Position numbers and translations under genes: made by a program. Below are positions 1 to 36,767 of a stretch of 36,767 nucleotides of DNA, one piece after another. Each line of letters opens with the position of its first letter. The first letter of the stretch is position 1. Where the stretch lies: positions 1 through 36,767 of the forward strand of contig JACWAJ010000004.1 in assembly GCA_014874355.1 (NCBI GenBank). Reading direction: 5' to 3'. Origin of the DNA: a bacterium (GTDB lineage: Bacteria; Chloroflexota; Dormibacteria; Aeolococcales; Aeolococcaceae). The notes beneath the pieces are model-generated. The model had not been told where the DNA came from. It saw only the letters and a program-made list of their open reading frames with translations, and made no database searches.

Positions 1-932
1 GCCTGCAGCGTCAGGGTGTAGGTGCGCCGGCCGGCGCGGTCCCGGGTCATGCCCACAAGCCTCCCCGGAATCCTCCGCATCAACTCGCGACGCACTGCCA
101 TGAAGCCCAAATGCGGCCCACCAAACGTGGCCGGAATCCCCAGCGGCTGCCCGTCGCCGATGGCGATGTCGAAGCCGGCGTCGCCAGGTGGCACCAGCGT
201 GGCACAGGCGATCGGATCGACATAGCCCACGGCCAGAGCGCCGACGGCATGGGCGGCATCCGCAAACCCTTTGAGTTCCTCGACGTTGCCGAAGTAGTTG
301 GGCTGCGCAATCAGCAACGCACAGTGCGAATCGCTGAGCGTGTTTTGCACGGCACTGAGGGAAGTCGTCCCCTCCGGCGTATCGATGGTGTCAACGGCCA
401 TGCCCCGTCCCGCGGCGAAAGTGCGCAGGACGGCGAGCGCCTCGGGATGGAGTGCGGCGGAGACGGCCACCCGGCGCCGGCCGGTGTGGAAGCTGGCGAG
501 GACTGCGGCCTCGGCGGCGGCGGTGGCGCCGTCATAGAGGGACGCATTGGATACATCGAGTCCCGTCAGCGCGCAGATCAGCGACTGGAACTCGAAGGTC
601 GCTTGCAGCGTCCCCTGCGACGCCTCTGCCTGGTAGGGCGTGTAGGCGGTGTAGAACTCGGGTCGCGAGATCGTGGCGCGCACAATCGCCGGGCTGTAGC
701 GCAAGTAGACCCCGGCGCCAAGAAAGCTGTCGTAGTCGCTCATCGAACGATTGCGCCTCGCCAGCCGGGTCACCTCGGCCACGAGATCCTGTTCCGCTAG
801 CGGCGCGGGCAGGTCAAGTTTGGGATGGAGCATGTCCGCCGGGATCGATGCGAAGAGTTCCTGGGTGGACGCGACACCGATCGCATCACACATGGCACCA
901 CGATCGGCTTCAGTGAGGGGCAGATAGGCCAT
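1..932 (-). CDS. gcvPA: Glycine dehydrogenase (decarboxylating) subunit 1, GcvPA (3' end outside window)
   Basis: Reading from ATG at 932 the frame stays open to the window edge (about 310 codons). It starts MAYLPLTEADRGAMCDAIGV and carries family landmarks: the SDYDSFLGAGVY and YTAYTPYQAEASQGTLQ region near residues 85-120, FEFQSLICALTGLDVSNASL, then IAQPNYFGNVE, and GGPHLGFMA followed by GRLVGMTRDRAGRRTYTLTL near the edge. In the glycine cleavage system the P-protein uses PLP to decarboxylate glycine and passes the aminomethyl group to lipoyl GcvH. The split alpha/beta type has subunit 1 of about 440-450 aa, so roughly 130 residues are missing. The PLP lysine belongs to subunit 2, which is not in the window. 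gcvT, gcvH and gcvPB may lie beyond position 1 but cannot be seen. Confidence 0.93.
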   Translation of the reverse strand, partial: MAYLPLTEADRGAMCDAIGVASTQELFASIPADMLHPKLDLPAPLAEQDLVAEVTRLARRNRSMSDYDSFLGAGVYLRYSPAIVRATISRPEFYTAYTPYQAEASQGTLQATFEFQSLICALTGLDVSNASLYDGATAAAEAAVLASFHTGRRRVAVSAALHPEALAVLRTFAAGRGMAVDTIDTPEGTTSLSAVQNTLSDSHCALLIAQPNYFGNVEELKGFADAAHAVGALAVGYVDPIACATLVPPGDAGFDIAIGDGQPLGIPATFGGPHLGFMAVRRELMRRIPGRLVGMTRDRAGRRTYTLTLQ

Positions 933-939
933 GACTGCA

Positions 940-967
940 AGTATGCCGAGCCAGGTTACGCTGTCGC
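940..967 (-). promoter_or_regulatory. Likely promoter of gcvPA, probably leaderless
   Basis: On the minus strand GCGACA (967-962), a 16-bp spacer and CATACT (945-940) form a weak sigma-70-type promoter. CATACT ends 7 nt before the gcvPA ATG, which puts transcription start at or beside the start codon. No Shine-Dalgarno site is visible. Confidence 0.35.
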
Positions 968-1000
968 GGCCACCACGACGCCAGCCGTACCATGCCTTAC

Positions 1001-2611
1001 ATGCCCGCCGAAGTCGTCAAGCTGCGCATTGGCAACCTTGCCAAGGCGGTTCTGGTCACCGGCCAGTCCTACCAGGACCCCAAGGACGCTCTCAACGAGT
1101 TCGTCTCCAACGCGGCCGACGAGTACGCGCAAGCCGCCATCGTTGGTGGGCGCATTCGAATCCTGTTGCAACGCCAGGGGCGTCATCCCCTGATCGCCAT
1201 CAGCGACGATGGTCGTGGGCTCGACCCTGCACGCCTCCGCCAGATCGCGCAGAACCTGTTCGAGTCCACAAAGGTGGGCGATGATCGCGTTCTGGGCGAG
1301 AAGGCGATCGGCCTGCTCGCGTTCCAGCAGATTTGCAGCCGTTGCGAGATCGTGAGCCGGCCCGAAGGATCGTCGGACAGCTACGTGTTGCGCCTGAACC
1401 GTGGTACTGCGACCGCATCGCTGGACATTGAGAAACGCCGGTCCCGGGACCACTCGGGCACCACCGTCTATCTGGCCGACGTCGACCCTGAGGTGGGGCG
1501 GGTGCTGACGCAGCACCGGATCGTCGAGTACCTCCGTCGACGCCGGGCCGCCGCTCTGGCCCGAGGCGACTATGTCATCGAAGTCGCCAGCGGGCGCAGC
1601 GTCGAACTGGTCACGCCCGAGAAGCCCGATGGCATCCGCCTCGACATTCCACCACGCAATACGCTCTGGGGACGGATCGAGTTTGCGCTCTTCGTCGCCC
1701 CACGCCCTGACCACAAGCGCCGCGTCGCGGTGGTCGGCCGGGCCGGGACCACCATCCTCGACTCGGTCACAGAACTCGAAGAGTTCGATCACGCGCCGTG
1801 GAACAGCGACCAGGTGGGTGGCCAGATCATCTTCGAAGCGCTGGCGCAGTCCGCCGGTCGGCGCGCGATCCTGCGCGATCGCGATGCGTTCCCTTTGCTG
1901 GTCGATGCGGTGGCTTCGGTGGAACCGGCAGTGACGCGCACGCTGGAGCGCATCGGGAAAGATCTCGATGAAGCAACCGCCGATCGCATTTCCGAGATGG
2001 TTCGTCGCATCTTCGGCCGTGTCCTTCGTGAACTCGCCGATCTCGATAATCCGATGCGGACACTCGTCGGAACGGAGCCGGGCGATGACGGGCTACTGGC
2101 GGAGACGCTGGTGCCGGAGATGGGCAAGGGCTCCCGTCTGACGCCAGAAGGCAACGCTGCCCCCACCGACGAACCGATCCCTGATGTCTCATGGCCCAGT
2201 GAACAAGGCCCGGCACCCGAACCTCCGCTCGATGTGGTGGATGGGCAGACTGCCGCGGCTGCTCGCCGCACCCGCCATCTGCCCACCATCGAGCCCGACC
2301 CCACGCCCGGTCATGGACGAAGCCGTTTCGATGCTGAGAACGGGGTGGTCCCGTCAAGGACGACGATGCCGCCCTGGTCGACTACCTCGCCACCCTCGTG
2401 GCGAAGGAGTACGTCGTATACAACAACCCTCGCTCTGCAAGTGACGAGGTGGCCGAGGAGATGGTGCGCATGCTGGTGCGTATCCGCCGGCACGTCAGGT
2501 CGCGATAGGGCGAAGGCTGCTTCTCGGAGGGCCTACTGGCTACGCGGCGTGGTTGGCCGCACGCCTTTCGCGGCCAATGTCCATCCTGAGTATCACGCAC
2601 ATCTCGAATAG
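1001..2611 (+). CDS. GHKL (HSP90/histidine-kinase-like) ATPase protein with probable frameshift
   Basis: The N-terminal 200 residues are a GHKL ATP-binding fold. Numbering from ATG 1001, the N-box ALNEFVSNAADEY is at 30-42, the G1 box SDDGRGL at 68-74, and GEKAIGLLAF (G2-like lid) at 99-108. Such proteins resemble HSP90/MutL-type ATPases; the substrate is unknown. A helical middle and a Pro-rich linker follow. Near 2345-2360 the coding signature leaves this frame. After NGVVP the frame gives Arg/Trp/Ser-rich sequence to the stop at 2611, while the -1 frame gives KDDDAALVDYLATLVAKEYV and then NNPRSASDEVAEEMVRM, ending at TAG 2506-2508. A one-base deletion in the CC run near 2350 would explain this, so the ancestral end was probably 2508. 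Start 1001 is preferred over 992 because TACCAT (988-993) sits 7 nt before it. Confidence 0.75.
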   Translation: MPAEVVKLRIGNLAKAVLVTGQSYQDPKDALNEFVSNAADEYAQAAIVGGRIRILLQRQGRHPLIAISDDGRGLDPARLRQIAQNLFESTKVGDDRVLGEKAIGLLAFQQICSRCEIVSRPEGSSDSYVLRLNRGTATASLDIEKRRSRDHSGTTVYLADVDPEVGRVLTQHRIVEYLRRRRAAALARGDYVIEVASGRSVELVTPEKPDGIRLDIPPRNTLWGRIEFALFVAPRPDHKRRVAVVGRAGTTILDSVTELEEFDHAPWNSDQVGGQIIFEALAQSAGRRAILRDRDAFPLLVDAVASVEPAVTRTLERIGKDLDEATADRISEMVRRIFGRVLRELADLDNPMRTLVGTEPGDDGLLAETLVPEMGKGSRLTPEGNAAPTDEPIPDVSWPSEQGPAPEPPLDVVDGQTAAAARRTRHLPTIEPDPTPGHGRSRFDAENGVVPSRTTMPPWSTTSPPSWRRSTSYTTTLALQVTRWPRRWCACWCVSAGTSGRDRAKAASRRAYWLRGVVGRTPFAANVHPEYHAHLE

Positions 2612-2897
2612 CACGGTCTTCAGGCGCTCACCAGCAACCTCGCAGCCCTACGCGGTGGATTGGGGTTGACACGTACCCGGAACCGGTCTCGGGCATGGGC
2701 CAGTGGTAGTCAGTGGTTCCCTACGGGGCTTCGGGGAGTCCTCCGTTCGGGCGTAAGCTTCCGCAGCCCTCGCCTTTTGCCCCCCTGGCCCCCAAGCCGT
2801 CTCTCCGCTCGTTAAAACAACGAAACAGGACGGTGGTCGCATAGCAAGGCATCTACCCGCCTTCGTGCCGGAGCACGGCACCACACCAGGGCTGACG
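2612..2897. other. Intergenic stretch with no recognisable feature
   Basis: From the probable ancestral end of the ATPase gene (2508) to the end of the DedA gene (2898) there is about 390 bp in which I see no convincing gene. CAGTGGT occurs twice close together near 2700-2720, and GC-rich short hairpins are possible around 2725-2760. No tRNA, tmRNA, SRP RNA or RNase P core was recognised on either strand, and no hairpin plus T-run terminator is clear. Confidence 0.4.
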
Positions 2898-3776
2898 TCA
2901 GGACATGTCCGGCCAGGTGGAGGTGCCGTGTTCGGCGGTCTCCTCCTCGCCCTCAGGACGCTGCCGGTAGCGCTCATTGACCATCTTGTAGGCGACGTTC
3001 TTAGGCAGCCCGAGCTTCACGAGCGACTTGACCTCGTCGGCCATTACCTTGTCACGCGCGGTCTCCACCGCCGCGATGACGTCGTCGATGCTGATGGTGG
3101 GAACCTTCTTGGTGGACACAGTTAGCAAGCATAGAGCCCGCGGCCCCGAGCAGGATGCCCTTACGCCGGGGGTTTCTTCTCTCCGTCGAGCCGCCACGTG
3201 ACGACCGTGGACGAACCACCAGACGATGAGCCCTGCGACGGCCACCGCAATGACTACCGCCACCTTCCCAATCGGGCCCGACACCCTGTCGTAATTGGCA
3301 CCAAACTCGTATCCCGCCAGCGTCAGCAGAGCACACCAGGGCAAAGCGCCAATGAAGGTGAGCACAACGAACGGCGCCAGCTTGACCCGAGCCAGCCCTG
3401 CCGGAAACGAGATGTACGTCCGCACTACCGGCAGAACGCGCCCGAAGAAAACGGCGTAAAGCCCCCAGCGCGAGAACCACCCATCGGCCAGCGCCAGATG
3501 CGCCGGGGAGATACCCACCTTGCGCCCTGGCCCCAGTAAAAGCGGCTCGCCGAACCGGGCCGTCAACACGTACGCGATCAGGGAACCGACCAGATTGCCC
3601 AGCACTCCGGCCAGAACCGCACCAACGAAATCGAGATGCCCTTGGGCCACGAAATAACCCGCCAGGGGCATGGTGACCTCGCCAGGGATGGGGATCCCAC
3701 AACTCTCCACGAGCATGAGAACGAAGATGGCGATCAGTCCGCCCGTCACCACCCAGTCGCTGATTGCCTGTGTCAT
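2898..3776 (-). CDS. DedA family membrane protein with an atypical C-terminal extension
   Basis: Residues 1-200 are a complete DedA/SNARE-associated protein. There are several hydrophobic helices, the PIPGEVTMPLAGYFVAQG segment at 29-46, and the conserved FFGRVLPVVRTYISFPAGLA block at 110-129 ending in LPWCALLTLAGYEFG. DedA proteins are inner-membrane transporters linked to lipid-carrier recycling and proton-motive-force homeostasis. The family is usually 200-220 aa; this ORF has 292. Residues 200-219 look like translated intergenic DNA. Residues 220-292 (from VSTKKVPTISIDD) form a soluble, charged helical segment with its own GTG at 3119. Removing one C from the C5 tract at 3172-3168 would end DedA at TAA 3163-3161 and leave a separate 73-aa ORF. 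So this is either a true fusion or an indel artefact. Confidence 0.85.
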   Translation of the reverse strand: MTQAISDWVVTGGLIAIFVLMLVESCGIPIPGEVTMPLAGYFVAQGHLDFVGAVLAGVLGNLVGSLIAYVLTARFGEPLLLGPGRKVGISPAHLALADGWFSRWGLYAVFFGRVLPVVRTYISFPAGLARVKLAPFVVLTFIGALPWCALLTLAGYEFGANYDRVSGPIGKVAVVIAVAVAGLIVWWFVHGRHVAARRREETPGVRASCSGPRALCLLTVSTKKVPTISIDDVIAAVETARDKVMADEVKSLVKLGLPKNVAYKMVNERYRQRPEGEEETAEHGTSTWPDMS

Positions 3777-3779
3777 GAA

Positions 3780-3800
3780 CTGTGATTGTGCTCATCACAG
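3780..3800. promoter_or_regulatory. Perfect inverted repeat directly upstream of the DedA gene
   Basis: CTGTGAT (3780-3786) and ATCACAG (3794-3800) are perfect 7-bp arms around a 7-nt spacer, starting 4 nt upstream of the DedA ATG. A possible -10 (CACAAT, minus strand, 3791-3786) lies inside the dyad, so it is placed like a repressor operator. The halves resemble CRP-family TGTGA/TCACA, but the spacing is 9 rather than 6. Confidence 0.35.
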
Positions 3801-3895
3801 CCAGCGCCGTGTCGCTTCCGAGAACGGACCTGACAGCGGCCATGCGTCGGTGTCACACTACGCATCAGGCCGCTCCTGGCATGTGAGGAACCTCG

Positions 3896-4117
3896 ATGAC
3901 CGCAATCGTTGCCGACCGCGACGCCACCGCCACCTTCGCTTTCGCGCCCACATTGGTTGACAATTCCGCCACATTGGAGATTGCCGGGCCAGAGGCCGAG
4001 TCGGAAATCAGTCTGGAGCGATTCCAGAAGTTGATGCTTGCCTTCACGGGCCAGTGCGTGCCCGGGCTTAGCGAGACCGTCCCGCAGTCCGACCCGATGG
4101 ATTCGGTCAAGCGCTAA
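3896..4117 (+). CDS. Small hypothetical protein (73 aa)
   Basis: A short ORF reading MTAIVADRDATATFAFAPTL, with an Ala/Thr-rich N-terminal half and an amphipathic stretch (ISLERFQKLMLAFTG) near residues 38-52. I recognise no family. Support comes from a GAGGAA Shine-Dalgarno-like site at 3882-3887, about 8 nt before the ATG. The gene is divergent from DedA and almost abuts the convergent lipoprotein gene ending at 4124. There is no signal peptide or membrane segment. It could be a small regulatory or structural protein, but the sequence does not say. Confidence 0.5.
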   Translation: MTAIVADRDATATFAFAPTLVDNSATLEIAGPEAESEISLERFQKLMLAFTGQCVPGLSETVPQSDPMDSVKR

Positions 4118-4123
4118 GGCCGG

Positions 4124-4591
4124 TCAACAACCGCCCCGGGCCGTCCGTACCAGGACCGACAGCCGTAGTGGCGGCTGATCTCCGAGCATGAGGGTCGCCG
4201 TGTAAGTGCCGCTCGGCAACGTGGGGTCCGGGTTCCATCTGACGGGATAACTCAACTCCTCGCCAGCATTGAGTTGAAGGGAGCCGCAACGCCCCGGGGC
4301 ACCACCGGCCATGATCGGGGAATTTACCGACAGGCCGCTGGAATCGACGATCGTGACCTGAAGTGGCGAGGTGCAATCGGTCATCAGGGTTGCCGGACCC
4401 AAAACAGTGACCGTGAAGCCGAGGCGACCTCCGGGTGCCACACTGCCGGCGTCGGCTTCGGCATGCACCGCTCCAGACTGCACGCTAGGCGGCTGAGAGC
4501 TGGGTAACGGCCGGCAGGTTGGCGTCGCAACGGCTGTCCCACCGCAACCAGTGACGGCTAAGCAGACGGCGATATGGCGGAAACGATGCAT
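4124..4591 (-). CDS. Small secreted lipoprotein, hypothetical
   Basis: From ATG 4591 the 155-aa product begins MHRFRHIAVCLAVTGCGG, a short lipoprotein signal peptide with lipobox LAVTGC, so lipidation at Cys16 is expected. The mature part has a Pro/Ser linker and then one beta-rich domain: LGFTVTVLGPATL, LQVTIVDSSGL, LSYPVRWNPDPTLPSGTYTA, TLMLGDQPPLRLSVLV. The PTLPSGTYTATL signature resembles Ig-like/intracellular proteinase inhibitor (BsuPI-type) folds, but this is only a structural guess. An upstream in-frame extension to 4978 exists but is antisense to the EF-G-like gene and would bury the signal peptide, so 4591 is chosen. TATAAC at about 9 nt before the ATG may be the -10. Confidence 0.75.
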   Translation of the reverse strand: MHRFRHIAVCLAVTGCGGTAVATPTCRPLPSSQPPSVQSGAVHAEADAGSVAPGGRLGFTVTVLGPATLMTDCTSPLQVTIVDSSGLSVNSPIMAGGAPGRCGSLQLNAGEELSYPVRWNPDPTLPSGTYTATLMLGDQPPLRLSVLVRTARGGC

Positions 4592-4695
4592 AGGGGGGTA
4601 GTTATAGCCGTACCATGGGGCACTTCTATGTCCGAAGCTCGGTCTGATTCTAAGAGTCGGTCGTCCACCGGCTCTGTATGAGGAGGTGACGCCGC

Positions 4696-6780
4696 ATGCC
4701 AGCCCCAAGTCCCGACCGGATCCGCTCCCTCGCCGTCGTGGGTCACAGCCACGATGGCAAAACCACGCTGTGCGAGGCGCTGATACACGTAGCCGGTGCC
4801 ACAGCACGCATGGGCTCGACCGATCAAGGCACGTCGGTACTCGACTACGAGCCTGAAGAACAGGCACGGTCGATGAGCCTCGGCGCCGCGGTGGCGCATT
4901 GTGAATGGAACGGCGTGAGCGTGAACCTGGTGGACTGTCCGGGTTTCCAGGACTTCGCCGGCGAGGTGGCACAGGCACTTGCCGCCGTGGACGGCGCGTT
5001 GCTTGTCGTTGGCGCCAGTGGCAGCGTGCCGGTGGGCGCCGAGCTGGCCTGGGACATGCTCCGGGCCGCAGGGTTGCCGGCCATGATCGTCATCAACAAG
5101 ATGGACAAAGACAACGCCGCCTTTGAGGCGACGGTCGACGCCTTGCGTGACGCATTCGCACGCAAGCCGGTAGCGGTTGCCATCCCCATCGGGAGTGGCG
5201 ATGGCTTCAACGGCTATGTGGACCTCGTCAGCCAGAAAGCGTACCAGCTCACCGGGAGCGGCACTACCACCGAGATCGATCTGCCAGAAGTGATGCGTGA
5301 TGAGGTGAAACGCGCGCACACCGCACTGGTGGATTCCGCCGCCGAGAGTGACGACAAGCTGCTCGAAAAGTACCTCGAAGGCTCCCCCCTGAACGATGAC
5401 GAAGTGCGCAACGCATTGCACGCTGCAACACGCAGTGGCAAGCTGGTGCCAGTGTTTTGCAGTGCTTCCGCCGACGCACGAAGCGCGGCCGGCGTTCTAG
5501 ACGCGATCGTGAACTACCTCCCGTCGCCTGCCGAGAGAACTGTGATGGGGAAGGACAGCAGCGGCACTGATATCGAAATCGCTTGCGACCCCGACGGACC
5601 GCTCTGCGCGCAAGTGTTCAAGACCACGATCGACCCCTTCGGCAAGGTTTCGTATTTCCGCGTTCTCCGCGGCACGATGCGTGCCGACACGCACCCTTAC
5701 GCTACCCGGCTCGGTGTCGAAGAACGTTTTGCACAACTCGGCCAGCCCATGGGCAAGACCGTCGAGAGCGTGACCGAAGTCGTCGCCGGTGACATCGGTG
5801 TCGTCACCAAACTGGGCAAGGTGCAAACTGGTGACACGCTGTGCACCAAGGACGCCTCGGTGACGCTGCCTGCACTGAACTTGCCCGCACTCACCTACGT
5901 TGCCGCCATCACCGCTGCCAGCAAGGGCGACGAAGACAAGATCATGACGGCACTGTCGCGCCAGAGTGAGGAAGATCCCTGCTTCCACGTCGAGCATGAT
6001 GCGGTGACTGGCGAGGTCATCGTCAGCGGGCTCGGCGACATCCACCTTGCCGTGGCACTGGAACGGATGAAGCGGAAATTCTCGGTGGACGCATCGCTGC
6101 ACCCACCCAAGATCGCTTACCGCGAAACCATAACCGGCACGGCCAGGGTGCAACACCGGTACAAGAAGCAATCCGGTGGCGCGGGACTGTTTGGCGATTG
6201 CACCATCGAAATCGAGCCACTGCCGCGCGGCGAGGGATACGAGTGGCAAGACAAGATCTTCGGCGGCACCATCCCGCAGCAATTCCGTCCCTCTGTGGAG
6301 AAGGGGGTCCGGCAGACGCTGGAAAAAGGCGCCATCAGCGGACATCCGATTGTCGACGTACGCGTTCGCCTGGTCGACGGCTCGACCCATCCCGTGGATG
6401 GCAAGGACATAGCCTTCCAGATTGCAGGCTCCATGGCGATGCGAGAAGCGGTGCAACAGGCGCACCCAGTCCTACTCGAACCCATCATGGACGTTTCCGT
6501 GGTGGTCCCCGACACTCTGATGGGCGATGCCATGTCGCTGCTCAACGGCAGCCGGGGCAAGGTCGGCGGTATGAATCCGCTTGGAGACGGCCGCAGCGAG
6601 GTGAACGCACTGGTTCCCCAGGCCGAGATGTTCAGCTTTCCGATCGGCCTCAGGGCCCTGTCACAGGGTCGAGGCCGCTACAGCATGAGTTTTTCCCACT
6701 ACGAAGAGATGCCTCCACATGTCGCGCAACCGCTCATCGAGGCATTTTCCAAAGAGCACGTTGGGGTGGGAGATCGTTAG
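4696..6780 (+). CDS. EF-G-like translational GTPase paralog
   Basis: At 694 aa it is full length for EF-G and has the five-domain layout. The G domain shows a P-loop GHSHDGKTT (16-24), G3 DCPGF (80-84) in place of DTPGH, and G4 NKMD (134-137). A domain II segment (GPLCAQVFKTTIDPFGKVSYFRVLRG) and EF-G domain III-V landmarks follow: VSGLGDIHLAVALERMKRKF, QSGGAGLFGDCTIEIEPL and SLLNGSRGKVGGM. The G2 region is RSMSLGAAV where EF-G has RGITI, and the catalytic-loop His is Phe. These changes mark the EF-G-like subfamily (relatives of FusA2 and Thermus EF-G-2), whose role is unsettled, so this is probably not the main translocase. It begins after a strong Shine-Dalgarno site, AGGAGGTGA (4680-4688). 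The gene is divergent from the lipoprotein. Confidence 0.92.
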   Translation: MPAPSPDRIRSLAVVGHSHDGKTTLCEALIHVAGATARMGSTDQGTSVLDYEPEEQARSMSLGAAVAHCEWNGVSVNLVDCPGFQDFAGEVAQALAAVDGALLVVGASGSVPVGAELAWDMLRAAGLPAMIVINKMDKDNAAFEATVDALRDAFARKPVAVAIPIGSGDGFNGYVDLVSQKAYQLTGSGTTTEIDLPEVMRDEVKRAHTALVDSAAESDDKLLEKYLEGSPLNDDEVRNALHAATRSGKLVPVFCSASADARSAAGVLDAIVNYLPSPAERTVMGKDSSGTDIEIACDPDGPLCAQVFKTTIDPFGKVSYFRVLRGTMRADTHPYATRLGVEERFAQLGQPMGKTVESVTEVVAGDIGVVTKLGKVQTGDTLCTKDASVTLPALNLPALTYVAAITAASKGDEDKIMTALSRQSEEDPCFHVEHDAVTGEVIVSGLGDIHLAVALERMKRKFSVDASLHPPKIAYRETITGTARVQHRYKKQSGGAGLFGDCTIEIEPLPRGEGYEWQDKIFGGTIPQQFRPSVEKGVRQTLEKGAISGHPIVDVRVRLVDGSTHPVDGKDIAFQIAGSMAMREAVQQAHPVLLEPIMDVSVVVPDTLMGDAMSLLNGSRGKVGGMNPLGDGRSEVNALVPQAEMFSFPIGLRALSQGRGRYSMSFSHYEEMPPHVAQPLIEAFSKEHVGVGDR

Positions 6781-6806
6781 TTACGCGTCAAGCGTCTAGA
6801 ATGCGG

Positions 6807-6824
6807 CGGTCACTCTGGTGACCG
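6807..6824 (+). promoter_or_regulatory. Inverted repeat upstream of the DUF5679 gene
   Basis: CGGTCAC (6807-6813), TCTG, GTGACCG (6818-6824) form a perfect 7-bp hairpin with a 4-nt loop. TAGAAT (6797-6802), a good -10 match, lies just upstream, so the hairpin would be near the 5' end of the DUF5679 transcript or act as an operator. With no T-run after it, it is a poor terminator for the EF-G-like gene. Confidence 0.35.
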
Positions 6825-6866
6825 TTGCCAACTGAACGAGACCCGAGTCTCAAAGGAGAGGACTAC

Positions 6867-7016
6867 ATGCCAGTTACCGGCCACTGCCTGAAATGCAAAG
6901 AGAAGCGTGAGATCAAGAATGCCCACGAGATCACCATGAAAAACGGCAAGCCGGCCACCACCGGGACCTGCCCCGTCTGTGGCACCAAGATCTTCAGGAT
7001 AGGCAAGTCCGCCTGA
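6867..7016 (+). CDS. DUF5679 zinc-ribbon mini-protein (49 aa)
   Basis: A complete 49-aa protein starting MPVTGHCLKCKEKREIK, with two CxxC knuckles (CLKC at 7-10; CPVC near 35-38) around a basic beta stretch, NAHEITMKNGKPATTGTCP. This matches the DUF5679 family: very small treble-clef/zinc-ribbon proteins of unknown function, common in Actinomycetota and Chloroflexota, possibly nucleic-acid- or ribosome-associated. Start 6867 is chosen over an upstream in-frame ATG at 6825 because of a close Shine-Dalgarno site, AAAGGAGAG (6852-6860). It has its own terminator at 7035 and is probably monocistronic. Confidence 0.88.
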   Translation: MPVTGHCLKCKEKREIKNAHEITMKNGKPATTGTCPVCGTKIFRIGKSA

Positions 7017-7034
7017 GGAACTCTTTTGAGTAAG

Positions 7035-7070
7035 AACCCGGTCGTCCCAAGGGGCGGCCGGGTTTCTTTA
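7035..7070 (+). terminator. Rho-independent terminator after the DUF5679 gene
   Basis: AACCCGGTCGTCCC, loop AA, GGGGCGGCCGGGTT pairs over 14 bp with two G-T wobbles and runs into TTTCTTTA. It begins 18 nt after the DUF5679 stop. Confidence 0.9.
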
Positions 7071-7403
7071 TAGGCTTCGACACCCCACCCGTACTTGACG
7101 CGCCGGCGACCCCAAAGGCGCCGACCGGAGGGTCAAGATAGGTTGGTCACATCGAAATCCGTACGCAAGGTTCTCGCCACTGATCTGGCACTTGCCATCT
7201 GGCGTAACCCTCGAAGTGTAGCCGCCTCCGCCCGTCCACCCCGCGCCCACCGGGGCACCGATCCACCAGTTGTTATTGGCACCAGCATGACCCTGCGCCA
7301 TCAGGATCTTGTAGTCGCTGCCATTGATGATCAAAGTTCCACCGAAAGCGAAGTTGAGACGGCTGACCTGAAGTGATCCTGTACTCGCCGGAATATGTAA
7401 ACG
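7068..7403 (-). pseudogene. Open frame with protein-like content but no proper start, probable remnant
   Basis: Downstream of the RCK gene on the same strand, a frame open from 7403 to TAA at 7070-7068 reads SLQVSRLNFAFGGTLIINGS, then DYKILMAQGHAGANNNWWIG and TSRVTPDGKCQISGENLAYG. Its low-complexity-free content looks like real protein. There is no ATG, only TTG at 7334, and a stop lies at 7406-7404. It may be a truncated 3' end of a lost secreted protein gene, or chance. No family was recognised. Confidence 0.3.
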
Positions 7404-7412
7404 TCATCGTCA

Positions 7413-8093
7413 TTAGTTGGCCAGAGACTTGCGCACGGCCTCCACGTCCAGCATCTGCGAATAAACGATCAGTTCGTCGTTGGGCCTGACGACGATGTCG
7501 GGGGTGGGGATGACCGGCTTGCCACCACGAATGATGCAAACGATAACGTCACCGTTCGGCAGGGTTATGTCGGCGACACTGCTGCCGGCCAGTGCGGACA
7601 GTTCCGGTAGGGCCACATCGACCAGGTTGGCCCCCGAAGCCTTGACCGCAATGCCACGAACCATCTCAGAACCGTCCATTTCGGCCTCGATCAGGCCCAT
7701 CAGCAACTCTGTCGCCGCCACCGGGACATCGACCCCCAGCGTCTTGAATACGCCGAGGTTGACGGGATTGTTGACGCGCGCGATTGTGCGCGGCACGTTG
7801 AACGTGACCTTCGCCAGTTGACATGCGATCAGGTTGTCCTCGTCGTCTCCCGTGGTGGCAACCATCACTCCGGCACGCTCGATGCCGGTCGTCGCGAGGA
7901 ATGCCATCTCGTCGCCATCGCCGACCATGACGCTGACACTCCCGAGCTGATGCTCGATCCACTCGGCACGTGCCGCGTCCTTTTCGACCAGGGTGACTTC
8001 GTAGTCGCGCTCGATGAGATGCTTGGCAAGGAAGTAGCCGACCTTGCCTCCGCCGATGATGACGACGTAGGGGAGTTCCCGGGTTGCGCTCAT
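7413..8093 (-). CDS. RCK domain K+ uptake regulatory protein (TrkA family, CeoC-like)
   Basis: At 226 aa this has both TrkA domains. RCK_N is a Rossmann fold starting YVVIIGGGKVGYFLAKHLIE (GxGxxG), with acidic VEKD at the end of the second strand and GDGDEM and ATTGDDEDNLIACQLAK motifs. The RCK_C part runs from about residue 140 (RGIAVKASGANLVDVALPEL) to the end (VVRPNDELIVYSQM). Such subunits bind NAD(H)/ATP through RCK_N and often cyclic di-AMP through RCK_C, gating a K+ transporter. Its ATG overlaps the stop of the upstream RCK gene by 4 bp (ATGA), so the two are translationally coupled, like actinobacterial ceoB-ceoC. The transporter itself is not in the window. Confidence 0.92.
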   Translation of the reverse strand: MSATRELPYVVIIGGGKVGYFLAKHLIERDYEVTLVEKDAARAEWIEHQLGSVSVMVGDGDEMAFLATTGIERAGVMVATTGDDEDNLIACQLAKVTFNVPRTIARVNNPVNLGVFKTLGVDVPVAATELLMGLIEAEMDGSEMVRGIAVKASGANLVDVALPELSALAGSSVADITLPNGDVIVCIIRGGKPVIPTPDIVVRPNDELIVYSQMLDVEAVRKSLAN

Positions 8094-8545
8094 GCGCGAG
8101 CCTCGACGTTATCGCCATCTGGCGCAGGTGTGGGGGCTCCATGACCCGACTTCACGAAATAGTCATGGATCAAACCTGCCCCCAACGAAGTTGGGCAGAA
8201 CGTCTCCAGCCCCAAGCCGCGATAGACATTCTCGCGAATGGGGTCGTAGATGCGCGTGATGACACAGGGGACGTTGAAGATGCGCTTTGCGATCTGTGCC
8301 GCCATGATGTTGCGGTTGTCGCCGTTGGTGACCGACGCAAAGCAATCCGCCGACTCGATGCCGGCGCGGCGCAGCACGCTCTCATCGATGCCCGTGCCCA
8401 CCACCATCTCGCCCTTGAAGTCCCCACTGAGGCGGTCGAACGCGGCCACACGCTCGTCGACAACGGTCACCTTGTGACCCTCTTGATCGAGTTGTTGAGC
8501 AAGGCGGGCGCCGATGCGCCCGCAACCGACGATTAGGACGTTCAC
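8090..8545 (-). CDS. RCK_N-only TrkA-type K+ regulatory protein (CeoB-like)
   Basis: It starts at GTG 8545 with MNVLIVGCGRIGARLAQQLD (GxGxxG NAD site), then VVDERVAAFDRL, VVGTGIDESVLRRAGIESAD and VITRIYDPIRENVYRGLGLE, a complete Rossmann RCK_N domain. It ends at 151 aa after a Gly/Pro-rich tail (GHGAPTPAPDGDNVEARA). CeoB/TrkA proteins usually run to about 220 aa with an RCK_C domain, which is missing here. The pair may therefore work as a hetero-assembly in which only the downstream protein supplies the RCK_C ligand site; that is inference. A leaderless promoter lies at 8554-8559. Confidence 0.9.
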   Translation of the reverse strand: MNVLIVGCGRIGARLAQQLDQEGHKVTVVDERVAAFDRLSGDFKGEMVVGTGIDESVLRRAGIESADCFASVTNGDNRNIMAAQIAKRIFNVPCVITRIYDPIRENVYRGLGLETFCPTSLGAGLIHDYFVKSGHGAPTPAPDGDNVEARA

Positions 8546-8553
8546 GGGACGCG

Positions 8554-8559
8554 ATTGTA
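8554..8559 (-). promoter_or_regulatory. -10 element of the RCK pair, leaderless
   Basis: TACAAT on the minus strand (5 of 6 to TATAAT) ends 8 nt before the GTG start at 8545. No Shine-Dalgarno site is seen. The -35 region is GC-rich and not recognisable. Confidence 0.45.
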
Positions 8560-8589
8560 CCCGGCACCCGCTTCACGGGGAGGACCACT

Positions 8590-8595
8590 TAGAAT
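8590..8595 (+). promoter_or_regulatory. -10 element of the universal stress protein gene
   Basis: TAGAAT (5 of 6 to consensus) is 5 nt before an in-frame GTG (8601) and 11 nt before ATG 8607. Transcription would start at or next to the GTG, suggesting a leaderless or very short-leader mRNA. It is about 30 bp from the divergent -10 of the RCK pair. Confidence 0.45.
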
Positions 8596-8606
8596 CGCTG
8601 GTGCCC

Positions 8607-9041
8607 ATGCAGGGATTCACTCCGCACCGCATCATGGTGCCCATCAACGGTGCCGACACTGACGAAGAAGCAGTGCGACTGGCCTGCCGTCTAGCCTTGC
8701 GCCCGCATGCCCAGGTCTACGCCATAACGGTTGTCGAGGTTCGGCGCGGCCTGGCACTCCGCTCTGTTCAGGACAACGAGACCGCGACTGCGGGGGCGCT
8801 CCTGGACCGCGTTGAGGCAATCGGCAAGGAATACGAAGTCGACATCGAGACCGAATTGCTTCAGGCGCGAGAGGCGGGTCCCGCAATCGTCGACGAGGTG
8901 GCGGAACGGCAGGCCGACCTCGTGGTTGTGGGCATGCCCTTCCGCGAGCGGTTTGGCGAGTTCTTCATGGGCAAGACGGTGCCCTTCATCCTCCGCCACG
9001 CCCCCTGCCGCACGCTGATCTTCCGGGAGCCTCCAGCCTAG
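8607..9041 (+). CDS. Universal stress protein (UspA) domain protein
   Basis: A single Usp domain of 144 aa: HRIMVPINGADTDEEAVRLA (strand 1 and helix 1), AQVYAITVVEV, and LVVVGMPFRERFGEFFMGKT then LRHAPCRTLIFRE at the C-terminus. The ATP-binding pattern of Usp proteins (GxxGxxxxxxxxxGS/T) is only partly kept: GMPFRERFGEFFMGKT lacks the usual second glycine, so nucleotide binding may be altered. GTG 8601 is an alternative start two codons upstream and fits the promoter better. The gene is divergent from the RCK pair and ends 6 bp from the convergent gyrA stop. Linkage to K+ regulation is suggestive only. Confidence 0.85.
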   Translation: MQGFTPHRIMVPINGADTDEEAVRLACRLALRPHAQVYAITVVEVRRGLALRSVQDNETATAGALLDRVEAIGKEYEVDIETELLQAREAGPAIVDEVAERQADLVVVGMPFRERFGEFFMGKTVPFILRHAPCRTLIFREPPA

Positions 9042-9047
9042 TTCAGA

Positions 9048-11501
<2,454 letters not shown>

Positions 11502-11503
11502 GG

Positions 11504-12544
11504 TCAGATGATCCCCTGCGCGCGTGGCTCAGCCATGTGGGCGAGTTCCTGAGTGATGACGCCACTGACGTTCTTGCGAGTGGCCTGGAGTGCGATACGG
11601 ATGGCGTTCTTTACAGCCAGCGCGTCGGAGCGCCCGTGGGCGATAACCACCTCTCCGACCACGCCAAGGAGCAATGCCCCGCCGGTGTGACGGTAGTCGA
11701 CACGATCGCGGATGGCCCGCAGGCGCGGCTTGAGCAGCAGCCCCCCCAGCTTGCCCGGCATCGATTGCAGCGCCTCCTGGCGCAGCGTCGTGAAGAGGTA
11801 CTCCCCGACGCTTTCGGCCGTCTTAAGCACCAGGTTACCGACAAAACCGTCACAAACCGCGACGTCGACCGCCCCCTGGAACAACTCTTTGGCTTCAACG
11901 TTGCCCAAGAACTCGACGGGAGCCGCCTCCAGCAGTGGGTACGCATCCTGGATCAGTTGCGATCCCTTGCCAGGCTCCTCACCGTTGCTGAGCAGGCCGA
12001 TTCGTGGCTTCTCGATGTCCATCATGGTCCGCGCGTAGACACCGCCCATCACGGCGAACTGCACCAGCCACTCGGCCCGGCAGTCCGTATTGGCTCCGAT
12101 GTCGAGGACGAAGCTCTCGCCACGCAGAGTGGGGAAGCGAGCGCCGATCGCGGGTCGGGCCAAGCCCGGGATCCGCTTGAGCGCAAACAAGGCGGCGGCA
12201 AGTGTCGCCCCACTGTTGCCTGCCGACACGGCAGCCGAAGCCTCGGATGCAGCTACGAGCTGGCAAGCACGCACCACCGACGAGTCCTTCTTGGCGCGGA
12301 CCGCGGCGGCGGGGTGTTCCCCCATTCCCACCACTTGCGTGGCGTCGACGATATGGATGTGGGCGCGCGCCGCACTCTCGGCACCTTCGACGTGACGCAG
12401 TTCGCGCTCCAAGGCATCGCGCCGTCCCACGAGGGTGACCTCGCAGTTGTAGTCGAGCGCGGCCTGGAGCGATCCGCGAACGATCTCGCCGGGTGCATTG
12501 TCGCCGCCCATGGCATCGACGGCTATCGGTAGGTCGGCACGCAT
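11504..12544 (-). CDS. plsX: Phosphate acyltransferase PlsX
   Basis: From ATG 12544 the 346-aa protein begins [20 protein letters not shown], the hallmark PlsX N-terminus. It continues with [57 protein letters not shown] and a C-terminal [20 protein letters not shown]. PlsX converts acyl-ACP to acyl-phosphate for PlsY, the first step of phosphatidic acid synthesis in most bacteria; it is soluble and membrane-associated. plsX normally sits with rpmF or fabH/fabD. Here it lies between gyrB (13 nt upstream) and gyrA (2 nt downstream), so it must be co-transcribed with gyrase. An in-frame extension to 12667 overlaps gyrB and is rejected. Confidence 0.97.
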
Positions 12545-12557
12545 GGCAGACACCGTC

Positions 12558-14639
<2,082 letters not shown>

Positions 14640-14648
14640 TCAAACAGA

Positions 14649-14680
14649 CGAACACCCACCGTGCGAACACGTCTATTTTA
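14649..14680 (-). promoter_or_regulatory. gyrB promoter -10 and adjacent direct repeats
   Basis: TAAAAT (minus strand, 14680-14675) is a strong -10 match upstream of gyrB. Just downstream of it CGAACAC occurs twice on the plus strand (14649-14655 and 14664-14670), 15 nt apart and inside AGACG/CGTCT arms. This would be the start of the gyrB leader and may bind a regulator. No good -35 is visible. Confidence 0.4.
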
Positions 14681-14816
14681 CGGCGTTTCACTCTGGCCGC
14701 GACGGGCGCTGTCCGTGGTCGGACTGGCTGTGGCATGATCTCTTGAGCCCGCGTCCCTGGAGTCCCCACCTAAGTGATCGGCCTGGAACGCGCCGGCGAC
14801 TCTGGAGAGAGAGCTG

Positions 14817-16133
14817 ATGCGTAACGTCCTTATCATGGGTGCCGCCGGACGCGACTTCCACAACTTCAATGTCTTCTTCCGCGGCAATCCCACCTACCGG
14901 GTCGTTGCGTTCACCGCCACTCAGATCCCCAACATCGACGGGCGCCAATACCCGACCGAGCTGGCCGGGCCGCAGTACCCGAATGGCATCCCGATTCTGC
15001 CGGAGGCGAGCCTCGCCAATATCGTCGCCGAGCAGCAGGTGGACGACATCGTCTTTGCCTACAGCGACGTTTCCCACGAGTACGTCATGCACTGCGCCGC
15101 CCGGGCTGCGGCCACCGGCGCGAGCTTCTTGCTCCTCGGCCCCGACGACGTAATGCTCAAGTCCTCATCCAAGGTCATCGCAGTCAGTGCCGTTCGCACC
15201 GGCGCAGGCAAGTCGCAGGTGACCCGCGCCATCGCGGAGATCCTCAAGACGCTCGGCGTCAGCCATGTGGCCGTACGCCACCCGATGCCCTACGGCGACC
15301 TGCGCAAGCAGGAGGTTCAGCGCTTCGCAACGTACGACGACCTGGCCAAACACGAGTGCACCATCGAGGAGCGCGAGGAATACGAGCCCCATATCGAGCG
15401 CGGCACCACCGTCTACGCCGGAGTGGACTACGAGAAGATCCTGCGCCAGGCCGAGGCCGAGGCCGAGGTGGTGCTCTGGGACGGCGGCAACAATGACTTC
15501 CCCTTCTACCGGCCCGACCTCGACATCCTCGTCGCCGACCCGCTGCGCCAGGGCCATGAGCTTGCGTACTGGCCGGGTGAGGTCAACTTCCGAATGGCCG
15601 GCGTCATCATCATCAACAAAGAGGATTCCGCCACCCGAGAGCAGATCGAGGCCCTCAAGGTCAACATTGCCGCGGTCAATCCCGGGGCCACCGTCATCGA
15701 CGCCAACTCCCGGCTCATCATCGAAGACCCCGGCGTGCTCGCGGGCAAGACAGTGCTTTGCATCGAAGATGGTCCGACTGTCACCCACGGTGGAATGCCG
15801 TACGGCGCGACGGTCGTAGCCGCCAAGCGCCACGGCGTGGCAGGTATGGCCGACCCGCGGCCTTACCTCGCGGGCTCTCTCAAGGGGGTCTACGCCAAGT
15901 ACCCGCACCTGACCGAAACCCTGCCCGCCATGGGCTACGGCCAAGAGCAGGTCCGCGAACTCGAGGCCACCGTCAACGCCACTCCCGCCGACCTCGTCCT
16001 GTTCGGCACCCCCATCGACCTCTCCCGCCTCATCACAGTCAACAAGCCGATGGTCCGCGTCGGCTACGACCTCGAAGAGGTGGGCGGTACCCACCACCTC
16101 GAAGACGCGATCCGCAAGCTTCTCGGCAAGTAG
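14817..16133 (+). CDS. Cyclic 2,3-diphosphoglycerate synthetase (CpgS) family protein
   Basis: At 438 aa with an N-terminal Rossmann-like part (MRNVLIMGAAGRDFHNFNVF), an atypical P-loop AVRTGAGKSQ (125-134), then VRHPMPYGDL, ERGTTVYAGVDYEKILRQAE, LWDGGNNDFPFY and RQGHELAYWPGEVNFRMA, this matches the CpgS/cDPGS GTPase-like family. In methanogens the enzyme cyclises 2,3-bisphosphoglycerate with ATP to make the thermoprotectant cDPG. Bacterial homologs are widespread but their product is not established. The start is set by a GGAGAGAGAG Shine-Dalgarno site (14804-14813). It is divergent from gyrB and followed after 10 bp by the M20 peptidase gene, so the two form an operon. Family assignment is firm; activity in this organism is unproven. 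Confidence 0.88.
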   Translation: MRNVLIMGAAGRDFHNFNVFFRGNPTYRVVAFTATQIPNIDGRQYPTELAGPQYPNGIPILPEASLANIVAEQQVDDIVFAYSDVSHEYVMHCAARAAATGASFLLLGPDDVMLKSSSKVIAVSAVRTGAGKSQVTRAIAEILKTLGVSHVAVRHPMPYGDLRKQEVQRFATYDDLAKHECTIEEREEYEPHIERGTTVYAGVDYEKILRQAEAEAEVVLWDGGNNDFPFYRPDLDILVADPLRQGHELAYWPGEVNFRMAGVIIINKEDSATREQIEALKVNIAAVNPGATVIDANSRLIIEDPGVLAGKTVLCIEDGPTVTHGGMPYGATVVAAKRHGVAGMADPRPYLAGSLKGVYAKYPHLTETLPAMGYGQEQVRELEATVNATPADLVLFGTPIDLSRLITVNKPMVRVGYDLEEVGGTHHLEDAIRKLLGK

Positions 16134-16143
16134 GAGGGCAGCC

Positions 16144-17823
16144 ATGCCCCCAACGCCTCCGGCATGGTTTGATACCGTCTCTGACCTGACCTGGCGCCTC
16201 GTGGCGATCCGCAGCGTCAGTCCCGGCGAGGGCGAAAACGAAGTCGCCCGGGGTGTGATCCAAATGCTCACCGAAGGTGGCCTCGAAGAGGCGTACACCT
16301 CGATTGGGCTGGACCCGATCGTCGGCGATGCCACTGGACGTCACAACGCCTACGCCTGGCTCCGCGGTCAGAGCGCTCGCACCGTTGTCCTACTCGGCCA
16401 CATCGACACCGTCGACACCACCGACTACGGCCAACTGGAAGCGTACGCGTGCGATCCCGATGCCCTCGACCGGCGTATTGAGAAGCTCGCCGCCCTAACC
16501 CCCGATCTTGCGGACGACCTCTTGGCCCACCCGGGCGACTGGGCTTTCGGCCGTGGGATTCTTGACATGAAGAGCGGTGACGCCGCCAACATCGCGGTCA
16601 TGCGCCGGCTTGCGGCGCTCCATCGCACCGGCGAACTGCCGCTCTCCATCGTCCTGCTGGCCTGTCCCGACGAGGAGAACGAGTCCGCCGGCGTGTTCCA
16701 GGCGGTGCGCTTCCTGCTGCGCCTGCGCGAAGAGCACGGTCTCGACTACGTCGGTTGCATCAACACCGACTACACCACCTACCGCCACCCCGGTGATCCC
16801 AACCGCTACGTCTACACCGGCAGCATCGGCAAGCTCCTGCCCACCTTCCTTGTTGTCGGGCAGGAATCCCACGTAGGCGACCCGTTCAATGGCGTGGACG
16901 CCAATCTGCTGGCCGCCGAATTGATCCAAGACTTCAGCATGAACCCGGAACTCTGCGACTTCGTACGCGGACAGGTCACCCCGCCACCGGTCACGCTCAA
17001 GTCCACCGACCTCAAAGTCCGCTACAACGTCCAGATCCCATTCGCCGCGTACTTCTACCTCAACGTCCTCACCTTCGACACTGGCCCGGGGGCGCTTCTC
17101 GACCGCCTGTGCGAGCGTTCCAGAGTCGCGCTCCGCCACACCCTTTCGCGCATCGACGCAGCCGAACGCGCTTGGCGCCAGCCCCTCGAAGATGCGCCCA
17201 CCCCACGGCAGGAACCCCGTACCGGCGCAGTCCTCACCTATGCCGAGTTGTACGCGACCGCCGTGGAGAAAGTGGGGCTGGATCTGGTCACCGCCGAACT
17301 CGACGCCGAGTGGTCGCGCCGGCCCGCCGACCTCGACAAGCGTGAACGCTGTTTGCATCTCGTCTGGCGCCTCTGGACGCTGTCCGGCGGGCACGGTCCC
17401 GCAGTCATCCTCTACTACTCCCCGCCCTACTATCCCAGCGTCCCGGCAGTGGCTTCTCCGCTCCACGAGGCCGTGGCCGGGGTGGCCGCCGCCCACCCCG
17501 AGCTGAAACTGAAGGTGGCGGAGTATTACCCCTTCCTCTCGGACATGAGTTACCTGCGACTAAAGCCGGACACGGACCTCACTGCGCTCACCGTCAACAT
17601 GCCCATCTGGCAAGACCGTGCCGACCAGCCCCGTCCCGGCGCCTACTCGCTCCCGCTGGCCGGCATCGCCGCACTCGACCTGCCCGTCATCAACATCGGG
17701 CCCTACGGTGCCGGTGCCCACCAGCGCGGCGAACGCGTGCTTGCGTCCTACTCGTTCGGAGTGCTGCCCCAGATCATCTACGAAACCATCTCGGCACTCG
17801 GGAGCCCCCGCCTCCCCGCTTGA
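16144..17823 (+). CDS. M20 family zinc metallohydrolase, RocB-like
   Basis: This 559-aa protein has the di-zinc M20 pattern: LLGHIDTVD (His86, Asp88), GRGILDMKSGDAAN (Asp141) and ACPDEENES with the catalytic-base/ligand Glu pair (177-178). A lid-like region from about 200 to 450 includes a conserved-looking VTPPPVTLKSTDLKVRYNVQ. The length and motif spacing fit the RocB subfamily ('arginine utilization protein'), about 540-560 aa, rather than the 400-aa ArgE/DapE enzymes. RocB's substrate is not firmly known. A Shine-Dalgarno site overlaps the upstream stop (TAGGAGGG, 16131-16138), so expression is coupled to the CpgS-like gene. That suggests a shared substrate or product, not arginine breakdown in isolation. 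Confidence 0.88.
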   Translation: MPPTPPAWFDTVSDLTWRLVAIRSVSPGEGENEVARGVIQMLTEGGLEEAYTSIGLDPIVGDATGRHNAYAWLRGQSARTVVLLGHIDTVDTTDYGQLEAYACDPDALDRRIEKLAALTPDLADDLLAHPGDWAFGRGILDMKSGDAANIAVMRRLAALHRTGELPLSIVLLACPDEENESAGVFQAVRFLLRLREEHGLDYVGCINTDYTTYRHPGDPNRYVYTGSIGKLLPTFLVVGQESHVGDPFNGVDANLLAAELIQDFSMNPELCDFVRGQVTPPPVTLKSTDLKVRYNVQIPFAAYFYLNVLTFDTGPGALLDRLCERSRVALRHTLSRIDAAERAWRQPLEDAPTPRQEPRTGAVLTYAELYATAVEKVGLDLVTAELDAEWSRRPADLDKRERCLHLVWRLWTLSGGHGPAVILYYSPPYYPSVPAVASPLHEAVAGVAAAHPELKLKVAEYYPFLSDMSYLRLKPDTDLTALTVNMPIWQDRADQPRPGAYSLPLAGIAALDLPVINIGPYGAGAHQRGERVLASYSFGVLPQIIYETISALGSPRLPA

Positions 17824-17824
17824 C

Positions 17825-17924
17825 TTATCCACGCGTTCTCCCCACACCAACGATCTTGTCCGTGTGGATCAGGTGTGGATAATTGGGGATAACCGGGAAA
17901 CGTATTCGGAATATCCGGGATATT
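17825..17924. other. DnaA-box-like cluster with AT-rich dyads
   Basis: Four 9-mers close to the DnaA box TTATCCACA sit in 68 bp between convergent genes: TTATCCACG (17825-17833, plus), TGATCCACA (17871-17863, minus), a perfect TTATCCACA (17882-17874, minus) and TTATCCCCA (17892-17884, minus). Next come the AT-rich dyads TATTC-G-GAATA (17903-17913) and AATATC-CGG-GATATT (17910-17924), which could serve as an unwinding element or a factor site. The layout resembles a small oriC or a DnaA-titration locus. dnaA and dnaN are not in the window. No intrinsic terminator is obvious here. Confidence 0.5.
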
Positions 17925-17936
17925 GGGCTCGTGCCT

Positions 17937-18734
17937 TTATGCGGCCGCAAGTAACTCCGAGACCACCCGAACATAGCGACGCGTGTCGTCGTAGACGCCA
18001 TTGCGTGTGATGGAGGCATCGCCCTGGTAGTAGGCTGCCAGCGCCGCCCCATTGTCGCCGTTGTGAACGGCCAGCAGGTGGCGAATCAGGAGCGCCCCGG
18101 CGGCGACGTTGTCGCTCGCGAGATGAATGTCCAGGCGGCGTCCGGCCAGGTAGCGAGACACCCACTCGCCGGCGAAGGGTTCCAACTGCATGATGCCCAC
18201 CGCACCCGTTGCGGATATGAGGTTCTGCTGCCAGCCGGATTCCATCCAGGCCACCGCCGCTACCACGTCTGCGTTTACGCCTACTCGATTAGACACCTGG
18301 GTCAACAACGCGTTGACGCGACCCAGGCGACCGGGCACGTGGAGGATGGCGCCCGGTTCGAGGTGCTCGTTGACCCCGATGCCGTTGGTTCGGGCGAGCA
18401 CAGTGGGGTCCACACCAAAGTAGCGAGCCACCTGGAAGAGTTGCTCCCCGTCGCCAACCGTATGCAGGTCGATGTCATGACTCTCACTCGTGTATTGCGG
18501 CAGGCTCAGTGCCTGAGTGGGAATCTGCAACATCTGCCCGGCCCGCAGCGCAGCAGCATCGGCCAGGTGGTTGGCTTCCGCGATTGCTTCAACGGTTGTG
18601 GCGTGGCGAACGGCAATTTCACTGAGGCTGTCGCCAGGACGCACGACATATGTCGAGGCACTGACCGCAAGCGGCGTGGCGACAACCGCTGTCGCGCCAA
18701 GTGCCGCTGCTGCCAAGCGAGTGCGGGAGGACAT
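17937..18734 (-). CDS. Secreted LysM-domain lytic transglycosylase (SLT/lysozyme-like)
   Basis: At 265 aa it has a signal peptide (residues 1-26, cleavage after AVSA) and LysM 1 at about 28-72 (TYVVRPGDSLSEIAVRHATT). LysM 2 follows at about 89-134 (LHTVGDGEQLFQVARYFGVD). The C-terminal lysozyme-like SLT domain contains the catalytic Glu in AAVAWMESGWQQN, followed by SATGAVGIMQLEP and AALAAYYQGD, the standard motifs. It would bind peptidoglycan through LysM and cleave the glycan strand to 1,6-anhydro-MurNAc. The mature enzyme is extracytoplasmic. It is monocistronic, ends convergently against the M20 gene, and is preceded by a potentially structured leader at 18768-18869. Confidence 0.93.
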   Translation of the reverse strand: MSSRTRLAAAALGATAVVATPLAVSASTYVVRPGDSLSEIAVRHATTVEAIAEANHLADAAALRAGQMLQIPTQALSLPQYTSESHDIDLHTVGDGEQLFQVARYFGVDPTVLARTNGIGVNEHLEPGAILHVPGRLGRVNALLTQVSNRVGVNADVVAAVAWMESGWQQNLISATGAVGIMQLEPFAGEWVSRYLAGRRLDIHLASDNVAAGALLIRHLLAVHNGDNGAALAAYYQGDASITRNGVYDDTRRYVRVVSELLAAA

Positions 18735-18767
18735 GGTTCAAAACCCTTGCTGGAACGTAAACAAAAT

Positions 18768-18869
18768 GTGGGAATGGCGCCGCTCACGCGACTCTAAGCA
18801 GAGTAGGTGACCGCCTAAGGTACGTCAACTTGGAGACTGTGACATTCCTGTCGCATTCGCCATTCCCAC
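18768..18869 (-). ncRNA. Candidate structured leader element of the LysM gene (long closing inverted repeat)
   Basis: A perfect 12-bp inverted repeat, GTGGGAATGGCG (minus 18869-18858) and CGCCATTCCCAC (minus 18779-18768), brackets a 78-nt segment. Inside it are short hairpins: GACA-GGAA-TGTC, ACTCT-GCTT-AGAGT and CGC-GTGA-GCG, the last with a GNRA loop. The 3' arm is followed by ATTTTGTTT and lies 33 nt before the ATG. As RNA it would fold into a multi-branched unit like a riboswitch with a terminator-like base stem. It matches no class I know. If transcription starts at the internal promoter (18800-18828), the repeat would act as DNA instead. Confidence 0.35.
18800..18828 (-). promoter_or_regulatory. 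Candidate promoter of the LysM gene
   Basis: TTGACG (18828-18823), a 17-bp spacer and TACTCT (18805-18800) on the minus strand give a good -35 and a moderate -10. Transcription would start near 18793, leaving a leader of about 58 nt. This competes with the structured-leader reading of the same region. Confidence 0.4.
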
Positions 18870-18985
18870 TGTTAGAAACCCAGCATGGTATATACGCGTT
18901 TGTAACGGCACATCAGGAGTGGCGGTGGTAATCTCGATTCCCCCTCGGCAATGTCGAACTCCAAATTGCCGCCACGAGCAAACCC

Positions 18986-19648
18986 ATGGTATTGATCGCT
19001 CCATCGCCCCCCCATCCCCGGCCCGCCTTTGATGCGGTGATCTGGGACTACGACGGTACGCTCGTGGCGACCCGATCGGCCGACGAGAGCGCTGTTGACA
19101 CGCTGCTCCGTCAGAACGCAAGCGCCGCCGAGGGCACAGCCATCTTCTGGGCCACCGAGGGCAAGCCCATCGAGGAGCGGATAGATCGTGCCTGGCCCGG
19201 ACAACTAGAACAGATTCTGCCGCTGTTTGCCAACAACGTGAAGCCCGTCCCTTTCCGAGGTGTGATCAGCGTACTGGACGGTCTGCACCGCCGAGGCTAT
19301 GCCCTCGCAGTGGTTTCTTCGCGACGACGGCGCACACTCGAATGGGGGCTCGACGCCACAGGTCTCCGCCGCCGGTTTGAGGTTCTCATCGGCCTCGATG
19401 ATGTCGACGAGCCCAAACCCTCTCCCGAGGGCCTGCTCAAGGCGTTACACGGCCTCTGCGTCCCGCCAACGCGAGCCGTCTATGTGGGTGACAGTGAAGT
19501 CGACATGCTGGCTGGCCGGCGAGCCGGTATGACCGCGTGGCGCGCGACATGGGCGCGTGGTGTCGAGCGCAACGACACCAACGCGCGTCTGTTGGAACGT
19601 CCGCGCGAGGTTCTGGCCCTGGTCGAACCCGAGGTCGAGCGCGACTAA
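18986..19648 (+). CDS. HAD superfamily phosphatase (phosphoglycolate phosphatase/PpaX-like)
   Basis: The 220-aa product carries the HAD motifs in order: motif I DYDGTL (nucleophile Asp21, acid/base Asp23), motif II VVSSRRRR (Ser in VSS), a lysine in DEPKPSPEGLLKAL, and motif III/IV YVGDSEVDMLAGRRAG. An alpha-helical C1 cap lies between residues 30 and 95. This is the layout of phosphoglycolate phosphatase (Gph), PpaX and beta-phosphoglucomutase relatives; the substrate cannot be fixed from sequence. There is no clear Shine-Dalgarno site. It is divergent from the LysM gene across a 251-bp spacer and convergent with the uridine phosphorylase gene. Confidence 0.85.
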   Translation: MVLIAPSPPHPRPAFDAVIWDYDGTLVATRSADESAVDTLLRQNASAAEGTAIFWATEGKPIEERIDRAWPGQLEQILPLFANNVKPVPFRGVISVLDGLHRRGYALAVVSSRRRRTLEWGLDATGLRRRFEVLIGLDDVDEPKPSPEGLLKALHGLCVPPTRAVYVGDSEVDMLAGRRAGMTAWRATWARGVERNDTNARLLERPREVLALVEPEVERD

Positions 19649-19685
19649 CCAGCAGCCCACCTCAAGTGGTCGACCAGGACTCACC

Positions 19686-20441
19686 TCAAAAGGAGCGGTC
19701 CCGGGCGATCAGCAGGCGCAGGGCGTCCACAGCGGTGTCAATGGTCGTATCGATGGGCAATGCCGTGACATCTTCCGGCATCTCGGCTTCAGCTCCCGCA
19801 ACGTTCACGACCCCAACCACACCCCCTGCGCGCACACGGCGCACTTGCGCCGCGATGAACACCGAGGCGCACTCCATTTCGGCCGCAAGGCAGCCGAAGC
19901 GACGACCAGCTTCCCAGTGAGCACGGAGTTGCCCGGCGACAGGCATGCGATCCATCTCCATCTCGCTGTAGAGGGAATCTTTAGATGACACTATGCCAAC
20001 CCGGTGACGATGATTCGCGCGCTTGGCAGCATCGCGTAGCGCCAAGACGACGTCCAGGCTGGCCACCGCCGGGAAGCTGGCCGGCGCGTACTGGTACGAC
20101 GTGCCGTCATCGCGAATCGCCGCACTGCAGATGACCAGATCCCCATATCGCAGTTCAGGCTGCACCGCCCCGCAAGTGCCGACGCGAATGAGTGTGGTGG
20201 CACCGACATTGCACAGTTCCTCCAGGGCGATCGCCGCCGAGGGCCCGCCGATCCCCGTCGAGCAGACGCTGACTAGAACCCCGTCCAACTCACCTGTGAA
20301 GGTGGTGTACTCGCGATTGCTCATCACGTGGCGGGGAGAGTCGAAACGCTCCGCGATCTTCTCGGAGCGACCGGGATCGCCGGGGAGCAGGACGTAGGTG
20401 CCGATGTCTCCGGCATCGAGTTGGAGGTGGTATTGACGCAT
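19686..20441 (-). CDS. udp: Uridine phosphorylase-type nucleoside phosphorylase
   Basis: At 251 aa it has the nucleoside phosphorylase-I fold: VLLPGDPGRSEKIAERFD (phosphate site), FTGELDGVLVSVCSTGIGGP, TLIRVGTCGAVQPELRYGDLVI, and the substrate motif CLAAEMECASVF (EMECA). Length and these motifs match Udp (uridine + phosphate to uracil and ribose 1-phosphate), cytoplasmic pyrimidine salvage. A purine-type specificity is less likely because the N-terminal QYHLQLDAGDIGTYVLLPGDP block is Udp-like. It ends 37 bp from the convergent HAD gene and is divergent from the duplicated lipoprotein gene. Confidence 0.88.
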   Translation of the reverse strand: MRQYHLQLDAGDIGTYVLLPGDPGRSEKIAERFDSPRHVMSNREYTTFTGELDGVLVSVCSTGIGGPSAAIALEELCNVGATTLIRVGTCGAVQPELRYGDLVICSAAIRDDGTSYQYAPASFPAVASLDVVLALRDAAKRANHRHRVGIVSSKDSLYSEMEMDRMPVAGQLRAHWEAGRRFGCLAAEMECASVFIAAQVRRVRAGGVVGVVNVAGAEAEMPEDVTALPIDTTIDTAVDALRLLIARDRSF

Positions 20442-20522
20442 GGTGGAGTGACGATAGCAACCGGCTTCACGCTACCGCCAACGTCCGTCACGTGTCCCTT
20501 GGTATGGGGTAACTTTGGTGCC

Positions 20523-21857
20523 ATGTCCCGCCGTGCATCTCTCGGTATCCTCCTGGCTGGCGCCACGGTTCTGCTCTCCGCGTGTGGCCCGACATCCTCA
20601 AGTCTGAAGGCGGGTCCGACGCCGTTCATTCCCTTTCCCAGCATTGACACACCGATCAGTTCGATCTCGGGTGCACAGCAAGCGGTCTGGAGTGCCTACG
20701 AAGTCGCGACCGTGCCCGGAGTCAATGCGCTGGGGACCATCCCCCCAGCGCCGCCTGTGATCAACGCAAGCTATGGCGCCGTTCCCGACGATGTGGCCCA
20801 GCAGTGGGCCAATGCCTACTTCCGCGACGCCGCCTGGCGCCGGTGGGCGCTACTAAACACACAGGCGAATTTTCTCAGCCACCTCGACGGGCCCAACGAA
20901 GATGCCGGGACGGCCCAGCGCGGCATCGTCGTCCGATACCCCGACTGCGCGCTGTATCCCACTCAGATGGCGCTCCTTCCGGTACCCCCAGACCTCAGCG
21001 GCAAGGTCATCGGGGGGGACAACTGGGCTTTCCTCATGACCTACACGGCGCCACCCACAACGCCCTGCACTGTTGTCAACGTCTACCCGGACGGGCACAG
21101 CGACACCAATATGCAGTTCACCGGCACGCGTGTCACCATCGACAAGGGTTGGCTGCACCTGGATCCGCTACTCGGCGACCTTTGGATCACCGACGTCCGC
21201 CAGACCTGCACCTTCCAATGCCCTCCAACACCGGCGGCAACCCCGAGTCCGCCCTTCACTTTCCCTAACGACGACACCCCGATAGGCCAGGCGACGCCCC
21301 AGCAGCAGGCTGTCTTTGCGTCTTACACAATGCAACTTGTGCCGCGTAAGGGAGTCGTGTCCGCCATTCCAAAACCACCCAAGGTCGATAACCAGACCGC
21401 CGGCGTAATCTCCGACACCCTGGCTCAACAGTGGGGCCGCGCCGTGTTCCAGACCCAGACCTGGCTCAAGTGGGCTGAGGAGATGGGGCAGAAGGACTTC
21501 GCCAACCATCTCGGAGACCCCAGCCTGACCAACGACGATCTCGCGCAGAGCATGGCCAAGGGTGGAGTCCCTGCGCTGCCCACGTGTGCCGTCTACCCCG
21601 ACGCCATGTCGCTATCCATCATCACCGATCGCGAACGCCACGGAATGGCGCAATCGGCAACCCGTTTGGACCAGTTCGTATTCAACTTGAAGTTCAAGAC
21701 TCCATGCTCCGTGACGGTGACCTTCCTCGACGGCAAGACCGCCACCGTCTCCATGCCCAAGGAGCTCACCAGCTATGGTTCGGTCCGAGACGATCCGCTC
21801 CTAGGCGAGATCTGGCATCCGGAGACCGTGATCACTCCCAGCGCCTACGGCTTCTAG
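20523..21857 (+). CDS. Lipoprotein with an internally duplicated domain, function unknown
   Basis: From ATG 20523 the 444-aa product starts MSRRASLGILLAGATVLLSA followed by Cys21, a clear lipobox (LLSAC). The mature protein is two copies of one domain of about 180 aa, residues 42-221 and 251-431. Matching blocks are DTPISSISGAQQAVWSAY / DTPIGQATPQQQAVFASY, DDVAQQWANAYF / DTLAQQWGRAVF, CALYPTQMALL / CAVYPDAMSLS, TTPCTVVNVYPDG / KTPCSVTVTFLDG and DPLLGDLW / DPLLGEIW. Each copy has conserved Cys residues that could form a disulfide. A Pro/Thr linker (PPTPAATPSPPF) joins them. I recognise no named family. TAACTT (20510-20515), 7 nt before the ATG, is a likely -10, so it may be leaderless. Confidence 0.85.
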   Translation: MSRRASLGILLAGATVLLSACGPTSSSLKAGPTPFIPFPSIDTPISSISGAQQAVWSAYEVATVPGVNALGTIPPAPPVINASYGAVPDDVAQQWANAYFRDAAWRRWALLNTQANFLSHLDGPNEDAGTAQRGIVVRYPDCALYPTQMALLPVPPDLSGKVIGGDNWAFLMTYTAPPTTPCTVVNVYPDGHSDTNMQFTGTRVTIDKGWLHLDPLLGDLWITDVRQTCTFQCPPTPAATPSPPFTFPNDDTPIGQATPQQQAVFASYTMQLVPRKGVVSAIPKPPKVDNQTAGVISDTLAQQWGRAVFQTQTWLKWAEEMGQKDFANHLGDPSLTNDDLAQSMAKGGVPALPTCAVYPDAMSLSIITDRERHGMAQSATRLDQFVFNLKFKTPCSVTVTFLDGKTATVSMPKELTSYGSVRDDPLLGEIWHPETVITPSAYGF

Positions 21858-21915
21858 CGCACCGTCTCAGCAGCCTGGCCTCCCGTTGTGGGCGCATGAA
21901 GCGCTCGCCGGCTGT

Positions 21916-22262
21916 TCACGAGGCAGCCGAACGCATCCGCTCGTACACCTTGCGGACGTAGAAGTCGCCGATGACGTCCTTGAAGTCGGGGTCGTCGAGG
22001 ATGCGCTTGAAGATCGCCTCGTTGGCACGGCGCGCAGGACGTCGATATCGTGCGGTGCGCAGTCGGCGCGGGGAAAATTTGGGGGCCAGACCGCGGAACT
22101 TGGCACCCCAACGCTCACCGGAATAGCAGCATCCCCGCGCACAGTGAGGTTGTCGGCGAGGAGGCGTATTCCTTCCCCGCCCAGCGTGAGACCTGCGTCC
22201 GGCACATCCGGGATCAGGGATGGAACATGGAGTCCGGCGACTTTTCGACACGAAGCCGGCAT
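21916..22262 (-). pseudogene. Frameshifted gene remnant upstream of ilvE
   Basis: The 425 bp between the lipoprotein and ilvE hold a decayed minus-strand gene. One frame reads PDAGLTLGGEGIRLLADNLT and RADCAPHDIDVLRA. After a shift near 22030 the next frame continues ARRANEAIFKRILDDPDFKD and VIGDFYVRKVYERMRSAAS to TGA at 21918-21916. The C-terminal part resembles the end of large helicase or restriction subunits, but that is weak. No start, promoter or intact upstream part is present. Confidence 0.4.
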
Positions 22263-22282
22263 CCATGGCGTACGCTGCGCCT

Positions 22283-23242
22283 ATGACGCAGACCGCCCCC
22301 CTTCCCACCCCGGCGCGTACCAGCAGACACGACCAGTCCTGGGTCTACCTGGACGGTGAAATCGCCCGTTATGCCGATGCCCGGCTGGGGCTGCTCACCC
22401 ACGCCCTGCATTACGGGACCGGGGTCTTTGAAGGCATCCGGGCCTACTGGAACGCAGATGCCAAACAACTCTACGGGTTGCGGGTCGCCGATCACTTCGA
22501 TCGCATGCGCAAGAGCGCCAAGGTTCTGCAGATGAACTTGCCGCAGTCAACTGGCGAGTTGTGTGAGATCACCTACGAACTGTTGCGCCGCAATCAGTTG
22601 CGCGAGGATTGCTACATCCGCCCCTTGCTGTTCAAGAACATCGAGGAGATCGGCGTGCGCCTGCATGACGTCGCCGACAGCTTCGCCATCGCGGCGATGC
22701 CTATGGGCAACTATGTGTCCACGACCGGACTGCGCTGCATGGTCAGTTCGTGGCGACGGGTCAGCGACACCATGGCCCCGGTTCGCACCAAGTGCACAGG
22801 CGTCTACATCAACAGCGCCCTTGCCAAGAGCGAGGCGCTGCAAAACGGCTTCGACGAAGCCATATTCCTTACTCAAAACGGCCACGTCAGTGAGGGCAGC
22901 GCCGAGAACATCTTCATCCTCCGCAACGGGGAGTTGATCACCCCACCGGCGGCGGACAACATCCTCGAGGGAATAACCCGCGAAGGCGTCATGACACTGG
23001 CACGCCAGGAGCTGAAGATGCCGGTCACGGTTCGCTCCTTCGACCGTTCCGAAATGTACTGCGCCGATGAGGTCTTCCTGTGTGGCACCGGCGCCCAGAT
23101 TGCACCGGTTGTCGACATCGACCACCGCATCATCGGCGACGGGGTTCCCGGTGTGGTGACGTGCCGGATCCAGCAGCTCTACGATGACGCCGTCAAGGGC
23201 CACGTGGAGGCGTTCCGACACTGGCTGACGCCGGTTTACTGA
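22283..23242 (+). CDS. ilvE: Branched-chain amino acid aminotransferase
   Basis: A 319-aa fold-type IV PLP aminotransferase. It shows SWVYLDGEIARYADARLGLL, HALHYGTGVFEGIRAYWN, the lysine region VRTKCTGVYINSALAKSEAL, FDEAIFLTQNGHVSEGSAEN (EGSAEN binds PLP phosphate) and DEVFLCGTGAQIAPV. It transfers amino groups between Leu/Ile/Val and 2-oxoglutarate; length and motifs fit IlvE rather than D-amino acid transaminase or PabC. Start 22283 is chosen because TACGCT (22271-22276) lies 6 nt upstream, suggesting a leaderless mRNA. In-frame ATGs at 22220 and 22265 lie in the remnant upstream. Its stop touches the palindromic element at 23243. Confidence 0.95.
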   Translation: MTQTAPLPTPARTSRHDQSWVYLDGEIARYADARLGLLTHALHYGTGVFEGIRAYWNADAKQLYGLRVADHFDRMRKSAKVLQMNLPQSTGELCEITYELLRRNQLREDCYIRPLLFKNIEEIGVRLHDVADSFAIAAMPMGNYVSTTGLRCMVSSWRRVSDTMAPVRTKCTGVYINSALAKSEALQNGFDEAIFLTQNGHVSEGSAENIFILRNGELITPPAADNILEGITREGVMTLARQELKMPVTVRSFDRSEMYCADEVFLCGTGAQIAPVVDIDHRIIGDGVPGVVTCRIQQLYDDAVKGHVEAFRHWLTPVY

Positions 23243-23421
23243 AGAACGTGTTTTGACCTCCCCGTCCGGCATCTCATCCGCCCATCCTCGCCGATGCGCG
23301 CGTCAGCTTCTGCGGTCCTTGGACGAGTACTTACAGTACGCGTCCTGTGGTCCTCGGCACTTCCTTCGCCTCGACGGTCTGTCCGGCGGTCTGCTCGTCC
23401 GGGGAGGTCAAAACACGTTCT
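23243..23421. repeat. 179-bp dyad-symmetric element with perfect 22-bp terminal inverted repeats
   Basis: The arms at 23243-23264 (starting AGAACGTGTTTTGACC) and 23400-23421 (ending GGTCAAAACACGTTCT) are perfect 22-bp inverted copies. A central hairpin, GGACGAGTAC (23321-23330), TTACA, GTACGCGTCC (23336-23345), shares nearly the same dyad centre (about 23333). The element begins right after the ilvE stop and its right arm overlaps the last two bases of the glxK stop. It could be a MITE-like insertion or a large bidirectional terminator. Confidence 0.8.
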
Positions 23422-24529
23422 AGGGCCCCTGCCGTCTCCATCGGGCGACGAGTTTGGCCCCCATCAACTCGAGCCGGCGCCGGGTGGCATCGGCGTCACC
23501 CGGTGCAGTCCCCAGTGCGACGACGGACTCGAAGAGATCCGGCAGTGGGTCTTCGACAATGCCCGCAACCGCCACACAACTGATCCCTCGCTCCAGGCAG
23601 CGCATCGCCACCTCTGCGGGAGCCTTGCCCCGGGATGTCTGACTGTCGATCCGCCCCTCACCGGTAATCACCAGGTCAGCATCAACCAGTGCCTCGTCCA
23701 GGTGGCACTCATCGCAGACGAGCGCCGCCCCAGGGCGCAGTGTGGCGTCCAGACAAGCCAGGCCGAAGGCACTGCCGCCGGCAGCCCCCATGCCGGCCTG
23801 TACAGCCATGCCGGGTTTTCCGGCAACGCGCTCGATCAACGTGGCAAAGCGCCTCAGTCCGGCGTCGAGGTCGGCCACCTGGCTAGCACTGGCCCCCTTC
23901 TGGGGCGCGAATACGTAAGCCGCGCCCTGTTCACCATAGAGCGGGTTGTCGACGTCGACGGCCACCTCCAGCCGCACACCGGCAACCCGTGCCCGCGCCG
24001 GAGCGAAGTCTACGTTCGCAACCCATGCGGTAGCGCCTCCACCACGAGGGACGGGACCGCCGATGCCGTCCCAGAACGTGGCTCCCAGCGCTTCGAGAAT
24101 GCCCCGGCCGGCATCTGTGGTGGCACTACCGCCAAGGCCCACAAGGATCCGCAAAGCGCCCGAGTCGATTGCCGCAGCGATCAACTCGCCAACGCCAAAC
24201 GTACTGGCCGCCAACGCATCTTTGGGACTTCCGGCAAGGAGTCGCAGCCCGGCCGCTTCGGCCAGTTCGACCACCGCCGTCTTATCGTCGATCCAGCCAA
24301 GGCGTGCCGGCGTCGGAGCTCCCAGTGGACCCCTGACGGTATGGCTCTCGATCCAGCCGGTCGTCCCGGCGTTGGCGACGAGCACATCGAGCGTGCCGTC
24401 GCCCCCGTCAGCGACAGGGACGGCCTGCGCCGTGGCGCCGGCCCGGCGGGCTCCCGCGACCAGAGCCCCGGCAGCAACGGCGGCATCCAGTGTGCCCTTG
24501 AAGGCATTGGGGGCGCAGACCACATGCAT
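23420..24529 (-). CDS. glxK: Glycerate kinase (GlxK/GarK family)
   Basis: At 369 aa it starts MHVVCAPNAFKGTLDAAVAA, the family N-terminus, then VPVADGGDGTLDVL, LLAGSPKDALAASTFGVGEL, LVGLGGSATTDAGRGILEAL, VDVDNPLYGEQGAAYVFAPQ and LVITGEGRIDSQTSRGKAPA. These are diagnostic of glycerate 2-kinase (GarK/GlxK): D-glycerate + ATP to phosphoglycerate, feeding glyoxylate-derived carbon into glycolysis. A CATAAT hexamer lies about 30 bp upstream. It is convergent with ilvE across the palindromic element. Family certainty is high; whether the product is 2- or 3-phosphoglycerate is not visible. Confidence 0.95.
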   Translation of the reverse strand: MHVVCAPNAFKGTLDAAVAAGALVAGARRAGATAQAVPVADGGDGTLDVLVANAGTTGWIESHTVRGPLGAPTPARLGWIDDKTAVVELAEAAGLRLLAGSPKDALAASTFGVGELIAAAIDSGALRILVGLGGSATTDAGRGILEALGATFWDGIGGPVPRGGGATAWVANVDFAPARARVAGVRLEVAVDVDNPLYGEQGAAYVFAPQKGASASQVADLDAGLRRFATLIERVAGKPGMAVQAGMGAAGGSAFGLACLDATLRPGAALVCDECHLDEALVDADLVITGEGRIDSQTSRGKAPAEVAMRCLERGISCVAVAGIVEDPLPDLFESVVALGTAPGDADATRRRLELMGAKLVARWRRQGP

Positions 24530-24577
24530 TTAAAAACAGCCTATCGCGTTTTGATTATGCCCACGGACCGCATCTGA

Positions 24578-25051
24578 TCACCGGCCCCAGATGCGGTAGT
24601 TGCTGTCGAAATCGTCGCCGATGAGACCCTGCTGGACGAGGGCCGTGAAGCGAGCATAAGGATCGCGCGAGTCGCCTTGTCTTCGCAGAGTGCGTTCGTC
24701 GTTCACGTAGAGGAAGATGATCGTTTTGGCCGATTCCAGAAATACGAAGAAAACGCGGTAGCGCCGGGGGAGACCGTGACCCTTGATGCGTCTGAACTTT
24801 GCGAGTGGCGCGTGGAGACGGAAGTCCTTGTGGTTAGGGTCGGAGGGAATGATGTCGTAGCCCAAGCCATAGAGCGCGGAGAAGAGCTTGAACGAGAGGA
24901 ACAGGGCGAATTCCGGTTCGCTTTCAATCGAGGACGACTGGTCGGCAGAGGGACACAGGGTGATGCCTTCCGCAAAGTGTTGGCCATGCGGGCACGCGCA
25001 GGCAGTATGCAGCCGGCCGCCGGCGCAATAAGTGACAACCGGCGGCCGCAT
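24578..25051 (-). CDS. YhaV-family toxin-like protein, orphan, 5' end uncertain
   Basis: From residue about 55 the frame matches the YhaV toxin C-terminal region: YDIIPSDPNHKDFRLHAPLA, a basic segment, YRVFFVFLESAKTIIFLYVN, and NDERTLRRQGDSRDPYARFT. YhaV is a ribosome-dependent mRNA interferase normally neutralised by PrlF encoded just upstream. Here no PrlF-like gene exists on either side; the upstream neighbour is divergent. The N-terminal 45 residues (MRPPVVTYCAGGRLHTACAC and on) are Cys/His-rich and unlike the family, and there is no in-frame ATG after 25051. So the true N-terminus may be lost and the gene decaying. Confidence 0.6.
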   Translation of the reverse strand: MRPPVVTYCAGGRLHTACACPHGQHFAEGITLCPSADQSSSIESEPEFALFLSFKLFSALYGLGYDIIPSDPNHKDFRLHAPLAKFRRIKGHGLPRRYRVFFVFLESAKTIIFLYVNDERTLRRQGDSRDPYARFTALVQQGLIGDDFDSNYRIWGR

Positions 25052-25060
25052 AGCTACAGT
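25032..25060 (+). promoter_or_regulatory. Promoter of the DUF3501 gene
   Basis: GTGACA (25032-25037), a 17-bp spacer and TACAGT (25055-25060) form one of the best sigma-70-type promoters in the window. The start site would fall about 4 nt before ATG 25071. It overlaps the 5' region of the divergent toxin-like gene. Confidence 0.55.
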
Positions 25061-25070
25061 GATCGTCGCA

Positions 25071-25643
25071 ATGCACGAATTGAAGCCCGGCGACATCCTT
25101 CTGGACGACGAATACGAAGCCTCGCGTGCCGGCGAACAGCGCCATCTCGCCGACGTCAAGCGCCACCGCCGCATCGTCCTTGACGACGCCATCGAACTCG
25201 TTTTCGAGAATCTCGAAACCGTTCGCGGCGTGGTCGAGGAAATGGTTCGAACCGAACACCTGCACGACCATGGCGAGATCGCCGCCGAGGTGGGCGCTTT
25301 CAACGCCATCGTTCCCCGTTTAGGCGAACTCTCGGCTTGCCTCTACCTGGAGGTGAACGACGCCGCCGATCTTGCGCGTCGCGCCGAGCAACTGGTGGGC
25401 GTGGAACGCACGGTGTGGCTCCTAATCGGCGACGAGCGCGTGGACGTCCTGGTGGAAGAGGTCGAGGTCGAACCCGAAACCCCCGCGATGTATCACCTCC
25501 GATTCAGGCCCACCACCGAACAACGGCGTGCCTGGCAAGAGGGCGCCCGCATCGTTATGGGTTGCGACCATCCCGCCTGCACCAGTCGCGTCGAGCTGAC
25601 GCAAGACCAAAGTCAGGCGCTGGTGGCCGACCTCGAAGTCTGA
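25071..25643 (+). CDS. DUF3501 family protein
   Basis: A 190-aa soluble protein with the DUF3501 pattern: MHELKPGDILLDDEYEASRA, a basic HLADVKRHRRIVL, LVFENLETVRGVVEEMVRTE, FNAIVPRLGELSACLYLEVN, and a C-terminal RIVMGCDHPACTSRVELTQD with Cys/His that could bind metal. Function is unknown; family members often neighbour rubrerythrin or Fe-S redox genes, but none is seen here. There is no Shine-Dalgarno site, consistent with the near-leaderless promoter. Its last 31 bp overlap the convergent glycosyltransferase gene. Confidence 0.82.
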   Translation: MHELKPGDILLDDEYEASRAGEQRHLADVKRHRRIVLDDAIELVFENLETVRGVVEEMVRTEHLHDHGEIAAEVGAFNAIVPRLGELSACLYLEVNDAADLARRAEQLVGVERTVWLLIGDERVDVLVEEVEVEPETPAMYHLRFRPTTEQRRAWQEGARIVMGCDHPACTSRVELTQDQSQALVADLEV

Positions 25644-26746
25644 CGCGCCGACTGACGGTACACGCCGGCAGTGGCTATGGCACAAGCCTCCCAGGTGTAG
25701 CCACCCGCGCGTTCCAGGCCCCTCCGACGCAACTCCTCCCGGCGGCGTGTCTCATGCAGAACGTCTCGGATACCACGCCCGAGTGCGTCGACATCGCCAA
25801 CGGCAACTGTGATGCCGGCGCCACCCACCAGGGTCTCCAGGTTCCCCCCATTGGTGCTGACCACGGCACAGCCACAGGCCATGGCTTCGAGAGCCGGCAT
25901 GCCAAAGCCCTCATGTCGAGAACTGATGACACAGCAACCGGCGTTGCGATAGAGCGCGGCCAGAGCAGTGTCTTCCAGCCGGCCGCAGATCGTGACCTTA
26001 ACGCCACGCTTCCGCGCAACCGCCCTCACCCGCTCCGCCTCCGCTCCCGGGGCACCCACGAGCGCCAGGGGCAGCGAACCGGCGCCGCCGGGAACGGCTT
26101 CTACAAGAATGTCGAGCGCCTTGCGCGGATCGTGGTGCCGGAGGCTGCCGGTCCAAATCAGGTAGCCCTCTCGTTCGAGACCCAATCCGCGCAATACGCC
26201 CGCATCCGCAGCCGCCGGCCTGGAACTGAAGGGCGGCGCGACTCCGAGCGGGATGACATGCATTCGCCGGGCGTCCAGGTTGAGCGTTGCGATCGCTTCT
26301 TCCGCCGACGTCTGGCTGACGGCTATGTATGCCGCGCACCGGCGCAGCAGGCGTGCCTGCACCGCGGCGTGAAGACGCATGGCCATGCCCCGGGCCCCAC
26401 CGGGCAACGGTTGACGCCACAACTCGACATCGTGGATGGTGACCACCTGGCGCGACAGCGGGAAACCGAGCACAGGTTCGCCACCGACTCCGTGGACGAG
26501 GTGGGGATGGTGGCGCAGGCTGTCACGCAACGCCGGAAGTTGGGCATGTAGAAAGCGTCCCGGCCGCGATTCGCTGCGGGGGGGGCCCACGTCGAGTGCC
26601 CGAACATCGAGGCCATCCATGCCTTCGAGCGCATGCCTCAAGTGCCTTGCATAGCGACCGATCCCCGCCGCCGCACGACCGTCGCCAAGGCAACTCGTCT
26701 CCAGCAGAACCGAGAGACAGGCCGGCGGTGGCTCAGACTGCCTCAT
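25613..26746 (-). CDS. Glycosyltransferase family 4-type (GT-B) enzyme
   Basis: A 377-aa GT-B protein. The N-terminal domain shows GDGRAAAGIGRYARHLRHAL and HLVHGVGGEPVLGF; the acceptor/donor hinge is MHVIPLGVAPPF. The C-terminal nucleotide-sugar domain has LIWTGSLRHHDPRKALDILV, VTICGRLEDTALAALYRNAG and ISSRHEGFGMPALEAMACGC (EX7E-type motif). Donor and acceptor are unknown; envelope polysaccharide or glycolipid synthesis is likely. Start 26746 is preferred over 26752 because GGAGG then lies 6 nt upstream. It overlaps the patatin-like gene by 14 bp, so translation is coupled. Confidence 0.88.
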   Translation of the reverse strand: MRQSEPPPACLSVLLETSCLGDGRAAAGIGRYARHLRHALEGMDGLDVRALDVGPPRSESRPGRFLHAQLPALRDSLRHHPHLVHGVGGEPVLGFPLSRQVVTIHDVELWRQPLPGGARGMAMRLHAAVQARLLRRCAAYIAVSQTSAEEAIATLNLDARRMHVIPLGVAPPFSSRPAAADAGVLRGLGLEREGYLIWTGSLRHHDPRKALDILVEAVPGGAGSLPLALVGAPGAEAERVRAVARKRGVKVTICGRLEDTALAALYRNAGCCVISSRHEGFGMPALEAMACGCAVVSTNGGNLETLVGGAGITVAVGDVDALGRGIRDVLHETRRREELRRRGLERAGGYTWEACAIATAGVYRQSARQTSRSATSA

Positions 26747-28019
26747 CCTCATCCTCCACGAGTTTCACGTGGGGACGGCGATCGAACACGGTTTGATGCA
26801 GCAGCCGCCGGAACAGGCCGGGGGAGTCCACGCTGTCCACGGGAATTTGCCGCGGGTTGCGATTGATATAGCGACGGGTGATGTGAAGGCCGTGCTTGGG
26901 GATGATGCGGCGCAGATAGCCCCACGAATCGTAGAGCCCGTTGCTCACCGACTCGTAGCCGTGCTGGAGGACCATGAGGCGGGCCGAGAACGACATCAAC
27001 TCGTGGAAGAACATCTTCTCGTCATCAGGACGCGGCTCGATAAGCAGGAGATCGACATCGGGATGGCTTTCGCGCACGAGGCGGAGGTGTTCCAGCATTC
27101 CGTCATGAAGCATGCCGCGGAACACCTGGTTGTAGACACCACGCGCGCCGAGGTCGGCCAGGTGACCCCCCGTCTGCTCGCGCAGCGACGGGGGAACCTC
27201 CATGGCGGTTGCGTCGATGGGCACGATGGGATTGATGACGACGATGAGCGTGGCTCCGGCGTCGACGGCGACGTCGATGGCGGAGATGCCCTTGATACCG
27301 CCGTCTACGTAGTCGACACCGTCGATGCGAACCGGCTTGAAGAGCACGGGGAGGGCACTGGACGCGGTGGACGCGGTGCTGATCGGGACGTTGGCGTGGC
27401 GAGAGCGCGAGAAGACGACCCGCTCTCCCGAGTCGAGAGCACAGGCGACGATGTGGAGTTCCTTCTCCAGCTCCCGGAAGTCGTCTGTGAATCCGTGTTC
27501 GAGGAGTGCGTCGTGCAGGAACTGGGTGAGATGACCGGAGTCGAAGACCCCCGATGGCAGCAGGGGCAAGAGCATGCCGGCCAGGTCGAGCAGATTGATC
27601 TGCGTGGGATGCTTGACCACTTCAACCGCCATCTGCCGTACCAGCCGGGGCAGCTTGAGCAGGCGATATCTGAGTTCCCCCAGATTGGGACGGTAGAGCG
27701 TCGCCGCACCGGGCGGCTTGAGCTTGGCGCTGTGCCCCTCGAAGCCAAGCGCAATGTCGGTAGGCGAAATGCCGGCGGCCAGCATGGCGGCGATGATCGC
27801 TCCCGCCGAGGTGCCGACATAAACGTCGAAGTCGTTGACGGTGGCGCCGACCAGAAGGTCGTCAAGCGCCCTGAGCGCACCGACCTCGTAAGTGAGTCCG
27901 GTGATGCCACCGCCACAGAGGACAAGCGCACGCTTCCCGCCCGTCGGGTCCAGGGGCGGTGGCTTGCGCTGCTGCCGGCTTGCGGTACGAAGTACGGTCT
28001 CTACGCGTCGCTTGGCCAT
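26733..28019 (-). CDS. Patatin-like phospholipase
   Basis: From ATG 28019 (428 aa) it has the patatin triad elements: the oxyanion loop ALVLCGGGITGLTYEVGALR, the nucleophile elbow YVGTSAGAIIAAML (GxSxG), and the catalytic Asp in VDYVDGGIKGISAIDVAV (DGG). A C-terminal region of about 180 aa follows (SFSARLMVLQHGYESVSNGL). Patatins hydrolyse acyl esters of phospholipids; here it is probably cytoplasmic or peripheral membrane since no signal peptide is seen. A -10 TATCAT ends 6 nt before 28019, so 28019 is chosen over the upstream start at 28094. The overlap with a glycosyltransferase gene suggests a joint role in membrane lipid or glycolipid turnover (inference). Confidence 0.92.
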   Translation of the reverse strand: MAKRRVETVLRTASRQQRKPPPLDPTGGKRALVLCGGGITGLTYEVGALRALDDLLVGATVNDFDVYVGTSAGAIIAAMLAAGISPTDIALGFEGHSAKLKPPGAATLYRPNLGELRYRLLKLPRLVRQMAVEVVKHPTQINLLDLAGMLLPLLPSGVFDSGHLTQFLHDALLEHGFTDDFRELEKELHIVACALDSGERVVFSRSRHANVPISTASTASSALPVLFKPVRIDGVDYVDGGIKGISAIDVAVDAGATLIVVINPIVPIDATAMEVPPSLREQTGGHLADLGARGVYNQVFRGMLHDGMLEHLRLVRESHPDVDLLLIEPRPDDEKMFFHELMSFSARLMVLQHGYESVSNGLYDSWGYLRRIIPKHGLHITRRYINRNPRQIPVDSVDSPGLFRRLLHQTVFDRRPHVKLVEDEDEAV

Positions 28020-28025
28020 GACCTG

Positions 28026-28031
28026 ATGATA
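28026..28031 (-). promoter_or_regulatory. -10 element of the patatin-like gene, leaderless
   Basis: TATCAT (5 of 6 to consensus) ends exactly 6 nt before the ATG at 28019. No Shine-Dalgarno site lies between, so the mRNA probably starts at the start codon. Confidence 0.5.
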
Positions 28032-28114
28032 GACACGATCTAAGGTGACTGGATCGTATTGTGCCCGGCCATTTATCGATTGGTCGGGGCACAACTCGTA
28101 GGATTGCCGCTCGA

Positions 28115-29917
28115 ATGGCTCTGTCGCGCATCCGCAACTTCTGCGTCATCGCCCACATCGACCACGGCAAGTCGACGCTGGCGGACCGAATCCTTGAATT
28201 CACGGGCGCCGTGGCGCCCAGGGACATGCAGGACCAGCTCCTCGACCAGCTCGACCTCGAACGCGAGCGCGGCATCACCATCAAGGCCCAGGCAGTGCGG
28301 CTTGAATACTGTGCCGGCGACGGCCACACCTACGAACTCAATCTGATCGACACCCCCGGCCATGTCGACTTCGCCTACGAGGTGTCTCGTTCTCTTGCCG
28401 CCTGCGAAGGCGCCATCCTCGTAGTCGACGCCGCCCAGGGCATCGAGGCTCAGACCCTCGCCAACGTCTACGCCGCGCTGGAAGCCGGCCTCACGATCAT
28501 TCCAGTCATCAACAAGATCGACCTGCCTGCGGCCGACCCCGATCTGGTGCGTAAAGAGATCGAAGCCGTCATCGGCCTTCCCGCGAAGGACGCCATCCTT
28601 GCCTCGGCGCGGCAGGGAATTGGCATCAAGGAGACTTTGGAGGCCATCGTCGCCAGAGTGCCACCGCCTCGCGGCGACACTGCGGGCCCCCTCAAAGCGC
28701 TCATCTTCGACTCCAAGTACGACGCCTACCGGGGGGTCATCGTCTACTTGCGCGTGGTGGACGGCCACGTCAGGGCCGGAACGAAGGTGCACATGATGGC
28801 TACCGGCAAAGACTTCATCGTCGACGAGGTCGGGGCCTTTCGCCCGGGTATGACGCCCGTGAAGCGGCTCGACACCGGCGAGGTGGGCTATCTCGTCGCT
28901 TCCATCAAACACGTCGGCGACACCAAGGTCGGAGACACGGTCACCGGCGTACAGCACCCGGCGCCAACCCCACTGCCCGGCTATCGCGTGGTCGTCCCCA
29001 TGGTCTTCGCCGGGATCTTCCCGATTTCGAGCGACGACTACCCTGCTCTCCGAGAGGCCCTGGAGAAGCTCAACCTCAACGACGCCTCGCTGGTATTCCA
29101 GCCGGAGTCGTCCACCGCTCTGGGGTTTGGCTTCCGGTGTGGCTACCTCGGTCTGCTCCACATGGAGATCGTCCAGGAGCGCCTGGAACGTGAGTTCTCG
29201 CTCGAACTGCTGGCCACAGCACCAACGGTCGAGTACCGGGTTCGGATGCGCAGTGGCGAGGTCGTGCCCATCGACAACCCCGCCATGCTTCCCGACGCCT
29301 CTCTGGTCGAAGCCATCGAAGAACCGCGGACCAAGACTACGATTCTCACGCCCCAGGCCTACGTGGGCACCCTCATGGAGCTCTGCCAGGAGCGGCGCGG
29401 CGATTTCATGAACATGGAGTACCAGCCCGGTGAACGGGTCGCCCTCAGCTACGACATGCCGCTGGGCGAGATCATCCACGACTTCTACGACCAGCTCAAA
29501 TCGCGCAGCCGCGGCTATGCATCGCTGGACTACGAGATCGATGGATTCCGCGTCGAGCATCTGGTCAAACTCGACGTTCTGGTCGGCGGCCAGCGCGTCG
29601 ACGCGCTGTCAATGATCGTGCATCGCGAGAAGGCCGCCATCCAGGGGCGAAAGCTCGTCGACAAACTCAAGAAGCTGATCCCCAAGCAGCTTTTCGAGGT
29701 GCCCATCCAGGCGGCCATCGGCGGCAAGATCGTGGCCCGGGAAACCGTTTCGGCACTGCGCAAGGACGTGCTCGCCAAGTGCTATGGCGGGGATATCTCT
29801 CGCAAACGCAAACTTCTCGAGAAGCAGAAGGAAGGTAAACGCCGCATGAAACGCGTAGGCAATATCGACATCCCCCAGGACGCCTTCATGGCGGTCCTCA
29901 AACTCGACGAGGATTAA
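28115..29917 (+). CDS. lepA: Elongation factor 4 (LepA)
   Basis: A 600-aa translational GTPase with all LepA hallmarks: P-loop [20 protein letters not shown], switch [46 protein letters not shown], and [20 protein letters not shown]. The EF4-specific [20 protein letters not shown] and C-terminal [20 protein letters not shown] and [20 protein letters not shown] are also present. EF4 back-translocates or remodels stalled ribosomes under stress. The start [18 protein letters not shown] is standard; an upstream in-frame start (28061) adds a non-conserved 18 residues. It is divergent from the patatin-like gene and first of a three-gene run with the membrane protein (6 nt) and hemW. Confidence 0.98.
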
Positions 29918-29923
29918 TAAAAA

Positions 29924-30697
29924 GTGGCATCCAAGAAGAAGCGCAAACCTCAGCAGCGACGCCAAGAAACGGTCGCGGTCAAGACCCCGGCCATGCCGTC
30001 AACGCCGGTCAAAGCCGAAAGCCGGCGGCCTGACCAGCGCAAGTCCGACAAGGCCGCCCTGAAGAAATCGTGGTCGCGAAGCAACATCGCGCTTCTCTTG
30101 GCCTTGGCCTGGGTTTCGCAGATCATCGTCATCGGCGCGATCTACGCCATCAGCCACAGTGCGTCGGGGTCGCCGGTGCTCGCCATCACTTCGCCCAACC
30201 CCTTCTTCCTGGTGCCCGCCTGCCTGGTTTTCGAGCCTCTGGTGCGCCGGCTTCGTCACGAACGGCGCATGGGCATCATGGAATCCCTGAGCGTGGGTTT
30301 CATAGCCGTCTTCATCGTCATGGCCGCGACATTGCTCGCGGGACAGTTCAACGCTCCCTCGACATCGGGGCCGGTCCCCAAGGCATCCCCGTCGGCGCAG
30401 GTGAGCGCACCCCCCCATCCCTCCGCATCGCCAACCGCGACGGGATCCGCATCACCCAGTCCGCGGCCTTCGGCGAAGCCCAGCGCATCGCCGTCCGTAT
30501 CGCCGTCCCAGCCACCCGCTCCATCCAACGCCACTCCCGACACTGCCGCAACGGTGGTCGGCGATGTCCTCGGTTACATCCTCACGGTTTTCTTCTATTC
30601 CCCGCTCTACCGTTTCCTCTTCAAGCCGAGTGGCCGCGCCCAAGCTGAGCGCCGTGGTCAAGACACCAAGCCGGCGCCTAAGAGGCCACGCCAATAA
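29924..30697 (+). CDS. Predicted four-helix membrane protein with a Pro/Ser-rich loop
   Basis: A 257-aa protein from GTG 29924. The basic cytoplasmic-type N-terminus (MASKKKRKPQQRRQE) is followed by a hydrophobic helix at about 54-77 (NIALLLALAWVSQIIVIGAI), a second at about 91-108 (FFLVPACLVFEPLV) and a third at about 122-141. Then comes a low-complexity Pro/Ser/Ala region (145-203), a last helix at about 213-232 (VLGYILTVFFYSPLYRFLF) and a basic tail. No family was recognised. Spacing of 6 nt after lepA and 0 nt before hemW shows an operon, yet nothing links its function to either. Confidence 0.7.
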   Translation: MASKKKRKPQQRRQETVAVKTPAMPSTPVKAESRRPDQRKSDKAALKKSWSRSNIALLLALAWVSQIIVIGAIYAISHSASGSPVLAITSPNPFFLVPACLVFEPLVRRLRHERRMGIMESLSVGFIAVFIVMAATLLAGQFNAPSTSGPVPKASPSAQVSAPPHPSASPTATGSASPSPRPSAKPSASPSVSPSQPPAPSNATPDTAATVVGDVLGYILTVFFYSPLYRFLFKPSGRAQAERRGQDTKPAPKRPRQ

Positions 30698-31873
30698 GTG
30701 AGAATCGCCAGTCCACGTTCGCTCTACGTTCACATCCCCTTCTGTGAGCGAAAGTGCCACTACTGCGACTTCGTCTCGGTGGCGGGCCGGCGCAATGAGG
30801 CCGAGTACGTCGACGCGCTATGCCGCGAGATCGTCAGCCTCGGCGCCGCCTCGACAACAGAGCTCGACACCGTCTTTATGGGCGGTGGCACACCCAGCTG
30901 GATCGACCCCCCACGTCTGGCGGCTGTGCTTGCTGCCGTTCGCGCCAACTTCGCACTCTCGCCCACGGCAGAGATCACGCTGGAGGCCAACCCCTCGAGC
31001 ACTACGGCGGCCCGTGCAGCGGCCTGGCGTAAGGCCGGTTTCAATCGCATCAGTCTGGGTGTGCAGTCGTTCGACGCCGGCGTACTTGGTTTCCTGGGAC
31101 GCATCCACGACGGCGCACGCGCCGTCGCCGCAGTAGCCGAGGTGCGGCAGGGCGGATTCACGCAAATCAACTGTGACCTGATCTACGCCGTGCCCGGCCT
31201 CGACGACGTCCTCTGGCAGACCACTCTTACGCAAATGCTCGATTTGGATCCGGGCCACATCTCCTGCTACGAACTTACAGTCGAACCCGGCACGCCTTTG
31301 TATCGGATGGTTGCCACAGGTCGCACCGCGAGCACCGACGCCGAAACCGCCTTGCGGCAACATCGCATCGCGGTCGCCACCCTAGGTGCCGCAGGCTACC
31401 CCCAGTACGAGGTGAGCAACTTCGCGCGCCCTGGCCAGGCATGCCTGCACAACCTCGCCTACTGGCGGAACCAGACCTATTTCGCCGCCGGCGCCGGCGC
31501 CCACGGTCACGTCGACCCCACAACTGCAGTCAGCCTCGGCTTCGATGTCGACCCGGCCGCAACAGCGGTTCGCTACTGGCACCCGTCCAGCATCCGCGAC
31601 TTCGTACTCGCATCCGCCGCATCCGGGCACCTGCCGGTCGCAGGCACGGAAACGGTCACGGCCTTGGAGCACCGTGCCGAGGCGATCATGCTGGGCTTGC
31701 GGCTCTGTCACGGCGTGGTCGGCGACGGACTCGACCCCGCTGAAGTGGACACCCTGGTCGAAGCCGGACTGTTGCGCCGTACCGGCGGACGCGTTGCCGC
31801 CTCGCCACGCGGACAGGAGGTGCTCAACCAGTTGGTAACCCGCCTTGCCATGACCCCGCTGCCTACCGCGTAG
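30698..31873 (+). CDS. hemW: Heme chaperone HemW (radical SAM, CPO3-like)
   Basis: A 391-aa radical SAM protein. LYVHIPFCERKCHYCDFVSV holds the CX3CX2C 4Fe-4S motif with the HemW-specific following Phe. Further landmarks are TVFMGGGTPSW, ITLEANPSS, FNRISLGVQSFDAGVLGFLG and QINCDLIYAVPGL, and the C-terminal HNLAYWRNQTYFAAGAGAHG (HNxxYW), which separates HemW from the coproporphyrinogen oxidase HemN. HemW binds heme and delivers it to target proteins. It begins with GTG immediately at the preceding stop. lepA-hemW linkage is common in bacteria. It ends 7 bp from the convergent cpaF-like gene. Confidence 0.95.
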   Translation: MRIASPRSLYVHIPFCERKCHYCDFVSVAGRRNEAEYVDALCREIVSLGAASTTELDTVFMGGGTPSWIDPPRLAAVLAAVRANFALSPTAEITLEANPSSTTAARAAAWRKAGFNRISLGVQSFDAGVLGFLGRIHDGARAVAAVAEVRQGGFTQINCDLIYAVPGLDDVLWQTTLTQMLDLDPGHISCYELTVEPGTPLYRMVATGRTASTDAETALRQHRIAVATLGAAGYPQYEVSNFARPGQACLHNLAYWRNQTYFAAGAGAHGHVDPTTAVSLGFDVDPAATAVRYWHPSSIRDFVLASAASGHLPVAGTETVTALEHRAEAIMLGLRLCHGVVGDGLDPAEVDTLVEAGLLRRTGGRVAASPRGQEVLNQLVTRLAMTPLPTA

Positions 31874-31880
31874 GGGGCGC

Positions 31881-33335
31881 TTAGAGTTCGGTGCGGTTGA
31901 ACATGCTGTGATCCAGAACCTCACCGTAGGATTCCAGATGCTCAAGGCAATTCGGTACGGCACCCGTCGCCACGTGCCGGCCCATGACGGCACCATCGCT
32001 GCCAATGCCGGTCTGGATGAACCGGAAGATGTCCTGCATCTGCACGTCTTGGCCAACGACTCCGGTCACCTCGGTGACACTCATGATCTTGCGGGTTCCG
32101 TCACGCATCCTCGCCTGCTGCACGATGATGTTGATGGCGGCTCCAATCTGCTCCCGGATCGCCTTGGATGGCAGGTCGGTACCTGCCATCAACACCATGG
32201 TCTCCAGACGGGCAACCACTTCTTTTGCAGAGTTCGCGTGCAGCGTCGTCAACGATCCGTCGTGTCCGGTATTCATGGCCTGCAACATGTCCAGCGCTTC
32301 GCCGCCACGGCATTCCCCAACCACGATCCGGTCCGGACGCATTCGCAGCGCGTTGATCACCAGATCCCGGGTGGTCACCCCGCCCTTCCCCTCGACGCTG
32401 ACCGGCCGCGTCTCCAGCGGAACCACGTGAGTCTGGTTGAGCTGTAACTCGGCCACATCCTCAATCGTCACGATGCGTTCGGTTTCGGAAATGAAGCCAC
32501 TAAGGATGTTGAGGGTTGTCGTCTTCCCCGACGATCCCCCACCGCTTACCGCAATGTTGAGACGACCGTGAACGCAGGCGCGCACGAAGGCGAGCATGTC
32601 CTCGGTCATCGTCCCAAAGCGAACCAGATCCTCACCGCTCAGCGCTTCTCTGTCGAACTTGCGGATGGTGATCGTAGCTCCAGTCAGGGACAGGGGCGGG
32701 ATGATTATGTGAACCCGCGATCCGTCCTCGAGACGCACGTCCACCATGGGCGACGACTCGTCGACACGACGCCCAACCCGCATGACGATCCGATCAATGA
32801 CCTGCCTGAGTTGTTGCTCGCTCTCGAAAACGATGGGACTTTTGTGGATCCGCCCCTCCTGCTCCACGTAAACCTTCTTCGCGCTGTTGACCATGATGTC
32901 CTTCACCGACGGATCCTTCAACAGGTCGTCGAGGGGGCCGAGGCCCACCATGTCCTGCACGATCGATTCGATGACGCGTGCCCGCATCGTCCGTGAGAGC
33001 GCGACGCCCTGCTCACGGGTCACCTCATCGAGGATCGCGTTGATTCGAGGCCTGAGCGCCTCGGCCGACGGGGTCGACGCCTCTTCCTTCAGTTCGGCAA
33101 CCAAGCGCGCCTGAACACGCTCGCGCACACCCGCATACCCGGGTGTGCCCGAAGGAACTGCGGTTGTAGCTTGCAAGTATCCCACCCGATCCAGCAGACC
33201 ACGACCACCGGAGCCCGATTGACCGGGACGTGGCAGCGGAAGAACCTCGTCGGACGACAACTCGCCGCCACCATGCACGGTTGCGTCCGGTTGGGTCTCC
33301 TCGGGGTCGGTAAGCGGTATCGGGCCTGGGTTCAT
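31881..33335 (-). CDS. cpaF: CpaF/TadA-type secretion ATPase
   Basis: At 484 aa, a disordered N-terminal segment of about 45 residues precedes a helical region and the type II/IV secretion ATPase core. The core shows IVQDMVGLGPLDDLLKDPSV, VDVRLEDGSRVHIIIPPLSL, ATITIRKF, a Walker A SGGGSSGKTTTLNILSG (Lys271), EDVAELQL and HVVPLETRP, a Walker-B-like RPDRIVVGECRGGEALDMLQ, and the His box LTTLHANSAKE. It powers Tad/Flp pilus assembly in well-studied systems. Its usual partners TadB/TadC, prepilin and peptidase are not visible. The only nearby same-strand gene is the membrane-tethered protease 101 bp upstream, possibly co-transcribed. Confidence 0.9.
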   Translation of the reverse strand: MNPGPIPLTDPEETQPDATVHGGGELSSDEVLPLPRPGQSGSGGRGLLDRVGYLQATTAVPSGTPGYAGVRERVQARLVAELKEEASTPSAEALRPRINAILDEVTREQGVALSRTMRARVIESIVQDMVGLGPLDDLLKDPSVKDIMVNSAKKVYVEQEGRIHKSPIVFESEQQLRQVIDRIVMRVGRRVDESSPMVDVRLEDGSRVHIIIPPLSLTGATITIRKFDREALSGEDLVRFGTMTEDMLAFVRACVHGRLNIAVSGGGSSGKTTTLNILSGFISETERIVTIEDVAELQLNQTHVVPLETRPVSVEGKGGVTTRDLVINALRMRPDRIVVGECRGGEALDMLQAMNTGHDGSLTTLHANSAKEVVARLETMVLMAGTDLPSKAIREQIGAAINIIVQQARMRDGTRKIMSVTEVTGVVGQDVQMQDIFRFIQTGIGSDGAVMGRHVATGAVPNCLEHLESYGEVLDHSMFNRTEL

Positions 33336-33436
33336 ATCCGGTGACTACAAGTTATGCGAGTCTCACGCCATGTGGGTCACAGGGTGGACACAGTCCTGCC
33401 CGAGCCCGTTCCCAACCAGTGGCCCTTTTGACATCG

Positions 33437-34921
33437 TCACTGCCAACGATAGCCACAATTCCCACATACCGTGGCTTCGGCCATAGGCGTCCCACACTGA
33501 GGACAGAACTTTGGCGACGGGGATGGGGTGGCGGCAACCGGTGAGGGTGAGTCCGTCGCCGCAGACGGCGTGGGCGTCAGGGGCGGAGCTGCAGGCGGAG
33601 GCGGAGGCTGAACCGCCGGAGGGGAGAGGGGCATCGCGCCGGGGGTTGGGACTGCCATCGGCATCGAAGCCGACGCGGCCCGCCCGCGACGCCGCGACAC
33701 CACAAGCACGACCACCACGATGGCGATCAACACCGCACCGCCAAGGATCGCCAAAATCAGCCACATTGAACTCGAGTTGGAGACAGGCTGCGCCGCAAAC
33801 TTGGCCTCCTGGTCATTGGGGAAATTCGCGGTGGCCTTCTTGTCAAATGCTGCGCACCCGACCTGGACCGGGTTGAGTTCCGCACACTCATGGAAGAGTG
33901 GCGCAGCCTTCTTGTAGCGCTGCTGGTTGTAGTACCCCATTCCGTCGCGCCACAACTGGTCGATGTGCCCCAACTGATTGACAGCGCTCGAGGCTCTTAC
34001 GAGGTCGCGGATGTCATTGGAGGTGATGAGGAAGTTCGTCGTGCTGGATGCGCCGAAGGACACGATGCCGATGACCTTCCCTTCGGAGTTGATGGCCGGC
34101 CCCCCGGAGTTGCCATGCTCCACTGTGACGTCGGTCTGAAGGATGTTGACGCCGTTGGCAAAGCCGATGTCCGCACTACCTTTCTTGTGGGCGGTGATCG
34201 TGCCGGTGGTGATGGTGGGCACCAACAGGTTCGCAATATTCCCACCGGTCATGCCGGTCATGGCAATTCCTGGATAGCCGATGACGGAGATTGAGTCCTG
34301 ATCCTGAACAGTACTGCTGTCACCCAGCAGCAACACAGGGGTGTTTTCCTGATTGACCTTAAGAACTGCGGCGTCCCGCTCTCCGTTGGGACTCGACTCC
34401 TTGAGCTCCGCCGGCAGCGCCTGTGACTCCGCTGTCATGTTCTGCGTCAGGACCACCGAGGTCACCGTGCTCTCGGTCAGATTCGTGCTGAGCAGGTAGG
34501 AGGCACGATGGGAATCGATCATCGCCTGGCAATTGCCGGTAGCTTCACAGTCGCCCACATTGGGATCGTGGGCATCCTGTTCCAGGTACAACTCGACCAG
34601 ATCTTGCTTGACGGACTCAGGAGTTGGCGCAGCCACGTGTGCCGCGGTCACGATGTAGCCGTCGGATGAGATGAAAAACCCCGTACCAAAGAATGAGGTC
34701 GTGAAAGGACTACCGTCGGGTTGCCCGTAGGTCTTTCCGGTGCGGTTGTCCTGAACGTAGGCCGTCTCCGTCGTTTCGACCAAGACGATGGCCGGCTTGT
34801 CCAAGATACCGGCATTCTTGAGGGCGTCCGGGGACGAACTCGCGGCCGACGCCGGATTTGTACCGAGCAAACTGGCCATTCCCATGACGGCGCTGGCCGC
34901 AACGAGAATTCGACTTCGCAT
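33437..34921 (-). CDS. Membrane-tethered trypsin-like serine protease with cytoplasmic zinc ribbon
   Basis: This 494-aa protein has a signal peptide (1-26, ending PASA) and a chymotrypsin-fold protease with His95 (VTAAHVAA), Asp183 (RDAAVLKV) and Ser272 (VEHGNSGGPAIN), in DegP/HtrA style but with no PDZ domain. A TPR-like helical pair (YYNQQRYKKAAPLFHECAEL, about 330-350) follows, then one transmembrane helix (387-409). Next come a stop-transfer RRRGR, a Pro/Ala/Ser-rich tail (420-470) and a zinc ribbon with Cys473, 476, 486 and 489 (CPQCG and CGNCG). So the protease faces out and the ribbon faces in. It might sense or transduce envelope stress; that is inference. Insert Cys124/131 may form a disulfide. 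Confidence 0.88.
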   Translation of the reverse strand: MRSRILVAASAVMGMASLLGTNPASAASSSPDALKNAGILDKPAIVLVETTETAYVQDNRTGKTYGQPDGSPFTTSFFGTGFFISSDGYIVTAAHVAAPTPESVKQDLVELYLEQDAHDPNVGDCEATGNCQAMIDSHRASYLLSTNLTESTVTSVVLTQNMTAESQALPAELKESSPNGERDAAVLKVNQENTPVLLLGDSSTVQDQDSISVIGYPGIAMTGMTGGNIANLLVPTITTGTITAHKKGSADIGFANGVNILQTDVTVEHGNSGGPAINSEGKVIGIVSFGASSTTNFLITSNDIRDLVRASSAVNQLGHIDQLWRDGMGYYNQQRYKKAAPLFHECAELNPVQVGCAAFDKKATANFPNDQEAKFAAQPVSNSSSMWLILAILGGAVLIAIVVVVLVVSRRRGRAASASMPMAVPTPGAMPLSPPAVQPPPPPAAPPLTPTPSAATDSPSPVAATPSPSPKFCPQCGTPMAEATVCGNCGYRWQ

Positions 34922-35099
34922 CTTGCCTACCTGATCTTCATGGAACGCATCACCAGCGGTTTGGATACATGGCAGGGAGCCTACACCGGCATGCCCACTC
35001 GCGCAAGCGGACGGGCAGGTGCAACTCGTACTATCAGGTCAACTCATCCCGTGTGCTCCGGACGGCTTCAATCCCCGCCCGGGTTGGAGGAAATGGCAA

Positions 35100-36383
35100 A
35101 TGGCAGTGGTGGAAACAACATTCATCGGTGCATCCGTGGCGACCGAGAACGCGTGGCACAACGCGCAGCAACAGTTCGACGACGCCGCCGAACTTCTGGG
35201 CCTAGAGCCTGACCTTCGGGACGTGCTTCGCGAGCCGAAGCGGGAACTGTCCGTCCACTTCCCCGTGAAAATGGACAATGGACACGTGCAGATGTTCCAG
35301 GGCTATCGCGTCCAGCACAACCTGGGTCGCGGTCCTGCCAAGGGAGGCATCCGCTACCACCAGGACGTCTCACTCGACGAAGTCCGCGCTCTTGCGATGT
35401 GGATGACGTGGAAGTGCGCCATCGCCGACCTGCCTTTCGGCGGCGCCAAGGGTGGGGTGATCGTCGACCCGCACAAGCTCTCTGCAGGTGAGTTGGAGCG
35501 CCTGACCCGCCGCTTCGCGAGCGAGATCTCGGTCCTCATCGGCCCCGAGAAGGACATCCCCGCGCCCGACGTCAACACAACGCCGCAGATGATGGCCTGG
35601 ATCATGGACACCATCTCTATGGCCAAGGGCTACTCGGTCCCGGCCGTCGTCACCGGCAAGCCGCTCTCCGTAGGCGGCAGTGCGGGCCGTAATGCAGCCA
35701 CCGGCCGTGGCTGCATGATTGTCGGCATGGAAGCCTGCCGCAAGCTCGGCATCGAGCCTTCGCGCGCGACCGTAGCGGTCCAGGGCTTCGGCAACGCCGG
35801 CAGCATCGCCGCCGGTCTTATGCAGGGGAAGGGATTCACCATCGTCGCCGTCTCCGACAGCCGCGGCGGCATCCAGAACCGCGCCGGCCTCGACGTGGCG
35901 GCCGTTATAGCCCACAAGCAGCGCACCGGTAGCGTAGTGGGCTTCCCCGGCTCCGAGCCGGTCAGCAACATGGCTCTCCTCGAGCTACCGGTCGACGTCC
36001 TCATTCCCGCGGCACTGGAAAGCCAGATCACCGCATCCAACGCGGGTGAGATCAAGGCCAAGCTCATTCTTGAGGCGGCCAACGGACCCACCACCCCCGA
36101 CGCCGACGCCATCCTGGCCAAGCGTGGCATCACCGTCATACCGGATGTCGTCGCCAACGCCGGCGGAGTCACCGTCTCGTACTTCGAGTGGGTACAGGAC
36201 ATCCAATCCTTCTTCTGGGAAGAGGATGAGGTGAACGCCAAGCTCGAGCGTGTGATGGTCAAGGCATTCAACACGACCTGGGACATGGCCAAGAAACACA
36301 ACGTGCCAGTTAGGCTCGGTGCTTATCTGGTCGCGGTGAGCCGCGTCGCAGACGCGACCCGTGTGCGCGGCATCTACCCGTAA
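35100..36383 (+). CDS. gdhA: Glutamate dehydrogenase (Glu/Leu/Phe/Val family)
   Basis: A 427-aa enzyme with dimerisation-domain motifs (FQGYRVQHNLGRGPAKGGIR), substrate and catalytic lysines in ALAMWMTWKCAIADLPFGGA, DIPAPDVNTTPQMMAWIMDT, and an NAD(P)-binding VAVQGFGNAGSIAAGLM (GxGxxG-like). A C-terminal NAGGVTVSYFEWVQDIQSFF closes it. It interconverts glutamate and 2-oxoglutarate + NH4+. Length and motifs fit the small hexameric class; the acidic residue ending the second strand (VSDSRGG) suggests NAD preference, not certain. Start 35100 follows a GGAGG site (35086-35090); an earlier in-frame start at 35019 lacks family similarity. Two hairpins follow the gene. Confidence 0.96.
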   Translation: MAVVETTFIGASVATENAWHNAQQQFDDAAELLGLEPDLRDVLREPKRELSVHFPVKMDNGHVQMFQGYRVQHNLGRGPAKGGIRYHQDVSLDEVRALAMWMTWKCAIADLPFGGAKGGVIVDPHKLSAGELERLTRRFASEISVLIGPEKDIPAPDVNTTPQMMAWIMDTISMAKGYSVPAVVTGKPLSVGGSAGRNAATGRGCMIVGMEACRKLGIEPSRATVAVQGFGNAGSIAAGLMQGKGFTIVAVSDSRGGIQNRAGLDVAAVIAHKQRTGSVVGFPGSEPVSNMALLELPVDVLIPAALESQITASNAGEIKAKLILEAANGPTTPDADAILAKRGITVIPDVVANAGGVTVSYFEWVQDIQSFFWEEDEVNAKLERVMVKAFNTTWDMAKKHNVPVRLGAYLVAVSRVADATRVRGIYP

Positions 36384-36397
36384 CCAACAGTCTTTGG

Positions 36398-36433
36398 TCG
36401 GAGCGGGAGCCGTCCAAACGGCTCCCGCTCCGA
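36398..36433 (+). terminator. Strong 16-bp hairpin after glutamate dehydrogenase
   Basis: TCGGAGCGGGAGCCGT, loop CCAA, ACGGCTCCCGCTCCGA is a perfect 16-bp stem starting 14 nt after the stop. No T-run follows. It may pause polymerase, protect the 3' end, or terminate together with the next hairpin. Confidence 0.7.
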
Positions 36434-36448
36434 TAGACTTACGACTTA

Positions 36449-36487
36449 CCGTCGGTGGCCCCCCAAGCACCGGCGGTTTCTCTTTAT
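36449..36487 (+). terminator. Rho-independent terminator after glutamate dehydrogenase
   Basis: CCGTCGGTG and CACCGGCGG pair over 9 bp with one G-T wobble around a 10-nt loop, then TTTCTCTTTAT follows. This has both stem and U-rich tail, so it is the probable terminator proper. Confidence 0.7.
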
Positions 36488-36501
36488 ATGCCTTATATGC
36501 C
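36484..36501. repeat. Tandem 9-bp repeat at the edge of the insertion sequence
   Basis: TTATATGCC occurs twice in a row (36484-36492 and 36493-36501), just outside the AT-rich left end of the insertion sequence. It may be unrelated slippage or part of the target. Confidence 0.6.
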
Positions 36502-36516
36502 GGTGAGCTTTCCTGT

Positions 36517-36583
36517 CCTGACTTCCGCAGCTTTCGTGAAAAAGTGGACTTTTAGCCTGACTTCCGCAGATTTCGTGAAAAAG
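36517..36583. repeat. Pair of 28-bp direct repeats near the IS left end
   Basis: Two copies beginning CCTGACTTCCGCAG at 36517-36544 and 36556-36583 differ at one base (C or A after GCAG) and are 39 bp apart. A shorter pair, GATTTCAGTCACCT and GATTTAGTCACCT, follows at about 36587 and 36621. Such repeats next to a transposase start are typical transposase-binding sites. Confidence 0.75.
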
Positions 36584-36650
36584 GGCGATTTCAGTCACCT
36601 TTTGAGTTCAAGACGCCGGAGATTTAGTCACCTAATCTAGTCTCTGCTGG

Positions 36651-36767
36651 ATGTTCGTCGAGCAGTCGTCATACCGCGAGACCATCCGGATTCGGGTCAT
36701 GGAGCAGGTCCTGGTCGGCGGCAGGTGGAAGAAGCGCCTGGTGCAACATGTCGGCACAGCCCACGAC
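36651..36767 (+). CDS. Transposase, N-terminal 39 codons (cut by window edge)
   Basis: The frame from ATG 36651 is open to the edge and reads MFVEQSSYRETIRIRVMEQV, then KKRLVQHVGTAHD. The pattern of a strand-rich start followed by RLVQHVGTAH is like the N-terminus of IS1634/IS4-group DDE transposases. The catalytic residues lie beyond the window. Its position downstream of terminal direct repeats supports the call. Confidence 0.6.
   Translation, partial: MFVEQSSYRETIRIRVMEQVLVGGRWKKRLVQHVGTAHD

Follow-up and report, generated by a model that had tools for sequence, protein, structure and literature searches.

Sites that sequester DnaA or recycle it have been characterized in detail in Escherichia coli and are known in a few other bacteria. 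Clusters of DnaA boxes outside oriC act as datA (inactivation), as DARS (reactivation) or as titration sites (PMC5742627). E. coli datA is a non-coding cluster outside oriC whose essential boxes point one way; it needs at least 183 bp, with boxes 2 and 3 flanking a site for IHF (PMC5742627). The cores of DARS1 and DARS2 are sets of three boxes in non-coding DNA, of which boxes II and III share an orientation and box I is reversed (PMC5742627). Chromosomal clusters away from oriC in Bacillus subtilis and Streptomyces coelicolor, likened to datA, restrain initiation, as far as the account of the cited work in PMC5742627 goes. E. coli boxes are concentrated near the origin, which is consistent with titration (PMC12371093), and E. 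coli DnaA in vivo binds mainly paired boxes with a gap of 2 or 3 bp, the “double DnaA box,” and a wider gap abolishes binding (Stringer et al. 2024, PMC11317965).

The site described here lies in a window of 36,767 nucleotides, the whole stretch of DNA that was analyzed, from a member of “Ca. Aeolococcaceae” (“Ca. Dormibacterota”), a family of soil bacteria with Aeolococcus, Amunia, and Changshengia among the named matches. A preliminary description had reported four near-consensus DnaA 9-mers within 68 bp, one of them perfect and three in one orientation, followed by two AT-rich dyads and set between convergent genes. Direct reading together with box scoring, using a matrix hand-set from the TTATCCACA/TTWTNCACA consensus, found five such 9-mers at 17825 to 17892, and the remaining particulars agreed: one box is perfect, three lie on the minus strand, both dyads are present, and an M20-type peptidase gene converges with a LysM-SLT gene (Table 1). 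The boxes are spaced at 11, 27, 11, and 10 bp, so that boxes 1 and 2 and boxes 3, 4, and 5 form two tandem arrays in which neighboring boxes are separated by 1 to 3 bp and, being approximately one helical turn apart, face much the same side of the DNA. Boxes 1/2 and 3/4 each share an orientation with a 2-bp gap, as in the double DnaA box, and boxes 3 and 4 gave the best double-box score in the whole window.

Table 1. Features of the box-bearing spacer and its flanking genes (window positions)
Feature	Position	Strand	Sequence or remark
M20-type peptidase gene	16144..17823	+	convergent neighbor; its place is taken by a DDAH/deiminase-like gene in most relatives with boxes
DnaA box 1	17825..17833	+	TTATCCACG, 1 mismatch
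DnaA box 2	17836..17844	+	TTCTCCCCA, 1 mismatch to TTATCCMCA; 11 bp after box 1
DnaA box 3	17863..17871	-	TGATCCACA, 1 mismatch
DnaA box 4	17874..17882	-	TTATCCACA, perfect; 11 bp from box 3
DnaA box 5	17884..17892	-	TTATCCCCA; 10 bp from box 4; third of head-to-tail triple
Imperfect inverted repeat	17825..17882		21-nt arms, 17825-17845 and 17862-17882, 76% complementary; made by the two arrays
Two overlapping AT-rich dyads	17904..17924		ATTCGGAAT at 17904-17912; AATATCCGGGATATT (AATATCC-G-GGATATT) at 17910-17924
LysM + SLT lytic transglycosylase gene	17937..18734	-	3' spacer box-bearing in four genera

The expectation that such a density would be improbable in random DNA was borne out, as 200 dinucleotide shuffles of the window never placed more than three boxes in 68 bp (and three only once), compared with the five observed. 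The genome holds 257 matches at ≤1 mismatch to TTATCCMCA, and given that count, five boxes within 68 bp are expected ~2e-6 times per genome. Perfect copies of TTATCCACA number five in the genome. The pattern TGTGGA-N3-33-TGTGGA is found in this spacer, twice in the spacer between dnaA and dnaN, once in a long open frame on contig C46, and nowhere else in this genome.

The conservation check that had been proposed came out positive, with boxes recurring at the SLT spacer of relatives in four genera. Tandem DnaA boxes at an 11- to 12-bp pitch lie just downstream of the SLT gene, whose homologs are 55 to 63% identical across the family, in 11 of 29 family loci. The bearers belong to genera g1 (this genome), g6 (four), g9 (one), and g12 (five), a count that mixes several loci per genus, and loci within one genus are not independent. 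In a scan for same-orientation boxes at this pitch, 10 of the 11 bearer loci scored above all 1,586 control windows drawn from the same 29 loci, and the eleventh (L060) above all but one. Scanning without the spacing condition returned the same sites, with pairs at 11 to 12 bp except in L060, where one box passed; a stricter search pattern missed most sites. Since the cluster exceeds every shuffle and the pairs of the relatives beat the control windows, a chance origin was rejected. The array is thus denser than chance and conserved in place, as would be expected of a titration-class site.

The outcome of the scan was two-state, a strong pair in 11 loci and nothing notable in the SLT spacer of the other 18, which include all six g5 loci. 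Because boxes are missing from 18 of the 29 loci, the site is not essential to the family. On a tree of the SLT gene, the bearers are scattered, with at least four changes on well-supported branches, a pattern that fits ancestry plus losses or repeated gain. Loss is visible in L072, from which a stretch that surrounds the boxes in its relative L052 is missing. AT-rich dyads were not seen in the SLT spacers of relatives, where the boxes are kept.

As judged by its sequence, the conserved unit is a putative head-to-tail array of ~30 bp in which two strong boxes are usually joined by a third, weaker one. Its pitch is 10 to 12 bp for the double box and then 9 to 12 bp, and the gap between the paired boxes is 2 to 3 bp in the 11 bearer loci. 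With the first box as the common reference, C[AC]CA cores occur at offsets 6, 17, and 26 in each of the five g6/g9 loci; most g12 loci have them at 6, 18, and then 27 or 30, and the array of this genome at 6, 16, and 27. A third C[AC]CA follows 9 to 12 bp further on in most bearer loci. The spacers of two g6 loci, L055 and L065, align to those of relatives only when reversed (26 invariant columns versus 10 unreversed), indicating that a small inversion flipped the whole spacer with its internal spacing kept. This retention of boxes and spacing suggests that the site does not need one particular orientation. An ATCAMGAA motif (TATCACGAA or TATCAAGAA) that resembles half an IHF site lies ~35 bp from the start of the first box in L051, L055, and L065, and it has been kept through the inversion.

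Compared with the known systems, the array shares with datA, which stimulates DnaA-ATP hydrolysis, its head-to-tail boxes in non-coding DNA outside oriC but is far shorter. The IHF consensus WATCAANNNNTTR has no match in the window, and the array boxes, only 1 to 3 bp apart, leave no room for a site between them; the missing IHF site argues that the array is not datA. The site in this genome resembles DARS in having boxes in both orientations, but the unit conserved among relatives has a single orientation, which argues against assignment to DARS. The B. subtilis and S. coelicolor clusters belong to other phyla and loci, and their function was tested, whereas the array here is known from sequence. 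The array has the form of the double DnaA box, since a pitch of 11 to 12 bp is the 2- to 3-bp gap needed for E. coli DnaA to bind a box pair (PMC11317965); several E. coli double boxes lie upstream of genes, while the array described here follows a 3' end.

The preliminary description had offered a displaced oriC as one reading, observing that neither dnaA nor dnaN was nearby. The observation was accurate. A single dnaA is present in the genome (G000; 76 contigs, 98.8% complete). It lies on contig C51 with dnaN directly after it; dnaN was recognized by eye from its reading frame. At 1.45 Mb, the genome is possibly reduced relative to similarly complete relatives (2 to 4.4 Mb). The displaced-origin reading itself was not sustained. 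The dnaA-dnaN spacer has tandem TTNTCCACA-type boxes, with TGTGGA boxes numbering three, as well as additional box-like sites, and its AT content reaches 62 to 68% over one stretch, compared with 54% AT at best in the flank of the cluster. The suggested GC-skew check, which here compares two contigs of a fragmented genome (C51 and the contig of the window), showed a change at dnaA-dnaN from -0.07 on the left to approximately +0.06 over the next 20 kb (noisy further right) and no change at the cluster (-0.038 on the left, -0.043 on the right). GC skew was too weak for use in relatives G022, G008, and G014, even at dnaA. A second or displaced replication origin, or the remnant of one, therefore appears extremely improbable: the cluster does sit beside a moderately AT-rich flank, but the oriC-like spacer is on C51, the skew does not change at the cluster, and the short SLT spacers of relatives hold little besides boxes. 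In two g5 genomes, both without boxes there, the SLT spacer is 134 to 137 kb from dnaA.

The genes around the spacer do not account for the boxes. A tie to the M20 gene was rejected, as this gene has matches in just 2 of 61 genomes (that of the window and one of another family) and boxes occur without it. A tie to the DDAH-like gene, which lies across the spacer in most bearers, was likewise rejected, as g14 and g3 have this gene but no boxes, and this genome, L052, and L077 have boxes but not the gene. In the latter two loci, the gene across the spacer is a periplasmic-binding gene read in the same direction as the SLT gene. Since the boxes stay in place beside a DDAH-like, an M20, or a periplasmic-binding gene, the site does not follow its neighbors. 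Both gyrB and gyrA were correctly placed within 9 kb of the cluster; their proximity looks incidental, because gyrB lies 3.6 to 6.6 kb past the SLT gene in the two relatives that have both on one stretch and does not adjoin the boxes. The gene order is gyrB-plsX-gyrA at 9048 to 14597 of the window, and plsX also lies between the gyrase genes in L057 (G018).

The boxes lie where two 3' ends converge, in most cases no more than 60 bp past the SLT stop codon. This position raises the main rival explanation, in which DnaA on the array would act as a roadblock, terminating transcripts from the SLT gene and from the gene that converges on it. DnaA has been reported to block RNA polymerase in E. coli (PMC11317965), a search around the spacer of this genome yielded nothing like an intrinsic terminator, and the two arrays there face both directions. 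We nevertheless consider a roadblock unlikely, because the orientation of the array relative to SLT varies among g6 genomes, the boxes of L052 and L077 lie 181 bp past the SLT stop codon and before a same-strand gene, and many related spacers have no boxes. The boxes might instead overlap a promoter, with DnaA regulating a transcript that starts in the spacer, such as an antisense RNA into SLT. One sigma-70-like sequence does overlap the boxes (17856 to 17883, plus strand, 9 of 12 positions), but 0.2 such matches are expected by chance in the region, the spacers of relatives are mostly ~45 to 90 bp between two 3' ends, and the window has no Rfam match, which leaves this explanation distinctly improbable. 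Even less probable is a conserved intrinsic or bidirectional terminator hairpin that mimics DnaA boxes. A long imperfect hairpin is possible in this spacer, but folding z-scores ranged from -1.6 to +0.4 across ten tests, the conserved boxes are tandem rather than inverted, and the region has no terminator-like stem followed by a T-run. On these grounds, and given the lack of an Rfam match in the window, an intrinsic terminator or RNA structure was rejected.

Searches of 61 genomes from the family, order, and class bear on the identity of the site. The double-box pattern had 18 matches, compared with 1 for a reversed control. Ten of these are in dnaA promoters, four in the SLT spacer, two overlap at a triple perfect array in one g12 genome (G027), and two lie outside the family, so that family-wide the pattern recurs at just two places, the dnaA promoter (10 genomes) and the SLT spacer (4 genomes). 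A CCCCA-box variant gave six matches, three of them in g6 SLT spacers, and none in controls. The pattern most often matches the dnaA promoter, where a site for DnaA autoregulation is to be expected, and the SLT spacer; this is good evidence that the latter, too, is a DnaA site.

We therefore favor the other reading in the preliminary description, a DnaA-titration site, which is plausible and became better supported once boxes were found to recur in four genera and neighboring genes failed to explain them. The cluster at 17825 to 17892 is probably an extra-oriC DnaA-binding array for DnaA homeostasis, either a sink (titration) or an assembly site; both DnaA binding and a role in titration or control are what we infer. 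DnaA would bind the array cooperatively as a head-to-tail dimer or trimer, and the array would tie up DnaA, or alter its nucleotide state, away from oriC. Duplication of the site would then be predicted to affect initiation timing. More tentatively, the array might represent a compact, ~30-bp, three-box DnaA-control element of Dormibacterota whose 11/12 + 9 bp geometry is fixed and which does not depend on IHF, tolerates inversion, and keeps a single chromosomal address for reasons unconnected with the genes beside it.

A literature search of partial coverage found no paper on DnaA boxes in Dormibacter. What is new here is the conservation of the array in place and spacing across genera. Conservation of such a site among genera of an uncultivated phylum would point to widespread control of DnaA outside oriC, and the array provides a simple search signature, namely, a double box in a conserved place that is not a promoter. 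The inverted spacers and changed neighbors also provide a natural experiment, one that distinguishes a function of the DNA site from a part in transcription of neighboring genes.

Box arrangements were also seen elsewhere in these genomes. In the dnaA promoter of this genome, a plus-strand box and a minus-strand box lie 22 bp apart, and a layout of plus then minus boxes at 11 and/or 22 bp (L001:920-950 and L130 to L158) is common to dnaA promoters of the family and a sister family. Two g14 genomes, whose SLT spacers have no boxes, carry four boxes upstream of a small gene (L016:1222-1307 in G013 and L017:56-141 in G018). In G027, three perfect copies of TTATCCACA at an exact 12-bp pitch (L014:716-748) lie on a small contig, at neither dnaA nor the SLT gene. 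Another g12 genome, G017, has a three-box array of TTATGCACA, TTTTCCCCA, and TTATCCACA away from dnaA and SLT (L194:1300-1331), which might correspond to the G027 site.
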